Shown: piece after piece, positions 1 to 64,000 of the stretch
How the letters are laid out: every line of letters starts with the position of its first letter
Position numbering within the stretch: the first letter of the stretch is position 1
Source of the DNA: Desulfofustis sp. PB-SRB1
GTDB lineage: Bacteria; Desulfobacterota; Desulfobulbia; Desulfobulbales; Desulfocapsaceae
DNA length: 64,000 bases
Reading direction: 5' to 3'
Assembly: GCA_016722945.1 (NCBI GenBank)
Contig: JAEQMT010000010.1
Span: forward strand, 1-64,000
Notes under the pieces: model-generated
Database searches by the model: none
Told to the model about the DNA's origin: nothing
The model's input: only the letters and a program-made list of their open reading frames with translations
Made by a program: the position numbers and the translations under genes

Positions 1-27
1 ATAAATGACCTGAAAGCGATCGCCGGA

Positions 28-1524
28 TCAGCTACTCAGATGCCTGCGCCAGGACCGGATTGCCGTATTCATGGTTTCCAGCATCCCTGTGAATTCTTCA
101 GGATCTTTCCCTGAAAAACGGCCTGGAGCAGTGGAGCAGAGGATAAGAACCGTCCGGAGCACGGTCCGACTATAAAAGGGCATGGCAAAATAGGACCGAA
201 TTCCCCTGGGGACAAAAAGGGCCCAGTCAATGGGCTTAATGCTGTCCTGGGTATCGTCCACCACAAGGTAGTCTAAGGTATACCGGTTGATATCTTCAGC
301 AATGGTACCGTTATAGGAAAACGTTTCTGCCCGTTTCATTCCGGCAAAGGGCTGTCCTGCACTATAAACGGCTACCAGATTTTTCCGGACATGGACGTCT
401 GAAAAAACGATACCTTCGCACCGGCCGGAAACCAGGGGGCTTTCAAGACAGGTTTCCATGATTTCATCAATATCGGCCAGTCCGGAAAGGTTCTTTTCAA
501 GTTCAGCCATATCCCGGGTATTGGCCCCTGTCTCCTCACTTTTAAGGGCCTTTTTTGTTTCCGGATTCTGCAATGACACCCGGAGCAGCCGCCTTCCCTT
601 ATGGACCATGTAGCGGATAATGGTTTCGGCGTTTACCATTATTCTTTTATCCGTGGACTGAAATTTCAGTTTACCCGACCATTTTCGCGAAAGGGGCAGG
701 GTTTTGATGATCTCCTCAAAGGCCTGCCTGGTGGAATGACGATAAAAATCGTTCAGAAAGAGCTTCGTGAACTCCGCTTCTTCAATACCAAACGTTTTTC
801 TTGCAGAAGGATTGGCGGTAACAAGATCCAGGTGATTATAATCAAAAATGAAAACCGGGTTGTCGGCATCCTCGACCATCAGTTCCAATTCAAGGTCCAC
901 GTCCAGATACCCTTTGATCACGGATACGGTATCATCCACGTTGAGCAGGAATCCGTAATAATACGCCGGGTCCCTCCTGTTTACCGCTCCGGTAAGCTTG
1001 AGCCAGGAAACGCCGTCATCCCTGTTTCTGACTCTGAAAACAGTTGCGGCGGTTTTGCCCTCCTTGACCATGGACATAAAGGTTTCCACAAGATGTTGGT
1101 CCTCGGGCAGAAGCCGGTCATTCCTATAGCCCATATTTTTTAAAAAAAGAGTTCCATCAATTCCCGGAGCCACATTATGATTTTGATTGAAAAATTCGAT
1201 ACGGGATTTTAAAATTTCAATCCGCCATAAAAGAGCTGGAAAATCATTGATAAAGCTGTAAAGATCACCGACGGGTATTTTCTGAGGAGTATCTGATGTA
1301 TTAGACAAAAGGACATTCCATAATTGTGTAAGGTTGACGTTATGGACAGCAACTGAAATTTTATAGAAAAATTCCCAGTCCCTTGTCAAGGCTGATTCAC
1401 GTGCATCAGCAATCCTGAATTCGGAATTAAAGTGATTTGAATGAACACAATACCATGGTTTTGAGTTCTTGTTCTTACGTGTCTTATCGGACCACGCTAC
1501 CAATCTGTATTCGGTGAATGTCAA
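28..1524 (-). CDS. PAS/GAF-like sensory protein, 5' end probably cut by an IS3 remnant
   Basis: The 498-residue frame has no transmembrane segment or output domain that I recognise. Residues about 85-200 and 215-310 look like two PAS folds; the second contains a stretch beginning NPVFIFDYNHLDLVTANPSA, typical of a PAS core. Residues about 345-495 resemble a GAF-type sensor domain. It is therefore probably a cytoplasmic ligand- or redox-sensing protein, possibly the input half of a larger regulator. The only upstream start is a TTG at 1522-1524, with no convincing ribosome site, and the frame stays open into the IS3 relic that begins within 10 bases. I infer that the true start and promoter were lost when the insertion sequence landed. 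Family assignment is by eye. Confidence 0.55.
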   Translation of the reverse strand: MTFTEYRLVAWSDKTRKNKNSKPWYCVHSNHFNSEFRIADARESALTRDWEFFYKISVAVHNVNLTQLWNVLLSNTSDTPQKIPVGDLYSFINDFPALLWRIEILKSRIEFFNQNHNVAPGIDGTLFLKNMGYRNDRLLPEDQHLVETFMSMVKEGKTAATVFRVRNRDDGVSWLKLTGAVNRRDPAYYYGFLLNVDDTVSVIKGYLDVDLELELMVEDADNPVFIFDYNHLDLVTANPSARKTFGIEEAEFTKLFLNDFYRHSTRQAFEEIIKTLPLSRKWSGKLKFQSTDKRIMVNAETIIRYMVHKGRRLLRVSLQNPETKKALKSEETGANTRDMAELEKNLSGLADIDEIMETCLESPLVSGRCEGIVFSDVHVRKNLVAVYSAGQPFAGMKRAETFSYNGTIAEDINRYTLDYLVVDDTQDSIKPIDWALFVPRGIRSYFAMPFYSRTVLRTVLILCSTAPGRFSGKDPEEFTGMLETMNTAIRSWRRHLSS

Positions 1525-1530
1525 GATAGT

Positions 1531-1865
1531 TGTCGCATTTTTATGCTGCTTTTTTCAGCGGCACCTTCCCATTGCTGCGCTTGGCAGTATTAGGCGGATT
1601 CAGCCAGACACACTCCACCGGTTCCCAGTTGCGCGTTGAACCACTCCAACGCTCAGGGAATCGGCTTTTGGCCGCTTCATACATTGCCTTTCTTTTCTGT
1701 AAAATAGCCACATCCTGCCCCTGGTGGCGCTCTTTCGGAGTAACGAATTTGAGGCCGCTGTGAAGATGATGCTCATTGTACCACTGGACGCACTCATGTA
1801 CCCAGGCACGTGCCTCCTCGAAGCTCGAGAACGGCTTTGAAGGATAGGCGGGAGTGTATTTCAGC
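1531..1865 (-). pseudogene. IS3-family transposase (OrfB) C-terminal remnant
   Basis: Read on the minus strand, this is the last ~108 codons of an IS3-group DDE transposase. It has the characteristic run around WVHECVQWYNEHHLHSGLKF, then TPKERHQG and ERWSGSTRNW, and ends at a TAA at 1541-1543. The catalytic domain is absent because the sequence stops exactly at the left tip of the IS66 element (1866). The bases just outside the stop (1531 on) are the probable terminal repeat of the IS3 element, directly abutting the PAS gene start. Confidence 0.8.
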
Positions 1866-1945
1866 GTAAGCGCTCATTAATCAGCATCTTTTTTTAGTTT
1901 CGCCGATATGTTCCGTTGTGTCAAACCTTAGCTCGGGAGGCATCA

Positions 1946-2293
1946 ATGGAACGAGATCAGATTAAACGACACGGTGACAAACACCGCTATTGGCAGCACC
2001 ACCTCGATCAATGGCACCAATCGGGTTTGAGTCAACAGCGCTACTGCGCCGCCAACCAGCTCAGCATATCGAGTTTTCATTATTGGCGGGGTAAACTCAG
2101 TCAAGAAGATCCACAAGAGAAGCCTCGTTTTTACCCCTTGAGTATCGCTGAGCAAACGCCTCTTCCCCAAACCAAGTTGCATGACGCCAGTCTCCGGCTG
2201 CATTTAGGCGGCGATCGGTTCATCATCGCCATTGACGACTCTTTTTCTCCAGCGCTGCTGGGCACCGTGGTCACCACCCTGGAGCAGTTGTGA
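1946..2293 (+). CDS. tnpA: IS66 accessory protein TnpA
   Basis: A small basic protein of ~115 residues with the IS66 Orf1 signature: a helix-turn-helix-like N-terminus around HHLDQWHQSGLSQQRYCAAN and FHYWRGKL. It probably assists transposase binding to the element ends. The start is set at the ATG preceded by GGGAGG, ten codons inside the longest frame. Its stop TGA overlaps the start of tnpB, so the two are translationally coupled. Confidence 0.87.
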   Translation: MERDQIKRHGDKHRYWQHHLDQWHQSGLSQQRYCAANQLSISSFHYWRGKLSQEDPQEKPRFYPLSIAEQTPLPQTKLHDASLRLHLGGDRFIIAIDDSFSPALLGTVVTTLEQL

Positions 2294-2631
2294 TGGACGG
2301 GGTGAAAAAAATCTATCTGGCGATGGGGGCGACGGATATGCGCAAATCGTTCAATGGTTTGTCTTTGCTGGTGGCTGAGCAATTCGAGTTGGATTTGTTT
2401 TCCGAGCAGCTGTTTGCTTTTTGCAATCGCCAGCGCACCATGGTGAAGCTGCTCTGGTGGGACGGTACCGGGTTTTGTATCTGGTTCAAGCGTTTGGAAA
2501 AAGATCGGTTCCGTTGGCCCGAGGATGAGCAGGAAGTGATGGCGATTAGTCCGGCGGCGTTGGGGTGGTTGTTGCAGGGTCTGGATCTGAGCCAAGCGCA
2601 TCAACGACTGGACTATGACTTAGTAGCGTAA
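2293..2631 (+). CDS. tnpB: IS66 accessory protein TnpB
   Basis: A 112-residue IS66 Orf2 homologue with the family hallmark ATDMRKSFNGLSLLV near the N-terminus and LLWWDGTGFCIWFKRLE in the middle. It has no known catalytic activity and is required for IS66 transposition together with TnpA. The start overlaps the tnpA stop (ATG of the TGATG junction). It is full length compared with the ~115-residue family norm. Confidence 0.9.
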   Translation: MDGVKKIYLAMGATDMRKSFNGLSLLVAEQFELDLFSEQLFAFCNRQRTMVKLLWWDGTGFCIWFKRLEKDRFRWPEDEQEVMAISPAALGWLLQGLDLSQAHQRLDYDLVA

Positions 2632-2702
2632 AAAGATCATATAATAATGATTTTATTGATTTTATCGTTGATTATCTTGCCGTTTTTTGGTAGTTTTGTC
2701 GT

Positions 2703-4289
2703 ATGGATTCGGCCACGCTCACCACCCTGCCCGACGACCCTGAGATTCTCAAAGGGATCATCGGCACACTCACCCGGGAGCAGGAACGTTTCTGCCAAGA
2801 GATTGAGTTATTGCGTGAGCAGATTCATCTGCTCATCGCCAAGCGATTTGGTCCTTCAAGCGAAAAGACGGCCCCCAGAGATAACCCCCAGCTGCCACTG
2901 TTCGATCTGCCGGAACCGGCCGAGATCGAGCCGGCGCCGGAGATAGTAGAAGTCCCGGCCCATAGCCGGCGCAAGCGGGGCAGAAAACCTCTGCCGGCAT
3001 CGCTGCCTCGGATCGAGGTGGTGCATGACATCGACGAAGCGCAGAAGCAGTGTGGCTGCGGTGCATCGCTGAGCCGGATCGGCGAGGAGGTAGCGGAAAA
3101 ACTCGATATCATCCCGGCGACGATCCGGGTAATCCGCCATATCCGCCCCAAGTATGCCTGCAAGCACTGCGAGGGGCTGGATACTGATGGCGCCACGGTC
3201 AAGATCGCGCCGGCGCCGCCCCAGATCATTCCCAAAGGTATCGTCACCGCCGGGCTCTTGGCCCAGGTGTTGGTTGGCAAGTTCTGTGATGCCTTGCCGT
3301 TTTATCGTCAGGAAAAGCAATTTGCCCGGCTGGGAGTGGCACTCGGCCGAGCGACGATGTGCTCGTGGGCGATGAAGGCGGCTGAGGCGTGCCGGCCGGT
3401 GGTGGAGTTGCTGCACCATGAGATTCGCTCGGGACCATTGATCAATATCGATGAGACCTCGGTGCAGGTGTTGGCCGAACCGGGTCGGGCGGCGACGACA
3501 AAATCGTATATGTGGGTCTGCCGAGGCGGCCCGCCCGATAAACCAGGGATACGCTATCACTATGCACCAAGCCGCTCAAAAGCGGTGGCCAAGCAGCTGC
3601 TTACAGAGTATACGGGGGTGGTACAGACCGACGGCTACAACGGCTATGACTTTCTCGATACTCAAGAGGGTGTTATCCATGCCGGCTGCCTCGCTCATGT
3701 ACGACGCACATTCGATGAGATAAGGAAAGCACGCGGTAAAAAGCACCATAAAACCGGCAGTGCCGACGTGGCATTGAACTGGATAAAACAACTCTACCGG
3801 ATCGAATCCGAGGCCAAACGCCAGGAACTCACTGGCGATGAGCTGCTTGCCGAGCGGCGAGGCAAAGCCAAGCCGATTCTGGACGATTTTCATGAGTGGT
3901 TGCGTGAAAAAGCGACGCGAGCAGTTCCCAAAAGCCTATTGGGCAAGGCGGTCAACTATACGCTGGGGCAATGGGATCGATTAGTGGTCTATCTTGACCA
4001 TGCTGAAATGAGCCCGGACAACAACCTCGTCGAGAATGCCATCAGACCCTTCGTGGTGGGACGGAAAAATTGGCTCTTTTCCGGAACGCCTGAGGGAGCC
4101 CAAGCCAGTGCGGATTTATATAGCCTGATCGAGTCGGCCAAGGCCAACGGTTTGGAACCGTATCGTTATCTTCGCTATCTATTCGAGAAACTCCCGTTTG
4201 CTCAAAGCCCAGAGGATTATCGGGCGCTGCTGCCGATGCAGCTAAAACCCGAACAGCTCAGGCTGGACTACGACGCCACTGCAGTGTAA
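2703..4289 (+). CDS. tnpC: IS66 DDE transposase TnpC
   Basis: A 528-residue transposase in the usual IS66 size range. It has an N-terminal leucine-zipper/coiled-coil segment (residues ~25-45), a Cys-rich zinc-binding region (CGCGASL near 118 and CKHC near 155), then the DDE catalytic core with NIDETSVQV, QTDGYNGYDF and the glutamate in NNLVENAIRPF. It cuts and joins the element ends. Its TAA stop lies inside the right terminal repeat. It is intact, with no frameshift. Confidence 0.93.
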   Translation: MDSATLTTLPDDPEILKGIIGTLTREQERFCQEIELLREQIHLLIAKRFGPSSEKTAPRDNPQLPLFDLPEPAEIEPAPEIVEVPAHSRRKRGRKPLPASLPRIEVVHDIDEAQKQCGCGASLSRIGEEVAEKLDIIPATIRVIRHIRPKYACKHCEGLDTDGATVKIAPAPPQIIPKGIVTAGLLAQVLVGKFCDALPFYRQEKQFARLGVALGRATMCSWAMKAAEACRPVVELLHHEIRSGPLINIDETSVQVLAEPGRAATTKSYMWVCRGGPPDKPGIRYHYAPSRSKAVAKQLLTEYTGVVQTDGYNGYDFLDTQEGVIHAGCLAHVRRTFDEIRKARGKKHHKTGSADVALNWIKQLYRIESEAKRQELTGDELLAERRGKAKPILDDFHEWLREKATRAVPKSLLGKAVNYTLGQWDRLVVYLDHAEMSPDNNLVENAIRPFVVGRKNWLFSGTPEGAQASADLYSLIESAKANGLEPYRYLRYLFEKLPFAQSPEDYRALLPMQLKPEQLRLDYDATAV

Positions 4290-4300
4290 TAAGTGCTTAC

Positions 4301-4532
4301 CCTGAAACCGCTCCTGCTCCACCCGTTTCATCCATAAACAAAATCCATTGCCGTCCCACTACACTATCTTCACCAGGTCGCGGCGGCGGTTGCAAAACGC
4401 AAAGAGTCTGCCGTCAAAAAGATTCAAGGCAAACTGTTCTTCCACCAGCAGGCCCAGCCCATTGATCGATTTGCGTAGATCTGTTACCCCGACCGCCACG
4501 TACACCTGAGACTCGGTGAACATACGATTCAT
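4301..4532 (-). pseudogene. IS66 tnpB remnant (copy B), amber-interrupted and truncated
   Basis: On the minus strand from the ATG at 4530-4532 the frame reads as a TnpB protein (VGVTDLRKSINGLGLLVEEQ). It runs to an in-frame TAG at 4359-4361, where the neighbouring intact copy has tryptophan (LLWWDG against IV*WDG). The frame then continues as normal TnpB (NGFCLWMKRVEQERF) and is cut off by the right tip of IS66 copy A. It is a decayed gene from a different IS66 element. Confidence 0.82.
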
Positions 4533-4885
4533 TACACCTCCTCCAGTAGCCCGAGCACCGCTTTCAGTGCTGTGGGGCTAAACCTCGAAGATATGGCGAT
4601 GCTGAAGTGGTGATGGGTGTGCACGACCCGCAGTCCTGAATCTTCAGCCGGTGGCTCTGGCACTGGTGGGGGATGCTTCCCGGCGATGACCACTGGGTGA
4701 AAGCGCGGACTGCTCTGTTCACGAACTCGCAGCCGGCTCCGCCAGTAGCCAAAACTTGACAGGGAGAGGTGGTGCTGCCGGCACTATTCGTGTTGGCTCA
4801 GCCCTGAGTGTTGCCAGCCTTCGATGTGGGACTGCCAATAGCTCCGACGAGAATCGCTTACTTTAGGTTTCCGCGTTGGTTCCAT
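4532..4885 (-). pseudogene. IS66 tnpA remnant (copy B) with an in-frame amber codon
   Basis: The minus-strand frame starts at the ATG at 4883-4885 (MEPTRKPKVSDSRRSYW) and ends at a TAA at 4532-4534 that overlaps the tnpB start, exactly as in working IS66 elements. One TAG at 4784-4786 replaces the conserved tyrosine before CRQHHLSLSSFGYWRSRL. Apart from that codon the gene looks complete at about 118 codons. Confidence 0.82.
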
Positions 4886-4963
4886 GTACGCCTCCAATAT
4901 GTTTTTGGTGCTAATGGAACATGGCCGGTTTACTTTGAAAAGATGGGGTTTATTGGACGCTTA
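4886..4963 (-). mobile_element. Left end of IS66 copy B, split from its last base by the intron
   Basis: These 78 bp are the leader and inverted repeat of the reversed IS66 copy B. Read outward-in on the minus strand they begin TAAGCGTCCAATAAACC, matching the tip of copy A except that the first G is missing. That G (C on the plus strand) is found at 6877, on the other side of the group II intron. Confidence 0.75.
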
Positions 4964-5325
4964 GTACGCCGGGATAAGCCGGCAAAGGATAGTGGGTGCA
5001 AGTCCCACACAGATGAAGGTGTAGCCTACCAATCTGGCCCCGAGTCATGCGCGGTGGTTCGTGAGGACTAACGTGAAGTGTTGACAGGGGTGGCTATAGG
5101 CTGGGTATTGAGCTGCGAAATTTAAGTTTGAGGTGTCGATGTTGTTAAGCGAAACAGAAGACCATGCTGGTGCGAGCGTTATCGGGCGAGTTCGTATTCC
5201 AGGCCTTACGCAGTCGGAGACCCCATGCATGTGGCGAAGTCCTTTGTGCGGAACCCGGGAGATCTCGCAAACGTCCAGGTATCGTACCCGGACCGATTCC
5301 TGAAAACGCAAGTTGAACGAGGAAT

Positions 5326-6819
5326 ATGAACGTTTACGAGAAGTCGGACATAGCCATAGTACCGAAGAAGGCTGCGAACAAGGAGGGTTTTCCTTCTGCG
5401 GAGCGGCTGGAGGGAAGGGCTGTGCTCAAGTGGAACGTCCAGCAGCCTGCCGCAGTCCGGACTCAGAGCCGGGTAGCTGCGTCGATCAGATTGTTGGCCG
5501 TGCGCCGTGCGGCGCAAAGTAACAAGAATCTCAAGTTCACTGCACTCATGCATCATATCGATGTTCAATTACTCCAAGAGTGTTACTACAAACTCAAGCG
5601 GAATGCAGCACCGGGCATTGATGGACTGAGTTGGGCCAGCTATGGAGAGAAGCTTGACGAGAGGTTGATCCTGTTACACAAAGAGATTCATCAGGGGAGT
5701 TATCGGGCAAGGCCTGCGCGACGGGTACATATCCCGAAAGCAGATGGCAGCCAGAGGCCTTTGAGTATCCTTTGTATTGAGGATAAAATCGTCCAGCAGG
5801 CAGTGGTGGAAGTTTTGCAAGCCATTTACGAAACTGATTTCATGGGTTTTTCCTATGGATTTCGGCCAGGGCGTGGGCAACACGACGCGTTGGATGCCCT
5901 ACAAGCTGCGCTCTATCGCAAACAAGTGAATTGGATTCTGGATGCAGATATTCGCAAATTCTTCGACAGTATGGATCATGATTGGACGTTACGCTTTCTG
6001 CAACATCGGGTAGGTGATAAACGATTGTTGCGGCTGATCCGAAAATGGCTGAAAGTTGGGGTAGCAGAAGATGGCAAACGGGTAGAACAAGAAATTGGGG
6101 CTCCGCAAGGGGCGGTTATTTCACCCATTCTTGCAAATATCTATCTGCATTATGTTTATGATTTATGGATTAACCAGTGGCGAAAGCACAATGCGACCGG
6201 CGATATAATAGTTATCCGGTACGCAGATGACACCATACTGGGGTTCCAATATAAGCGTGATGCCGACAGCTTGCTCAAGTTGTTAGAGAGCCGGCTGGCG
6301 GGTTTTAGCCTTTCACTTCACCCTGCTAAGACGCGATTACTCCAGTTTGGACGGTATGCCCAAGAACGCCGTGCCAAAAACGGCAAGGGCAAACCAGAAA
6401 CCTTCGATTTTCTTGGTTTCACTCACTACTGCAGTCGTGCCATAAAAAATGGCTGGTTTAAAGTTGTGCGAAAGACTGTTGCCAGGCGTATGAGGGTTCA
6501 GTTGCAGGAGGTAAAGACTGAGTTGCGTCGTCGCCTGCACCGTCCAGTGCCAGAAACTGGTCGATGGTTGGGCCAGATTATTAGGGGACACATGGCATAC
6601 TATGCAGTTCCCGATAATATTGGCAGCGTCAGCTCATTTGTATATCACGTGAGATGGTTATGGTATCGCGCACTCTGCCGTCGAAGTCAGCGCCGGAGGA
6701 TGAACTGGACGAGATTCAACAAAATCTGTGAAAGATTCTTTCCTCCCGTGCGAATAATGCACCCACAACCTTTGCATCGTTTTGACGCCAAAACACGAGA
6801 GAGGAGCCCAGTGCGTTAG
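5326..6819 (+). CDS. ltrA: Group II intron reverse transcriptase/maturase
   Basis: The 497-residue intron-encoded protein helps the intron fold and splice and copies it into DNA targets. The N-terminal RT-0 region is followed by RT domains (PGIDGLSW, RPLSILCIEDKIVQQAV, FMGFSYGFRPGRGQHDALDA), the catalytic RYADDTILGF, and a maturase (X) domain (WLGQIIRGHMAYYAVPDN). It ends in RERSPVR. No HNH endonuclease domain is present, so mobility would rely on nicked or replicating targets. The start ATG has an upstream GAGGAAT. The TAG stop lies inside the domain V hairpin. The protein is intact. Confidence 0.93.
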   Translation: MNVYEKSDIAIVPKKAANKEGFPSAERLEGRAVLKWNVQQPAAVRTQSRVAASIRLLAVRRAAQSNKNLKFTALMHHIDVQLLQECYYKLKRNAAPGIDGLSWASYGEKLDERLILLHKEIHQGSYRARPARRVHIPKADGSQRPLSILCIEDKIVQQAVVEVLQAIYETDFMGFSYGFRPGRGQHDALDALQAALYRKQVNWILDADIRKFFDSMDHDWTLRFLQHRVGDKRLLRLIRKWLKVGVAEDGKRVEQEIGAPQGAVISPILANIYLHYVYDLWINQWRKHNATGDIIVIRYADDTILGFQYKRDADSLLKLLESRLAGFSLSLHPAKTRLLQFGRYAQERRAKNGKGKPETFDFLGFTHYCSRAIKNGWFKVVRKTVARRMRVQLQEVKTELRRRLHRPVPETGRWLGQIIRGHMAYYAVPDNIGSVSSFVYHVRWLWYRALCRRSQRRRMNWTRFNKICERFFPPVRIMHPQPLHRFDAKTRERSPVR

Positions 6820-6876
6820 CAGCGCACGCTGGGATCTGTGCGGGGGGTGCCGGGTAACCGGCATTCCTACCGCGAC
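6804..6876 (+). ncRNA. Group II intron domains V and VI
   Basis: Domain V begins GAGCCCAGTGCG and folds back on CGCACGCTGGG, with the catalytic AGC triad at its base. Domain VI is the short GTGCCGG/CCGGCAT hairpin leading to the CCTACCGCGAC end. The last three codons of the maturase are part of the domain V stem. Confidence 0.72.
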
Positions 6877-6877
6877 C

Positions 6878-8125
6878 CTGGCGGTTACCTACCTGTGGCA
6901 ACACGGCTCGTACCGTGTTGTGGGGATGCTGGAAATTTCACAAACCAAAGAAGAAACGGCCTCTCGTTTTGTCTATGACGAGGGGTATCTGAACGATACG
7001 GATGCCATCGCCATCGATCCCCTTGGCCTGCCCCTTATGTCGGAGATTCAGGAAACAGGCGGGCTGTTTTCGGTCTTTAACGACGCCTGCCCGGATTCCT
7101 GGGGCAAACACCTGCTGGACATAGAGGCCGAAGGACACGAAACCCAGGCAAAGCTCTTTGACTATCTTACCAGCCAGGATCTGGACAACAGGATTGGGGC
7201 TCTGGCCTTTGGTACGGACCGAAGCGGTCCCCAGCGATTTGATCCGCCCTGGCGACGAGAGGTTATCCCTGGCGCGCCGCTGAACCTTGATGAGATGATT
7301 AAGGTGGTTGATGCGGTCTTGGACAATGATGCCCTGCCTGAGCAGTATCGCCGCTTTCTGATGCGCGGTTCTTCGGTGGGCGGGGCGCAGCCTAAGGCGG
7401 TTGTTGACTATCAGGGCGCCCCCCATATCGCAAAATTTTCCCGCGACATGGAATATGTACCGGTCTGCAGAACCGAACGCGCCGCCATGCGCCTTGCCGC
7501 GAGATGCGATATCAGAGTCCCTGAATGCACCGTCATCGAAATTGGCGGGCGGGATGTCTTTCTGATCGAGCGGTTTGACCGAACGGCTACCGGCGGCCGC
7601 CGCCACCTGATCACCGCCCAAACCCTGATTGGTTCAGACGATATGATGAAGGGCTCATACGGGGCAATCGCTGATCATATGAGAAGGTTTTGCAGTCATC
7701 AACACTTACAGGCGGACCTGGAAGAGCTGTTTCGCCGGATGGTATTCAACATCCTGGTGAACAACCATGATGACCATTTGAAAAACCACGCCTTCATTTA
7801 TGACGAAGCCTCCCGGGGTTACCGGTTGAGCCCGGCCTATGACATCGTGCCGCGGCCGCCGATCCAGATGGACGGGGAGGCGGAACGGTTGTCCCTTGGC
7901 GTGGGTGAGCGGGGCAAGAGAGCCACCATCGAAAACGCCTTGTCGGGCTATCGAAGTTTTGGCCTGAACCGTTCCCAGGCCCATCGCATTGTGGATTCCA
8001 TGATCAGGATCGTGTCACGGAACTGGGTAATGGAAAACAAACGGGCCGGTGTTTCCGAAAAAGAGATACAAAAAATCAAGCCCTCATATAGCAAGAACCT
8101 GCACCACAGCGAACGCAGCCGGTAA
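6878..8125 (+). pseudogene. hipA: HipA-family kinase toxin, start codon displaced by IS66/intron
   Basis: The ~416-residue HipA-type serine/threonine kinase (in E. coli it phosphorylates glutamyl-tRNA synthetase and causes persistence) has all main motifs: N-terminal beta domain (YLWQHG ... SRFVYDEGYL), the loop GSSVGGAQPKAVV, the lysine strand HIAKF, IERFDRT, the catalytic NNHDDHLKNHAF and LSPAYDIVPRP. Homology begins immediately after the restored IS66 tip at 6877, and there is no ATG or GTG before GTG 6920/ATG 6926, which lie inside the conserved fold. The frame is open back to 6782 inside the intron. No HipB antitoxin is present on either side. I infer a decapitated, orphan toxin gene that is probably silent, although read-through expression from the intron is possible. 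Confidence 0.75.
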
Positions 8126-8205
8126 CCAGGCGGCAGCTTATTGTGTTCAGGGCCTACGGCCGAAACAACAACAGCTGGTATCGATTGCAAGCAAACGAAA
8201 ACCTA

Positions 8206-8366
8206 GTGTTTTGTCAAGCCTCATCTGTTCAATCTTGCTTGTCCTTTTGGCTTCCCGGCATCAAAGCTCAGTCGCTTACATAGCAATGCTATGCGCCCTC
8301 TTTCGCGCCTTGCGGGAAACCAAAATTACGGCACAATGTTAGAACATCTGAAAATTGACATGACAC
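8206..8366. repeat. Small inverted-repeat element (IS630/Tc1-like MITE)
   Basis: The 161-bp non-coding element has ends beginning GTGTTTTGTCAAG (left) and GTGTCATGTCAAT (right, read inward), 18 of 25 bases matching. It is flanked on both sides by TA, the target duplication typical of IS630/mariner elements. It carries no gene and would need a transposase in trans. The rest of 8126-8205 holds nothing I can name. Confidence 0.6.
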
Positions 8367-8413
8367 TAAAGCACCAGCCTGCAAAGGCTTTCGGTTTTAC
8401 CATTGGCAGCCGC

Positions 8414-8470
8414 TTGACAGCAACCATGGCTGTGTATTATAAGTGTTACATGTATTACGTGAAATACGTA
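8414..8470 (+). promoter_or_regulatory. Promoter and operator of the first relBE locus
   Basis: TTGACA at 8414-8419 with TATTAT (8435-8440) or TTATAA (8437-8442) gives a plausible sigma-70 promoter. Just downstream, TACGT-5 nt-ACGTA (8456-8470) is an inverted repeat within a run where GTATTAC occurs twice (8452 and 8468), a likely site for autorepression by the ribbon-helix-helix antitoxin. Confidence 0.5.
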
Positions 8471-8547
8471 TTACTCTAAACAAAAAGCTCGCAACCTTGG
8501 GGGAAGCTTGCTGTAATAAGAGACAGTTCATCCTTGGGGGAGGAACA

Positions 8548-8781
8548 GTGGTGACTTCAATATCAATTCGACTTGACGAGAATATTTCTCAAAGACTCAA
8601 TAACCTTTCAGCTAAAACTGGCCGCACTAAGTCGTATTATCTGCGAGAAATGATCGAACGGGGAATTGAGGACATGGAGGATTACTATCTTGCGATGACC
8701 GTGCGTGAGCGCATTCGCAAAGGAGAGGAGGCTGTCCATTCTGGTGCTGCTGTAAGGAGGGATCTTGACTTGGAAGATTGA
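8548..8781 (+). CDS. RelB/CopG-type ribbon-helix-helix antitoxin
   Basis: A 77-residue protein with an N-terminal beta strand TSISIRLDE and two helices (RLNNLSAKTGRTKSYYLREM), a MetJ/Arc DNA-binding fold. It has an acidic C-terminal tail that would cover the toxin. It is predicted to bind its own operator and neutralise the following RelE toxin. The start is taken as GTG 8548 (or GTG 8551) because GGGGGAGGAAC precedes it; the longer frame upstream has no homology. It overlaps the toxin gene by 17 bases. Confidence 0.82.
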   Translation: MVTSISIRLDENISQRLNNLSAKTGRTKSYYLREMIERGIEDMEDYYLAMTVRERIRKGEEAVHSGAAVRRDLDLED

Positions 8782-9034
8782 ATATTCTGACACGGCAAAA
8801 GGTCAACTCAGGAAGCTCGACAAACATATTGCTCATAAGATTTGTGACTACCTGGACGACGTAGCCAGCCTGGGTGATCCGCGCACGAAAGGAAAGGCAC
8901 TGAAAGGGCCCCTTGGAGGTCTTTGGCGTTATCGAGTAAAAGGGTGGAGGGTAATTTGTGATATCCAAACCAGGGAAGTGATTGTTTTGGTATTGACAAT
9001 TGATCACCGACGCAAAGTTTACGGAGGGCATTAG
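8765..9034 (+). CDS. relE: RelE/ParE-type toxin
   Basis: The 89-residue protein has the RelE fold pattern: WKIEYSDTAKGQLRKLDK, GDPRTKGKALKGPLGGLWRYRVKGWRVICDI and VLTIDHRRKVYGG. RelE proteins cut mRNA in the ribosomal A site; the C-terminal HRRKVY supplies the usual basic/aromatic catalytic residues. The start is a TTG inside the antitoxin gene (8765), so translation is coupled. It is paralogous to the toxin at 11318. Confidence 0.86.
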   Translation: MTWKIEYSDTAKGQLRKLDKHIAHKICDYLDDVASLGDPRTKGKALKGPLGGLWRYRVKGWRVICDIQTREVIVLVLTIDHRRKVYGGH

Positions 9035-9084
9035 ATCAATTTCCTGCCTGAAAATAATCATCACAAATATTACAAACCTCTTTA

Positions 9085-9222
9085 GGGAACCTTGAAAAAC
9101 GGCCTTTCCGCCCAATCTTCGCATTGCTCAAAAACTTTATCCTGGCAATATCAGCCCGGCCTGCGGCAAAATTTTCCTCGCGCCCTGATCTTGAACGAAA
9201 ACTCTCATTTTTCAAGGCTCCC
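9085..9222. repeat. 138-bp inverted-repeat element at the 3' end of the DUF2145 gene
   Basis: The element begins GGGAACCTTGAAAAA and ends with TTTTTCAAGGCTCCC, 14 of 15 matching as inverted repeats. TTA lies on both sides (9082-9084 and 9223-9225), a possible 3-bp target duplication. The right TTA is the stop codon (TAA on the minus strand) of the DUF2145 gene. A similar 40-bp end recurs at 63319-63358. No coding potential. Confidence 0.55.
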
Positions 9223-10023
9223 TTATGTATCAAGAGTAACCGCCAACACCGTATCAGCTAGCTGGTACTTCAGTAAAAAGTCGGCGATTGTGCTAAATGT
9301 CGCCGTTGCCGGTGGTCCGGAATGGTCTGATGCCGCTATCTCGCTGGTAAAAACAGAGCCCGCAAACAGCGTGAATGGGCTGATCTCAAGTGGCTGAGCG
9401 ACAAAGTAGGACCTGATACGATCCTTGATGGTCGGCACATCGGTTGTCTGATAGAGTGCCGCGATGATCACGTCAAGGGTGTGCTCGGTACAGTTCTGGT
9501 ACTGTGAGGTAAATGGATTGGCGATTGCCGAGTACTCTTCCACATGCAATTTTTCCAGCCCCTGTTCGCGGACAAGGTCGAGAACTCTTTTCTGCAGCTC
9601 TGGGTTGAGCAGGATCACGCCTGCCTCGAGCAGCTGAGCGCCGGAGAAAAAATCCACCGCGAAATCTTGAACAAGCTCACTTCTGTCTGGTTTGTCAGGC
9701 CGCTGATAGAGGTTGTAGAAGGCGTATCCCGGGATCTTTCTGCCATCTTCGGTGGTGATGTGGGAGTAGATGGCAATACCGACGTGGGTGTAGAGAACAG
9801 CCTGTGGCAACTTGTCCCGTGGACGGCCAACGCGGGCGACGAGGGCGACCCGCGCCCCGTGTTCGGCCAGAGTCTTCTCCACCTTTTTGGCAAAGCGAAT
9901 GATCTTATCCGGCTCATGAAAGAGCTGCTGGTTGTATTGGGTGCTTCCTGCCACACTGGGTGAGGCGCTTAGAACGATGAGCAAACCGAGCGCCCAGAGC
10001 GCGCTAAGCTGGACGGTCTTCAC
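9223..10023 (-). CDS. DUF2145-domain exported protein
   Basis: The 266-residue protein has an N-terminal signal peptide (KTVQLSALWALGLLIVLSA-SPSVAG, cleavage near 26), so it is exported. The body matches the DUF2145 family as I remember it: LPQAVLYTHVGIAIYSHI, GYAFYNLYQ, DFFSGAQLLEAGVILLNPELQ and NCTEHTLDVIIAALY. No biochemical role is known; the conserved Cys and His residues (NCTEH) hint at an enzyme, perhaps of the NlpC/papain-like fold. It lies 114 bp downstream of, and on the same strand as, a small secreted protein, with a hairpin between. An AGGAGA-like site precedes the start. Confidence 0.78.
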   Translation of the reverse strand: MKTVQLSALWALGLLIVLSASPSVAGSTQYNQQLFHEPDKIIRFAKKVEKTLAEHGARVALVARVGRPRDKLPQAVLYTHVGIAIYSHITTEDGRKIPGYAFYNLYQRPDKPDRSELVQDFAVDFFSGAQLLEAGVILLNPELQKRVLDLVREQGLEKLHVEEYSAIANPFTSQYQNCTEHTLDVIIAALYQTTDVPTIKDRIRSYFVAQPLEISPFTLFAGSVFTSEIAASDHSGPPATATFSTIADFLLKYQLADTVLAVTLDT

Positions 10024-10057
10024 ATCTTTCTCCTGATGGTTGCCAAGGTAGCGAGAG

Positions 10058-10087
10058 GACCCGCCCCGGGATGAATCGAGGCGGGTC
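10058..10087 (-). terminator. Hairpin between the secreted-protein gene and the DUF2145 gene
   Basis: GACCCGCC (10058-10065) pairs perfectly with GGCGGGTC (10080-10087) across a 14-nt loop. There is no T-run on the minus strand, so it is more likely a processing or attenuation hairpin within a two-gene transcript than a full terminator. Confidence 0.4.
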
Positions 10088-10137
10088 TTCTCACGACAGG
10101 TTTGTGGCTTTCTGATGCCTACCGGAACGTGAAAAGA

Positions 10138-10485
10138 TCAAGGGGCTGTTTTCAGGGCCTCATCCGGGGGACGGCCGGTTGTGAGCACCTCATCGGTGAT
10201 CTCCAGTGGCCTACTGGCTGGCGCCGTCGCCACATCATGGAGTCCCTCCGCGATGGCCCCACCGACCTGGCCGACGGCCTCTACCGCGTAGAACGGAACC
10301 GCCGCCACCGCCGAGACCACCTGGCCGGTTGCGGCGATGGAGTTGGCGACGCTTGCCCCGGAGTGGGCGCTGGCTGCTCCAGACTCATTGAGCGCATGAC
10401 CGCTGTAGGTCCGTGCTGCATGGCTGCTGACAGAAAAGACGCAGAGTGCGGCAATGGCCAGCAGTAGTGTTTGGAATCGTATCAT
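10138..10485 (-). CDS. Small secreted Ala/Ser/Val-rich protein
   Basis: The 115-residue product has a clear signal peptide (MIRFQTLLLAIAALCVFSVSSHA) and a low-complexity body rich in Ala, Val, Ser and Gly (GASVANSIAATGQVVSAVAAV ... EAVGQVGGAIAEG). The start is placed at the ATG at 10485 because an AAGGAGG ribosome site precedes it. It is the first gene of a two-gene minus-strand unit with DUF2145. I do not recognise a family; similar small proteins next to DUF2145 genes are known to me from other proteobacteria. Confidence 0.65.
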   Translation of the reverse strand: MIRFQTLLLAIAALCVFSVSSHAARTYSGHALNESGAASAHSGASVANSIAATGQVVSAVAAVPFYAVEAVGQVGGAIAEGLHDVATAPASRPLEITDEVLTTGRPPDEALKTAP

Positions 10486-10763
10486 AACATCCTCCTTGTG
10501 TTGTCGTGGCATGATTGCCCTTACTGTAAGGTTCCAAAGCAGGATGTATGCCAATAATGATATTTGTATAAAGTATTGATATTAATTAAGAAATAATTTT
10601 CTGTGCCAAAAATCCTTGGGAGGCAGTGTACGTAATATGTCTCTAACCAATACAAATTATGTAGAGCTGAACGGGAGCAGAAAGAGCAATACGACCAATA
10701 CGGGGGTGTCATACCTGAATTTCTTCTTTTTTGTCTGTGAGGTATGATCTCCGTCTTGATTAA

Positions 10764-10994
10764 ACCATCCGCGGCAGCATTGGATGGCAACCCGGCACCG
10801 CCTTTTCGCAGTCCGCGTGGCTGCCGGTCCTGCGCGCCCTGGGGGCGCAGGTATGGTCCGGAAAACTATTGTGGGTAAGCGGCGCGATGAGCAAATTCGA
10901 TGGGCAGGGCAATATCACTGATGATCGCCTGAAGGAGCAGCTGAGCGCATACATGCGTGGCTTTACGGAATTTGTCGCCATGCTGAAAAAATAG
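10764..10994 (+). pseudogene. NADPH-dependent FMN reductase, C-terminal fragment
   Basis: After a stop at 10761-10763 the plus frame reads GSIGWQPGTAFSQSAWLPVL, then ALGAQVWSGKLLWVSGAM, FDGQGNITDDRLKEQLSAYM and ends FVAMLKK at a TAG. This is the C-terminal third of an NAD(P)H-dependent FMN/azo/chromate reductase (SsuE/ChrR superfamily). The N-terminal flavin-binding part is absent, so this is a relic. The remaining 10486-10763 is AT-rich and I see no gene in it; 10717-10760 resembles 17094-17140 (a short dispersed repeat). Confidence 0.68.
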
Positions 10995-11061
10995 GTGTTG
11001 GAGTATGGCGATTAATAGGCCACCGGCGACCCTCAGTTTTCAGGTTACAAAAAGCCCTTGT

Positions 11062-11089
11062 TGTATTACACTGTACTGCATGTAATACA
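11062..11089. promoter_or_regulatory. Palindromic operator of the second relBE locus
   Basis: TGTATTAC (11062-11069) and GTAATACA (11082-11089) are a perfect 8-bp inverted repeat with a 12-nt spacer, 23 bp before the antitoxin start. This is the expected autorepressor site of a ribbon-helix-helix antitoxin. The half-site TATTAC is shared with the region upstream of the first relBE locus. Confidence 0.65.
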
Positions 11090-11112
11090 ATATCTGCCTA
11101 TTGGAGGCCCCG

Positions 11113-11334
11113 ATGACTTTGACTGTTCGATTACCGGACGAAATTAATAGCCGCCTCACCTCCCTTGCCCAACAAACGGGGAGATCGAAAAGCTTTTATG
11201 TCAGAAAGGCCATCGAGGAGAAACTTGAGGATTTGGAAGATTTATACCTTGGCTTGGCGATGTTGGAGAACGTCAAATCAGGGAAAGAAGAGGTCTTGAG
11301 TTCTGAGGAAATGTGGAGTGGCGTGGACGATTAA
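11113..11334 (+). CDS. RelB/CopG-type antitoxin, second locus
   Basis: A 73-residue ribbon-helix-helix protein (MTLTVRLPDEINSRLTSLA, then QTGRSKSFYVRKAIEEKLED) with a C-terminal acidic tail. It is a clear paralogue of the antitoxin at 8548 (same K/R-S-Y/F-Y motif and EDLEDLYL/EDMEDYYL). The ATG at 11113 follows TTGGAGG, which decides the start over the TTG at 11101. It overlaps the toxin by 17 bases, as in the first locus. Confidence 0.85.
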   Translation: MTLTVRLPDEINSRLTSLAQQTGRSKSFYVRKAIEEKLEDLEDLYLGLAMLENVKSGKEEVLSSEEMWSGVDD

Positions 11335-11599
11335 GTACACCAAAACCTTTCAGAAAGAGATCCGAAAATTAGACCGACCGATTCAAAACAAGGTGAAATC
11401 GTTCTTCGATGAATTAGTGACGACAGGCAATCCGCGCGGTAAGGGGAAACCATTAACTCAAAACCTTTCTGGACTCTGGCGGTATCGGATCGAGGATTTC
11501 AGGATCGTCTGCGCGATACAGGAAGATGAATTGTTGGTTCTCGTCCTCAGGATAGGCCATAGAAGCAAAATCTATCGAAAAAACACTCTTACGAGGTAG
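11318..11599 (+). CDS. relE: RelE/ParE-type toxin, second locus
   Basis: The 93-residue toxin starts at GTG 11318 inside the antitoxin gene. The family pattern is WTIKYTKTFQKEIRKLDRPI, NPRGKGKPLTQNLSGLWRYR, FRIVCAI and VLRIGHRSKIYRK, with the C-terminal basic/tyrosine residues expected for ribosome-dependent mRNA cleavage. Sequence and gene overlap mirror the locus at 8548-9034, so one arose from the other or both entered with mobile DNA. Confidence 0.87.
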   Translation: MAWTIKYTKTFQKEIRKLDRPIQNKVKSFFDELVTTGNPRGKGKPLTQNLSGLWRYRIEDFRIVCAIQEDELLVLVLRIGHRSKIYRKNTLTR

Positions 11600-11791
11600 C
11601 AGGGAGAGCCTTAGGCCGGCCTGGTATGACCAGTTCCAGGTGGTGCCTGGTAAAATATCGTATTTCAAGACGTGCCCCCGTCCGCCCCTCCTCCTGCTCT
11701 GTTGCCCATCTCGATGAATGCGTTACTGTATTTTATATGAGCTGCCGTTTGGCGGTTCGCACACCAAACACGCAACCACGAGGTGAAAGCC

Positions 11792-12148
11792 ATGGAAACC
11801 GAGAACAGGCTTGCGGATCTCAGCTTTGATGATGAAGGATTTCTTGAAGAAAATCAGCAATGGGACGAACAAATCGCCCTCCAGATTGCCAGACGCGAAG
11901 GATTAGATTCCCTTGATTCTGAACAGTTGGACATTATCAAGACCCTTCGCTCCCACTATCAAAAGCATCATAATTTCCCGATTCTGGCAAGCATCTGCAA
12001 GAAGGTGGGAAGCCGCTGGCGTGATTGTGTGGCGCGGGATTTCCATAACCCCATGATCGCCTGGAAAATAGCCGGGCTGCCCAAGCCCCCTAATATTTTC
12101 TTCAGCAGTTTTGACGGCGAGCATTATGTAGCCAATCCCAACTATTAG
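11792..12148 (+). CDS. DsrC/TusE-family protein lacking both redox cysteines
   Basis: The 118-residue protein has the DsrC/TusE fold pattern: FDDEGFLEENQQWDEQIA, EQLDIIKTLRSHYQKHHNFP and the C-terminal WKIAGLPKPPN. In DsrC the end reads ACKMAGLPKPTGCV, and the two cysteines carry the sulfur. Here the first is replaced by Trp (AWKIAGLPKP) and the C-terminal arm is a different, longer tail (FFSSFDGEHYVANPNY) with no Cys. Two other cysteines (SICKKVG, RDCVARD) sit elsewhere. It therefore cannot act as a DsrC trisulfide carrier in the usual way and is more likely a regulatory or divergent relative. The ATG at 11792 follows GAGGTG. It stands alone, flanked by a toxin-antitoxin locus and a strong hairpin. 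Confidence 0.8.
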   Translation: METENRLADLSFDDEGFLEENQQWDEQIALQIARREGLDSLDSEQLDIIKTLRSHYQKHHNFPILASICKKVGSRWRDCVARDFHNPMIAWKIAGLPKPPNIFFSSFDGEHYVANPNY

Positions 12149-12157
12149 TACATCGTG

Positions 12158-12198
12158 GCGGGCCGCGGACGGTGTGATTCGCCTGTGCCGCGGCCCGC
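12158..12198. terminator. Strong GC hairpin after the DsrC-like gene
   Basis: GCGGGCCGCGG (12158-12168) and CCGCGGCCCGC (12188-12198) form a perfect 11-bp stem with a 19-nt loop, 9 bp after the stop. No T-tract follows directly, so it may be a Rho-aided terminator or an mRNA 3' stabiliser. Confidence 0.5.
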
Positions 12199-12347
12199 GG
12201 GTACTTTCACCCGAAAACTTTCTACGATGTTCAGTATAAATCACCAACTATTCAGTAGGTTAAGAACCCGGTAACCGATACGGCCCTGAAGTTCGGGGCG
12301 ATAGCCGGGCAGTGGTGTGTCTCGTTATTTTCGCTGCTCTAATACCT

Positions 12348-12480
12348 GATGGCTTCGTAAAAACTCCAATTACGGTCATTACGGAGTTGAATCGAAATCC
12401 ATAATTATTTGAAATTACTGGATTCCCGCTTTCGCGGGAATGACGTTAGCAAGCAAATTCAAGGTTTTTACGATTTCATC
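12348..12480. repeat. GATG/CATC element type A, copy 1 (short form)
   Basis: The 133-bp non-coding element has ends GATGGCTTCGTAAAAA and, read inward from the right, GATGAAATCGTAAAA. The perfect 6-bp direct repeat ATACCT flanks it (12342-12347 and 12481-12486). The interior carries the hairpin GATTCCCGC-TTTC-GCGGGAAT. See the copies at 20663, 36939, 38970, 39235 and 54898. Confidence 0.85.
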
Positions 12481-12488
12481 ATACCTAA

Positions 12489-14019
12489 CCCTACAACGAA
12501 AGTTATTTAAAATCCTTTAATGATCGAAGGCGTCGTCTTCGATGCGAAAGATACGCCCTGTGATTCTTAACCTGCACGCTCTCAATCAGCGCCAACATTG
12601 TCATGGCGTCATAGTGGGCGATTGGCAGAACCGTTTCAATCAACATCCTAAGCTGCGACAGAGTAATAGACGGCGTTTTTTTCCCCCAACCGTATCTTGA
12701 GGTGCCAAAGAAAAAAATGCCCCAGCATACATGTCAGAATATGATGATTCCAGCCGGAATATTTGCGAACTTCATAGTGGTCCATCCCCAGCTCTGTTTT
12801 CGTTTCTTCAAAGCATTGCTCAATAGCCCACCGCACTCCGCTCAGCCAGACAAACTTTGCAAGGCGAGTGCTTACCGGGGCGTTGCTGATAAAAAACGAA
12901 TATTCCGGCTTGGGGCCGAGCGTTCGCTTGATGACCAACCACACTTCCTTTTCCGGCAATCCATCTTTTGACAATACAACCCGGCGCTTGGTGAATTCAT
13001 ACACAATAGGGCCTTTGGTGCCTTCGGAGACCTTTCGCCTGTACCAGAAGAAATCATTGATGCTTTTGGCAAGGTCGATGAACGCAATGGGGGCCTTTGA
13101 GGTATCTTCCAGAATTTTCCTGGTTTTGACCGTGCCCTTGTATTTGTATGTTTTTTCCCTGACGACGGGTCTTTTCAGCCAACAACGGGTGTCACTGGCC
13201 ATGGATACAAAATAGGTGATCCCGGGAAGCCGATCAACCGCATTGATAAATTCGGGGCTTGAGCCATACAGGCTGTCGGTGGCAATGTATTTGAATGGAA
13301 GTATCCCCTCGTCTCGAATTGCAGTAAACATCTCAACCGCCAGTTGCGGTTTGGTTTTGAACTTGATGTTTTCGGGTAAAGCGCATTTTTCCCGTTTTGC
13401 GGCATAGTCTTTTCGCGAACCATTTCTCTGGAATAAAAAGCCGCTTGTCAATCAGGGCGTACCCCTGGGGGGAGGCATACGCCGCGAATACACCGACCTG
13501 ACAATTATCCACCTTTCCAATGGTGCCACAGTATTGCCTGGCTACACCAATCGAGTCGGATCCTTTTTTCACAAAACCAGATTCATCGAAAATGAGAATG
13601 CCGTTTGGATCACCCATATCATCATTAACCAAAGTACGATACTTGCGGCTTATTTTATCTTCATCCCATTCCGCGACACTGATAAACCGCTGCATTGCTC
13701 GTATATTTCCGCCTGTGATATTAACGGCGATCGGTTCAATCGACTTCCTTTCAAGCTCACTGAATTGGCCGGCCATGTAATTAAAAAAATGCCCCCGCGA
13801 CTCACTCCGGTGGAAACAGTCGGCAAAAATCTCATGATACCCTTCAAGTTCGGAATAAAAACCATCAATATCTTTTGTGGTGATCGAGAATTTCGGTATT
13901 TCGTACGTGTGCTCACCGGAACGAATTGACGACAACATAGGCCCACCTCCATGGTTTGGGTTATGTTGCGCAGTGTTACATATTGTGGCTATGATGTCAA
14001 TATAAGTTTCGTTGTAGGG
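12489..14019 (-). mobile_element. IS701-family insertion sequence, inactivated by a frameshift
   Basis: The 1531-bp element has inverted ends CCCTACAACGAAAGTTAT (left) and CCCTACAACGAAACTTAT (right, read inward) and the 4-bp direct repeat CTAA (12485-12488 and 14020-14023), as IS701 elements make. The left duplication overlaps that of the adjacent GATG/CATC element copy 1. The only gene, the transposase, is frameshifted. Confidence 0.85.
12648..13938 (-). pseudogene. IS701 transposase, frameshifted near 13410-13418
   Basis: The N-terminal half is read from 13938 (ISRKYRTLVNDDMGDPNGI, FDESGFVKKGSDSIGVARQY, GKVDNCQVGVFAAYASPQGY, RLFIPEKWF). The C-terminal half is in another frame up to 12648 (KFKTKPQLAVEMFTAI, IATDSLYGSSPEF, VRWAIEQCFEETKTELGMDH). 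The frames meet just after the codons for EKWF. All DDE regions are present in one frame or the other, so a single small indel inactivated it. Confidence 0.85.
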
Positions 14020-14119
14020 CTAATGACGGCTGGGACACACTCTGTTCCTCATTTCTGTTTTTCCCTTCAGTCGGATTTTTGAAAACATGCTATAGTGGCG
14101 CCCCACCTGTGGTGAGCGT

Positions 14120-15514
14120 TTGATTCAAAAACCCTTAAAGAGGTATGTGACTGATATGAAAGGTCTTGCAACACCGTGGGAAACACTCAGTGAATTGACT
14201 GCCGCCGGGACGAAATCGGCAATCATCGATTTTCTTGACCTGCTGGGTGCAGACGAGAGTGCGCGGGCGATTTCGCGCCTTTCGGAGGAAGGACGGCATC
14301 AGCTCTTTTCCAGGCTGGGTCCGGAGGAGGCCGCCAGCCTCATCGAGGGGTTCAGTGACACCCAGGCGGCCGATATCGTCGAGAATATGCCACTCGAGCA
14401 GGCGGCGGCAATCCTCGATGAGCTGCCCAGCGATCAACTGGCGGATGTCCTCGCCGAGATGCAGGACGGTGCCAGCGAGTCGATCCTTGCCAGCATGGAG
14501 AAGGAGGGCGCCGCCGAGGCCCGGATGCTGATGACCTATGCCCCGGATTGTGCAGGCGGCCTGATGATCTCAGAATTCCTGGCGTTCAGGGCGGAGGACA
14601 CCATCCGGGATGTGCTCAAGGATCTACAGGAAAATCAGCAAAAGTATAACAGCTATAATGTCCAGTATTTTTATGTGGTGGATTCCGGCGGCCGGCTGAC
14701 CGGCGTGATGCGCATGCACAACCTGCTGTTTTACTCGCGGGAGACGCAACTGGGCGACATCATGATCACGTCGCCGCTGTCGCTGCCGGACACCGCTTCT
14801 CTCAATGAATTGAAGAATTTTTTCGACGAGCACAAGCTGTTCGGCGTGCCGGTTGTCGATGGTGACCGGCGTCTGGTGGGAGTCGTTCTCCCCAGTGCCG
14901 TGGAGGAGGAGTTCAACAAACAGAAAACCAAGGCGTTTCTGCGGTTGAGCGGTATCATCGGCGGCGAAGAATTCCGCACCATGCCGCTGATGGCCAGATC
15001 CGGGCGCCGGTTGTCGTGGCTGAGCATGAATATCGTGTTGAATATTATCGCGGCAAGCGTTATCGCCCTCTACCAGGACACCCTGGCAGCAGCCATAACC
15101 CTGGCGGTGTTTCTTCCCATGGTCAGCGATATGAGCGGCTGCTCGGGCAATCAGGCGGTCGCCGTTTCGATGCGGGAGCTGGCGCTGGGCCTGGTGAAGC
15201 CCGGCGAGATTGTATGGGTTGTGCTCAAAGAGGCGCGGGTCGGCATCATCAATGGGGTGGTGTTGGGAATCCTGCTTGGCCTGGTTGCATTTTTATGGCA
15301 GAAAAACGTGTGGCTCGGGCTCGTCGTGGGTGGGGCGCTGGCGGCAAACACGCTTGTCTCGGTGATGCTGGGCGGCGCCTTGCCGCTCCTGCTCAAACGG
15401 TTGAAGATGGATCCCGCCCTGGTTTCAAGCCCGCTGTTGACCACGGTAACCGATATGTGCGGTTTCTTTTTTGTGCTCAGCTTTGCGGCGGCGGTCCTGC
15501 CGAAACTCACCTAA
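14120..15514 (+). CDS. mgtE: MgtE-type magnesium transporter
   Basis: The 464-residue protein has MgtE architecture: a helical N domain (residues ~20-125, with repeats such as LGPEEAASLIEGF and LEQAAAILDELPSDQLADVL), a CBS pair (~140-260) and five membrane helices (~290-464) with the signature SGCSGNQAVAVSMRELALG. It is a Mg2+ channel gated by cytosolic Mg2+ through the N and CBS domains. The longest frame starts at TTG 14120; an ATG at 14156 with AAAGAGGT upstream is an equally good start. No M-box riboswitch is visible upstream. It converges on an MFS gene with only 24 bp between. Confidence 0.93.
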   Translation: MIQKPLKRYVTDMKGLATPWETLSELTAAGTKSAIIDFLDLLGADESARAISRLSEEGRHQLFSRLGPEEAASLIEGFSDTQAADIVENMPLEQAAAILDELPSDQLADVLAEMQDGASESILASMEKEGAAEARMLMTYAPDCAGGLMISEFLAFRAEDTIRDVLKDLQENQQKYNSYNVQYFYVVDSGGRLTGVMRMHNLLFYSRETQLGDIMITSPLSLPDTASLNELKNFFDEHKLFGVPVVDGDRRLVGVVLPSAVEEEFNKQKTKAFLRLSGIIGGEEFRTMPLMARSGRRLSWLSMNIVLNIIAASVIALYQDTLAAAITLAVFLPMVSDMSGCSGNQAVAVSMRELALGLVKPGEIVWVVLKEARVGIINGVVLGILLGLVAFLWQKNVWLGLVVGGALAANTLVSVMLGGALPLLLKRLKMDPALVSSPLLTTVTDMCGFFFVLSFAAAVLPKLT

Positions 15515-15538
15515 GCGTGATCGTGCCGACCAAGGGGT

Positions 15539-16828
15539 TCAGACGTTGCTGGCCGGTGGCTCCTGCCCTTCGGCGGCAGCGGGGTCATCGTTATTGTCGT
15601 CACGGCGCGGGTCGATGAGGACGGCCGCCGGGGATGTCCCTTTCATCGCCACGAAGGCGCTGTGGTCTTCGGCGGCTACGACCGTGATCATTTCCTTACG
15701 GCGCAGATAGAAGATTATCGCGGCGGCTCCCAGCGACACCGCGGCGCAATAAGAAAAGAAGCCGTAGCCGGTGCCGGTGGCGCTTATTGTCACTGAGGCC
15801 GCCACCGGCCCGATGGTTGCGCCGATGCAATAACAGAGAAGCAGAACCGAACTTACCGGGACGATATCGGCCTGCTCGAACAGGTCGTGCGCTCTGGCCA
15901 CTGATACCGGATATATCGTGAACGCCAGGCCGCCGAAGAGGATCATGGACACGAGAAAGAGGGGGAATGCGAACTCGGCGATAAAGACGATCAGGGTCGC
16001 GGTTATCGCCACCGCCAGGCAAAGCAGGGCCAGCATGTAGGTCCGGTCGAACCGGTCGGATAACGCCCCGGTCGGCCATTGCAGTACCAGCCCGCCGAAT
16101 ATGGTGACGCTCATCACCGTCGACAGCTGCGCCACCGAAAGACCGACAAGATGGCAGAAAACCGGCACGATTGCGTAGATGGCGCTGTTGAGCAGACCGG
16201 CCAGGAAGCAGCCGAGCATGGCGACGGGCGCCTTCCGGAACAAGCGGCGCAGGTCGAACCTTTCGAAAGTGGGAAGTTCCGGGTGGATGGATCGGGTTAC
16301 GGCCACCGGCACGATGCACAGAACAAGCAACAGACTGACGATGAAAAACATCCTGGTGTCCTGAATCGGGCCGAAGTTCAGGAGATACTGGCTCGCCCCC
16401 ATGCCGAAGTAGCTGACAATCATGTAGACCGACATCACCCGGCCCCGAAAGCTTGGCGCCGTGCACTCGTTGAGCCAGCTCTCGATGACGGTGTAGAGAC
16501 CGATGGTCGACAATCCCGCTAAAAATCGCAGTACACTCCAGAGCAGTGGGGACACGTATAACCCATGCAGGATGACAACCGCGGTGGTCGTTGCCGCAAA
16601 AGCGGCAAATGCCCTGATATGGCCGACGCTTCTGATCAACCGGTGGCTGTTCAGCGCCCCGATGCACATCCCCAAGAAGTAGGCGGCCATGACAAGGCCG
16701 ATTACCTGGGTCGGGACGTTGTCGACGGTCAGGCGAAGCGGCAGATAGGTCCCCAGCAGCCCGGTTCCCGCCATGAGCAGAAAAACGGAAGCGTAGAGGG
16801 TTATGAACGGCGTGACGATCAGGTTCAT
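15539..16828 (-). CDS. Major facilitator superfamily transporter
   Basis: The 429-residue carrier has about 12 hydrophobic segments with an MFS loop 2-3 signature in degenerate form (AYFLGMCIGALNSHRLIRSVGH) and a repeat in the second half (QWPTGALSDRFDRTYML). The pattern resembles the YcaD/UMF1-like drug and metabolite exporters. The C-terminal ~40 residues are a charged, low-complexity cytoplasmic tail (DPRRDDNNDDPAAAEGQEPP). The substrate is unknown. It starts at an ATG with no clear Shine-Dalgarno. Confidence 0.85.
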   Translation of the reverse strand: MNLIVTPFITLYASVFLLMAGTGLLGTYLPLRLTVDNVPTQVIGLVMAAYFLGMCIGALNSHRLIRSVGHIRAFAAFAATTTAVVILHGLYVSPLLWSVLRFLAGLSTIGLYTVIESWLNECTAPSFRGRVMSVYMIVSYFGMGASQYLLNFGPIQDTRMFFIVSLLLVLCIVPVAVTRSIHPELPTFERFDLRRLFRKAPVAMLGCFLAGLLNSAIYAIVPVFCHLVGLSVAQLSTVMSVTIFGGLVLQWPTGALSDRFDRTYMLALLCLAVAITATLIVFIAEFAFPLFLVSMILFGGLAFTIYPVSVARAHDLFEQADIVPVSSVLLLCYCIGATIGPVAASVTISATGTGYGFFSYCAAVSLGAAAIIFYLRRKEMITVVAAEDHSAFVAMKGTSPAAVLIDPRRDDNNDDPAAAEGQEPPASNV

Positions 16829-17172
16829 GAGGCGACTTTGCTGACTGAGCCTTCAACGGGAACGTCCCCTGCAATCCCTTGTCGGCGGGGTATGTCCTGC
16901 CCCCATTCCTGTTTTTTTTTGCACAGCGCAGCCGCTCTGTGACTCCGGCCCGCCTTGTTCATCCATCCCCTCGTTTGCACGATGTTTTCCGGTACCAACG
17001 GTACCCTATTTGAGGTCGTTTGTGATGTAAAGCACTATATTGATCCAATGAAAAAAAGAATCTGGATGGTCGGTGACTAATTCGGGAGGACGCGACACCC
17101 AATTTTCTTCTTTTTTGTGTGAGGTTGATCCCCGCCCCGATTTCGGAGTTCGAGATTTCCCGTACGTCCCGC
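16829..17172. other. 344-bp intergenic region
   Basis: It separates two minus-strand genes. I see no ORF of substance. The segment 17094-17140 (CTTCTTTTTTGTG followed by GAGGTTGATCCCCGCC) resembles 10717-10760 and may be a worn dispersed repeat. No terminator with a T-tract is evident. Confidence 0.4.
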
Positions 17173-17928
17173 TCAGAGCTTCCGGGTAATGTAAAAACCG
17201 TAGCTGTAGTAGTTTTGATACTTTTCATACAGGGCGATTTCTACCTTTTCCCCCTCGACAATTTCTCGGGCCGGGCTGCTTGCCCCGGAGCGCTGGAGAA
17301 ATGAAGCAAAGCCGCGTTGCAACGGGTGGTAGTAGTTATCGAGCCAACAGTTCGCGGGCAGATAAAAATACCCCTCTGGGCTGTAGCCGTGGCGTTCGAG
17401 GATATTGATCTTTGCCGAGGCCAGATCGACCTCGGGATATTCCGCCTCCCAGTGGGATTGTAGCGCGACCGGTCGTTCCGCACTGAGCCAGGTGAGCTCC
17501 GAAACAACGAGTGCCCCACCCGGCTTCAAAAACCGTCTCAACGCCGATACGCCTGCTTCAAAGCCGATGAGATAGATCGCCCCTTCCGACCAGATGACAT
17601 CGAATTGTTCATGGTCGAACGGCAGCGCATCCATGGAACAGTTCAGGGTGGTTATGGCGGGCGCAACCTGATCTTGGTGGGCCCGGACCTGAAGTTCTTC
17701 AAGAAACTCCGGAATCAGGTCGACAGCGGTTATCTTAGCGTCCAACTTCCGGGCGAGCTGGATGGTCGAGGCACCCGTGCCGCAACCGATATCGGCAATC
17801 GTTAGAAAACGTGAGCGATCGAGTCCGGCCAGCATCATGGCCTTATCTGTCTCAGCCGTACCGCCGGGGCCCTGCCTGGGATTTGACCGATGCAGATCAA
17901 TCAAAAGTTGCAAATATTCTTCGTCCAT
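17173..17928 (-). CDS. Class I SAM-dependent methyltransferase
   Basis: The 251-residue Rossmann methyltransferase has motif I ADIGCGTGASTIQLA (~residue 43), the acidic loop TAVDLIPEFLEEL, motif IV FDVIWSEGAIYLIGF and post-motif LKPGGALVVSELTW. It resembles the small-molecule or lipid methyltransferases (Methyltransf_11/25). The substrate cannot be told from sequence. The ATG is preceded by GAGAAA. Confidence 0.85.
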   Translation of the reverse strand: MDEEYLQLLIDLHRSNPRQGPGGTAETDKAMMLAGLDRSRFLTIADIGCGTGASTIQLARKLDAKITAVDLIPEFLEELQVRAHQDQVAPAITTLNCSMDALPFDHEQFDVIWSEGAIYLIGFEAGVSALRRFLKPGGALVVSELTWLSAERPVALQSHWEAEYPEVDLASAKINILERHGYSPEGYFYLPANCWLDNYYHPLQRGFASFLQRSGASSPAREIVEGEKVEIALYEKYQNYYSYGFYITRKL

Positions 17929-17986
17929 AGTTTTTTCTCATTTGCGCTTTGTCATTGCGTCAGGGCAATACTCTAAGGCAGTCTCC

Positions 17987-19534
17987 TCAGGGTGGAGCGA
18001 TGAGGGTGTGGCCGAGGTAAAGGGTGATGCTGCGATACCCCATCCCGCCCATGGTGACGTCAAAGTCGCCCACATGTTCTATTGATTTAAAAGCTTGAGC
18101 CATTTCATCGGGCATGGTACGGCCAGCAAGCAGGACAATGAGACCGTCCCAGCCACGCTTCTGCTCGACTCCCGGCCAGAGATCGTACTGGGAGTCGGGC
18201 CGCCGGTGCGGCGGGGTATATTTGAACACCCGGGGCTGGTCGGGCAGGTAGAAGGCCAGCTCACTGGTCAACTGGCGGCTCTGGGTGAGTACGAAGGTCA
18301 TCTCCGGGCGCGGCAGCCTGGAGAGTACCGCTCCCACCTCCCGGCCCATTTCACTCCAGCCGTGCAGGCGGCGGGTGGGGTCAAGCTTGGCGCCGCCAAG
18401 ACTCAGACCATCGATGGCAAAAGGCATGGCGTAGGTGAGCAGGGCAAGAACGAAACCCACTGCGACGCCGGGCTTGAAGAGACGTCGCAATCGATCGACT
18501 GAACTTCCCGAGGAAATATGGCCGGTTGCCCAGCCCGCCAGCAGGATCATCCCGGCCGGGTAAAAGGCTGCCGGCCAGTTGGGATGAACCCGTTGGCGCA
18601 GGCTCATCAGGGTGATGACAACCAGTGGCACGATTGACAAAATCAGCAGGAGCCGGGTAGAGCGCTCACAACTTCGCCACTTAATGACGAGCGTTGCGGC
18701 GAAGGTGATAAGTAGAAAATAGGTGAGTGGTGAAATCAGCAGAAACTGGCTGCCGACAAATTCACCGAAGGTGATAAGAAAGAAAAAGCCGCCCTGGCGG
18801 TTTCCCTCAAAATGGTGGGCGGTATGGCGCAGGGTTATCCAGTCGTTGCCGATGTTCCACCAGATTACTGGGGCAAGAAACGCAAACGCGCCGATAATGG
18901 CGAGAGTCAGAGCCGGCTTTTTCAGGATGAACCGATCGGTCGGGCTGAGTGCCAGAAAGAGCAGGAGTAGGGGTGGAAAGGCCATCATCATCTGTTTACT
19001 CAAGATGCCCAGACCTATACAGAAGGTAGTGGCCAGCCACCAGCGGGCCGGTGAGCCGGAGTGCGCGTGCTCAGTCTCAATGGCCCGCCAGATGGTATAA
19101 AGGGCCAGCGACCAGCAACAGAGCAGCGGTGCGTCGATGGTCATCAGCAACCCCAGCGCACAGGCCCCCGGTGCGGCGGTCGCCGCCAGCGCCGCCCACA
19201 AGGCAGTTCTGCTGTCATACATCTGTTGTGCGACAAGAAACAGACCAATCAGTCCGACACTGGTGAGCAGCGCCGCCGGCAGCCGCACCGCCAGAACCGA
19301 CGAGCCCAGCAGGCTACCGGAAATCAGGTTGAGCCAGGCCACCATGGGGGGTTTGCTGAAGTATCCCCAGTCGGGGATTCGCGACCAGTCCCAATAGTAT
19401 GCCTCGTCCGGGGCGAGATCCAGCGGCGCCAGAATGATAAAAAGGATCCTCCACAGAGTAAGCACCGCAATGAAGACAATGAACCATCTCTGATGGGTAT
19501 CGGTAGTGCGGGAAAGAGCAGGGGTAAGAGACAT
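17987..19534 (-). CDS. GT39-family (ArnT/PMT-like) membrane glycosyltransferase
   Basis: The ~515-residue polytopic protein has the GT-C signature near the N-terminus: LAPDEAYYWDWSRIPDWGYFSKPPMVAW, where the DE pair contacts the lipid-phosphate donor. About 11 membrane helices follow, then a soluble C-terminal domain. It probably moves a sugar from an undecaprenyl- or dolichyl-type carrier to lipid A or another envelope glycan. The upstream extension of the frame (to 19729) has no hydrophobic or conserved features, so the start is placed at the ATG at 19534. It is divergent from the PAP2 gene; both fit an envelope-modification role. Confidence 0.85.
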   Translation of the reverse strand: MSLTPALSRTTDTHQRWFIVFIAVLTLWRILFIILAPLDLAPDEAYYWDWSRIPDWGYFSKPPMVAWLNLISGSLLGSSVLAVRLPAALLTSVGLIGLFLVAQQMYDSRTALWAALAATAAPGACALGLLMTIDAPLLCCWSLALYTIWRAIETEHAHSGSPARWWLATTFCIGLGILSKQMMMAFPPLLLLFLALSPTDRFILKKPALTLAIIGAFAFLAPVIWWNIGNDWITLRHTAHHFEGNRQGGFFFLITFGEFVGSQFLLISPLTYFLLITFAATLVIKWRSCERSTRLLLILSIVPLVVITLMSLRQRVHPNWPAAFYPAGMILLAGWATGHISSGSSVDRLRRLFKPGVAVGFVLALLTYAMPFAIDGLSLGGAKLDPTRRLHGWSEMGREVGAVLSRLPRPEMTFVLTQSRQLTSELAFYLPDQPRVFKYTPPHRRPDSQYDLWPGVEQKRGWDGLIVLLAGRTMPDEMAQAFKSIEHVGDFDVTMGGMGYRSITLYLGHTLIAPP

Positions 19535-19829
19535 AGTATACAAAGAGGGTGGTGAGGATGCGATAGCGATAAGAGGGTACCCTGATAAACAATTATCTTC
19601 TGGTAGACAATGGTATTCAGGCACCGATGGCAACGTGCGCCTACATAGCACTCCTGCCCCTGATGTGCAAGCCTCCACGGTTTTTTGGCGGTCAATGAAC
19701 CGAGCCGGTAGCGATTTCCGTACGGCCATGGTACCTGTTGGGGTGGAACAGAGGTTTTTATCGATCTGTCAAGGTGCGAAGAAAGCCCTTGCCAACAATA
19801 CATGAGGGCCCCGGTCGGGGTAGGAACAG

Positions 19830-20600
19830 ATGAGTAAAAGTTTTTTTACTATGGGAGTGATCCCGTTGCTGCTTGCCGCGGCGGTTACGGTCCCGTTTTA
19901 TATCTGGGATATCGATCTGATCGCCCAGAGTTATTTTTACCAGGACGGACACTGGTATCTGCGCAACAATAAGGCGTTAAAACTATTATATGACTATGGA
20001 CCGATTCCCGGCCTTGCGGTCGCCGTCATCGGGTTGTTGATTTTTATCGTCGGCCTCTTTTTTACATCCATGCGAAGAACCCGGCGTGTCGGTCTGTTTC
20101 TTGTGCTGTTTATGGCAGTTGGCTCGGGCCTCGTGGTCAATGCTCTTTTCAAGGAGTATTGGGGGCGGCCGCGGCCCCGTGAAGTTATCGAGTTCGGCGG
20201 CGCCATGCACTATATCCCGCCGCTGAAACGAGGCGAATTGATCCTTACCACCGAAACCACCCAGATGCTGGAAACCAGAGAAGGGGCGGTGGCCTGGGAT
20301 TATCTGCGCAACATCTATAAAATAAAGGGTGAGTATAATTCGTTTCCGGCCGGCCACGCCTCCGTCGGTTTTTACCTGATGTTCGGATTTTTTATCTGGC
20401 GCGGCAGGGGCTTGCGATTGGTATCACTGGCGGTGGGGATAGGCTACGGCATGGCCATGGGGTTGGCCCGTACCGTGCAGGGCGCCCATTTTCTCAGTGA
20501 TGTCATCTGGGCCGGATTTATTATGTATTTCACCGGCCTCGTTCTCTATTGGGTGATTGGTCTGCAGCGGACGTCACAACCCCGGAAGTATGTCATCTAA
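19830..20600 (+). CDS. PAP2-family membrane phosphatase
   Basis: The 256-residue integral membrane protein carries the three PAP2 motifs: KEYWGRPRP (C1), SFPAGHAS (C2) and ARTVQGAHFLSDVIWA (C3, catalytic His). Five or six helices place the active site on the periplasmic face. Likely substrates are undecaprenyl diphosphate or lipid A phosphates (LpxE/LpxF-like). AGGAAC lies just before the ATG. It is followed by a GATG/CATC element and an O-antigen ligase gene. Confidence 0.88.
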   Translation: MSKSFFTMGVIPLLLAAAVTVPFYIWDIDLIAQSYFYQDGHWYLRNNKALKLLYDYGPIPGLAVAVIGLLIFIVGLFFTSMRRTRRVGLFLVLFMAVGSGLVVNALFKEYWGRPRPREVIEFGGAMHYIPPLKRGELILTTETTQMLETREGAVAWDYLRNIYKIKGEYNSFPAGHASVGFYLMFGFFIWRGRGLRLVSLAVGIGYGMAMGLARTVQGAHFLSDVIWAGFIMYFTGLVLYWVIGLQRTSQPRKYVI

Positions 20601-20662
20601 GGGGGTCGGGAAGATTGCCGATTCGTCCGCCAAAAAGAAATGACATCGTACCCTTCGACAGT

Positions 20663-20822
20663 GATGGCTTCGTAAAAAACCCAATTACGGTCATTGTGGA
20701 GTTGAATCGAAATCAATAATCATTTGGAATTACTGGATTCCCGCTGCAGCCTGTCCTTGAGTGTTGTTATCGAGGGCGGGAATGACGTTAGCAAGCAAAT
20801 TCAAGGTTTTTACGAGTCCATC
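20663..20822. repeat. GATG/CATC element type A, copy 2 (long form)
   Basis: The 160-bp element has ends GATGGCTTCGTAAAAAA and GATGGACTCGTAAAAA (inward), flanked by the perfect hexamer GACAGT (20657-20662 and 20823-20828). The central GATTCCCGC/GGCGGGAAT hairpin holds a longer loop (about 27 nt more) than copy 1, ending in GTGTTGTTATCGAG. The right-hand hexamer contributes the GTG start of the next gene. Confidence 0.85.
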
Positions 20823-20826
20823 GACA

Positions 20827-22005
20827 GTGAATTTTTCAAAGCGCAACATTGATGATTTTGCCTGCACCTGCGGTGCTCTGGCCTGTTTTTTTACCCCGCT
20901 CTCGACCTCGTTTATGGCGCTGTTTTCGGTATTGGCCATTGTCGGCTGGCTTGCTGCCGGACGTTTTCGTGCCGCGCTTACGGTTGTGCGGTCCCATCTA
21001 TTCATCACCGTGGCCCTGGTGCTTTTCGGGGTGATGATTGTCTCCATACTCTATTCGGCGGCACCCGCAAGTGAGGCGCTGAGTACTTTGAAAAAATACC
21101 GGGAGCTGCTGCTGCTGCCGATTTTTGCCTCTCTGTGGATGGGCCGGCGCCGCTATGGTGTTCTTGCCGAAAATTTTTTTGTTGCCGGGTGCATCGTTCT
21201 GCTCGTTATTTCCTACGCAATGGCCGCGGGTATCCTGCCGCTGGAGCGCTACGGTGACTCGATCGTCTTCCACATCACTCACAGCTTTTTCATGGCGGTG
21301 CTCGGGTTCTGGGCGCTGCACCGTTTTTTCGAGGGGGGACGATTTACCTATTTCTGGCTGGCGGCGGCGGCCGGGGCGGTTGTCAATCTCTTTTTCCTTG
21401 CCCCGGGCCGAACCGGTATGCTGGTGTTTTTTCTCTTGATGGTGCTTTTGCTGGTGCAGCGTTGTTCCGCCAGGGTAGTGGCCGGCGGCCTTATCGGGCT
21501 GGCTCTGGCTGGAGTGACCCTCTACACCGTCTCGGACAATTTCTCCAAACGTCTCAACCAGGTGGTCGCGGAGATTGAGATGCATGAGCCGGGGGGTTCG
21601 AAGACCTCCATCGGACAGCGTTTCGACTGGTGGCTGGTGAGTGTCGATCTCATTGCAGAGCGGCCGCTGTTTGGCCATGGCATCGGCTCTTTTGAAACGG
21701 TTCAAGGCGAAAAAATTGAAGGTACCGACATTACCCCCACCGATAACCCCCATAACGAATACCTCTTTATCACCACCCAGCTTGGGCTGCTGGGCGGACT
21801 GCTTTTTGCGGCGCTGATCACCACCCAGCTCTGGTGCGCCAGGAGTTTGACGCCTGCCAAAAGGCGGTTGATGGAGGGCGTCGTGGTCGCGTTTTTCTCC
21901 GGATGTCTGATGAACTCCTTTCTGTTTGACTCGCTGCAGGGGCATTTCTGGCTCTTTCTTTCGGCTGCGCTGCTCTCAAGCGGCGACAAACTGAGGTCAG
22001 AGTAA
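20827..22005 (+). CDS. O-antigen ligase family protein (WaaL-like)
   Basis: The ~392-residue protein has about 11-12 hydrophobic helices and a large periplasmic loop; the Wzy_C/O-antigen ligase region is GRTGMLVFFLLMVLLLVQRC with a later HNEYLFITTQLGLLGGLLF. It probably joins undecaprenyl-linked polysaccharide to lipid A-core. The start is taken as GTG 20827, formed at the edge of the element copy 2. The frame also runs upstream through the element, but those residues are not conserved. No good ribosome site is present, so the insertion may have altered expression. Confidence 0.82.
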   Translation: MNFSKRNIDDFACTCGALACFFTPLSTSFMALFSVLAIVGWLAAGRFRAALTVVRSHLFITVALVLFGVMIVSILYSAAPASEALSTLKKYRELLLLPIFASLWMGRRRYGVLAENFFVAGCIVLLVISYAMAAGILPLERYGDSIVFHITHSFFMAVLGFWALHRFFEGGRFTYFWLAAAAGAVVNLFFLAPGRTGMLVFFLLMVLLLVQRCSARVVAGGLIGLALAGVTLYTVSDNFSKRLNQVVAEIEMHEPGGSKTSIGQRFDWWLVSVDLIAERPLFGHGIGSFETVQGEKIEGTDITPTDNPHNEYLFITTQLGLLGGLLFAALITTQLWCARSLTPAKRRLMEGVVVAFFSGCLMNSFLFDSLQGHFWLFLSAALLSSGDKLRSE

Positions 22006-22034
22006 CAGGTAATTATCACGGAGAAACTGCTCTT

Positions 22035-23537
22035 GTGAGAATCAATGTGCGAAGAGCTTTGAGAATGGCATTGGGGAAGATTAATTTTTCTCCGCCCTCA
22101 TTTAGTGTGAAGATCAGTACCCGGATTTTTCTTACCTATCTCATTATATCCACCATCTGTTTCTATTATCCCTTTCGCTGGGTGCTCGATACCATGCGTA
22201 CCCGCTACCTCGAGGCGGTGGAGGACCCGCTGGTGGATCAGGCGGAAATTCTGGCCGCCATGGTCGGCGCTCAGATGACGGCGGGCGACTTTGCCGTTGA
22301 GCAGTGGGCGAATATCTTCGCGCACAGCTACCAGAAAGAATTGCATGCGCAGATTTATGATCTGGAAAAGCGGGCGGTTGATGTCCTTGTCTACCTGACC
22401 GATGATGCCGGCACAGTATTGTTTCACTCCACCGACCCCGACCAGGTCGGGGCGGATTTTTCCTCCTGGCGCGATGTCTCCCTCACCCTTGCCGGAAGCT
22501 ATGGGGCCCGTGCCAGTCGGGGCGGGACGGTCGCTGATGATGCTATGGTGATGTATGTAGGGGCGCCGATAATGGTGAATAATCAGGTCGCCGGGGTGCT
22601 CAGCGTGGGCAAGCCGACCACCAATATTTCCTGGTTCGTCGAGCATGCCAAGCTCAAGGTATTGCTGCTGGCCCTGCTGGCGCTTGGCCTCAATGCACTG
22701 TTTGGTTTTTTGGCGGCGCGTTGGCTCACCCAACCCATTAATCGGCTCACCGCGTATGCCAGACGGATCAAGGGTGGTGAACGCCCGCCGTTTCCACAAC
22801 TGGGATCAAGCGAGATTGGTGCCATGGGGCGGGCATTCGAGGAGATGCAGGAGGCGCTTGAAGGCAAACGGTATGTGGAGACCTACATTCAGCACCTGAC
22901 CCATGAAATCAAAAGCCCTATTTCGGCTATCCAGGGGGCCGCCGAGCTTCTCCACGAGCCCATGGATGATGAACAGCGGCGCCGCTTTCTCGGCAACATT
23001 GAACGGGAGGCGCACCGGATGCAGGCGGTGGTGGAACGGATGCTGGAACTGGCGGCCCTGGAAAATCAGAAAACATTACTGAAAGCCGAGTGGGGGGCGG
23101 TGGATGCACTTATCGATGGGGCCGTGCAGCGGGTCGAACAGGCGGCCGCCGCCAAGGAGTTGAGCTTTACCATATCGGTTGCCTCCGGCGCGAAGATATA
23201 CGGCGATCAGTTACTGCTCCATCAGGCGCTGGTCAACCTGCTCCAGAACAGTGTGGACTTCAGCCCCCAAGGCGCCGTCATTGCCGTTTCATGTACGGTG
23301 ACGGGATCAGTCTGTCACCTGCGCGTTGCCGATCAGGGGCCGGGTATTGCCGAGTTTGCCAAAGAGCGGGTATTTGAAAAGTTTTTCTCCTTGCAGCGCC
23401 CCGATACCGGCCAGAAAAGCACCGGACTCGGGCTCAATTTCGTGCAGCAGGTGGCCATCCTGCATGGCGGCGCAATCACTTTTGACGATTCGGTCACTCG
23501 TGGAGCCCGGGCCGTGTTGAGCATCGACCGGCCATAA
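22035..23537 (+). CDS. creC: CreC-like sensor histidine kinase
   Basis: The 500-residue inner-membrane kinase matches CreC in order: N-terminal helix, periplasmic sensor with YLTDDAGTVLFHSTD, MYVGAPIMVNNQVAGVLSVGKP, second helix, HAMP (ARWLTQPINRLTAYA), H box HLTHEIKSPISAIQGAAELL, N box HQALVNLLQNSVDFSP, G1 VADQGPGIAEF and G2 STGLGLNFVQQ. CreC phosphorylates CreB in response to carbon metabolism. No response regulator lies on either side, so the partner is elsewhere. The GTG start has an upstream GGAG. Confidence 0.85.
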   Translation: MRINVRRALRMALGKINFSPPSFSVKISTRIFLTYLIISTICFYYPFRWVLDTMRTRYLEAVEDPLVDQAEILAAMVGAQMTAGDFAVEQWANIFAHSYQKELHAQIYDLEKRAVDVLVYLTDDAGTVLFHSTDPDQVGADFSSWRDVSLTLAGSYGARASRGGTVADDAMVMYVGAPIMVNNQVAGVLSVGKPTTNISWFVEHAKLKVLLLALLALGLNALFGFLAARWLTQPINRLTAYARRIKGGERPPFPQLGSSEIGAMGRAFEEMQEALEGKRYVETYIQHLTHEIKSPISAIQGAAELLHEPMDDEQRRRFLGNIEREAHRMQAVVERMLELAALENQKTLLKAEWGAVDALIDGAVQRVEQAAAAKELSFTISVASGAKIYGDQLLLHQALVNLLQNSVDFSPQGAVIAVSCTVTGSVCHLRVADQGPGIAEFAKERVFEKFFSLQRPDTGQKSTGLGLNFVQQVAILHGGAITFDDSVTRGARAVLSIDRP

Positions 23538-23553
23538 AGACCACCGTGCTCCT

Positions 23554-24738
23554 TTATGGTGACGATTGCTGTGGAGGCTCGGCGCCGGTTTCGCGCGCCT
23601 CCGTTGTCCGGCATTTTTTCAATTCCGCATAGGGGGTGCTTGCATCGGTGACAACCGATTCGAACATCTTCAGTGGATCAGCGGTGAAGTCTTCGCGGAC
23701 GGCGAGATCAAATTCCAGCGTGCGGTCGTATCTGTTGAGCAGGTGCTGACGGCTCCATCGTGTGAGATAATGGTGGATCAGTTCCGGTAGCCTGGTGTAT
23801 ACCGTTTCCAGCGGGTATGGATCGGTGAAGCCGGTGGCCTGCAACCGAGCGCAGGAAAGCGTCTGAGTGCGGTAAAAAGCGCCGAGAAACATCAACTCCG
23901 GCGGCAGCGCCCCTTTCACGCCCACCTTTGTCAACCCTCGCAGAGTCGCCTGCAGTACCCGTTTGCCGGAACGGGCCATCCAGTATGGCATGAAGATTTT
24001 TTTGGGCCGACCGATCCCCAGGTGTTTTCTGATTGTCAAGGCCAGATCGGCAAGTTCCACCGGTTCCGGATCCACGAAATTGAAAGTCTTGCCGCTGAAC
24101 TCGGCGCGGTTGTCGAGCAGGTAATGGATCAGATAGGGCAGTTTGTGTGAATTCGAATAGGAATGTCTGACGCCCGGCCTGGTGAGCAGAAACGGCATCG
24201 ATTCATCGGCGATGGTGAAAAGCAACCGGTGAAATCCCTGAATTTTGTTGTCACGCTTGCCGTAGACGATGGATAACCGGATGCAGGTATGATCCAGGCC
24301 ATGTTCATGGGCCATGTAATTCAAGGTCATCTCGGCCATGAGCTTGGACTTGGCGTAATTGCTCAAATGCGGAGCCAGAGCGACGCTCTGGTCCTCGTCG
24401 AGATTCTCTCCCGGCGGCAGGGTCGCCGCCGAGCTCAGGTGAACGTAGGGAATCTTTAAGGCCGCCGCCGCTCTAGCGATGCGCAGGGCGCCGAAGTAGT
24501 TGATTTCGCAGGCCAGTTCAGGATCAGCGATAATGTTGGCGATGGCGGCGTTGATGACGAATTCGGGGCGCACCTCCAGCAGATAATCCTGAATGGCTTC
24601 GCAATCCTTGAGTGACACTTTCTTGCTGCTGGGGGCGCGCAGATCGACGGTACCTCGCTTTTTCAGCGAGAAGTACCTGATGATCGAGCCGCCGATCAAT
24701 CCCGATCCGCCGAACAATACCCCACGTCGTTTATTCAT
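23554..24738 (-). CDS. NAD-dependent epimerase/dehydratase (extended SDR)
   Basis: The ~394-residue protein has the Rossmann motif GGSGLIGGSIIRYF, NAAIANI, the Ser of HLSSAATLPPG and the catalytic YAKSK, followed by IRLSIVYGKRD. These are extended short-chain dehydrogenase features, usual for nucleotide-sugar enzymes. Residues beyond ~300 form a longer than normal C-terminal region with no clear family. The start is set at MNKRRGVLFGG, where homology begins. It converges on the creC gene. Confidence 0.78.
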   Translation of the reverse strand: MNKRRGVLFGGSGLIGGSIIRYFSLKKRGTVDLRAPSSKKVSLKDCEAIQDYLLEVRPEFVINAAIANIIADPELACEINYFGALRIARAAAALKIPYVHLSSAATLPPGENLDEDQSVALAPHLSNYAKSKLMAEMTLNYMAHEHGLDHTCIRLSIVYGKRDNKIQGFHRLLFTIADESMPFLLTRPGVRHSYSNSHKLPYLIHYLLDNRAEFSGKTFNFVDPEPVELADLALTIRKHLGIGRPKKIFMPYWMARSGKRVLQATLRGLTKVGVKGALPPELMFLGAFYRTQTLSCARLQATGFTDPYPLETVYTRLPELIHHYLTRWSRQHLLNRYDRTLEFDLAVREDFTADPLKMFESVVTDASTPYAELKKCRTTEARETGAEPPQQSSP

Positions 24739-24780
24739 CGCCTGATACCTGCCGGACAACCGGTGGAGAGAGTCGGCCAT

Positions 24781-25401
24781 CGGGATGATGAAAAAACAGG
24801 GCGGCCATGGAACCGCTCATGTAAACCGTTAACTTTGAGCCTCGGTCAAAGCGTGCGCTGTTGCGCTCCTTCCGGCAAATATAGCAGTAAATCTTATATA
24901 GTCAATAAGTTTTTCTGATGCAATGGCCGTTGTGCCGGCCCCTCCGTTTTCCCGCGGTCGCCATGATAAAGCGGATGAACAACCGTTTCTTCTCAGGCGT
25001 GGGTTAAAAAATCTGCTTGTGACGGCGAGTTTTCCACGACCTGAGATGAACCGAGCAGGTCGTAAACCGGCGGGCGATAGTGGCGACGTCGAGTGTGGCA
25101 GGGTTTCACCAGCAGGCGGGCGACAACTTGATAATTCTTGGTAGAGTTTACGTAAGGTGCGTAAAAATAGAAAATATAGAAACGTTGTGGCCGCTTGAAA
25201 AAAGGCTGCGAAAGGTGAAATTGAAGGTCACTATATATTATAATAACAATAATATAAAAGGTTTTTGTCAGCGTCTTTGGCTCGTTTTAGTGATGTGGCG
25301 TCAGAAAATGATATTTTGTATTGATCTGAACGTAAAAGTGAAATATAACGAACTGAGGTGCGAAGTCCAGCGTAGTGCGGCTACGGGCTCAGGGAGGCGG
25401 C
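24781..25401. other. 620-bp intergenic region upstream of the fatty-acid operon
   Basis: No gene is supported. The first half is GC-rich. The stretch 25150-25340 is strikingly AT-rich (ATATATTATAATAACAATA) against a GC-rich genome and is the obvious place for the promoter of the beta-oxidation operon. The last bases carry the GGGAGG ribosome site. Confidence 0.55.
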
Positions 25402-27258
25402 ATGGATTTTCTGGCATATCAATCAATACCGGCGATTTTGCAGGAAAACGCGGCGCGTTTTGCCAAGCGCACCGCGATCAGCTACAAAAAGCGCGGCGTC
25501 TTTCTTTCCCTCAGCTTCGCCGAATTCTACGATCGCGTTCTGCTCCTTGCCCGTGGGCTGCGCAAGGCAGGCGTCAAACCGGGCGACCGGGTGGCAATCT
25601 TTTCGGAGAACCGGCTGGGCTGGGCCATTTCCGATTTCGGCGTGCAGTGCGCCCGCGCCGTCACCGTGCCCATCTACGCCACCAGCAATGGCGAACAGGC
25701 GGCCTACATCATCGATCATTGTCAGGCCAAGGTCGTCTTTGTCTCCACCAAGGCCCAATACGAAAAGCTGCTGGAAGTGCGTGATGCAATCCCGAATGTC
25801 GAGCTGGTGGTTTCCTATGAGCGGTTTATGGGGGATCGATCCTTTCCGGTCTATACCCAGTATCAGCTCTCCGAGGTCTCCATGCCGCTCACCGATGAAG
25901 AACGTCATGAGCTTGAATCCGATATCAGCATGATTGCCCATCAGGATATCCTTACCGTTATTTATACCTCCGGTACCACCGGAGTGCCCAAGGGCGTTCT
26001 GCTCACCCAATACAATGTCTTAAGCAACGCCTACTATGGGCTGCAAAAAATCGGAATTATCAAGAAGGATGAGACTTTTTTGAGTTTTCTGCCGCTCTCC
26101 CATATCCTCGAGCGTACCGCCGGCTATTATTCGCCGCTGCTCAGCGGCCAGCACGTGGCCTTTGCCGAGGATGTGCGAAAGGTGATGGAGAACATGACCG
26201 AAATCAGACCTACCTGGATGGTGAGTGTCCCCAGGCTTTTTGAAAAAATTCACTCCCGCATCTATGATCGCGTGTACCAGTCCGGTTCATTGCGGAAAAA
26301 TCTCTTTCATCGGGCCATTGCGGTGGGCAGGCGCTATGTCTATCTGCGTCACGTGAAAAAGCAGCCGGTAGGCCTGCTGGGGCTCTATTACCGGATATTT
26401 GATCTGCTTGTCTTCAAAAAGATACGGGCCCGTTTCGGTGGCCGGATCAAGGGCTTTATCTGCGGCGGCGCGCCGCTTGATCAGTCCATCAATGAGTTCA
26501 TGTGGGCCATCGGTCTGCCGGTCTATACCGGCTATGGCCTTACCGAGACCAGTCCGGCATTGACCCTCAGTGTTCCCGGCGAAGTGCGTTTTGATTCAGT
26601 GGGTAAAGCGTTGCCGAAAACGGAGCTAAAGGTGGCCGCCGATGGTGAACTGCTTGTCAGAGGCGAGCAACTTATGCGCGGCTACTACAAGAACGAGGAG
26701 GCCACCGCGGAAAGTTTCGTGGACGGCTGGTTCAAAACCGGTGACATTGCCCGGATCGATGATGAGGGCTTTGTCTATATCGTTGATCGGAAAAAAGAGA
26801 TCATCATTACCGCCGGCGGCAAAAACATTGCTCCGCAACCCCTGGAAAACGACTTGCGCCTGGACAAGTTCGTCTCCCAGGCCTTCGTCTTCGGTGATCG
26901 CAAACCGTATCTGGTGGCCCTGCTCACGCCCAATCTCGAGCGCCTGCTTGACTGGGCGAGGGCAGAAGAGATCAGCTTTCTCGACATCGATGAGCTGGTG
27001 AAAAATCAGCGTATCATCGAAATGTATGGTCGCCGGGTCGATGAGATGAACAGGGGGCTGCCGTCTTATTCCACCATCAAGCGCTTTGCCCTGCTTTCCC
27101 GGGAGTTCTCCATCGAGGGGGGAGAACTTACCCCGACCCTGAAGATCAAGCGCAAGGTTGTCTACGAGATGTACAAGGAAATTATCGAGGAGCTCTATCT
27201 CGGCACCGGCAGTGGCCTGGTGTTTGCTCAAACATCCAGCAACGGAGAACAATCATGA
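25402..27258 (+). CDS. Long-chain fatty acid-CoA ligase (AMP-forming)
   Basis: The 618-residue ANL-superfamily enzyme activates fatty acids to acyl-CoA via acyl-AMP. Motifs: YTSGTTGVPKGVLL (P-loop), YTGYGLTETSPALT, DGWFKTGDIARID and DRKKEIIITAGGKNIAPQPLE, giving the FACL signature. The length fits the FadD15/ACSL-like bacterial long-chain group. The start ATG follows CAGGGAGGCGG. Its stop overlaps the next gene's start (ATGA), so it begins a coupled operon with HAD/ECH, thiolase and acyl-CoA dehydrogenase. Confidence 0.92.
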   Translation: MDFLAYQSIPAILQENAARFAKRTAISYKKRGVFLSLSFAEFYDRVLLLARGLRKAGVKPGDRVAIFSENRLGWAISDFGVQCARAVTVPIYATSNGEQAAYIIDHCQAKVVFVSTKAQYEKLLEVRDAIPNVELVVSYERFMGDRSFPVYTQYQLSEVSMPLTDEERHELESDISMIAHQDILTVIYTSGTTGVPKGVLLTQYNVLSNAYYGLQKIGIIKKDETFLSFLPLSHILERTAGYYSPLLSGQHVAFAEDVRKVMENMTEIRPTWMVSVPRLFEKIHSRIYDRVYQSGSLRKNLFHRAIAVGRRYVYLRHVKKQPVGLLGLYYRIFDLLVFKKIRARFGGRIKGFICGGAPLDQSINEFMWAIGLPVYTGYGLTETSPALTLSVPGEVRFDSVGKALPKTELKVAADGELLVRGEQLMRGYYKNEEATAESFVDGWFKTGDIARIDDEGFVYIVDRKKEIIITAGGKNIAPQPLENDLRLDKFVSQAFVFGDRKPYLVALLTPNLERLLDWARAEEISFLDIDELVKNQRIIEMYGRRVDEMNRGLPSYSTIKRFALLSREFSIEGGELTPTLKIKRKVVYEMYKEIIEELYLGTGSGLVFAQTSSNGEQS

Positions 27259-29642
27259 AACAGATCAATCGGGTGGCGGTGCTCGGCTCGGGTGTGATGG
27301 GGGCTACCATCGCGGCGCATCTGGCCAATGCCGGCCTGGAGGTGTTGATGCTCGACATGGTTCCGTCTTCTCTTACCGAGGCCGAACAGGCGGCTGGCTT
27401 AAGCCTGGATGACGGAGCCGTACGTAACCGGCTGGCGGCTGAGGGCCTGGCCGGTCTTGCCACCATGAAACCGGCGCCATTTTTTATTCCAGGCTATGCG
27501 GAGCGGATTGAGATCGGCAATTTCAACGACGATCTGAACAAACTCGGTGACTGCGACTGGGTCATCGAGGTGGTGGTGGAGAAGATGGCCGTCAAACATG
27601 AACTGCTCACCACCATTGCCCCGCATCTTAACGCCGATTGTTATCTCACCACCAATACCAGTGGTCTGTCGGTCAATGAAATGGCTCAGGTGCTTGCGCC
27701 CGATCTGCGCAAACGGTTTCTGGTCACCCATTTCTTCAATCCACCGCGGTACATGCGGCTCATGGAGATTATCCCCGGCCGCGACACCGATCCCGCCGTT
27801 GTCGCTTTTCTCGCCGAGTTTATCGACCGGCGGCTGGGCAAGGGGATTGTCTTTGCCAAGGATACCGCCAATTTTATTGCCAACCGGATCGGTACCTACG
27901 CGATATTTCGGGCCATCCAGCATATGATGGAGATGGGCCTCAGCGTGGAAGAGGCCGACGCGGTTCTCGGTCCGCCCACCGGACGCCCCAAAAGCGCCGC
28001 GTTTCGTACCGCCGATCTGGTGGGGCTCGATACCCTGGCGCATGTGGCAACCAATTCATTTGACACCCTTGTTGATGACGAGGAGCGGCAGGTATTTGCC
28101 CTTCCCGATTTCATGCGAACCATGCTCGACGAGGGCAGCCTGGGCAACAAAGCGGGCCGGGGTTTTTACAAAAAAGAGACGGTGGAGGGCGCCCGCCGGA
28201 TATCTTATTATGATTATCAGACGGGCCAATATCTGCCCCTGCGCAAGAAATCCTTTGGCTCGGTTGCCTCAGTCAAGCAGATCGATGACCCCGGCCGCCG
28301 TATTCAAACGTTACTGGCAACCCCTGACCAGGGTAGTGAATTCGGCTGGCGCTGCCTGCGCGACACCCTGCTTTACGCCTTTAAACGAATTCCCGAAATT
28401 GCCGATGACGTGGTCAATATCGACCGGGCCATGCGCTGGGGGTTCAACTGGGAGTTGGGGCCGTTTGCGATGTTTGACGCCATCGGCGTGACCGCGTTTG
28501 TCGAACGCGCCGAACGGGACGGTATCACGGTGCCCGCCGCACTCAAGGAGATAGAGAGTTTTTACCGGGTGGGCGATGACGGTACGCCCCTGTTCTATGA
28601 TTGCCGAGTCGGTGAATACAAAAACATCGACGCCATGCCGGGCCGTATCAAACTCTCTATTCTCAAGGATGGCGGCAAGGTGGTGGAGCGCAACAGCGGA
28701 GCGGCGGTAATCGATCTGGGTGACGGGGTGTTCTGCCTGAGCTTTCACTCTAAGATGAATGCCATCGGCGCCGATACCCTGAGCATGACCCACAAGGCGA
28801 TAGCGCGGGCCGAACATGAGGGGATCGGTCTGGTGGTGGGCAACCAGGCGCCGAACTTTTCGGTGGGCGCCAACCTCATGCTGCTTGCCGTGGCCATTGC
28901 CGAAGGCGCCTATGAGGATGTTGCCATGGTGGTGCGAGGGTTTCAAAAGGCAACCATGGCCCTCAAATATGCCAAGGTGCCGGTGGTAGCGGCGCCTTTC
29001 AACCGGGTTTTGGGCGGTGCCTGTGAGTATTGCCTGCACGCCGATGCCATTGTCGCCCATGCCGAGACCTATATGGGCATGGTGGAAGTGGGGGTCGGCC
29101 TGTTGCCGGCCGGCGGCGGCACCAAGGAAATGTGCGTTCGGGCGGTGGAACTGGCCACCCGCTACGATACCGATGTCCAGCCGTTCATCTTCAAGCATTT
29201 CAGGCAGATCGCCATGGCCCAGGTGTCCATGGGCGCGGCCCAGCTTGCTGATCTGAACTACATGCGCAGCGGCGACACCATCACCATGAACAGTGATCGG
29301 CTTATCTTTGATGCCAAAGAGATGGTCAAGGCCCTAGCGGTGAATTACCGGCCGCGCCGGCCGCTGACCGCCATCGCCGCCCCGGGCCGCTCTATTGCGG
29401 CAAGTATCAAGAGCCAGCTGTGGAACATGCAGGCCGGCAATCAGATTACCGAGTATGAGGCATATATGGGCGGAGCCATTGCCGAGGTTATCTGCGGCGG
29501 TGACGTCAATCCCGGCACGCCAATCTCTGAGCAATACCTGCTCACATTGGAGGTTGAGCATTTTCTGAAATTGTGCGGAAACCCAAAAACTGCACAACGT
29601 ATCCAGCATATGCTTAAAACCGGCAAACCGTTGCGCAATTAA
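27255..29642 (+). CDS. fadN: 3-hydroxyacyl-CoA dehydrogenase/enoyl-CoA hydratase fusion (FadN type)
   Basis: The 795-residue bifunctional beta-oxidation enzyme has its dehydrogenase at the N-terminus (NAD motif [33 protein letters not shown]) and its crotonase at the C-terminus ([14 protein letters not shown]-type oxyanion region, [34 protein letters not shown]). This order is reversed from E. coli FadB and matches Bacillus FadN. It hydrates enoyl-CoA and oxidises 3-hydroxyacyl-CoA to feed the thiolase 14 bp downstream. Confidence 0.92.
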
Positions 29643-29656
29643 TTACGAGGTACCTT

Positions 29657-30829
29657 ATGAAACCTGCCTATCTGGCCGCGGCCTACCGTACCCCGGGATG
29701 CCGGGCAAACAAGGGAAAACTCAGGGATCAGCGCCCCGACGATCTGGCCGCCGCGGTAATTGCCGGCGCCATCGAGCGGGTCGCCATCGACCCCGCCACC
29801 ATTGATGATGTCTACCTCGGCTGTGCCTTTCCTGAGGGGGAGCAGGGGATGAATGTCGGCCGCATCGCCGCCCTCAAGGCGGGGCTGCCGGTTACGGTGC
29901 CGGGTCAGACGGTGAACCGATTCTGTTCATCGGGGTTGCAGGCAATCGCCCTGGCGGCGGATCAGATCTCGCTGGGGCGGGCCGCCTGCATCGTCGCCGG
30001 CGGGGTTGAGTCGATGTCGACTATTCCCATGGGCGGCTTAAAATACAGCGCCAATCCCGGCCTTGTCGCCGAGCATCCGGAATTTTACGCATCCATGGGG
30101 ATCACCGCCGAACTGGTGGCGGCACAATACGGTATTGACCGGGCCGCCATGGACGAATTTGCCGCCGCCAGCCATGGTAAAGCGGCAGCTGCCATCGAAC
30201 GGGGCGCGTTCAGCGATGAGATCGTGGCGCTCACCGTTGAGCGCACCTCACTTGACGGCACCAAAGTGAACAAGAAAAGCGAGACCGTATCCATCGATGA
30301 CGGGGTGCGTCCCGAGACAACCGTTGAAAGCCTTGCAAAACTGCGACCCGCCTTTAAGCAGAACGGTGCGGTGACGGCCGGCAACTCGTCGCAGATGACC
30401 GATGGCGCGGCCGTATCGGTGGTGGTTTCGGAAGACTATCTGAAGCAGCATAAGCTTGAGCCGATCGCTCGTTTCCTGGGCTTTGCGGTGCGCGGAGTGG
30501 CCCCTGAAATCATGGGTATCGGCCCGATCAGCGCCATTCCCGCGGTATTGGAACAGGCCGGCGTAGCGTTGGCTGATATCGACTTGATCGAGCTCAATGA
30601 GGCCTTTGCCGCCCAGTCACTGGCGGTGGTCAATGAGCTTGGCCTGAACCGGGAAACTCTCAACGTCAACGGCGGCGCCATTGCCCTGGGGCATCCGCTC
30701 GGTTGCACCGGCGCCAAGTTGACCGCCACCTTGCTGCATGAAATGGGGCGGCGTGGCGCCAAAACCGGGTTGGTTTCCATGTGCATCGGCGGCGGTATGG
30801 GTGCTGCCGGATTATTTGAACGGCTATAA
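29657..30829 (+). CDS. fadA: Acetyl-CoA C-acyltransferase (thiolase)
   Basis: The 390-residue thiolase has the nucleophilic Cys in [15 protein letters not shown] (~residue 92), the His in [17 protein letters not shown] (~350) and the proton-donor Cys in [14 protein letters not shown] (~380). It cleaves 3-ketoacyl-CoA to acetyl-CoA in the last step of the cycle. TACGAGG precedes the ATG. It is full length. Confidence 0.94.
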
Positions 30830-30850
30830 GGGATCTGGTGGGAGGACACC

Positions 30851-32653
30851 ATGAATGCGACAATTGAAACCATTGAAAAGGAAATTTTACGGGGCGGGGA
30901 ATACCTGATTACCGATGTATCGAGCGAGGGTGTATTCACCCCGGAAGATTTCAGCGATGAACAGAAACAATTCGCCGAGACAACCGAGCAGTTCATTACC
31001 AATGAGATCGTTCCTCATATTGAGGAAATAGACCATCAGAATTTCGATCTGGTGGTGGAGGGGTTGCGTAAATGCGGCGAGCTTGGCCTGCTGATGATGG
31101 ATGCACCCGAGGAGTATGGCGGCCTCGAGCTTGACAAGGCATCATCCATGCTGGTGGCGGAAAAGATAGCAACGGGCGGTTCATTTTCGGTGGCCTACTC
31201 GGCTCACACCGGCATCGGCACCCTGCCGCTTATCTACTACGGCACCAAGGTCCTCAAAGAAAAGTACCTGGAAAAAATCATTTCAGGCGAGTGGTGTGCC
31301 GCCTATTGCCTCACCGAGCCGGGTTCAGGTAGTGACGCCCTTGGCGCCCGGGCCACCGCGACCCTGTCGGAAGACGGCAGTCACTACCTGCTCAACGGCA
31401 CCAAACAATATATTACCAACGGCGGTATTGCTCAGCTTTTCACGGTGTTTGCCAAGATCGACAAAGAGCATTTCACCGCCTTTCTGGTGGAACGGGATTT
31501 TGCCGGATTCTCGGTGGGGCCGGAAGAAAAAAAGATGGGGATCAAGGGCTCTTCCACCACGCCGGTGATTCTCGACAACTGCAAGGTGCCGGTGGAAAAC
31601 CTGCTTGGCGAGATTGGTAAAGGTCATAAAATCGCCTTCAACGTCCTTAATGTGGGGCGCTTCAAACTGGGCGCGGGTGTCATGGGGGCTGCCAAGATGG
31701 CTCTTGAGGTGGGCATCAAATACGCCAATGAACGTGAACAGTTCAAACGCAAAATAGCGAGTTTCGGTGCTATCAAGGAAAAAATCGCCGATCTTACCAG
31801 TGCGATCTATGCGGCTGAATCACTGGTCTATCGGCTGGCCGGCCTGCTCGATGAGAAACTGGCCACCATCGACAAGGGCAGTGAAGACTACTATGTCCGC
31901 TATCAGAAGGGAATCGAGGATTATGCGGCGGAATGCGGTATCTCCAAGGTTTATTGCAGCGAGGTACTGGCCCGCACCGTTGACGAAGTGGTCCAGATTC
32001 ACGGCGGTTATGGCTTTATCAGCGATTGCCCGGCAGCACGATATTACTGTGACGAGCGGATCAACCGGATCTTTGAGGGAACCAACGAAATCAACCGGCT
32101 GCTCATCCCCGGCATGATTCTGCGCAAGGCCATGAAGAACGAACTGCCCCTGCAGGCTGAGGCGATGAAGGCCTTTGAGGCGCTGATGACTCCGAGCTTT
32201 GAGGAAGTCGATGATACCATTGCCTTTGCTGCGGAAAAAGTGCTCATCAAAAACCTCAAGACCCTCTTTCTCATCCTGGCCGGCGCCGGGGTGCAGAAGT
32301 TTATGGATAAGCTGGCCGATGAGCAGGAAATTTTGCTGGCCGCGGCCGATATCGCCATTCAGATCTTTGCCCTGGAAAGCGCGGTGTTGCGGGCGGAGAA
32401 ATCAACCCCGGTATTTTCCGAGCGCAAGCGTGAACTGTTGAAGGCGGCGGTCACCGTGTGCGCCTTCGAGGCGGCTGAATGCGTCGGCACGGCAGCCCGC
32501 AAGGCGGCCTTTTACATCGAAGAAGGTGATACCCTCACCATGATACTTTCCGGCGTCCGGCGTTTTGCCAAGTATGATGCCACCGGACTTCTTGCCGCCA
32601 AGCGGGCCTTGGCCGAAGCGGCAAGTGAGAGCGAGAAGTACCTGTTTGGCTGA
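30851..32653 (+). CDS. Acyl-CoA dehydrogenase
   Basis: The 600-residue FAD enzyme carries the acyl-CoA dehydrogenase signatures [17 protein letters not shown] (~residue 157) and [33 protein letters not shown] (~380). The C-terminal ~170 residues form an extra helical domain, as in very-long-chain (VLCAD-like) enzymes of the FadE/AcdB type. It makes the first double bond in each beta-oxidation round and would pass electrons to ETF. GGTGGGAGGAC gives a good ribosome site. Confidence 0.93.
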
Positions 32654-32662
32654 TCTTTATAC

Positions 32663-33631
32663 ATGGACGGTGGTGGCGTAACTCCTACCCGGCACACTAT
32701 CGATACCCCGTATCCGGTAGGTCCGGTTCACTGCTATACCCTTGATCTCGATGATGAGCTGGTGCTGTTTGATACCGGGCCGCCCACTGAGGCCGCGAGA
32801 AACTATCTTGCCCGGGCCATTGATCTGACCAGGCTGAAGCACGTTCTCATCACCCATTGCCACATCGATCATTATGGTCAGGCGGCCTGGCTTCAGGAGC
32901 AGACCGGGGCTACCATCTATCTGCCCCATCGCGACAGCTTAAAAATTGAGCACCACCAGCAGCGGCTTACCTGGATCGGCGCGTTGCTGGCAGAGCTGGG
33001 TTTTGACCGAGGTTTCCGTGAGCAAATCCGCGATGCCATGGCCTCGGGCAGTATGCTGCCCGAGTTTCCTGCTCGCTATCAGGTGGCGGAAACAGAGTTG
33101 CCCGGACGGTTCGGCATAGAGACGCTTGCTTGTCCGGGCCATTCGCAGAGTGATCTGATTTATTGCGCCGATGGTTGGGCGATAACCGGAGATACCCTGT
33201 TGCGCGGCATCTGTCAGACGCCCCTGCTCGATGTGGATCTTGCAAGCGGTGAACGATTTCACAACTACCGGGCCTATTGCCGGAGCATTTTTACCCTGGC
33301 AAGCCTGATTGATAAGAACATCCTCCCCGGCCACCGGGAGTATATCGACGGGGTGGTGCCGACAATTTCCTGTTATATCGACAAAACCCTGCGCCGTGTC
33401 CGCTCACTCAAGCCCTATCTCGGCAAAGGAACCATTGCCGAGCTGATCTCGACCCTGTTCCCCGATATGACCCACCCGTTTCATGTTTATATTAAGGTCT
33501 CGGAACTGCTCTTTATGATTGATTTTCTCAAGGAACCGGAGCTGTTGCGCGACTCGCTCCAGGCCATGGATATCTACGAGCCGGTGGCGCGGGCTTTTGG
33601 TGAAACGATGGATGCGGAGCCGTCCAGCTAA
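32663..33631 (+). CDS. Metallo-beta-lactamase-fold hydrolase
   Basis: The 322-residue protein has the binuclear metal motif HCHIDHYGQ (~residue 73), then CPGHSQSDLIYC, a GDTLL aspartate and LPGHREYI. The fold is that of glyoxalase II/thioesterase-like enzymes. It starts 9 bp after the acyl-CoA dehydrogenase stop, so it belongs to the same operon; a role as an acyl-CoA thioesterase or lactonase is inference only. Confidence 0.85.
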   Translation: MDGGGVTPTRHTIDTPYPVGPVHCYTLDLDDELVLFDTGPPTEAARNYLARAIDLTRLKHVLITHCHIDHYGQAAWLQEQTGATIYLPHRDSLKIEHHQQRLTWIGALLAELGFDRGFREQIRDAMASGSMLPEFPARYQVAETELPGRFGIETLACPGHSQSDLIYCADGWAITGDTLLRGICQTPLLDVDLASGERFHNYRAYCRSIFTLASLIDKNILPGHREYIDGVVPTISCYIDKTLRRVRSLKPYLGKGTIAELISTLFPDMTHPFHVYIKVSELLFMIDFLKEPELLRDSLQAMDIYEPVARAFGETMDAEPSS

Positions 33632-33649
33632 TCCTCTGAGGACTCTTTG

Positions 33650-34462
33650 ATGAAATTCACTATCGGCCTCTGCCAACTCAATAGCGGTGATGATACAACA
33701 GCCAACCGTGCCGCCGCCGTTCGCGCAATCGGGGAAGCGGCATCGGCGGGGGCGCGGTTCGTGATGCTGCCCGAGCATGCTGATTACATCGGTACGGTAG
33801 AGGGAAAAAGGGCCGCGGCACAGCCGCTGGATGAATCGAATTATCTGCAAGAGCTTGCCGGTTGTGCGAAGGCGCACGCTATCTTTCTGCATATCGGCAG
33901 TTTTCTTGAGCGGCGCCTCGAGCGGATCTACAACACCGCCGTGGTGTTTGCTCCCGACGGCAGCAGGCTGGCGGTGTATCGCAAGATCCATCTCTTTGAC
34001 GTGGAGGTGCCGGGCGGTGCAAGTTTTCGTGAATCAGACACCATCAGTGCCGGCTCCGAGGTGGTGGTTGCCGATATCGATGGACTCGTGTGCGGTCTTG
34101 CCACCTGCTATGACCTGAGGTTTCCCGAGCTCTTCAGGCAACTGGTTATGAAAGGGGCACGACTGTTGCTGGTGCCGGCTGCCTTTACCATGCAGACCGG
34201 TCGCGATCACTGGGAGCTACTGCTCAGAGCACGGGCGGTGGAGAACCTGTGCTGGCTGGCGGCAGCCGGGCAGTGGGGCACGACGCCGCCGAACCACAGC
34301 AGTTTTGGGCGTTCCATGGTGATTGATCCCTGGGGAACCATCATTGCTCAGGTATCGGATGGTGTCGGAGTGGTAGTGGCGATCATCGATACTGAGCCTC
34401 AGGACGCCATGCGGGCGGCCTTCCCCTGCCTGAAGCATATCCGGCGGGATCTGTTCTTTTAG
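33650..34462 (+). CDS. Nitrilase-superfamily amidohydrolase (Nit1/omega-amidase-like)
   Basis: The 270-residue carbon-nitrogen hydrolase shows the catalytic triad: Glu in MLPEHADYI (~43), Lys in YRKIHLFDVEV (~111) and Cys in GLATCYDLRFPELFR (~148). The pattern fits the Nit/omega-amidase branch that removes deaminated glutathione or alpha-keto acid monoamides. GAGGA lies before the ATG at 33650. It is the last gene of the beta-oxidation transcription unit, 18 bp from the hydrolase gene. Confidence 0.88.
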   Translation: MKFTIGLCQLNSGDDTTANRAAAVRAIGEAASAGARFVMLPEHADYIGTVEGKRAAAQPLDESNYLQELAGCAKAHAIFLHIGSFLERRLERIYNTAVVFAPDGSRLAVYRKIHLFDVEVPGGASFRESDTISAGSEVVVADIDGLVCGLATCYDLRFPELFRQLVMKGARLLLVPAAFTMQTGRDHWELLLRARAVENLCWLAAAGQWGTTPPNHSSFGRSMVIDPWGTIIAQVSDGVGVVVAIIDTEPQDAMRAAFPCLKHIRRDLFF

Positions 34463-34686
34463 AAGTTCTGCCGGCAGGTTGGCCATAACTTTTCAGTCGC
34501 GCCACCGGCTTTTCATTGCATTTGCGAGATGAGCGCAGCTACGGTATGTTCCGCTTTGCCCTTTGAGTATCCCATTAGAATTCCATGTACCTTTTGCTGT
34601 AGAGCAAAGATAAAAACATCTCACCTGGGCCGATAATTGCACTGGTGGATGAGCGCCTTGGGTCGTACCGTGGTAAGGTATCGTGC

Positions 34687-35604
34687 ATGAATGGTTCCGT
34701 CGCCACACCGGGCTTGCGCAATAACACAAAAGGGATTCTGTGGATGTTTTGCGCCGCTCTGTTTTTTTCGGCAATGGTGGCGCTGATCAAGCAGCTGGGA
34801 ACGCGGCTGCCGAGTTTTGAGATTGTCTTTTTTCGGGCGTCACTGCAATTGGCTGCTCTTTTTTTGGTCTACTGCCGGGTCGGTTTCGGCGCCCTTACAA
34901 CCAACAATCCCCGGCTGCAGGGATGGCGGGCTTTGGTGGGGGTACTGCTCATCAACTGCAATTTTTACGCCTTCACCCAATTGCCCCTGGCCGACGTGAC
35001 CGCCATCGGTTTTTCCCGCAATCTCTTTCTGGTGGTGCTGGCGCTCATCTTTCTTGGGGAAACACTCAGTGTTCATCGACTGGTCGCAACCCTGGTCGGT
35101 TTTTGCGGGATTATCATCATCATGCGGCCGGGTACCGGGGTGTTCGAGACTGCCGCCATCTTCGCTCTTGCCGGCGCCGCTTTGGGCGCCACCATGATGG
35201 TGCTGATCCGCCGGCTGACCGCTTCTGATTCTAACCTGGTGATGATGACCTATCCGGCCGCGGCGGTGACGATAACGACCATGGCGCCTGCTGCTCTCTT
35301 CTGGGTTTGGCCCACTGCTCAAGAGTGGCTGCTGATTGTGGCGATGGCGGCCATCGGCGCCTCCGGGCAATGGTGTCTCATTCAGGCATTTCGTCTGGGC
35401 GAGGCCACGGCGGTGGCGCCGGCCAGCTATATTCGTCTGGTATTTGCCTCGATTATCGGGTTTTACCTCTTTGCTGAAATACCGGATTGGTATACCCTAA
35501 TCGGCACCGCGCTGATCGTGGTCGGCAGCCTCTATCTGATCTATCAGGAGGAGCGTACGCCGAAGGAGTCCACCGTGGCGCGGACACCGGGTGATACCCA
35601 TTGA
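34687..35604 (+). CDS. DMT/EamA-family transporter
   Basis: The ~305-residue protein has ten hydrophobic helices in two EamA repeats (MFCAALFFSAMVALIKQLG ... GETLSVHRLVATLVGFCGI; second half ending YLFAEIPDWYTLIGTALIVVG). It is related to RhaT/RarD-like exporters (S-adenosylmethionine or purine exporters are similar); the substrate is unknown. An alternative start lies at 34645; the ATG at 34687 is preferred because GGTAAGG precedes it. The 34463-34686 spacer shows nothing else. Confidence 0.85.
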   Translation: MNGSVATPGLRNNTKGILWMFCAALFFSAMVALIKQLGTRLPSFEIVFFRASLQLAALFLVYCRVGFGALTTNNPRLQGWRALVGVLLINCNFYAFTQLPLADVTAIGFSRNLFLVVLALIFLGETLSVHRLVATLVGFCGIIIIMRPGTGVFETAAIFALAGAALGATMMVLIRRLTASDSNLVMMTYPAAAVTITTMAPAALFWVWPTAQEWLLIVAMAAIGASGQWCLIQAFRLGEATAVAPASYIRLVFASIIGFYLFAEIPDWYTLIGTALIVVGSLYLIYQEERTPKESTVARTPGDTH

Positions 35605-35645
35605 AGAGAACCTCGAAAAGATTGGTGTAAGCTCAAGATTGGATC

Positions 35646-36281
35646 ATGAATAGTGTCCAGAAAATAATCAAGTTCTCAGTGGAATTGAATCGGCGTCCAT
35701 CCGTTTACCCGGCCCAGGTGAGACCACTGTGCGGCTGGCGGAACATATTATGGCGTCTTGGTGTTATCGGCAGCTCACCAGAGCGTTACCATGGGTTGGG
35801 CTATGGAAATATCTCCATCCGACACCCCGATGAGCCGTCCTCATTTATCATTTCAGGCAGCCAGACCGGGGCCGCGGCCGAGCTTGGTGCTGATGATTTC
35901 GTGGTGGTGGACGATTATGAGGTGGCCGCCAATTGGGTTCGGGCACGCGGGCTTATCAACCCGTCTTCCGAGGCCCTGACCCATGCCCAGGTGTACCATT
36001 GCCTGCCGTGGGCGGGGGCGGTGATCCATGGCCATTGTCCAGAACTCTGGCGCCATGGCGATGAGCTTGGGCTGCCCTCTACGGGGCCGACTGCCGACTA
36101 TGGCAGTGTCGCGCTGGCCGAAGAGATTGCCGAACTGTGCGGTCGTCTGCCGGAAGGCTCTGCCGGGCTGTTCACCATGGCCGGTCATGAGGACGGGGTG
36201 GTCAGTTTCGGCCGTGACATCAGCGCCGCCGGTCTGGTCTTGCTTGACGCCCTGGCACGGGCGTATGGCCTGCCACGATAA
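35646..36281 (+). CDS. Class II aldolase/adducin-family protein
   Basis: The 211-residue protein has the class II aldolase features: GLGYGNISIRH, the catalytic Glu/Ser region NPSSEALTHAQVY, the zinc ligands HGHCPELW (~126) and a third His late (MAGHEDGV). Family members cleave or epimerise sugar phosphates (FucA, AraD, MtnB). The N-terminal 40 residues are not typical. It may act on a small phosphosugar, but the substrate is unknown. Confidence 0.8.
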   Translation: MNSVQKIIKFSVELNRRPSVYPAQVRPLCGWRNILWRLGVIGSSPERYHGLGYGNISIRHPDEPSSFIISGSQTGAAAELGADDFVVVDDYEVAANWVRARGLINPSSEALTHAQVYHCLPWAGAVIHGHCPELWRHGDELGLPSTGPTADYGSVALAEEIAELCGRLPEGSAGLFTMAGHEDGVVSFGRDISAAGLVLLDALARAYGLPR

Positions 36282-36318
36282 CTCTGTCGGTGGAACCGCC
36301 GAGAGGTCGTTCCGGGAG

Positions 36319-36338
36319 GGTCGTTCTCCAGAACGACC
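36319..36338. terminator. Hairpin between convergent aldolase and ytoQ genes
   Basis: GGTCGTTC (36319-36326) and GAACGACC (36331-36338) form a perfect 8-bp stem with a TCCA tetraloop. It lies about 40 bp after the aldolase stop and before the ytoQ stop, so it may end transcription from either side, although the T-run is weak. Confidence 0.5.
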
Positions 36339-36433
36339 ACCGTTGTTATGCGTAAAACAATGTATCAAAGCAGCGGATGAATCTCCTTCACGGAGCGCGT
36401 TAATCAATTAGAATCCGCCCGCAATGATGATGT

Positions 36434-36886
36434 TCAATACTGTACCCCATCACGCAGCAGATAGGCGAGAATCTCGATCACCTGCTCAGTGGTTGTCGCC
36501 CAGGCCATGGCGGCGGCGTCCACTTCCTTGAGCGGATGGATGATATTTTCACCGTGCAGGGTGATATAAGGGGTACCCAGGGCGGCGCAGTAACCGGCGT
36601 CGAAGGCGGCGTTCCACTGCTTGTATGTGTCGCCGAAACGGATGACCACCAGGTCGCTCATCTCGATCAGGGTTTTGGTCCTGATCGCATTGAGTTTTGC
36701 CGAAACGTGGTCGCGCCAGAAGGGGATACCGCTCTGGTGCAGATGATCGCCCGCTGCGTCGCTTGCTTCATGATCGGTGACTGGACTGGTGAAAGTGACG
36801 TCGAGGTTGCGGCGGCGGCAGCCACTGGTAATCTCATCGCGCCACCCGGTATGAATTTCTCCTGAGAGGTAGACGGTTAAGCCCAT
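36434..36886 (-). CDS. YtoQ-family protein
   Basis: The 150-residue protein matches the YtoQ family: MGLTVYLSGEIHTGWRDEI, TSPVTDHEASDAAG, VIRFGDTYKQWNAAFDAGYCAALG and ITLHGENIIHPLKEVDAAA. It looks like a nucleoside 2-deoxyribosyltransferase-like fold, but no reaction is proven. The start is at the ATG preceded by AAAAGGAGTACC; the longer frame runs into an adjacent repeat element and is not real. Confidence 0.83.
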   Translation of the reverse strand: MGLTVYLSGEIHTGWRDEITSGCRRRNLDVTFTSPVTDHEASDAAGDHLHQSGIPFWRDHVSAKLNAIRTKTLIEMSDLVVIRFGDTYKQWNAAFDAGYCAALGTPYITLHGENIIHPLKEVDAAAMAWATTTEQVIEILAYLLRDGVQY

Positions 36887-36938
36887 TGATGGTACTCCTT
36901 TTAAAAAAGTAGATTGGCAAAAATCTATTTCTGAAGAA

Positions 36939-37097
36939 AATGCTCTCGTAAAAAGTCGAATTTGCTTGCTAACCTCATTCCCGCCCTCGATAACAACACT
37001 CAAGGGCTTGCTGCAGCGGAAATCCAGTGATTTCAAATGATTATGGATTTCGATTCAACTCCACAATGACCGTAATTGGTATTTTTACGACGCCATC
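36939..37097. repeat. GATG/CATC element type A, copy 3 (long form, reversed)
   Basis: The 159-bp element lies opposite to copy 2 and matches it in the long central loop. The left end is AATGCTCTCGTAAAAA (first G changed to A) and the right end read inward is GATGGCGTCGTAAAAA. The flanking hexamers GAAGAA and AAAGAA differ at one base. It sits between the ytoQ promoter and the AarF-like gene. Confidence 0.8.
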
Positions 37098-37187
37098 AAA
37101 GAAAGGCGGAGACCTCATACCATGCCGGGGACAAAATAAAAAGAGATGAGCTCGCAATGCCTTCGCTTATTTCTACCATGACATAGG

Positions 37188-38852
37188 ATGCTTAATTTCA
37201 CCGACCCGCATGCCCTCTTAGAGCGGCTGCACGATGACGGCGACGCTTCCGTTGCTGAGCAGATCGACACCTTTGCCCGGACGCTGGGTGAGGAGCAGTT
37301 TCGCCGCTTTGCCGCATCGCAGCTGGTGAAGCTGGCCCGCCCGGAACAGGCGGTTCCGGCAGGCTTGACTCATTTTGCCCCGCTTATCTACGATGGTATC
37401 GAGTTTTTTCTGGCCCGGATCAACTCCAGGCGACTCACATCGGCCATTGTTGCCCAGGTGCGGTTGGATCCCGCGGCCGGGGCGGGGGAGCGGCTGCTTG
37501 TGCTTGCTTACGAGTTTCCTACCCTGCATAAACTTGCCCAGATTATCGCTCGTCATCCCGGCCTCGACCCGGCCGTCAAAACCTGGTTAATTCCCCTTGA
37601 ATCCGGGGTGGCTCGCTCCGATCCGGAACCGATAAAGGCAAAAATCAAAAAGCTGGCTGATCAATCAGGCTATGATTGTACCTTTAGTGAAGAGATCATG
37701 GACATTGCCGAGGCCAGCGTTGCGCAGGTGGTTCCGGTAGTCTTGTCAAAACGGAATTGCTCAGAGCGGTTCATCGGGGTGGCAAAAACGCTCAAACCAG
37801 GCGTTGCCGAACAGTTGCACGAAGAGTTGGCGATTATGGCCGAGGCGGCAGCTCATTTCAGCAGCAGGCGCGCCCTATACGGTCTTCGCAGCCTGGAACT
37901 GGGCTCGCTGTTTGCTGAGGTTCGCGTTGATCTCATCCGGGAGGTTGATCTTCGTGCCGAACAGCGGAACCTCGATGCTGCCGTCCGCCTCTATGAGAAG
38001 GTATCAGGGGTCGAGGTGCCGCGCCGCTATGGTCTCTGCAATGAGTCGGTAACCACGATGAGCTTTGTTGCAGGGGTAAAGCTTCCCGATCTGAAACTGC
38101 CGGACAGCGCCCGGCAGATGGTTGCCCGGCAGGTGTTTGCGGGTATTATCTGCACGCCTCTGTTTGCCCGTGAGGATATCGCCCTGTTTCATGGCGACCC
38201 CCATGCCGGCAATATTGTCGCCCGCTATGATGAGGCCGCGGGCCAAACCTGCATCGGCCTGCTGGACTGGACATTGGCCGGCCGGCTCGACCGGCGCACT
38301 CGCCTTCATCTCATGGATCTGCTGTGCGGGGTGGCGGCCCGCGACGGTGGGAGAATCGGCCGGGTGGTGGGGGAACTGGCAAGAGAGTCGATTTCGACCG
38401 CGAAGATAAGGGGCCATCTTCAGAACCTGCTGCATGACGAATCATTTGGTTCGATGGGGCCGCTTACCCGTGGATTTCATATTCTGGAGCAGCTTTCCAT
38501 GGAGGGTGTGGTTTTTACCAGTGAGTTGATTTTGTTTCGCAAGAGTTTTTTTACCCTGGAGGGGGTATTGGCCGACCTCTCTCCCGGTTTCGACATGGAT
38601 GCGGCCATGGCAAGCTATCTGGGCGAGTTGCTGGTCCGGGAGGCGGGATACCGCATGACCACCGCCCTGATGCCCGGTTTTGATGTGGCTTCTCTGTATC
38701 CCTCCATGCTGTCCAATCGTGATCTGGCAGGTCTCTCCTGGGTGCAGCTTGTCGAGCATTGGCAGCGCACCGCGCAGGTCTCGTGGTCCTTGGTTGATGT
38801 GTATCACCGTGCCGTTGCCGCTTTTTTTGGAATGAGCGATGTCGGCAGGTGA
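37188..38852 (+). CDS. ABC1/AarF/UbiB-family protein kinase-like
   Basis: The 554-residue protein of the UbiB/AarF family has the kinase-like catalytic loop FHGDPHAGNIV (~328) and metal-binding LLDWTLAGRLDRR, plus VDLIREVDLRAEQRNLDA. The N-terminal ~180 residues are unlike standard UbiB and form a helical extension. UbiB proteins act as atypical ATPases in quinone biosynthesis or lipid handling. There is no typical C-terminal membrane helix pair, so localisation is uncertain. The start at ATG 37188 has only a weak ribosome site. Confidence 0.75.
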   Translation: MLNFTDPHALLERLHDDGDASVAEQIDTFARTLGEEQFRRFAASQLVKLARPEQAVPAGLTHFAPLIYDGIEFFLARINSRRLTSAIVAQVRLDPAAGAGERLLVLAYEFPTLHKLAQIIARHPGLDPAVKTWLIPLESGVARSDPEPIKAKIKKLADQSGYDCTFSEEIMDIAEASVAQVVPVVLSKRNCSERFIGVAKTLKPGVAEQLHEELAIMAEAAAHFSSRRALYGLRSLELGSLFAEVRVDLIREVDLRAEQRNLDAAVRLYEKVSGVEVPRRYGLCNESVTTMSFVAGVKLPDLKLPDSARQMVARQVFAGIICTPLFAREDIALFHGDPHAGNIVARYDEAAGQTCIGLLDWTLAGRLDRRTRLHLMDLLCGVAARDGGRIGRVVGELARESISTAKIRGHLQNLLHDESFGSMGPLTRGFHILEQLSMEGVVFTSELILFRKSFFTLEGVLADLSPGFDMDAAMASYLGELLVREAGYRMTTALMPGFDVASLYPSMLSNRDLAGLSWVQLVEHWQRTAQVSWSLVDVYHRAVAAFFGMSDVGR

Positions 38853-38969
38853 TCGCCCGGAGACAAGAAGATGATTACCTTTTGGATATATTAGGGTATC
38901 CTTCGGGAGAATAATTGTCTGATACAATCCTAAACAGTTACATTTGAAAATAAGGCACATGGCATATAT

Positions 38970-39101
38970 GATGAACTCGTAAAAACCTCAAAATTGCTTG
39001 CTGCCGTCATTCCCGCGAAAGCGGGAATCCAGTTATTTCATTAATTATGTATGTCGGGTCAATTCCGGTATGACGGGAATATGGGTTTTTACGACGCCAT
39101 C
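38970..39101. repeat. GATG/CATC element type A (reversed), first unit of the A-B-A array
   Basis: The 132-bp element has left end GATGAACTCGTAAAAA, right end (inward) GATGGCGTCGTAAAAA, and the interior hairpin ATTCCCGC-GAAA-GCGGGAAT. The left flank hexamer is ATATAT and the right is ATAAAT. It is the first of three contiguous elements. Confidence 0.86.
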
Positions 39102-39107
39102 ATAAAT

Positions 39108-39228
39108 GATGCACTCGTAAAAACCCTAAATCCTAACTTTGATGGGCAACATATAGAGTGTTTGATTCTCAAGTATATACAACAAGTAGTGTAAATGTAG
39201 TTTGTCGAGGACTTTTTACGAGAGCATC
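39108..39228. repeat. GATG/CATC element type B, middle unit of the A-B-A array
   Basis: The 121-bp element has the same ends (GATGCACTCGTAAAAA and GATGCTCTCGTAAAAA inward) but an unrelated interior (CCTAAATCCTAACTTTGATG ... AGTGTTTGATTCTCAAG). It is flanked on both sides by ATAAAT (39102-39107 and 39229-39234). Its only other copy is at 54771, inverted. Confidence 0.86.
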
Positions 39229-39234
39229 ATAAAT

Positions 39235-39367
39235 GATGAACTCGTAAAAACCTCAAAATTGCTCGCTACCGTCATTCCCGCGAAAGCGGGAATCCAGTGA
39301 TTTCAATTAATTATGAATGTCAGGTCAGCTCCGTTATGACTGGAATATGGGTTTTTACGAAAGCATC
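39235..39367. repeat. GATG/CATC element type A (reversed), third unit of the A-B-A array
   Basis: The 133-bp element is nearly identical to the first unit, with ends GATGAACTCGTAAAAA and GATGCTTTCGTAAAAA. ATAAAT follows at 39368-39373. The array fills the whole gap between the AarF-like gene and sdhA and ends 20 bp before the sdhA ribosome site. Confidence 0.86.
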
Positions 39368-39399
39368 ATAAATAATAGTTAGAAAAACAGGAGGAATGT

Positions 39400-41136
39400 G
39401 TGATTCATAACTTTGATACAGTAATTGTCGGCTCCGGCGGCGCTGGGCTCTATGCCGCGCTGGAGGCCAGCGCCCGCAGCAAAACGGCGGTGCTTTCCAA
39501 GCTCTATCCGATCCGCAGTCATACCGGCGCCGCCCAGGGCGGCATCAGCGCCGCACTGGGCAACGTGGAAGAGGACAGCGCCCAGTGGCATGCCTTTGAT
39601 ACGGTAAAGGGCGGCGACTATCTGGTTGACCAGCAGGCCGCCATGATCCTCACCGAAGAGGCAATTCAGGCGGTGTATGATCTGGAAAACAGAGGCTTGC
39701 CTTTCAACCGTACGCCCGAAGGGCGTATCGATCAGCGTCGTTTCGGCGGCCATACCAGAAATTTTGGTGAGGGCCCGGTGCGCCGGGCGTGCTACGCCGC
39801 CGATCGTACCGGCCATATGATTCTGCAGACGCTGTATCAGCAGTGCATAAAAAATGAGGTCTCCTTCTTTGATGAGTTTCAGGTGGTGGATGTCATCATC
39901 GAGGATGGCAGCTGCCGCGGGGTGGTGGTGGTTGAGCTTGCCACCGGCGAGATGCATATCTTCGCGGCCAAGGCGGTGCTGTTTGCCACCGGTGGATTCG
40001 GCCGCATTTTCAAGATTACCTCAAATGCCTACGCCAATACCGGTGACGGTCCGGCGGTGTGTGCCCGCCGCGGTATCCCGCTGGAGGATATGGAGTTTTA
40101 TCAGTTTCATCCCACCGGCATCATGGGCTTGGGGATTTTAATCTCCGAGGCGGTGCGCGGCGAGGGCGGTATTCTGCGCAACCGTGACGGCGAGCGGTTC
40201 ATGGAGCGTTACTCGCCGACCCTGCTCGATCTGGCGCCACGCGATATCGTCGCCCGCTCGATCCTCACCGAGGTAAGAGCCGGCCAGGGCATTCGCGGAG
40301 ACCGCAGGATTGATGACTATGTCCATCTCGATGCCACCCATCTCGGCAAAGAGGTTCTTGACGCAAAGCTTCCCGATATCAGCGGCTTCTGCCGAACCTA
40401 TCTGGGCATCGACCCGATTGATGCGCCCATTCCGGTGTTGCCCACCGCTCACTACGCCATGGGCGGCATCCCCACCGATGTGCACGGCCGCGTAGTGATC
40501 GATCGGGAGGGCACCATTATCGATGGTCTCTACGCCGCCGGTGAATGCGCCTGCGTCTCGGTACACGGTGCCAACCGGCTGGGCACCAATAGTCTGCTCG
40601 ATCTGATTGTCTTTGGTCGCCGGGCCGGCCAGCATATCGCCGAATATGTCAAGGATGCGCCGGCGCCGCGGCCGGTCGCGGATGCTGATGAGTTTGCCAG
40701 AGCGTGGATCGACAGGTTGTTGGACGGCGCCGATGGGCCGCATGGCGGCGCCATTACCGATGAAATGCAGGTAACCATGATGGAGAAGGTGGGCATCTAT
40801 CGCAACAAGGCCGATATGAGCGTTGCCGTTGACCAAATCCAGGAGCTTCGCAGTCGGTACCAGACGGTGCGTGTTCAGGATACCGGCAGTAGATTCAATA
40901 CTGATCTGCTGGAGTTGATCGAACTGGGCAACTTGCTCGATCTGTCCCTGGTCACTGCCGTTTCCGCTCTGCACCGGGAGGAAAGCAGAGGCGCCCACAG
41001 CCGGGAAGACTTTCCCGAGCGCGACGATGATACCTGGTTGAAACACACCCTGGCCTATCTTGAAGGCGACGAAGTTCGTCTTGACTATAAAGCGGTGGAT
41101 ACCTCTATCTGGGAACCCAAACCACGCACGTATTAG
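39400..41136 (+). CDS. sdhA: Succinate dehydrogenase/fumarate reductase flavoprotein subunit
   Basis: The 578-residue FAD subunit has the N-terminal dinucleotide motif [15 protein letters not shown], the FAD-attachment histidine context [20 protein letters not shown], the substrate loop FHPTGI, the active-site Arg region ERFMERYSP and [14 protein letters not shown]. It oxidises succinate (or reduces fumarate). GTG 39400 follows AGGAGGAAT. It is followed by sdhB 14 bp on. No membrane-anchor gene (sdhC/sdhD) lies upstream: the element array is there instead. Confidence 0.93.
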
Positions 41137-41150
41137 CGAAGGAAATAGAT

Positions 41151-41873
41151 ATGAACATTACTTTGAACATCCAGCGTTATAATCCCGACACCGATGAGGA
41201 GTCCTATTTTCAGCAGTATCAGGTCGATGTCAAACCCACCGACCGGTTGCTGGACGCGCTCATGCAGGTCAAACGGTTTCAGGACGGCAGCCTTGGCTTT
41301 CGCAAGAGTTGCGCGCACGGGGTGTGCGGTTCCGACGGTATGCGCATCAACGGCGTTGATGGGCTGGCCTGTAAGACCTTGATCAAGGATATCGCTGCTC
41401 ATGATGGCGACACGGTGACGGTGGAGCCGCTGCGCCACCTGCCGGTGCAGCGTGATCTGATTGTCGATCAGCAGGAGTTTTTCGAAAAATACCGCGCCAT
41501 CAAACCATATCTCATTAATGATGAGCCGGTTGCGGGAAAAGAGCGGCTCCAGTCGCCGAGGGAGCGCATGGCCTTTGATGACGCCACGAGTTGTATTCTT
41601 TGCGCATCCTGTTATTCGGCCTGCCCCATTCCGGTCGAGCAGCCGGACTTTCTCGGCCCCGCGGCGCTTGCCCAGGCCTTCAGATTTCTTGCCGATTCAC
41701 GTGATCGGGCCACAGAGCAGCGGCTGGCCATCGTGGACACTGAAGAGGGTGCCTGGGGATGCCAGAATCACTTCCAGTGCACCAGGGTATGCCCACGCTC
41801 GATCCTCATTACCAAGCGTATCAATGAGACCAAGCGGATGATCAAACAGAGTAAAGAGAAGGAGTCGTCCTGA
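41151..41873 (+). CDS. sdhB: Succinate dehydrogenase/fumarate reductase iron-sulfur subunit
   Basis: The 240-residue subunit has the three cluster motifs: [2Fe-2S] SCAHGVCGSDGM with a later CKT, [4Fe-4S] CILCASCYSACP and [3Fe-4S] CQNHFQCTRVCPRS. It carries electrons from the flavoprotein to the quinone site of the anchor. AAGGAAATAG precedes the ATG. No membrane-anchor gene follows; the next gene is on the other strand. Confidence 0.94.
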   Translation: MNITLNIQRYNPDTDEESYFQQYQVDVKPTDRLLDALMQVKRFQDGSLGFRKSCAHGVCGSDGMRINGVDGLACKTLIKDIAAHDGDTVTVEPLRHLPVQRDLIVDQQEFFEKYRAIKPYLINDEPVAGKERLQSPRERMAFDDATSCILCASCYSACPIPVEQPDFLGPAALAQAFRFLADSRDRATEQRLAIVDTEEGAWGCQNHFQCTRVCPRSILITKRINETKRMIKQSKEKESS

Positions 41874-41976
41874 TGCCTAGAGGGGAGAGTACCGTGGGAC
41901 TGGCCTCCCTGTTTCAGCGGTCTATGTATCCGGTGGCGCTGCCGATTTTAGCTTGCAGCTGCGAGATGCTCTCCAC

Positions 41977-42498
41977 CTAATGCGGAGTATCAAAGGGATC
42001 CAGCAGCATCTCGCCACCGCTGTTATCGTCTGGTTTTACCGCTGGATTGGTATTGATGATGCGGGCGCATGAGTTGAACCGTAGAACTGCGTCCTGATTG
42101 TCCGGATCACAGGTCTTAAGGGCCTCTTCGTAGGCATCCATCGCCTTGGTGAACCAGGCATGGGCCACCGCGCCTGAGTTTGGTCCGCCTTGCCGGAGGT
42201 GAAATTTCGCCCGTCTTTCGTAAATGAGGCCGGTGAAATAGGCTTTGCAGTGGCTTGTGTCCAACTGGGCGATGACTTTTTTGGCCTCGTTGAAGGCCGG
42301 TTCGAGCCCGCTTTCGCCGAACTTGTCGGTAAGTGCCAGCAGCAGTATGTTGAGTGCTTCCTGATGACCGGGGGTGGCGGCCAGGACATCGAGGCAAATC
42401 GACTCGGCCTCGAAAGGTTCGTTGAGCAGGCGGTACTGCCGGGCTCTCTCCAGTGAGGCCTGCACTGCTTCCTGGTTGAGTTTCTTGAGCTCGATCAT
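41977..42498 (-). CDS. TPR-like helical protein of unknown function
   Basis: The ~173-residue soluble, helix-rich protein has TPR-like spacing of Ala, Tyr and Leu (ESICLDVLAATPGHQEALNILL, KAYFTGLIYERRAKFHLRQG, AWFTKAMDAYEEALKTCDP). Such repeats mediate protein contacts. The start is at ATG 42498 with an AGGATAG site. It is divergent from the ParA-type ATPase. Function unknown. Confidence 0.65.
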   Translation of the reverse strand: MIELKKLNQEAVQASLERARQYRLLNEPFEAESICLDVLAATPGHQEALNILLLALTDKFGESGLEPAFNEAKKVIAQLDTSHCKAYFTGLIYERRAKFHLRQGGPNSGAVAHAWFTKAMDAYEEALKTCDPDNQDAVLRFNSCARIINTNPAVKPDDNSGGEMLLDPFDTPH

Positions 42499-42678
42499 AG
42501 CTATCCTCATATGTCTGGATGAATTTTCAGCGTTTTCTATTTATAAGTACTTGTATGGTCATGGCAAGCGCCCACCTTTTCCCTGAGTTGATGAGTGATG
42601 CTTGTTGCAAATGGTTGCATGAAGCGACCGTACATTCATGGATTTATTACTTACCACACCACCTTTAACGAGAGAAAG

Positions 42679-43503
42679 ATGATGATACGGCGGGTTATCT
42701 TTAACAAAAAAGGCGGCGTCGGAAAAACAAGTATTTCATGTAACCTGGCGGCTATCAGCGCAGCGGTCGGCAAAAAGACGCTGCTCATCGACATCGATCC
42801 GCAGGCAAACGCCTCAACCTATCTTCTCAGCGATGAGTATCCGGGAATTAAGGAGAAGGGATTGACGATTCTTGATTTTTTCAAGTCGTCGCTGGACGGC
42901 GGCAATATTTTTGCTCTCAACCCATTTTTCTATCATTCATCACGCCCGACGCCCGATTCCTTTGTCCATCAAACGCGGTTTGCCAACCTCTCTATCATCG
43001 CCTCTCATGAGCACCTTGCCGACATCGAAACCCAACTTGCCTCCAGGCATAAAATATATAAGCTCAAAGAGTTGATCGATGGCCTGGGTTCATTTGATGC
43101 GGTATATATCGATACCCCGCCGGCCATTAACTTTTTCAGTCAATCCGCCCTGATCGCCGCCTCCCGCTGTCTGATCCCTTTTGACTGTGATGCCTTTTCA
43201 AAAGATGCAATATTTGAGGTGGGCAGGCACATCGTGGACATCCAGCGTGATCACAACCCGTCGCTGCGGGTAGAGGGAATTATTGTCAATCACTTCATGG
43301 CACAGGCGAGACATCCGCGCAAGATAGTGGACCAGTTAACGGCCGATGGTCTGCCGATTCTGCAAGCAAAGCTGTCATCCTCGGTGAAGATGAGAGAGTC
43401 CCACCATGAGTCAACCCCCATGATATTTCTCAGCCCGGAACACAAGCTCACCAGTGAGTATCAGACGCTGTATGATGAGCTGGAGAGAGGCAGTTCTCTG
43501 TAA
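42679..43503 (+). CDS. ParA/Soj-family ATPase
   Basis: The ~274-residue P-loop ATPase has the deviant Walker A NKKGGVGKTSISCNLA, the switch region LLIDIDPQANASTYL and Walker B YIDTPPAINFF. Family members partition chromosomes or plasmids, or place cell-pole cargo. No ParB or centromere-like repeats are visible nearby, so it is more likely a cargo-positioning ParA than a replicon partition gene. The first ATG of an ATGATG pair is taken, after GAGAGAAAG. Confidence 0.83.
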   Translation: MMIRRVIFNKKGGVGKTSISCNLAAISAAVGKKTLLIDIDPQANASTYLLSDEYPGIKEKGLTILDFFKSSLDGGNIFALNPFFYHSSRPTPDSFVHQTRFANLSIIASHEHLADIETQLASRHKIYKLKELIDGLGSFDAVYIDTPPAINFFSQSALIAASRCLIPFDCDAFSKDAIFEVGRHIVDIQRDHNPSLRVEGIIVNHFMAQARHPRKIVDQLTADGLPILQAKLSSSVKMRESHHESTPMIFLSPEHKLTSEYQTLYDELERGSSL

Positions 43504-43623
43504 GATTCCCTCATTAATTACCGCGGGTCGGGATACTATCCCCTCGCAACGGCTGTGCTCGATGCCGCATCAACACCAGGGTATTATCGTGTGCGCCGCT
43601 CATATCCTGGTTGCCCGGTATCC

Positions 43624-44946
43624 TCAGATGGGCGGATCGGGCGGTAAAGGGAGTTCTGGGTTCTCCCAGCCCTGTGCCGCCACCCAGTTTCGATAAACAC
43701 CGTCCGGGTCGTGTTGCCGGGTCTGATGTTCGATATTGAACCGGCGCTCTGGCCTGCTGTCGGCGCCGACGCCGGCGGCGTAGGCCCAATTACCCCAGTT
43801 TGAGGAAACATCGTAATCCAGCAGGCAGTATTCGAACCACTGCGCCCCCCACCACCAGGGCACTCCCAGATCATAAATGAGTGCGCTTGCCGCGCAGAGC
43901 CGTGCCCGGTTGCTGATCTCGCCGGTGGCGAACAGCTCGCACATGATCGCATTGATCAGCGGCTGGGTGGTGGTGCCGCCGGCCCAGTCCAAAAAGCGCT
44001 GCCAGTAGCGGGTAAGGGTCTGATGATCCATGGGATACATCTCTATAGTGGTGGCCAGTCGGGGCAGCTTCCATCTTGCCGTATCTCGCAGGCCGGGGCT
44101 GCGCAGCTCCTTCATGCCGCGCGGGAAAAAGAGCAGATCGCCGATTTTACGGTGCAGATAGTGAAAATAATCGCGCCAGAGCAGCTCGAAAAGCAGCCAG
44201 TAGGTGGATTCGTTGGCCGCCACCTCGGCTTCGAATCGACGAATTGCCGCCACCACCTCGGCCCCGCTGATGGCGCCGACAGCCAGCCATTTTGACAGCC
44301 TGCTCGCGTAATCGCCACCACCGAGGCCGTTTCTCGTCTGCTTGTAGGTGAGAATCCGGTGTGACTGCCACAGGTAATAATCCAGCCGTTCTCGTCCACG
44401 GGAGTGCGCTCGCGGAAAATTGAATTGCTCGCGGGTAAAGCGGTATTGTTCATACCCCCTCTTTTCAACCCGTTTTCTAAAGCCGCTGAAGGTGGCGGGG
44501 ATCTTGTCGATGGACATGGGCAACTCATCTTCGGCCAGCATAGTGGTGGCGGGCAGCAGGCGCAACTCCGCATGGGACGGCAGCGTTTCGGCAAGATGAT
44601 CAAGAAACGATGTCTCCTCACTGCCCGGAGACGTGTGTACCCAGATGTGGCAAGGGGAGTCCATATTTTCGCGCACCACATCGCGGGTGGACAGGTCGCT
44701 GGTTAAGAGAGTCAATCCCTCCTGTTTATACTGTTCACCCAGCTCGTCAATACAACTCCGATAAAAGCGGCGCCGGTGCGGCGACATGCGGGCGATGCCG
44801 AGAAAGCTATCGTCAAGCTCACGCGGGTTTCCCGTTGACTCGCGGGTTATCAGCCCAACCGGGAGAACATCACGGCCATACTGCGCCCGCAGGTACGAAA
44901 GCGCCGTGCGTAAATCAAACTGCTTGAAATGAAATAGAATAATCAT
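43624..44946 (-). CDS. Cryptochrome DASH / photolyase-like flavoprotein
   Basis: The 440-residue protein has an N-terminal alpha/beta photolyase domain (residues ~1-130) and a C-terminal FAD domain with DRKxx-less DASH features: LSKWLAVGAIS, YWLLFELLWRDYFHYL, GTTTQPLINAIMCELFATGEISNR, WWWGAQWFEYCLLDYDVSSNWGNWAYAAGVG. Cry-DASH enzymes repair cyclobutane dimers in single-stranded or looped DNA and may signal light. The ATG lies at the edge of the RAYT element, where a 14-bp tandem duplication begins inside the start codon. It is divergent from a second photolyase gene. Confidence 0.88.
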   Translation of the reverse strand: MIILFHFKQFDLRTALSYLRAQYGRDVLPVGLITRESTGNPRELDDSFLGIARMSPHRRRFYRSCIDELGEQYKQEGLTLLTSDLSTRDVVRENMDSPCHIWVHTSPGSEETSFLDHLAETLPSHAELRLLPATTMLAEDELPMSIDKIPATFSGFRKRVEKRGYEQYRFTREQFNFPRAHSRGRERLDYYLWQSHRILTYKQTRNGLGGGDYASRLSKWLAVGAISGAEVVAAIRRFEAEVAANESTYWLLFELLWRDYFHYLHRKIGDLLFFPRGMKELRSPGLRDTARWKLPRLATTIEMYPMDHQTLTRYWQRFLDWAGGTTTQPLINAIMCELFATGEISNRARLCAASALIYDLGVPWWWGAQWFEYCLLDYDVSSNWGNWAYAAGVGADSRPERRFNIEHQTRQHDPDGVYRNWVAAQGWENPELPLPPDPPI

Positions 44947-44965
44947 CCAAAGGGGTCAATCCAAA

Positions 44966-46003
44966 GGGGTCAAATCTTTAATCTTGACAAATACATTTTT
45001 TCCGTTTTACTACCTATCATGGCCCGACCACTTCGTATACAGTTTCCCGGCGCGCTATATCATCTCATCAACAGAGGTAATGAGCGAAAGCCGATATTCA
45101 GAGATGATACAGACCGGCGCCAGTTTCTTGCTCTGCTCCGTCAGGCGCTTGACACATACTCTGTTATACTACACGGCTATGTGCTGATGAACAACCATTG
45201 GCATATGCTCGCTCAAACGTCGCTTGGCAATGTGAGTGAATTCATGCGCTATTTTAATATTTCCTATACCTCCTATTTTAATCGTCGCCACAACCGTTCA
45301 GGCCACCTCTACCAGGGCAGATACAACGCCTATTTGGTTGAGGAAGATGCATATCTCTCTCAGGTTTCAAAATATATCCATCTAAATCCGGTGAGGGTGC
45401 ATGGGATGAAAACAGCCCCGCCTGAGAAGCGGCGTGACCATTTATTCAGTTATCGATGGAGCAGTCTTCCCGGCTACATTCGAGTTGCCAGTCAGGAGGT
45501 TTTTGTTACCTATGATGCGGTGCTTGAAGATTATGGGGGTAATACCAGATACGGGCGAGCAGCATATAAAAAGGAAATCACCGAAGATCTCGTTGGCGGA
45601 CTGGATATAAGTAAAGATATCGTCGGCCAGGCAATTTTGGGTACCCCTGAGTTTGTATCTCGGATAAAGGAAACATATCTGAAGATCGGACTCGACCGGG
45701 AGCGCCCTGCCTTGAGGCAAATTCACAGATACATAGGCCGAGACACCATCCTTGACCAGCTTGCACTCGAGTTCGGCATAACAATTAAAGAAGCATCAAT
45801 TACCAATCGTCAAATTATAATGACCATGCTTTACAAATACGGTGGAATGACCAACAAAGAAATCGGTAGCCTGTTTAATTGTGATTACTCTACCGTGAGT
45901 CAGGGGCGCAAGCGATTGCGGTTGAAAGTCGAGAAAAATGAAAAACTGCGACAGCAGATTGCTGCCATTGAAAACAGTTTGTCAAGGATAAAGATTTGAC
46001 CCC
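44966..46003 (+). mobile_element. RAYT element with 26-bp inverted ends in the photorepair promoter
   Basis: The unit carries one gene and is bounded by inverted repeats: left GGGGTCAAATCTTTAATCTT (44966 on), right GGGGTCAAATCTTTATCCTT read inward from 46003, 24 of 26 matching. The right end overlaps the transposase stop codon. To the left the 14-mer ATCCAAAGGGGTCA is exactly repeated (44945-44958, 44959-44972). The unit sits between the divergent cry-DASH and DUF2256-photolyase genes. Confidence 0.82.
45019..45999 (+). CDS. REP-associated tyrosine transposase with DnaA-like C-terminal domain
   Basis: The 326-residue protein has an N-terminal Y1 (HUH) transposase domain: MARPLRIQFPGALYHLINRG, the metal-binding HxH in MNNHWHMLAQT and a tyrosine-rich helix (YTSYFNRRHNRSGHLYQGRY). 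It acts on single-stranded hairpins. The C-terminal ~95 residues (RQIIMTMLYKYGGMTNKEIG, then CDYSTVSQGRKRL) look like the DNA-binding domain of DnaA. The gene is intact and its stop lies within the right terminal repeat. Confidence 0.88.
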   Translation: MARPLRIQFPGALYHLINRGNERKPIFRDDTDRRQFLALLRQALDTYSVILHGYVLMNNHWHMLAQTSLGNVSEFMRYFNISYTSYFNRRHNRSGHLYQGRYNAYLVEEDAYLSQVSKYIHLNPVRVHGMKTAPPEKRRDHLFSYRWSSLPGYIRVASQEVFVTYDAVLEDYGGNTRYGRAAYKKEITEDLVGGLDISKDIVGQAILGTPEFVSRIKETYLKIGLDRERPALRQIHRYIGRDTILDQLALEFGITIKEASITNRQIIMTMLYKYGGMTNKEIGSLFNCDYSTVSQGRKRLRLKVEKNEKLRQQIAAIENSLSRIKI

Positions 46004-46041
46004 CTATGAAGCACGAATCAGTGCTCTACTCTACCCCCCCC

Positions 46042-46188
46042 ATGAAGAAGTCTGATTTGCCCGTTAAGCTGTGTGCGGCATGCGGGCGGCCTTTTCGCTG
46101 GCGCAGGAAGTGGCGCGGGTGCTGGGATCAGGTCAAATACTGCAGCAAGCGGTGCCGAAACAGCCGCTCCGGGGGGCAGCTCTCATGA
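46042..46188 (+). CDS. DUF2256-family zinc-ribbon-like protein
   Basis: The 48-residue protein with two CxxC-type pairs (KLCAACGRPFRWRRKW and KYCSKRCR) matches DUF2256, a small family often found next to photolyase genes. It may be a zinc-binding accessory protein. The ATG at 46042 is the second Met of the frame; the upstream part is not conserved. Its TGA overlaps the start of the photolyase gene, so the two are coupled. Confidence 0.83.
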   Translation: MKKSDLPVKLCAACGRPFRWRRKWRGCWDQVKYCSKRCRNSRSGGQLS

Positions 46189-47714
46189 CGACGCTTCGCT
46201 TGATTCTGGGCGATCAACTCAATCACCGGCATAGCTGGTTTGCATCCGTTGATGAGACGGTGATATACTGTCTGTTCGAGATGCGCCAGGAGACCGATTA
46301 CGTTGTCCATCATATTCAGAAGGTTACCGCGTTTTTCCTGGCTATGCGGGCCTTTGGCGCGGAACTTACCGACGCCGGTCACCGGGTCTACTATCTGCGT
46401 CTGGATGATGAACAAAATAGCCAGGGACTGGAAGAAAATCTGATACGCACTATCAAGCGGCATAAGGCCGACCGGTTTGAATACCAGTTACCCGATGAAT
46501 ACCGGTTGGATCGGCAGCTGGGCGATATCTGCGCACGGCTGCCAATCGCCACCGGGGCTGTCGATACCGAGCATTTTTTTACCAAGCGGGCGGCGGTGGA
46601 CACTTTTTTCGGTGCAAAATCGTATCGACTGGAAACGTTCTACCGCCATATGCGCCGCACCCACGACATCCTCATGGATGACGGCAAACCTGCCGGCGGG
46701 TCATGGAATTACGACAAGTTCAACCGTAAAAAGCTGCCGGCCACGACGACACCGCCTGAACCACTTCTGTTTGCAAGCGATGCCGCTCACCTCACCGCTA
46801 TGCTGGCAAAAGAGGATGTCAAGACAATCGGTACGATGGCCTTGGATACCTGCACCTGGCCGGTCACCAGAGATGAGTCCATAGCCTTGTTGGACTATTT
46901 TGTTGCCGCCTGTCTGCCCCATTTCGGTCAATATCAGGATGCCATGACCACCAGGTCGTGGTCGCTTTTTCATGCACGGCTTTCGTTTTCGCTCAATACT
47001 AAGCTAATCAGCCCGTCCGAGGTAATAGAAAAAGCAGTTACGCGGTGGCAACAGCGCCCCGATGAGATAACCATTGCCCAGATCGAGGGGTTCGTCCGCC
47101 AGATTCTCGGCTGGCGGGAGTATCTGCGCGGGGTCTACTGGGCAAGGATGCCTCAGTACCGGACACTTAACTATCTGGAGCACCGCAATCCGCTGCCCTC
47201 ATGGTACTGGAGCGGTGAAACGAAAATGGCGTGTCTGCATCATTCCATCTCGCAATCGCTGCAATACGCCTATGCCCACCATATTCAACGGCTGATGTTG
47301 ACCGGTAACTTCGCCCTGCTGGCCGGGGTGCACCCCGATGCGGTGGATGAGTGGTACCTGGGCATCTATATCGATGCCATTGAGTGGGTGGAGATGCCCA
47401 ACACCCGCGGCATGAGCCAGTTTGCCGATGGCGGGGTGGTGGGCACCAAACCATACTGCTCCAGCGCCAACTATATAGACAAGATGAGCGATTATTGCAG
47501 CACGTGCCAGTACCTGAAAAAAGAACGGATGGGCATTCGCGCCTGCCCGTTCAACACCCTCTACTGGCATTTTTATGATCGCCACCGGGATAAACTGGCC
47601 AACAATCCCCGTATCGGCATGGCGTATCGCACCTGGGATAAGATGGAGAGTTCCCGGCAGAAAGGTATTCTTGCCCAGGCTGAAACCTACCTTGCCGACA
47701 TAGAGTCCTTGTGA
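46185..47714 (+). CDS. Iron-sulfur bacterial cryptochrome/(6-4) photolyase (PhrB-like)
   Basis: The ~509-residue protein of the FeS-BCP/CryPro family has an N-terminal LRLILGDQLNHRHSWF domain and a C-terminal FAD domain (WREYLRGVYWARMPQY, NPLPSWYWSGETKM). The four [4Fe-4S] ligands are spaced C-x12-C-x2-C-x12-C around CSSANYIDKMSDYCSTCQ and ACPF near residues 425-460. Such enzymes repair (6-4) photoproducts. The start is at ATG 46185 (ATGA overlap with DUF2256); the longer frame is in another reading phase of that gene. Confidence 0.88.
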   Translation: MTTLRLILGDQLNHRHSWFASVDETVIYCLFEMRQETDYVVHHIQKVTAFFLAMRAFGAELTDAGHRVYYLRLDDEQNSQGLEENLIRTIKRHKADRFEYQLPDEYRLDRQLGDICARLPIATGAVDTEHFFTKRAAVDTFFGAKSYRLETFYRHMRRTHDILMDDGKPAGGSWNYDKFNRKKLPATTTPPEPLLFASDAAHLTAMLAKEDVKTIGTMALDTCTWPVTRDESIALLDYFVAACLPHFGQYQDAMTTRSWSLFHARLSFSLNTKLISPSEVIEKAVTRWQQRPDEITIAQIEGFVRQILGWREYLRGVYWARMPQYRTLNYLEHRNPLPSWYWSGETKMACLHHSISQSLQYAYAHHIQRLMLTGNFALLAGVHPDAVDEWYLGIYIDAIEWVEMPNTRGMSQFADGGVVGTKPYCSSANYIDKMSDYCSTCQYLKKERMGIRACPFNTLYWHFYDRHRDKLANNPRIGMAYRTWDKMESSRQKGILAQAETYLADIESL

Positions 47715-47891
47715 GTGCGCCTCTTCGGAAAATTCTTACCTTCCGCGGCTACTCATATCATCGGGTTTTTCTTGTTGGACTATTATTTGCCAACCAGAGC
47801 GAAATGGGATAGGGTTGCGCCTTTTCAGTATATTGCACACGTGGGCTTCGCGGTCTGCCGTGGTATTTTTTCTAAACGAGAGGGGATAAGG

Positions 47892-49238
47892 ATGAAAAAG
47901 ATCATTATCGTTGTGGCGGTGATTGCCGTCATTGCCGTTGCCGCGGTGCCGTTTGTCAATGGTCTGATAGCTGAGCGGGTGGTGCGCCAGGCCATTGACG
48001 ATGTCAACGAGACATATCAGGCCTACGGCATGGAGATGGGCGCCGAGATCGTGCGATATGATCGGGGCTATACCAGTTCCGAGATCGAGTGGAAAATCAA
48101 CCTTGGTACGTTTGGCGAGAGCTTTGGCGTTGATGACATAATCTTCGTGGACAGAGCCTCACATCAACTCAATGGGGTAACTACCCAGACCAGTCTGGAG
48201 AAAAACAAGTGGTATACCGATTTTGTAAGCACCTACCTCGATGGCGTCGAACCACTTACCATCACCACCACCTATCCCCTTGCTGGTGACGCGTCCACCC
48301 ATATCGACATCAACCCGTTTACCGCGAAAATTATCAACGAGGAAATCGGCCTTAACGAGCAAATTCAGGTAAAAGGTGGGAACATCGAGGTGTTTGCCGA
48401 CAAGGGTTTTGAAAATTTCACCACCACCATCGCATGGGACGGCCTGTCGGTACCGGAGCGGATGATGATCAATGATTTCACCGCGGAGTCGGAGCTGCGC
48501 CGGGTCACCTCTCTCATCTGGGATGGGACCACAACCTTTAATTTTGGTGAAATGAGCATTACCGCCCCTGAGAGCCCACCATTTGCCTTGCAAAACTATT
48601 CCGGTACAGTGGCGATGGTCTTTGATGAGGCTGCTCAGGCGCTGGACGGATCATATGAACTCGCCGTTGAGCGGATCGGCAGTGGCGAAGAGGATATTAT
48701 AGAAAACGGCTCCATTGTCATGGCCGTTAAAAATCTCGATGCTCAGGGGTATGAGGCCTATATGCGGGCGTATCTCAGCATGGTGGAGGGGATTCTGGCC
48801 AATCTTGATTTTACCGAGGATGACCCGGCCGTAATCGAGGAGGCCGTGCAGGCGCAGATGGCCGCCGCCGGTTTTCAGATGATGGCGGCCGCCGAAAAGC
48901 TGCTGAAGAAGGACCTGGAGTTTTCCATTACCGAATTCGAGGCCACCATGCCGGCCGGCCAGCTCTCCGGTTCCATGACCTTGAGACTGAAAGATGATAT
49001 CACTATTATGCAGTTGGCCCCGGTGGCCGCACAGCCAAGCATTGCCCTGGATTATATTTATCTGAAATCTGACCTGCGTATTCCGGTCTCCCTTGTGCCC
49101 GATCCGACCATGCTGGTTATGCCGCTTCACCCTATCATGCAGAGCGGATTCTTTGTGGAAGAAGGCGATGATCTGGTGCACGCGGCTGAAACCAGAGATG
49201 GTGCTCTGATGCTCAACGATATGGAGGTGTTACTGTAA
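47892..49238 (+). CDS. DUF945 (YdgA-like) family exported protein
   Basis: The ~448-residue protein has an N-terminal hydrophobic anchor (MKKIIIVVAVIAVIAVAAVPF) and the DUF945 pattern: IDDVNETYQAYGMEMGAEIVRYDRGYTSSEI and a long beta-rich body, consistent with a periplasmic lipoprotein- or AsmA-like barrel wall protein. Function unknown. The start is the ATG after AGAGGGGATAAGG, not the upstream extension. It stands alone. Confidence 0.83.
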   Translation: MKKIIIVVAVIAVIAVAAVPFVNGLIAERVVRQAIDDVNETYQAYGMEMGAEIVRYDRGYTSSEIEWKINLGTFGESFGVDDIIFVDRASHQLNGVTTQTSLEKNKWYTDFVSTYLDGVEPLTITTTYPLAGDASTHIDINPFTAKIINEEIGLNEQIQVKGGNIEVFADKGFENFTTTIAWDGLSVPERMMINDFTAESELRRVTSLIWDGTTTFNFGEMSITAPESPPFALQNYSGTVAMVFDEAAQALDGSYELAVERIGSGEEDIIENGSIVMAVKNLDAQGYEAYMRAYLSMVEGILANLDFTEDDPAVIEEAVQAQMAAAGFQMMAAAEKLLKKDLEFSITEFEATMPAGQLSGSMTLRLKDDITIMQLAPVAAQPSIALDYIYLKSDLRIPVSLVPDPTMLVMPLHPIMQSGFFVEEGDDLVHAAETRDGALMLNDMEVLL

Positions 49239-49389
49239 GTTTAGCAATCTTTAACTGTTAGATTAAGTTTTTACGAGTTAATCATTGTTTGACCGGCTCA
49301 TTTCGTACTCACTATGTGAGTTACTTGACATAAGTGGTTCATTGTCGGCGCCGTGGCGTCGTTCGTAAACATCGAGAAAGAGGAACGCT

Positions 49390-50556
49390 ATGAAAACAAC
49401 TATTACTATACTGCTTACCGTGGCCATAATGGCGGTCGGCCAGGCCGCGGTCGCCGAGCCGGTGAAGATCGGTATGATCACCACCCTGTCAACCAAGGCC
49501 GGCTATCTCGGCGAGGAGATCCGCGACGGCTTTCAACTGGCCATCGAACAGGAAGGGGGCACGCTGGGGGGAATTCCGGTGGAGTTGCTGGTGGAGGATG
49601 ACGGGCGCAAGCCGGAAAAGGGCATTCAGATTGCCGAGCGGTTCCGGACACGTGACGGTGCGAAGATTTTCACCGGTATCGTCTTTTCCAACGTGGCCAT
49701 GGCGGTGGTGCCCAAGCTGGTTCGCGAGGATGTGGTCTATCTCAGCGCCAACGCCGGCCCCTCCAAGCTGGCTGGTGATGGTTGCAGCCCCAATTACTTC
49801 AGCGTTTCCTATCAGAACGACAACCTCGACGAGGTGGTAGGGCAGTATGTCAGTGACGCGGGACATAAAAATGTCTATCTGTTGGCCCCCAACTATCCCG
49901 CCGGCAAGGACCATCTGGCCGGTTTCAAACGATATTACGACGGTGAAATCGTTGCCGAGGTCTACACCAAGCTGGGTCAGGCCGACTATGCCGCCGAGAT
50001 TGCCGCAATCCGGGCGGCTGAACCGGAGGCGGTGTTCTTCTTTCTGCCCGGCGGCATGGGGATCAACTTTCTCAAGCAGTACGCCCAGGCCGGCCTTAAC
50101 GAAACGATTCCGGTATATGGTCCGGCATTTTCTTTTGACGAGCGGATCCTGGGCGCCGTGGGCGCCGCGGCGCTGGGGGTGAAAAACGGCTCCCAATGGA
50201 CCCATGATCTGGATAATCCGGCCAACATCCAGTTCGTTGAGGCTTTTCGGGCAAAATACGGTCGTACCCCGACCCTGTATGCCAGCCAGGGCTACGATAC
50301 GGCGCGGCTGATCGGCAGCGGACTGGCCGCGGTTGGCGGTGATCTCAGCGATCTGGAACCGTTTAAAGCGGCGTTGAGCGCGGCCGATTTCGATTCGGTA
50401 CGCGGAAATTTCGCCTTCGGCGCCAATCGGCATCCCATTCAGGATCTCTATATCCGTGAGGTCGTGCAGACCGAAGACGGCACCTTTACCAATCAGACCC
50501 TGGAAAAAGTATTTAGCAATCACGTGGACGCCTACGCTGAATCCTGTCCGCAATAG
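49390..50556 (+). CDS. Branched-chain amino acid-type ABC transporter substrate-binding protein
   Basis: The 388-residue periplasmic binding protein has a signal peptide (MKTTITILLTVAIMAVGQAAVA) and type I periplasmic-binding fold: VKIGMITTLSTKAGYLGEEIRDGFQLAIEQEGG, DDGRKPEKGIQIAERF, LYASQGYDTARLIGSGL. It is the receptor of the LivHMGF transporter that follows. The ligand may be an amino acid or an aromatic or small organic acid; the sequence does not decide. AGAGGAACG precedes the ATG. It is part of a five-gene operon. Confidence 0.9.
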   Translation: MKTTITILLTVAIMAVGQAAVAEPVKIGMITTLSTKAGYLGEEIRDGFQLAIEQEGGTLGGIPVELLVEDDGRKPEKGIQIAERFRTRDGAKIFTGIVFSNVAMAVVPKLVREDVVYLSANAGPSKLAGDGCSPNYFSVSYQNDNLDEVVGQYVSDAGHKNVYLLAPNYPAGKDHLAGFKRYYDGEIVAEVYTKLGQADYAAEIAAIRAAEPEAVFFFLPGGMGINFLKQYAQAGLNETIPVYGPAFSFDERILGAVGAAALGVKNGSQWTHDLDNPANIQFVEAFRAKYGRTPTLYASQGYDTARLIGSGLAAVGGDLSDLEPFKAALSAADFDSVRGNFAFGANRHPIQDLYIREVVQTEDGTFTNQTLEKVFSNHVDAYAESCPQ

Positions 50557-50614
50557 AACCATAGAACCCGGCGGTGCTTTATAACAAAAAGCGCCGCCGG
50601 CCACCATCAGCGCC

Positions 50615-51529
50615 ATGCTGTTTTTCGTTGAACAAAGCCTCAACGGCCTGCAACTGGGAATTACCCTTTTTCTGATGTCCGCCGGCCTCACCCTGGTGTT
50701 CGGCATCATGCGGGTGATCAATCTGGCGCACGGCTCGTTTTATATGATCGGCGCCTACTGCGGGGCAACCACCATGGCCGCCACCGGCTCCTTTCTGCTC
50801 GCCATCGGTGCCGCTTTGATCGGCGCGGCGTTGGCCGGAATGGTGGTGGAGGTGCTGGTATTGCGGGTTTTATATCGGCGCGAACATCTCGATCAGGTAT
50901 TGGCGACCTTTGGCCTCATTCTCTTTTGTAACGAATTAACCCGCATTATCTGGGGGCGCCAGCCACTGTTCATGGATGTGCCGCCGTGGCTTGGCGGCAG
51001 TATTGAACTGTTGCCGGGACTGATCTATCCTATCTATCGTCTGGCAGTGATCGGCGTCGGTGTGGCGGTGGCGCTTTTTCTCTGGTTTTTATTCTCCCGC
51101 ACCCGGCTGGGCATGCAAATTCGTGCCGGGGCGGAGAATCGCGAGATGATCGGTGCGCTCGGCGTCAATATCCGGTTGCTCTACACCCTGGTCTTTGGGT
51201 TGGGGGCTATGCTGGCCGGGCTCGCCGGTGTCATGGCCGGGCCGATCATGGCAGTGGAGAGCGGTATGGGCGAAGATATCTTGATCCTTACCTTCGTGGT
51301 CATCGTCATCGGCGGTATCGGCTCCATCCGCGGCGCCGTGGTGGGGGCGCTGCTGGTGGGGGTGGTCGATACCATGGGCCGCGTTTTTCTACCGAGTCTG
51401 TTCAGGATTGTCTTCAGTAACGCCTACGCCGATTCGGTTGCCGCCTCACTCGCCTCCATGGCCATCTACCTGCTGATGGCGGCCATTCTCATCTGGCGCC
51501 CACGCGGCCTGTTTCCGGCCCACTCCTGA
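50615..51529 (+). CDS. livH: Branched-chain amino acid ABC transporter permease, LivH type
   Basis: The 304-residue permease has eight hydrophobic segments and the LivH pattern QLGITLFLMSAGLTLVFGIM, INLAHGSFYMIGAYCG and LGMQIRAGAENREMIGALGV. It forms half of the membrane channel with LivM. Its TGA overlaps the ATG of livM by one base (TGATG). Confidence 0.92.
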   Translation: MLFFVEQSLNGLQLGITLFLMSAGLTLVFGIMRVINLAHGSFYMIGAYCGATTMAATGSFLLAIGAALIGAALAGMVVEVLVLRVLYRREHLDQVLATFGLILFCNELTRIIWGRQPLFMDVPPWLGGSIELLPGLIYPIYRLAVIGVGVAVALFLWFLFSRTRLGMQIRAGAENREMIGALGVNIRLLYTLVFGLGAMLAGLAGVMAGPIMAVESGMGEDILILTFVVIVIGGIGSIRGAVVGALLVGVVDTMGRVFLPSLFRIVFSNAYADSVAASLASMAIYLLMAAILIWRPRGLFPAHS

Positions 51530-52512
51530 TGCACATCACCAGAGAACGGCTCATTGTCTATGGCGGTGTTCTGTTTTTTGCACTGCTGCCACCGGTGGCC
51601 TCGTTTTTTGGCGAACACTACCTGATCTCCCTGTTTACCAGGGCAATGATCTACGCCCTGGCGGCGGTGAGCCTTGATCTGCTGCTGGGCTATGGAAAGA
51701 TGATCAGCCTGGGGCATGCCGCTTTTGTCGGCATAGGCGCCTATGTGGTGGGCATCATGTTCTTTCATGCGGCGGATGACAGCCTTTTGTTCGGCTTTAT
51801 CGGCGGCAGCGAGAACGCGCTGGTGGTGTGGCCGGCGGCGGTTCTTGTCAGTGCGATGGGGGCATTGGTAATCGGCGCGCTCAGTCTGCGTACCAGCGGT
51901 ATGCACTTTATCATGATTACCCTGGCCTTTGCCCAGATGCTCTTTTATTTTGCCGTCGGCCTGGAGACCTACGGCGGCGATGACGGGTTGCCCATGTGGA
52001 ACCGTAACCGGCTGGCAGGCCTTGATCTGGCTGACAAACTCCATTTCTACTACGTCTGTTTTTTCTTGATGAGCGTATTTATCTTCTGCTGCACACGGCT
52101 GGTACGCTCACGTTTCGGCCTTGTTCTGCGCGGAGCAAGCACCAATACACGGCGTATTCGTGCCCTTGGCGTGCACGACGTTTCCTATAAACTTGTCTGC
52201 TTTGTCATCGCCGGCGCCGGCGCCGGTCTGGCCGGGGCACTGCTGGCCAACCAGAGTGAGTTCGTGAGCCCGGGGCTGCTGCACTGGGGCCTGTCCGGCG
52301 AACTGATGGTCATGGTGTTGCTGGGTGGGCTGGGGACCTTGTTCGGCCCGGTGCTGGGTGCCGTTTTGTTCCTGCTTCTGGAGGAATTTCTGGCTATCTA
52401 CACAGAGCACTGGATGGTCTATTTCGGCCCGGTGCTGATTATCGTGGTGCTTACCACGAAACGCGGTATCTACGGACTGCTGGTGGGAGGCGGCGGCAAC
52501 CGTGGGGGCTGA
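51529..52512 (+). CDS. livM: Branched-chain amino acid ABC transporter permease, LivM type
   Basis: The 327-residue permease has about ten helices, the LivM signatures LLLGYGKMISLGHAAFVGIG and RGASTNTRRIRALGVHDVSYK and the C-terminal GGLGTLFGPVLGAVLF. It overlaps livH by one base and the ATPase start by 11 bases. Confidence 0.92.
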   Translation: MHITRERLIVYGGVLFFALLPPVASFFGEHYLISLFTRAMIYALAAVSLDLLLGYGKMISLGHAAFVGIGAYVVGIMFFHAADDSLLFGFIGGSENALVVWPAAVLVSAMGALVIGALSLRTSGMHFIMITLAFAQMLFYFAVGLETYGGDDGLPMWNRNRLAGLDLADKLHFYYVCFFLMSVFIFCCTRLVRSRFGLVLRGASTNTRRIRALGVHDVSYKLVCFVIAGAGAGLAGALLANQSEFVSPGLLHWGLSGELMVMVLLGGLGTLFGPVLGAVLFLLLEEFLAIYTEHWMVYFGPVLIIVVLTTKRGIYGLLVGGGGNRGG

Positions 52513-53248
52513 AATCCTCGCCGTCAAACGGCTGAGAAAATCGTTCGGTGCGGTGAGGGCCTGCCAGGATCTGAGCTTCACCGTACAACGGGGCGTCATT
52601 CATGCCCTGATCGGACCCAACGGGGCCGGCAAGACCACGGTGGCCAATCTGCTGAGCGGCGAGCTTCGACCCGATGGCGGGCACATCATCTTTGCAGGCG
52701 CCGATATCACTACTCTGAAAACCTATCAGCGGGCCCGCATCGGCCTGGCTCGCTCATTTCAGATCACCCAGGTCTTCGAGGAACTCAGCGTTGCCGAAAA
52801 CATGGCTCTTGCCATTCTCGCCAACGAGGGTGGCAATTTCAGATTCTGGCATGACGCACTGTGCAGTCCAGTGGTGCTGGAGAGGCTGCCGCTTGCTTTG
52901 GAGCGTGTCGATCTTGTTGCCCAGCAGAAGATGGCCGCCAAACATCTCTCCCATGGCGAACGTCGCCAACTCGAGGTGGGCATGGCCCTGGCCGGCCGGC
53001 CTACCCTACTCATCCTCGACGAGCCCATGGCCGGGCAGGGGCCGGGCGGCACACGGGAATTGTCGAGGATAATCAAAGATCTGAAAAATGAGGTGAGCAT
53101 CCTGCTCGTTGAACACGATATGCAGGTAGTGTTCTCTCTGGCCGATCATATTACCGTGCTCGTCAACGGCGCCTGCATCGCCGACGGCCCACCGGAGGCC
53201 ATCAGGCAGGACGCGGCGGTGCAGGCTGCCTATTTGGGGAGACAATGA
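52502..53248 (+). CDS. livG: ABC transporter ATP-binding protein, LivG type
   Basis: The 248-residue ATPase has Walker A IGPNGAGKTTVANLLSGE, Q loop, signature LSHGERRQLEVGMALAG, Walker B LLILDEPMAG and H-loop EHDMQ. LSHGE in place of LSGGQ is within the LivG range. The start GTG 52502 lies inside livM. Its TGA overlaps livF (ATGA). Confidence 0.93.
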   Translation: MGAEILAVKRLRKSFGAVRACQDLSFTVQRGVIHALIGPNGAGKTTVANLLSGELRPDGGHIIFAGADITTLKTYQRARIGLARSFQITQVFEELSVAENMALAILANEGGNFRFWHDALCSPVVLERLPLALERVDLVAQQKMAAKHLSHGERRQLEVGMALAGRPTLLILDEPMAGQGPGGTRELSRIIKDLKNEVSILLVEHDMQVVFSLADHITVLVNGACIADGPPEAIRQDAAVQAAYLGRQ

Positions 53249-53952
53249 CCATGCTTGCCGTTTCCACTATCGATGGCTACTACGGTGACAGCCAGGTGCT
53301 GTTCGGGATTGATCTGTGTATCGGTGAAGGCGAGGTGGTCACTCTGCTGGGCCGCAACGGGATGGGCAAGAGTTCCACCATCAAGGCGGTCATGGGGTTG
53401 ATCAGGACGGGTAACGGCGACATAACCTTTACCGGAACCCGTATCGATCGCTGGCCCAGTTACAAGATTGCCCGGCTTGGTATCGCGCTGGTGCCGGAGG
53501 GGCGGCAGATTTTTGCCGGTCTCACCGTCTATGAAAACCTGATGGCCACTGCCGCCAATTATCGGAGCGTGGCTGAACCGTACCACCTTGATGACATCGT
53601 TACCATTTTCCCCCGCCTCAAGGAGCGGCTGCGTCATTACGGCAACCAACTCTCCGGCGGCGAACAGCAGATGCTGGCCATCGGCCGGGCGATGATGATC
53701 AACCCGCGGTTGCTGCTGCTCGATGAAGCCACCGAAGGGCTGGCGCCTCTGATCAGGCAGGAGATCTGGCGGGGTCTGAAGATATTGAAAGAAAAATCAT
53801 TGGCGATTCTCGTTATCGACAAGAACCTCACCGATTTGATGAAGATAGCTGATCGCCATTATATCATGGAAAAGGGCGCTATCGTCTGGAACGGTGATTC
53901 AGAAGCACTTGGCGCCGACCATGATATTCAGCGCCGCTATCTCGGGGTGTGA
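53245..53952 (+). CDS. livF: ABC transporter ATP-binding protein, LivF type
   Basis: The 235-residue ATPase partner has Walker A LGRNGMGKSSTIKAVMG, signature NQLSGGEQQMLAIGRAMM, Walker B LLLLDEATEG and IDKNLTDL in the switch region. It works as a heterodimer with LivG. It overlaps livG by four bases. Confidence 0.93.
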   Translation: MTMLAVSTIDGYYGDSQVLFGIDLCIGEGEVVTLLGRNGMGKSSTIKAVMGLIRTGNGDITFTGTRIDRWPSYKIARLGIALVPEGRQIFAGLTVYENLMATAANYRSVAEPYHLDDIVTIFPRLKERLRHYGNQLSGGEQQMLAIGRAMMINPRLLLLDEATEGLAPLIRQEIWRGLKILKEKSLAILVIDKNLTDLMKIADRHYIMEKGAIVWNGDSEALGADHDIQRRYLGV

Positions 53953-53957
53953 GAGCC

Positions 53958-54737
53958 ATGGCCGAGCCTTACCAGCACACTGAACCGGTCAGCATCGTCT
54001 GCATGAAATGGGGAACCCGCTATGGCCCCCATTACGTCAACCGCCTCTACGCGATGGTGGCCCGCAATCTTGAGATTCCCTTTACATTCTATTGTATGAC
54101 CGATGATGCCGGGGGTATTCGCGCCGAGGTTTCGGTGCACCCGCTGCCGCCCTTTGCTCCGGCAAAGACCATGTACGGTCCCTGGCAGAAGCTTCTGATG
54201 TTTCAGTGCGATCTTTTGGGTATTCGCGGTAAAGTGATGTTTCTTGATCTCGACGTAATTATCGTCGGTTCGCTGGTGCGTTTTTTTCAGTTTTCCGAGA
54301 AATTTGCGGTACGTCACGAATTTGACCGCATCAAAGAACAGGAGAATTTCGGCAACACCTCGCTCTATGTCTTTGAGGCCGGCGCCTACCCGTTTTTACT
54401 GGAGGATTTTCTCGCCGATCCCGCCTCTATCTACCAGCGTTACTTCACCGCCGAACAGGAGTATGTTACCCGCACCCTCCATGAACGAGGTGAGCTGGAG
54501 TTTTTTCCCGGCGACTGGATTGTCTCATTTAAAGAGCACTGCCTGCCGCCGTTTCCACAGCGCTGGTGGCAGAGCCCGCAACTGCCCGCGGGCGCCTCGG
54601 TACTGGCCTTTCACGGCCGCCCCCTGCCCGAGGACGCGGTGGCCGGCCGCTGGCCGCTGGAGGGCAAATCACCACTGAAGGCCCTCTACAAACACACCAA
54701 AGCCTGCCCCTGGCTGCTCGATTACTGGCGCGAGTAG
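53958..54737 (+). CDS. Glycosyltransferase-like protein coupled to the liv operon
   Basis: The ~259-residue soluble protein contains CMKWGTRYGPHYVNRLYAMV near the N-terminus and KVMFLDLDVIIVGSL, a DxD-type donor-binding motif, then NTSLYVFEAGAY and a C-terminal HGRPLPED. This is the layout of GT8/GT-A-like transferases. It starts five bases after livF (or at GTG 53949, overlapping it), so it is translated with the transport operon, an unusual partner. The sugar and acceptor are unknown. Confidence 0.68.
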   Translation: MAEPYQHTEPVSIVCMKWGTRYGPHYVNRLYAMVARNLEIPFTFYCMTDDAGGIRAEVSVHPLPPFAPAKTMYGPWQKLLMFQCDLLGIRGKVMFLDLDVIIVGSLVRFFQFSEKFAVRHEFDRIKEQENFGNTSLYVFEAGAYPFLLEDFLADPASIYQRYFTAEQEYVTRTLHERGELEFFPGDWIVSFKEHCLPPFPQRWWQSPQLPAGASVLAFHGRPLPEDAVAGRWPLEGKSPLKALYKHTKACPWLLDYWRE

Positions 54738-54770
54738 AAGACGTAATGGTTTTAGTACCCTGTAAAGTTT

Positions 54771-54891
54771 GATGCTCTCGTAAAAAGTCCTCGACAAACC
54801 ACATTTACACTACTTGTTGCATATACTTGAGAATCAAACACTCTATATGTTGCCCATCAAGGTTAGGATTTAGGGTTTTTACGAGTGCATC
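54771..54891. repeat. GATG/CATC element type B, first unit of the B-A array (inverted)
   Basis: The 121-bp element is the same as the one at 39108, read the other way (ends GATGCTCTCGTAAAAA and GATGCACTCGTAAAAA). It is flanked on both sides by the hexamer AAGTTT (54765-54770 and 54892-54897). It lies 34 bp after the glycosyltransferase stop. Confidence 0.86.
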
Positions 54892-54897
54892 AAGTTT

Positions 54898-55030
54898 GAT
54901 GGCGTCGTAAAAACATCTATCACTGCCATGGTGGAGCTGACCCGGAATTTATAACAGCCTGAAATTACTGGATTCCCGCTTTCGCGGGAATGACGAAAAC
55001 AAGTAACATCGGGGTTTTTACGAATTCATC
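54898..55030. repeat. GATG/CATC element type A, second unit of the B-A array
   Basis: The 133-bp short-form element has ends GATGGCGTCGTAAAAA and GATGAATTCGTAAAAA and the GATTCCCGC-TTTC-GCGGGAAT hairpin. AAGTTT follows at 55031-55036 and precedes at 54892-54897. Confidence 0.86.
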
Positions 55031-55036
55031 AAGTTT

Positions 55037-55400
55037 TACAAATTGCCGATAGCTTGCTTTTTTATGTTGTATGCTTCGTTACTCTTTTAATCACAGGGCG
55101 TTGCTATGTATGCACCAATCGTGCTATCCGCGCCTAAAACAAACATAGGGGCGCTCTATTGCGGCATTTCAAACTTTACATGGTGCGAGAAACATCGATG
55201 TTTTCGCGATCCGGTAGCCCTTGTATTGCCCTTGTGCAGGTTGTCTTTGATTGTACGAGAAAGTGGGTGTTGACAAAAGCCAGACTATTCTCATGTTCTT
55301 CGCCAAAAGTTTCTATCAACCCAATGGCCTGCCGGATTCTCTCTATAACCACTGCCGGCTGATGTTTATATCCGCATCCCCCTAAATCAGGATCACTACC
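55037..55400. other. 364-bp region between the B-A array and the SQD1-like gene
   Basis: Only short frames occur (one of ~55 codons from 55106) and none has recognisable homology. Base composition is lower in GC than the flanks. I see no RNA gene. It presumably contains the promoter of the epimerase gene. Confidence 0.4.
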
Positions 55401-56615
55401 ATGTCTCAAACCATCATCGTTCTCGGTGGCGACGGCTTCTGCGGCTGGCCCACCAGCCTCTACTTTTCCCAGGCCGGTTATGAGGTCGTTATCGTTGACA
55501 ACCTCTCCCGGCGTAAGATCGATATCGAACTGGAATGCGCATCGTTGACCCCGATTCAGCCGCTGGGCCGACGGCTGTCCGCCTGGAAAGAGGTAAGCGG
55601 CAAGGCCATCACCTTTGTCAATTTGGATGTCGCCGTCCAGTACCACAAACTGTTGACCCTTATCCGCCAGTACAAACCGCTGGCGGTGGTTCATTTCGCC
55701 GAGCAGCGGGCCGCGCCCTATTCGATGAAATCGTCGTTTCACAAGCGCTACACGGTAAGCAACAACATCAACGCCACCCATAACATCCTCGCCGCCATTG
55801 CCGAATCGGGCGAAGACGTCCATTTGGTTCACCTGGGCACCATGGGCGTTTACGGCTACGGTACCTCGGGACTGGCGATTCCAGAGGGGTATCTCAACGT
55901 CAAGATTGAAACCGGTGAAGGCAACATGAAGGATCTGGAAATCCTTTATCCGGCCAATCCGGGCAGTGTCTATCACATGACCAAGACCCAGGACGCGCTC
56001 ATGTTTTACTACTACAACAAAAATGACGCTATCCGCGTCACCGACCTGCACCAGGGAATCGTCTGGGGTACCAACACCGAGCAGACCATGCTGGACGAGC
56101 GCCTTATCAACCGCTTCGACTATGACGGCGATTACGGCACCGTACTCAATCGCTTTCTCATGCAGGCCGCTGTCGGCCATCCGCTCACCGTGCACGGTAC
56201 CGGCGGCCAGACCCGGGCATTTATCCATATCCGTGATACGGTGAAATGCATCCGTCTGGCGGTTGAACATCCACCGGCGCGCGGTGACCGGGTGCAGATC
56301 TTCAACCAGGCCACTGAAACCTATCAGGTGCGGGATCTGGCCACACTGGTGGCCACGCTTACCGGTGCCGAGGTGAGATATTACATCAATCCCCGCAAGG
56401 AAGACGCCGAGAATACGCTGCGGGTGCGAAACGATAAGTTTCTCGAACTGGGACTGGAGCCCTTGACTCTTGAGGACGGGTTGCTTGAAGAGGTCTACAC
56501 CATCGCCCGCAAGTATGGCGAGCGCTGCGACCCTGACAAGATTATCTGCACCTCGCGCTGGAGCGATTTGATCCCCGAGGATTTACAGGGGGCCGCCGTC
56601 CCGCCGACAGATTGA
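55401..56615 (+). CDS. sqd1: UDP-sulfoquinovose synthase-like (SQD1) nucleotide-sugar enzyme
   Basis: The 404-residue extended SDR closely follows the plant and bacterial SQD1/SqdB pattern: VLGGDGFCGWPTSLYFSQAG, VDNLSRRKID, VVHFAEQRAAPYSM, HLGTMGVYGYG, VYHMTKTQDAL (catalytic Tyr-x3-Lys), TDLHQGIVWGTNT, ALNRFLMQAAVGHPLTV-like (VLNRFLMQAAVGHPLTVHG) and GGQTRAFIHIRDTVKC. SQD1 makes UDP-sulfoquinovose from UDP-glucose and sulfite, the head-group donor of sulfolipid. The key Thr (LGTMG), Tyr and Lys are present. No clear sulfolipid synthase (SQD2/SqdX) is adjacent, but two glycosyltransferase genes lie downstream. Confidence 0.85.
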   Translation: MSQTIIVLGGDGFCGWPTSLYFSQAGYEVVIVDNLSRRKIDIELECASLTPIQPLGRRLSAWKEVSGKAITFVNLDVAVQYHKLLTLIRQYKPLAVVHFAEQRAAPYSMKSSFHKRYTVSNNINATHNILAAIAESGEDVHLVHLGTMGVYGYGTSGLAIPEGYLNVKIETGEGNMKDLEILYPANPGSVYHMTKTQDALMFYYYNKNDAIRVTDLHQGIVWGTNTEQTMLDERLINRFDYDGDYGTVLNRFLMQAAVGHPLTVHGTGGQTRAFIHIRDTVKCIRLAVEHPPARGDRVQIFNQATETYQVRDLATLVATLTGAEVRYYINPRKEDAENTLRVRNDKFLELGLEPLTLEDGLLEEVYTIARKYGERCDPDKIICTSRWSDLIPEDLQGAAVPPTD

Positions 56616-56711
56616 GCATACGTACCGACAATCTCTTTGCCGCGATGTGGTCACGTAGGAAGCGTGCTTATTAGCGCATGGATTTTGCCATGGTGATGCG
56701 GTGAGAGGCAA

Positions 56712-57134
56712 TTATACGCCAGGCAAAAGTGGTACGTTACTTCTCCGCGCGGCATCTGATAAATTTTTGTCAAGGGTTGCAATGGGCAAGCCCTTTCTCA
56801 TCGCAAGATCAAGATATGATGCGTCGTAGCTCGATACATTATGGGTGCGCGCCAAGGCAAATATCTCTCTGGTCATTCGCTCTGGTGATTCTTGTTCAAC
56901 GATAATAGGCAGTTGGTTCAGTAACTCCATAAAGCGTATTGAATCAGCCTCACCAATCCGGTTCTTCTTTTCAGCAACCAGCAGCACGTTGCATACCTCC
57001 AGTGGCCATATCGCGGGCACAAACCCCTGAGAGAGTGCAAGTCTTTCTAAAACCTGATCGGCGTAGTTGCTTGATTCATCTTCAAAACACCATGCCATCA
57101 CCACAGAATTGTCGACAACAAAGCATTCAGCCAT
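56712..57134 (-). CDS. vapC: VapC-type PIN-domain toxin
   Basis: The 140-residue PIN nuclease has the acidic active-site pattern VVDNSVVMAWCFEDE (first Asp), ALARTHNVSSYDASYLDLA (third/fourth) and IATLDKNLSDAA. VapC proteins cut tRNA or rRNA. It starts directly after the antitoxin stop (TAG then ATG) on the same transcript. Confidence 0.9.
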   Translation of the reverse strand: MAECFVVDNSVVMAWCFEDESSNYADQVLERLALSQGFVPAIWPLEVCNVLLVAEKKNRIGEADSIRFMELLNQLPIIVEQESPERMTREIFALARTHNVSSYDASYLDLAMRKGLPIATLDKNLSDAARRSNVPLLPGV

Positions 57135-57375
57135 CTATCGTCTGCCCTCCTCAATCATATCTCGGAGAGCAATTCCGCGGAGAGTATTTTTTTTTTCGGA
57201 ATTTTCGTATCTCCCCAATAATCTGTTTAGGCTCTGATTTTCTTTGTGCCGGCATCGGTTGCAACATGGCAACAGGTGATCCATGTTTGGTAATGACGAT
57301 GCATTCACCCTGGAGCACCCGCTCCAGCAGTTTGGGTAAATGTGTTTTTGCTTCGTATGCGCCAATTTTATCCAT
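57135..57375 (-). pseudogene. Phd/YefM-type antitoxin with a frameshift in an A10 tract
   Basis: From ATG 57375 the frame reads as a Phd antitoxin (KIGAYEAKTHLPKLLERVLQ, ECIVITKHGSPVAML), then becomes nonsense after a run of ten A (T at 57187-57196). Removing one A restores RKKNTLRGIALRDMIEEGRR, the correct C-terminal toxin-binding end, which stops at 57137 next to vapC. The gene is either a real frameshift, a slippage-dependent gene or an assembly error in the homopolymer. Confidence 0.8.
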
Positions 57376-57393
57376 GTAGCACCCCCAAAGATA

Positions 57394-57414
57394 AGACTAA
57401 TCTAAGACTAGTCT
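57394..57414. promoter_or_regulatory. Operator-like repeats upstream of phd-vapC
   Basis: AGACTAATCT (57394-57403) and the perfect palindrome AGACTAGTCT (57405-57414) lie one turn apart, 19-39 bp before the antitoxin start. Such paired sites are typical autorepressor operators of Phd-like antitoxins. Confidence 0.6.
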
Positions 57415-57594
57415 GAAATCATTATATGCTAATTTCCGGACCTGTCAAGAAGCAGTTGATTGTATCACCGAATGTCGTACGCAGAGGTGCGTGACAATTC
57501 TTGAGGTGGCGGGATAGCACGCCTGACCCCATGGTCTGATTTTAACTCGGCAATCTTTTGACACCTACCTGTTATGTACCCTAAACACATCTGA

Positions 57595-58668
57595 TTATTC
57601 AGTGGCATATAACAGGTGAGTCTCCGCGGATAGTGATGCGTCATTCCTGCGCCAGCACTGCTTCATCAGAAGACGACTGTCGTCGTATCTGCCGGTGCTG
57701 ATCCACTTTACCAGCAGGCTGGTGACTTCGGGAAAATTGAGGGGATCGATGGCGGGTGTGTCGATCCATTGTTCAATAGCCGTGGGCGTCAGGGCGGTGA
57801 CGGCGGTGCCGAGTCCCAGCCTGGTCAGAGCGAGTCCGTTTGACTGCTGTTCGACCTGACCCGCCAGTGGCCGGGTCAGTACTTTTTTTCCCAGATGCAG
57901 AGCCTCGCTGATGAAAGAGAAACCGGCATTGCAGATGGCCCCGGAACAGCCGCACAAGTCGTCGATGAAACCCTGCCGACAAAAGGGCGAGATCGACACG
58001 TTAGCGCGGCTCTCAGGTTTGTCTACGTTGGCATAGACGCGGAATAGCCTATGCGGCAGCTGGTTGAGCAGGCTGACGACTTGTTTGAGATTTTCAAAGG
58101 GAAGATAGACCAGGTAGTAGGGCTCAGCATGGATGAATGGCCGGCACAGCCGTACCGCATCGGGTATTGTCGGCGGCAGAATCGGCTGGTCGAAATGGTG
58201 CCAGTGCAGTCCCAGCGGATAGTCCACCGGGGCATAGCGGTTCATGATCAGTTTCGGCAAAGGATTGGCGCCGGCAACGGGTACCCGGTGGGCAAAGGCA
58301 TAGAGGTGGCCGATACCGATGCTGGGAATTTTGTTGCGTCTGGCGATACGGGCGGTAATTGGTTCGTAGTCGGTGATTACCAGATCGTAAGCACCGGCGT
58401 CGAATCGTTTGATGTCGTGATAAAATGTATAGAAATCCAGATGCCGGGCGGTCTTCAGGTAGCAGATGCGGCCGTCTTTGACGGCAAATGTCAGGCCCTT
58501 TTTGCGCTCAAACGAGCCAAAATCCTCCAGACCCATAACCTTTTTAGTAGGGCAACCGCTCAGTACGGCATGAACCTCATGCCCGCATGCCCGCAGTTCG
58601 CGCAGCATCATTTTGGCGCGGACGATATGGCCGTTGCCGGTGGTCTGGACACCGTAGAGGATATTCAT
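57595..58668 (-). CDS. MJ1255/VC2487-type glycosyltransferase
   Basis: The 357-residue protein has the GT-B fold layout of the MJ1255 family (UGT-like): NILYGVQTTGNGHIVRAKMMLRELRACGHEV, DLVITDYEPITA, then GAICNAGFSFISEALHLGKKVLTRPLAGQVEQQSNGLAL with the donor-site E(Q)Q(x)xN motif. It probably acts on a lipid or secondary metabolite from a UDP-sugar. It could partner the SQD1-like gene 1 kb away, but that is inference. Confidence 0.78.
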   Translation of the reverse strand: MNILYGVQTTGNGHIVRAKMMLRELRACGHEVHAVLSGCPTKKVMGLEDFGSFERKKGLTFAVKDGRICYLKTARHLDFYTFYHDIKRFDAGAYDLVITDYEPITARIARRNKIPSIGIGHLYAFAHRVPVAGANPLPKLIMNRYAPVDYPLGLHWHHFDQPILPPTIPDAVRLCRPFIHAEPYYLVYLPFENLKQVVSLLNQLPHRLFRVYANVDKPESRANVSISPFCRQGFIDDLCGCSGAICNAGFSFISEALHLGKKVLTRPLAGQVEQQSNGLALTRLGLGTAVTALTPTAIEQWIDTPAIDPLNFPEVTSLLVKWISTGRYDDSRLLMKQCWRRNDASLSAETHLLYATE

Positions 58669-58866
58669 GGTGACAGGAGATCAGTTGAAGCGGTAAAAAT
58701 GTAGCGAGCAATAGCCGGCGCCAACGGTTTCGAAACCTTATATCTTATTTCCCGCGTGTCAGGATTATATTAGCAATACATGAGAATTGGGTTAAGCATG
58801 GCGCTTTCATTTTTTGGGGACATGAGATGAAGCCTTGGTCAAGCGGGTATTGGTTTGGCAACGTGC

Positions 58867-59761
58867 TTACAAGCTTTCCGCCAATACATCTTCATATGCT
58901 GGGTGCTCCGTGCGCCAGCTGCCGTCCACCCTGCGGTGGGTGAAGAGCCCTTTGCCCTGGCCGATCTTGAAATGTCGATTGCGCCACCAGCGGCAGTTCA
59001 GTGGCCGCTCCGGGGATTGAAAGCCGTTGCTGGTGCGTGATGAAGGATGGGCATCGACATAGGGCATGAGGATATCGGTGAAAAAGGTGCGCCTGCACAG
59101 CACCGACTGATTGGTCCAGTCGGCGCAGCTGGAATCGATAATCCAGATACCATCCGCGGTTTTCTGGATGACTTCGGGAAAGAGCGTCTCGGCCGCCTGC
59201 TCAACGTAAACAGCACGGCCCTTGAGACGGGGCGAGATTGTAGCGCTTAAAAAAACGGCGCCAGCGACGGTGGCGGGCCTCGCTCTGGTACGTTGTGAGA
59301 TCAACACACGGTTCCGGGTGTTGCGGTTCATAGTAGCGCAGATATTTACGCACGTCGGAAAAGGCCTCACCGGGGTGCAGCCTCGAGTGCAGCCGCATCA
59401 CGTCGATGGCTCCCGTTTCAAGGTGATTGAGCGCCCCCATAAGCTGGTGCATTACATCGTCCGCACTCTCGATTACCGGGCAATCGTTTTCCAGAAAAAG
59501 CACGAAATCAGTGGCAAGCTCCGTGGCCGCGTTGCACATGCCGTCAGCGATACCGCATTTTGGCCCGCCGCTGCAGGCAAGATTGAACTGGGCGGCGATC
59601 TGTCGGTCGCGCTCACTGATATCCTGAAAATAGATGAACGATCGGTCAAAATGCGAAAAAAGGCCAAGGTTGCGGTACGACTCCAGGGTGGCGATGAGAG
59701 TATCCCAGGAGCGCCAGCTGATGATGGCAAGTCCACAGGTTTTTTCGTTGCCGGTGAGCAC
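58867..59761 (-). pseudogene. Glycosyltransferase (GT2-like) gene with a frameshift near 59225-59240
   Basis: The N-terminal part is read from 59761: CGLAIISWRSWDTLIATLESY, FLENDCPVIESADDV and the run up to RWRRFFKRYN. It then leaves phase. The C-terminal part is in a second frame: RLKGRAVYVEQAAETLFPEV, WIIDSSCADWTNQSVLCRRTFF, SSRTSNGFQSPERPLN, IGQGKGLFTHRR. Together they make one ~295-residue transferase with an END-type acidic motif. The gene is probably dead, or the indel is an error. Confidence 0.75.
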
Positions 59762-59891
59762 GCCGAAAAGGCTGAAAAGTTGTTGAGAATTGGTGTGCTG
59801 ATGACTATCTAGTAGAATCTAAACCACAATATCATAAGGCTTTGCTTTTGCAAGCAATCAGGTAATCATCGATTGATCGGAGAATATTGCC

Positions 59892-60698
59892 ATGGATACT
59901 CACGAACCATTGATCAACACCGAGGCGCTCTGGCAAGATATTGCCGCCATCAGGCAAAAACGGCCGCTGGTGCACAATATCACCAACTACGTGGTGATGA
60001 ATAGTACCGCCAACGCCTTGCTTGCTCTGGGCGCATCGCCGGTGATGGCTCACAGTGTCGATGAGGTTGAAGATATGGTGAGCCTGGCGGGAATGCTGGG
60101 TGGGGCACTGGTGATTAACATCGGTACTTTGAGCAAACCGTGGATTGCGGCCATGGAGGTAGGTATGGCCGCCGCCCGTCAGCACCGGGTTCCCATCGTC
60201 TTTGATCCGGTGGGGGCTGGCGCCACCGGATTCCGCACCGATACCTGCAAGAGATTGTTGGCCGCAAGCCCCGCCGCGGTAATCCGTGGCAACGGCTCGG
60301 AGATCATGGCTCTGCTTGATGATTCGGTTCAGACCAAGGGGGTCGATGCGGCGGCCGGCGGCGATCCCGCGGCAGCGGCCCGGGCGTGCGCCCAGGCCTA
60401 TGGCTGTGTTGTCTGTGCTAGCGGTGCGGTGGACTATATCAGCGACGGGGCCACCGATCTGCACAACCGCTCGGGCCATCCCCTGATGGCCCGGGTAACG
60501 GGCATGGGGTGTACCGCAACCGCCATTATCGGCGCTTTTGCCGCGGTTAACGCCAATGCATTTGAAGCAACCGCCCACGCCATGGCGGCGATGGGACTGG
60601 CCGGGGAATTGGCGGCGAGCCAGGCGGCGGGGCCGGGCAGCCTGCAGCTCCATTTCTATGACGCCCTGTACAATCTGAATAAAGAACAATTGATCTAA
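59892..60698 (+). CDS. thiM: Hydroxyethylthiazole kinase
   Basis: The 268-residue ribokinase-like enzyme phosphorylates the thiazole alcohol in the thiamine salvage pathway. Signatures: RPLVHNITNYVVMNSTANALLALGASPVM near the N-terminus, FDPVGAGATGFRT, RGNGSEI and MGCTATAIIGAFAA. GGAGAATA lies before the ATG. It is followed directly by thiE. No TPP riboswitch is visible in the leader. Confidence 0.94.
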   Translation: MDTHEPLINTEALWQDIAAIRQKRPLVHNITNYVVMNSTANALLALGASPVMAHSVDEVEDMVSLAGMLGGALVINIGTLSKPWIAAMEVGMAAARQHRVPIVFDPVGAGATGFRTDTCKRLLAASPAAVIRGNGSEIMALLDDSVQTKGVDAAAGGDPAAAARACAQAYGCVVCASGAVDYISDGATDLHNRSGHPLMARVTGMGCTATAIIGAFAAVNANAFEATAHAMAAMGLAGELAASQAAGPGSLQLHFYDALYNLNKEQLI

Positions 60699-61352
60699 GT
60701 GGCCATGGCAAAACACTTTTCCCTTGATCTCTACCTGGTTACCGACCGCGCCCTCTGCGGCGAGCGGTCGGTGGAGTCGGTGGTAGGGGAAGCGGTGGCG
60801 GGCGGGGTGAACATCGTCCAGTTGCGCGAGAAGCATTGTTCAACTCGTGAATTTATCGACCTTGCCGGCCGCATCAAGGCCTTGCTTGCGCCGTACGGTG
60901 TGCCGCTGATCATCAACGATCGGCTCGATGTGGCGCTGGCGGTGGATGCCGACGGTCTGCACGTCGGCCAGAAGGATATAGCGGCCGCAACCGCCCGCAG
61001 GTTACTTGGCCGCAATAAGATTCTCGGGCTTTCTGTGGAGTCCGTTTTAGATGTGCGGGCGGCTGATTTGCATCTGCTTGATTACATCAGCGCCAGCCCC
61101 ATCTATTTTACCCCCACGAAAACAGATTGCTCAAGGGAGCTGGGCCTTGCCGGGCTGCGGTTGGTGCGGGCGCTGACCGATCTGCCGCTGGTGGCCATCG
61201 GCGGGCTCAATGCGGCCAATATTGCTCCGGTCATCGAGGCCGGCGCCGACTCGGTGGCAGTGGTTTCCGCCATCTGTGCCGCCCCCGATCCGCAAGCGGC
61301 GGCGGCCGATCTTGCCGCCCTTATCAGGGATGCCAAGGACGCCCGAACATGA
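60699..61352 (+). CDS. thiE: Thiamine-phosphate synthase
   Basis: The 217-residue TIM-barrel enzyme joins the pyrimidine and thiazole phosphates. Signatures: LDLYLVTDRALCG, VNIVQLREKHCSTREF, LIINDRLDVALAVDADGLHVGQKDI, LGLSVESV, SASPIYFTPTKTD, GGLNAANI. The start is GTG 60699, immediately after the thiM stop (ATG 60705 is a close alternative). It overlaps thiL (ATGA). Confidence 0.94.
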   Translation: MAMAKHFSLDLYLVTDRALCGERSVESVVGEAVAGGVNIVQLREKHCSTREFIDLAGRIKALLAPYGVPLIINDRLDVALAVDADGLHVGQKDIAAATARRLLGRNKILGLSVESVLDVRAADLHLLDYISASPIYFTPTKTDCSRELGLAGLRLVRALTDLPLVAIGGLNAANIAPVIEAGADSVAVVSAICAAPDPQAAAADLAALIRDAKDART

Positions 61353-62359
61353 AGGTTCAGGAACTCGGTGAATTCGGTCTGATCGCGCGTTTTGCCGGCC
61401 ATTTCGGAAAAGATTTGCCGCCCGGAGTGGTGGGCATCGGCGATGATTGCGCAGTATTTCCATGCTCCGATGATACATCCTTTCTGGTAACCACCGATGC
61501 CCTGCTGGAAGGTGTCCACTTTCTCAAGGATCGGATCAGTGCCCGCGAATTGGGAGGCAAGGCGCTGGCGGTTAATCTCAGTGATATTGCCGCCATGGGG
61601 GGCACGCCCGTGGCCGCTTTTTTATCTCTTGCCCTACCCGATGATTGCCAGGTGTCCTGGGTTGATCAGTTCTTTGCGGGAATCAAAGAATTAAGCGAAG
61701 AGACCGGTACCCACCTTTTGGGTGGTGACACTACCCGCTCCCGGGCGGGCATAGTCATTAGCTTTACCGTTATCGGCAGCGCCTCCACGGCGTTGATCTC
61801 ATACCGCTCGGGTGGCCGGGCCGGTGATGTAATCGCCCTCACCGACATGGTGGGCGACTCCGGTGGCGGCCTGCGTCTGCTGCTGGCCGATCATGAGATA
61901 GATGCGGTGGGCCGGCGCCTGATTACCCGTCATCATCGCCCCCGTCCACACCTTGCCCAGGGGCGCTGGCTGGCAGCGCAGCCGGCGGTACATGCCATGC
62001 TCGATGTTTCGGACGGCATCGGTGCCGACCTCAGGCGCATCATGGAGAGCTCTAAGGTCGGGGCGCGTATCGATGTGGCGGCACTTCCCATTTCGCCGGA
62101 TTTGCATGCCATCGCCGCCCGTCATGACTGGAACGCCATCGAGGTCGCTGTTAGTGGCGGTGAGGATTACTGCCTGCTCTGCTGTATTGGAGCGGAGGAG
62201 TTCACGGCCATTGCCACGGCTTTTGCCGAAACGTTCGGCACCGATCTGTATCGTATTGGCGAGATTGTTGGTGGTGGTGAGCTGATCTATCATCGTGACG
62301 GCGAACCGGTGGATATCGGCGGGCGCGGCTGGGACCATTTTGCCAGGCAGAGCGGGTGA
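61349..62359 (+). CDS. thiL: Thiamine-monophosphate kinase
   Basis: The ~336-residue kinase makes thiamine diphosphate. Signatures: GIGDDCAVF (ATP), DALLEGVHFLKDRI, ALAVNLSDIAAMGGTPVAAFLSL, THLLGGDTTRS, DVSDGIGADLRRI and SGGEDYCLL. The start at ATG 61349 overlaps the thiE stop, and the frame upstream of it is not conserved. Confidence 0.94.
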   Translation: MKVQELGEFGLIARFAGHFGKDLPPGVVGIGDDCAVFPCSDDTSFLVTTDALLEGVHFLKDRISARELGGKALAVNLSDIAAMGGTPVAAFLSLALPDDCQVSWVDQFFAGIKELSEETGTHLLGGDTTRSRAGIVISFTVIGSASTALISYRSGGRAGDVIALTDMVGDSGGGLRLLLADHEIDAVGRRLITRHHRPRPHLAQGRWLAAQPAVHAMLDVSDGIGADLRRIMESSKVGARIDVAALPISPDLHAIAARHDWNAIEVAVSGGEDYCLLCCIGAEEFTAIATAFAETFGTDLYRIGEIVGGGELIYHRDGEPVDIGGRGWDHFARQSG

Positions 62360-62486
62360 TATCGGCCCGACTACCGGCAACGCGCCGGACTGAACCATCA
62401 ACCGTTGCAGATTAATCATCAGCCAACCCATTCATCAGGTAAAAATAGGGGTTGAAACCCGCACGGATTTCACGAGGCGATCATTT

Positions 62487-63308
62487 ATGGAGAAAAAGCA
62501 ATACTATCGGGCGCTCACCATAGCCGGATCAGACAGTGGCGGCGGCGCCGGTATCCAGGCTGATCTGAAGACCTTCTCGGCGCTGGGTTGTTTTTCGATG
62601 TCGGTGATCACCGCCATTACCGCGCAGAACACGCGTACGGTAAGCGATATCGTCGAGGTGCCGGCGCCCTCGGTGGGCGCTCAATTAGAGGCGGTGCTTG
62701 CCGATATCGGGGTGGATGCGGTGAAGATCGGCATGCTCTTCACCACCGAGATTATTGCAACCGTGGCACGCGTTCTCGCCGCCCACCAGGTGGAAAACAT
62801 CGTGGTGGATCCGGTCATGGTGGCGAAAAGCGGTGATCGGCTGCTTCGTGATGAGGCGATGGTGACCCTGCGAGATACACTCATTCCCATGGCAACGGTG
62901 CTCACCCCCAATCTGCCCGAGGCCGAGGTGCTTACTGGTTCGTCCATCAAAACCACCGGCGAAATGGAGGTGGCGGCCCGAAGCCTGCTTGCGCGTGGCC
63001 CCGCCGCCGTGCTGGTCAAGGGTGGTCATCTCAGTGATGCGCCAAGTGATGATTGTCTGGCGGTGCGCAGCGGTGACGCGATTGCCATTCACTGGCTGAG
63101 AAGCGCTCGCATCGATACCGTCAACACCCATGGCACCGGTTGTACCCTCTCCTCGGCTATCGGGGCGTATCTGGCCCGGGGGTTGCCCGTCGGCGAGGCG
63201 ATCCGGGCGGCGAAAACCTACATCGAGGAAGCCATTACGGCGGGTGCTGATTATGCAATCGGCGCCGGCCACGGCCCGGTGCATCACTTTCATCGATGGT
63301 GGCAGTGA
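62487..63308 (+). CDS. thiD: Hydroxymethylpyrimidine/phosphomethylpyrimidine kinase
   Basis: The 273-residue ribokinase-fold enzyme phosphorylates HMP twice. Signatures: [51 protein letters not shown] and [23 protein letters not shown] precedes the ATG. A 127-bp spacer separates it from thiL, with no riboswitch-like fold evident. Gene order thiM-E-L-D is a salvage set, since thiC is absent here. Confidence 0.95.
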
Positions 63309-63318
63309 TGGGGTGTAT

Positions 63319-63358
63319 CCTTGATCTTGAACGAAAATGCTCATTTTTCAAGGCTCCC
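63319..63358. repeat. Partial copy of the 9085-9222 inverted-repeat element
   Basis: The segment reads TTGATCTTGAACGAAAATG then CTCATTTTTCAAGGCTCCC, matching the right end of the element at 9085-9222. Only one end (plus an adjacent CCTTGA that pairs with TCAAGG) is present, so it is a deleted or worn copy between thiD and the CbiO-type gene. Confidence 0.6.
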
Positions 63359-63376
63359 GTAAGACGTAAAAGAACA

Positions 63377-64000
63377 TTAGTCGTCTTCGTGGCGATGGGG
63401 GTGTTCGCCATGCGGATGGGCATGACGGTGGGCATGCGGCGTGAGTTCATCTGATATCTCCACCCGGCCGCCTTTCAGTCCATAGATGGTGGTGCAGGTT
63501 GCCGCCAGAAAATCCCAGTCGTGAGAGATGATGACGGAGGCAAGGCTCAGGGTATTGATGATTCTGATAAGGTGTGCACGGGTGGCGGAATCCAGATCAT
63601 TGGTGGGTTCATCCAGGAGGAGCACTGATGGCTGCATGGCCAGGATGGTGGCCAGCGCCACCAGTTTTTTCTCGCCGCCGGAGAGGTGGTGGGTGAGGCG
63701 CTGCTCGTAGCCTGTCAGCCCAAGGGTGGCCAGGGTCTGCTCGGCACGCGCTCTGGCATCACTTACGGACAATCCAAGATTCAGTGGGCCGAAGGCGACA
63801 TCGTCGAGCACGGTGGGCGAAAAGAGTTGATCGTCGGCGTCCTGAAACAACAATCCCACCTCTTTACGCAATAGCCTAAAATCCTTTTCCTCAATCAGCG
63901 GTTTACCTTTGAATCGCACCGTTCCCGACTGGGGCTTGAGCAGCCCGACGATGATATGGAAAAAGGTGGTTTTTCCGCTTCCGTTCGGGCCGATAAGTCC
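63377..64000 (-). CDS. CbiO/EcfA-type ABC ATPase with His-rich tail (partial, continues past the window)
   Basis: The visible ~207 residues start at the window edge with Walker A GPNGSGKTTFFHIIVG. Next are the Q loop LLFQDADDQLFSPTVLDDVAFG, typical of energy-coupling-factor ATPases, signature HHLSGGEKKLVALATIL, Walker B SVLLLDEPTNDLD and SHDWDF. The last ~20 residues are a metal-binding tail (HAHRHAHPHGEHPHRHEDD), which suggests nickel or cobalt import. The N-terminus and the permease partner lie beyond 64000. Confidence 0.9.
   Translation of the reverse strand, partial: GLIGPNGSGKTTFFHIIVGLLKPQSGTVRFKGKPLIEEKDFRLLRKEVGLLFQDADDQLFSPTVLDDVAFGPLNLGLSVSDARARAEQTLATLGLTGYEQRLTHHLSGGEKKLVALATILAMQPSVLLLDEPTNDLDSATRAHLIRIINTLSLASVIISHDWDFLAATCTTIYGLKGGRVEISDELTPHAHRHAHPHGEHPHRHEDD

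Follow-up and report, generated by a model that had tools for sequence, protein, structure and literature searches.

The array of three MITEs that precedes an sdhA-like gene in Desulfofustis sp. PB-SRB1 is very probably a stack, built by serial and independent transposition of different copies into the target duplication of a resident element. It lies in the window, which here means the whole stretch of 64,000 nucleotides that was analysed. The elements of the array are MITEs; their ends read GATGNNNTCGTAAAAA, and they duplicate 6 or 7 bp of target. The preliminary description of this DNA had offered two routes to the array, and one of them, in which a new copy inserts exactly at the duplication of a resident, is supported by joints that are as long as the duplication, by joints that match the outer hexamers in many genomes, and by empty sites.

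Architecture and setting of the array

The array and its neighbouring genes are composed of the following features.

37188–38852, + strand, gene with an ABC1 kinase domain, 5′ of the array
38964–38969, outer left target hexamer ATATAT, a single mismatch to ATAAAT, read from the sequence
38970–39101, + strand, MITE A, 132 bp, ends GATGAACTCGTAAAAACC and GGTTTTTACGACGCCATC
39102–39107, joint hexamer ATAAAT between A and B, read from the sequence
39108–39228, + strand, MITE B, 121 bp, assigned from its sequence and BLAST class
39229–39234, joint hexamer ATAAAT between B and A′, read from the sequence
39235–39367, + strand, MITE A′, 133 bp, a young copy by sequence comparison
39368–39373, outer right target hexamer ATAAAT, read from the sequence
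39400–41136, + strand, sdhA-like flavoprotein gene, 3′ of the array

Re-reading of the sequence reproduced the element coordinates, the A-B-A′ order and the hexamer joints as originally claimed. The same hexamer had been described at every junction; ATAAAT does occupy three of them, but the first carries ATATAT. The array had also been said to fill the whole region upstream of sdhA, which proved too broad: it takes up 410 of the 547 bp between the stop of the ABC1-kinase-domain gene (38852) and the start of sdhA (39400), leaving 111 bp of array-free DNA upstream and 26 bp downstream, and the 26-bp piece between the array and sdhA contains the sequence AGGAGG. A, B and A′ each begin with GATG and end with CATC as inverted repeats, and folding of single-stranded DNA through these inverted ends gave z values of −3.88, −3.55 and −4.75, respectively. 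No genes were assigned in A, B and A′, an Rfam search at gathering thresholds found no family at the array, and a promoter scan of 38840–39420 returned 1 site against a shuffle mean of 2.0, which is no evidence for a promoter. The sdhA-like DNA of relatives aligns from about 39390–39400 on, with nothing alignable upstream of sdhA; the genus of the window genome is represented in the collection by one genome.

Two further features were recorded in the window. Class A elements contain the hairpin ATTCCCGCGAAAGCGGGAAT, which at 39009–39028 was scored as terminator-like on the + strand. At 4999–5223 (+), a group II intron RNA domain was detected (Rfam RF02005, 170 bits).

The element family and its target duplication

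With up to three mismatches allowed, the window holds 20 occurrences of the end pattern, compared with a shuffle mean of 1.14, and the junction pattern has no match in a reversed-pattern control, so the array is not a product of chance. Across the 4.69-Mb genome, the end pattern with up to two mismatches has 196 matches on one strand and 201 on the other (4 and 5 in the reversed control), and 154 elements were called in 1.63 Mb of this genome, comprising fetched stretches and the window. The inverted ends of the family are about 16 bp long, and the commonest lengths in the first set of 106 elements were 160 bp (34 elements) and 133 bp (32 elements). Exact duplications flank 38 of 90 clean solo elements, a sample from which solos beside another end or too near the end of a stretch were excluded; 26 duplications are of 6 bp and 12 of 7 bp. 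In the first set, the exact duplications of 62 solos were of 6 bp (20), 7 bp (10) and 5 bp (1), with none of 8 bp, and allowing one mismatch raised the 6-bp class from 20 to 30. The family thus shows what characterizes MITEs, namely short length, many copies, inverted ends, a 6- or 7-bp target duplication and a partner with the same ends. The window itself holds three solo examples.

12348–12480, solo MITE of 133 bp, ATACCT on both sides
20663–20822, solo MITE of 160 bp, class C reference, GACAGT on both sides
36939–37097, solo MITE of 159 bp

Spacing of neighbours and identity of the joints

Among the 154 elements of the window genome, the gaps between neighbours measure 6 bp in 11 cases and 7 bp in six, and gaps of 0–5 or 8–37 bp do not occur in the 1.63 Mb covered. 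The remaining gaps of up to 300 bp are 38, 40, 40, 41, 117 and 151 bp, of which the four at 38–41 bp reflect a miscalled end and are really joints of 6 or 7 bp (the fourth at L344, C39:98715-98752). A second array in the window, at 54765–55036, has the same hexamer, AAGTTT, at its joint and on both outer sides.

54765–54770, outer left hexamer AAGTTT
54771–54891, − strand, class B MITE
54892–54897, joint AAGTTT
54898–55030, − strand, class A MITE, 77% identical to A
55031–55036, outer right hexamer AAGTTT

A scan of genome contigs for two abutting exact ends with 0–12 bp between them, a requirement that favours young arrays, yielded 110 stretches. Of the 80 titles listed for these 110, most name Desulfobacterales, Desulfobacteraceae, Desulfobulbaceae, Deltaproteobacteria or Syntrophales, and some read just "Proteobacteria" or "bacterium". 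Together with three loci of the window genome and the window, and with L031–L033 left out as copies of the window, these stretches gave 116 joints, 113 of which are 6 bp (98) or 7 bp (15) long, with one each of 2, 4 and 9 bp. For the 6-bp joints with a partner end of at most two mismatches (56 on the left and 57 on the right of the 98), the joint equals the outer left hexamer in 35 of 56 and the outer right hexamer in 41 of 57. It could be argued that only a few A/T-rich hexamers serve as targets and that matching joints are coincidental, and the hexamers are indeed A/T-rich with a consensus. However, shuffling of the outer hexamers gives a mean of just 1.61 matches on either side, and the spike of gaps at 6–7 bp with none at 8–37 bp speaks against coincidence as well, which makes this explanation highly improbable.

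In 33 arrays both sides are readable; all three hexamers are identical in 16, and at least one outer hexamer matches the joint in 30. These arrays also bear on whether two neighbouring MITEs could travel together through their outermost ends and carry the old joint along. Both outer ends (with up to two mismatches) are present in the 33 arrays and are usable in principle, but the equal outer hexamers differing from the joint that such a move predicts were seen in none of the 33, and joint travel deserves hardly any credence. The preliminary description had asked for other arrays in which junction hexamers match and had held that unrelated internal hexamers would make the array before sdhA coincidental. 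Other arrays were found and their junctions mostly match, though not always; unrelated internal hexamers do occur as a minority, in 3 of the 33 two-sided cases and at 4 of 17 joints in the window genome. At each of the other 13, all within the 1.63 Mb covered, the joint is identical to the outer sequence on one side or both. Those matching neither side are L170, two in L333, and L335; the mismatch at L170 arises from reading its joint as 7 bp, and a 6-bp reading (AATTAT) agrees with the left side. Decay or recombination could account for unmatched joints.

Several observations on individual arrays may be added. At L110 (286–319) the joint is just 2 bp (TT), as against 6–7 bp in 113 of 116, possibly through deletion. 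L101 and L103 are 95.5% identical over 4.3 kb, and both joints are AAATTT. The sequence at an ATCCAT joint is identical at G000:C4:1611-1648 and C43:787029-787066, perhaps because the stretch is duplicated or misassembled. At L051, L065, L068, L072, L075, L079, L093 and L097, short contigs have a MITE joint no more than about 150 bases from their end, suggesting that stacked MITEs break short-read assemblies. Viral contigs scanned with the end pattern gave 19 stretches and added nothing to the joint evidence.

Units as distinct copies

The units of the array were compared with each other and with copies elsewhere. Its A-B-A label stands by BLAST class, but A and A′ are only 90.2% identical. 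Over the element, A′ is 100% identical to copies at about C6:46330-46462 and C6:148626 and 99% identical to two others, and the copy at C6:46330-46462 is itself a member of another array. The nearest copy of A, among 32 class A elements compared, also lies elsewhere (L178, 94%). Since A and A′ are only about 90% alike and A′ is identical to copies elsewhere, the unit was not duplicated. In the window genome, nine of 13 abutting pairs join different named classes, two place class A beside class A in the same orientation, and two have one unclassified member.

These data bear directly on the second route of the preliminary description, in which tandem duplication or slippage copies an element plus one hexamer as a unit and so produces A-hexamer-B-hexamer-A. 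Such copying would fit the ATAAAT shared by the window joints and the right outer hexamer, as well as the two pairs of class A next to class A. A precedent is provided by the CMITE tandem arrays of Acropora corals, which are piggyBac-like, have a TTAA target and consist of full-size head-to-tail units, and which were attributed to slippage on the ground of close similarity among units and among spacers (PMC2872659). The coral and window arrays are alike in that full-size MITEs are arrayed head-to-tail; they differ in that the coral units are highly similar, whereas the window units are distinct copies. The closer relationship of A′ to copies elsewhere than to A and the nine mixed pairs contradict unit copying, as do the single target copies at empty sites, and this origin is very unlikely.

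A whole-genome search with A′ returned at least 51 matches (40 of 231 first-look candidates were scored). Among the 30 matches listed as loci, seven, including A′ of the window, are at least 95.5% identical to A′, a cut-off for young copies that was set after looking at the data. Six of these seven young copies abut another element, compared with seven of the 23 others (Fisher p 0.025). Each of the six abutting young copies, among the matches listed, is bordered on its two sides by one and the same hexamer or heptamer; on the far side of its neighbour, that sequence recurs in two of the six and a different one stands in four. Such far-side differences are as expected if the neighbour is the older element.

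Empty sites in congeneric genomes

Comparison of congeneric genomes revealed an empty site at both of the two loci tested. In the related genome G028, the array L288 has AAATTAT at three places around two units; in G039, which belongs to the same genus as G028, the matching flanks contain no element and a single AAATAAT (TG-AAATAAT-GACA). A short extra stretch after the L288 array in G028 may be an old remnant. The second array of G028, L289, has AAAGAT three times with units of 132 and 162 bp, and the corresponding site of G039 reads TCT-GACGAT-GAAAGTG with no unit. A third genome, G052, carries at the L289 site a different insert of about 130 bp without GATG ends. Compared with the array joints, the single target copy is off by one base at L288 and by two bases at L289.

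Target preference and a probable mechanism of stacking

Solo elements prefer a symmetric target, TY-A(W)..(W)T-RA. In 76 half-sites, A occupies the first duplicated base (so T the last) in 66, and A or T follows in 62. Outside the duplication, T stands at position −2 in 42 of 76 (p 8e-7) and a pyrimidine at −1 in 60 of 76 (p 2e-7), the latter being T in 37 and C in 23. TC half-sites number 12 of 76 against 4.7 expected. Insertion of an element duplicates 6 or 7 bp of target, and because the element starts with GA and ends with TC, the preferred target would be rebuilt on both sides as TC-hexamer-GA. A new copy could then enter at the same hexamer with the same stagger, on either side and any number of times; with TC-hexamer-GA rebuilt at each insertion, the hexamer would be reusable without loss, and all joints would come out alike. 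The earlier expectation that independent insertions should give different target repeats fails when the target is the resident's own duplication.

The transposase may, with less assurance, be drawn to the resident ends as well. In a target model trained on 25 solo targets, 4.2% of the insertion weight available in intergenic DNA falls on sites adjacent to elements, and the weight of these sites is roughly doubled by the element's own dinucleotides (10302 versus 4555). This model predicts 2.2–4.4 stacked joints, fewer than the 13 found in 1.25 Mb (Poisson 0.0007 to 6e-7), so the regenerated target alone seems insufficient, which suggests that resident ends may attract the transposase. Serial insertion might accordingly proceed mainly through transposase bound at resident ends and not through the regenerated target, a version that appears possible, if short of probable. 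The excess of stacked joints favours it, as does the tendency of young A′-like copies, among the 30 matches listed, to abut an older element. Against it, the model was trained on just 25 sites and the sample is non-random, the stretches having been chosen partly around end matches; moreover, a place able to bear one insertion may bear a second, and reused sites may be favoured by selection.

A candidate source of transposase

A DDE_Tnp_1 search of the window genome located three copies of a 1931-bp element with the same 16-bp ends as the MITEs.

C1:87979-89909, 1931-bp element with a 614-aa reading frame, no matching duplication
C1:173890-175820, 1931-bp element, no matching duplication
C6:11628-13558, 1931-bp element, ATAATT on both sides

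The other two copies match the 614-aa frame over its whole length at 97.4 and 98.5%. The 614-aa transposase contains DDE_Tnp_1_6, DUF772 and DDE_Tnp_1 domains, the first two above the gathering cut-off, and we take the pairing of DUF772 with DDE_Tnp_1_6 to be a mark of the IS1182 family. IS1182 (NF033551) is also the best-scoring NCBIfam family for the transposase (135.5 bits, E 2.5e-39), yet this score lies below the equivalog cut-off of 270. Over their first 23–25 bp, A, A′ and B are 84–91% identical to the right end of the 1931-bp element. Judging from the shared ends and from the same duplication length in one of the three copies, the 1931-bp element with its IS1182-like transposase is the likely mover of the MITEs. 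A search of the stretches fetched from other genomes, which are small parts of them, did not find the transposase, and none was confirmed in viral contigs.

Other candidates were rejected. An IS1634-family element with a 563-aa transposase was first taken as the partner because it is flanked by GATG ends with ATCCAT on both sides; it has its own ends, CTTGGGTTTGCGGTC, and sits as an insertion within a MITE of about 160 bp, and in a copy alignment five other full copies lack GATG ends. The long end pairs L112 and L335 enclose ordinary genes, and none of those at the other fetched loci yielded a plausible partner. The IS1634-family transposase gene is itself interrupted in some copies, listed below, by inserts of roughly 3.2 kb at differing positions; an Rfam search of three loci flanking these copies, which cover parts of the inserts, found no family.

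G000:C43:133463-138376, interrupted IS1634-family copy
C1:549205-554120, interrupted IS1634-family copy
C47:132957-137874, interrupted IS1634-family copy
C61:292648-300791, interrupted IS1634-family copy

Relation to known systems and significance

MITE multimers of plants and insects share TA or TAA duplications, and IS30 and IS911 insert next to their own ends. Both resemble the stacks described here in that insertion occurs at or beside the duplication or end of a resident. They differ in belonging to transposase families other than the one presumed for the window MITEs, and the 2–3-bp duplications of the plant and insect multimers cannot test the identity of hexamers. Among prokaryotic elements, ISMba11, an IS1634-related MITE of Methanosarcina barkeri (247 bp, 23 copies, inverted repeats of 20, duplication of 6), is likewise a short IS-derived element with inverted ends and a 6-bp duplication; it is of another family, and the part of its description consulted makes no mention of stacking (PMC3852290). 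The Chunjie MITE of Geobacter uraniireducens resembles the window MITEs by description alone, being many-copy and mostly intergenic with inverted ends and direct repeats; it is 178–235 bp long, and stacking is not mentioned in the portion seen of the review that describes it (PMC10969869). The titles and abstract openings listed by literature searches contained no report of hexamer-matched MITE stacks in bacteria, which is weak evidence of absence.

A duplication of 6–7 bp makes the identity of every joint readable, and sequence alone then reveals in which order stacked insertions arrived and where they came from, something that duplications of 2 bp do not permit. The arrays constitute a natural test of target choice by a transposase whose own ends contribute to building the target. 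In addition, they place several hairpin-forming sequences in one intergenic region, here before sdhA, and an effect on expression is possible. A bolder reading, conceivable but less likely than not, is that the ends of the MITEs and of their IS1182-like partner rebuild the target on both sides, that the transposase is also recruited by resident ends, and that most growth of the family comes from stacking at the scars of its own earlier insertions. If this is true, stacking would be a self-sheltering strategy, in which old copies would serve as safe, renewable landing pads across Desulfobacterota.
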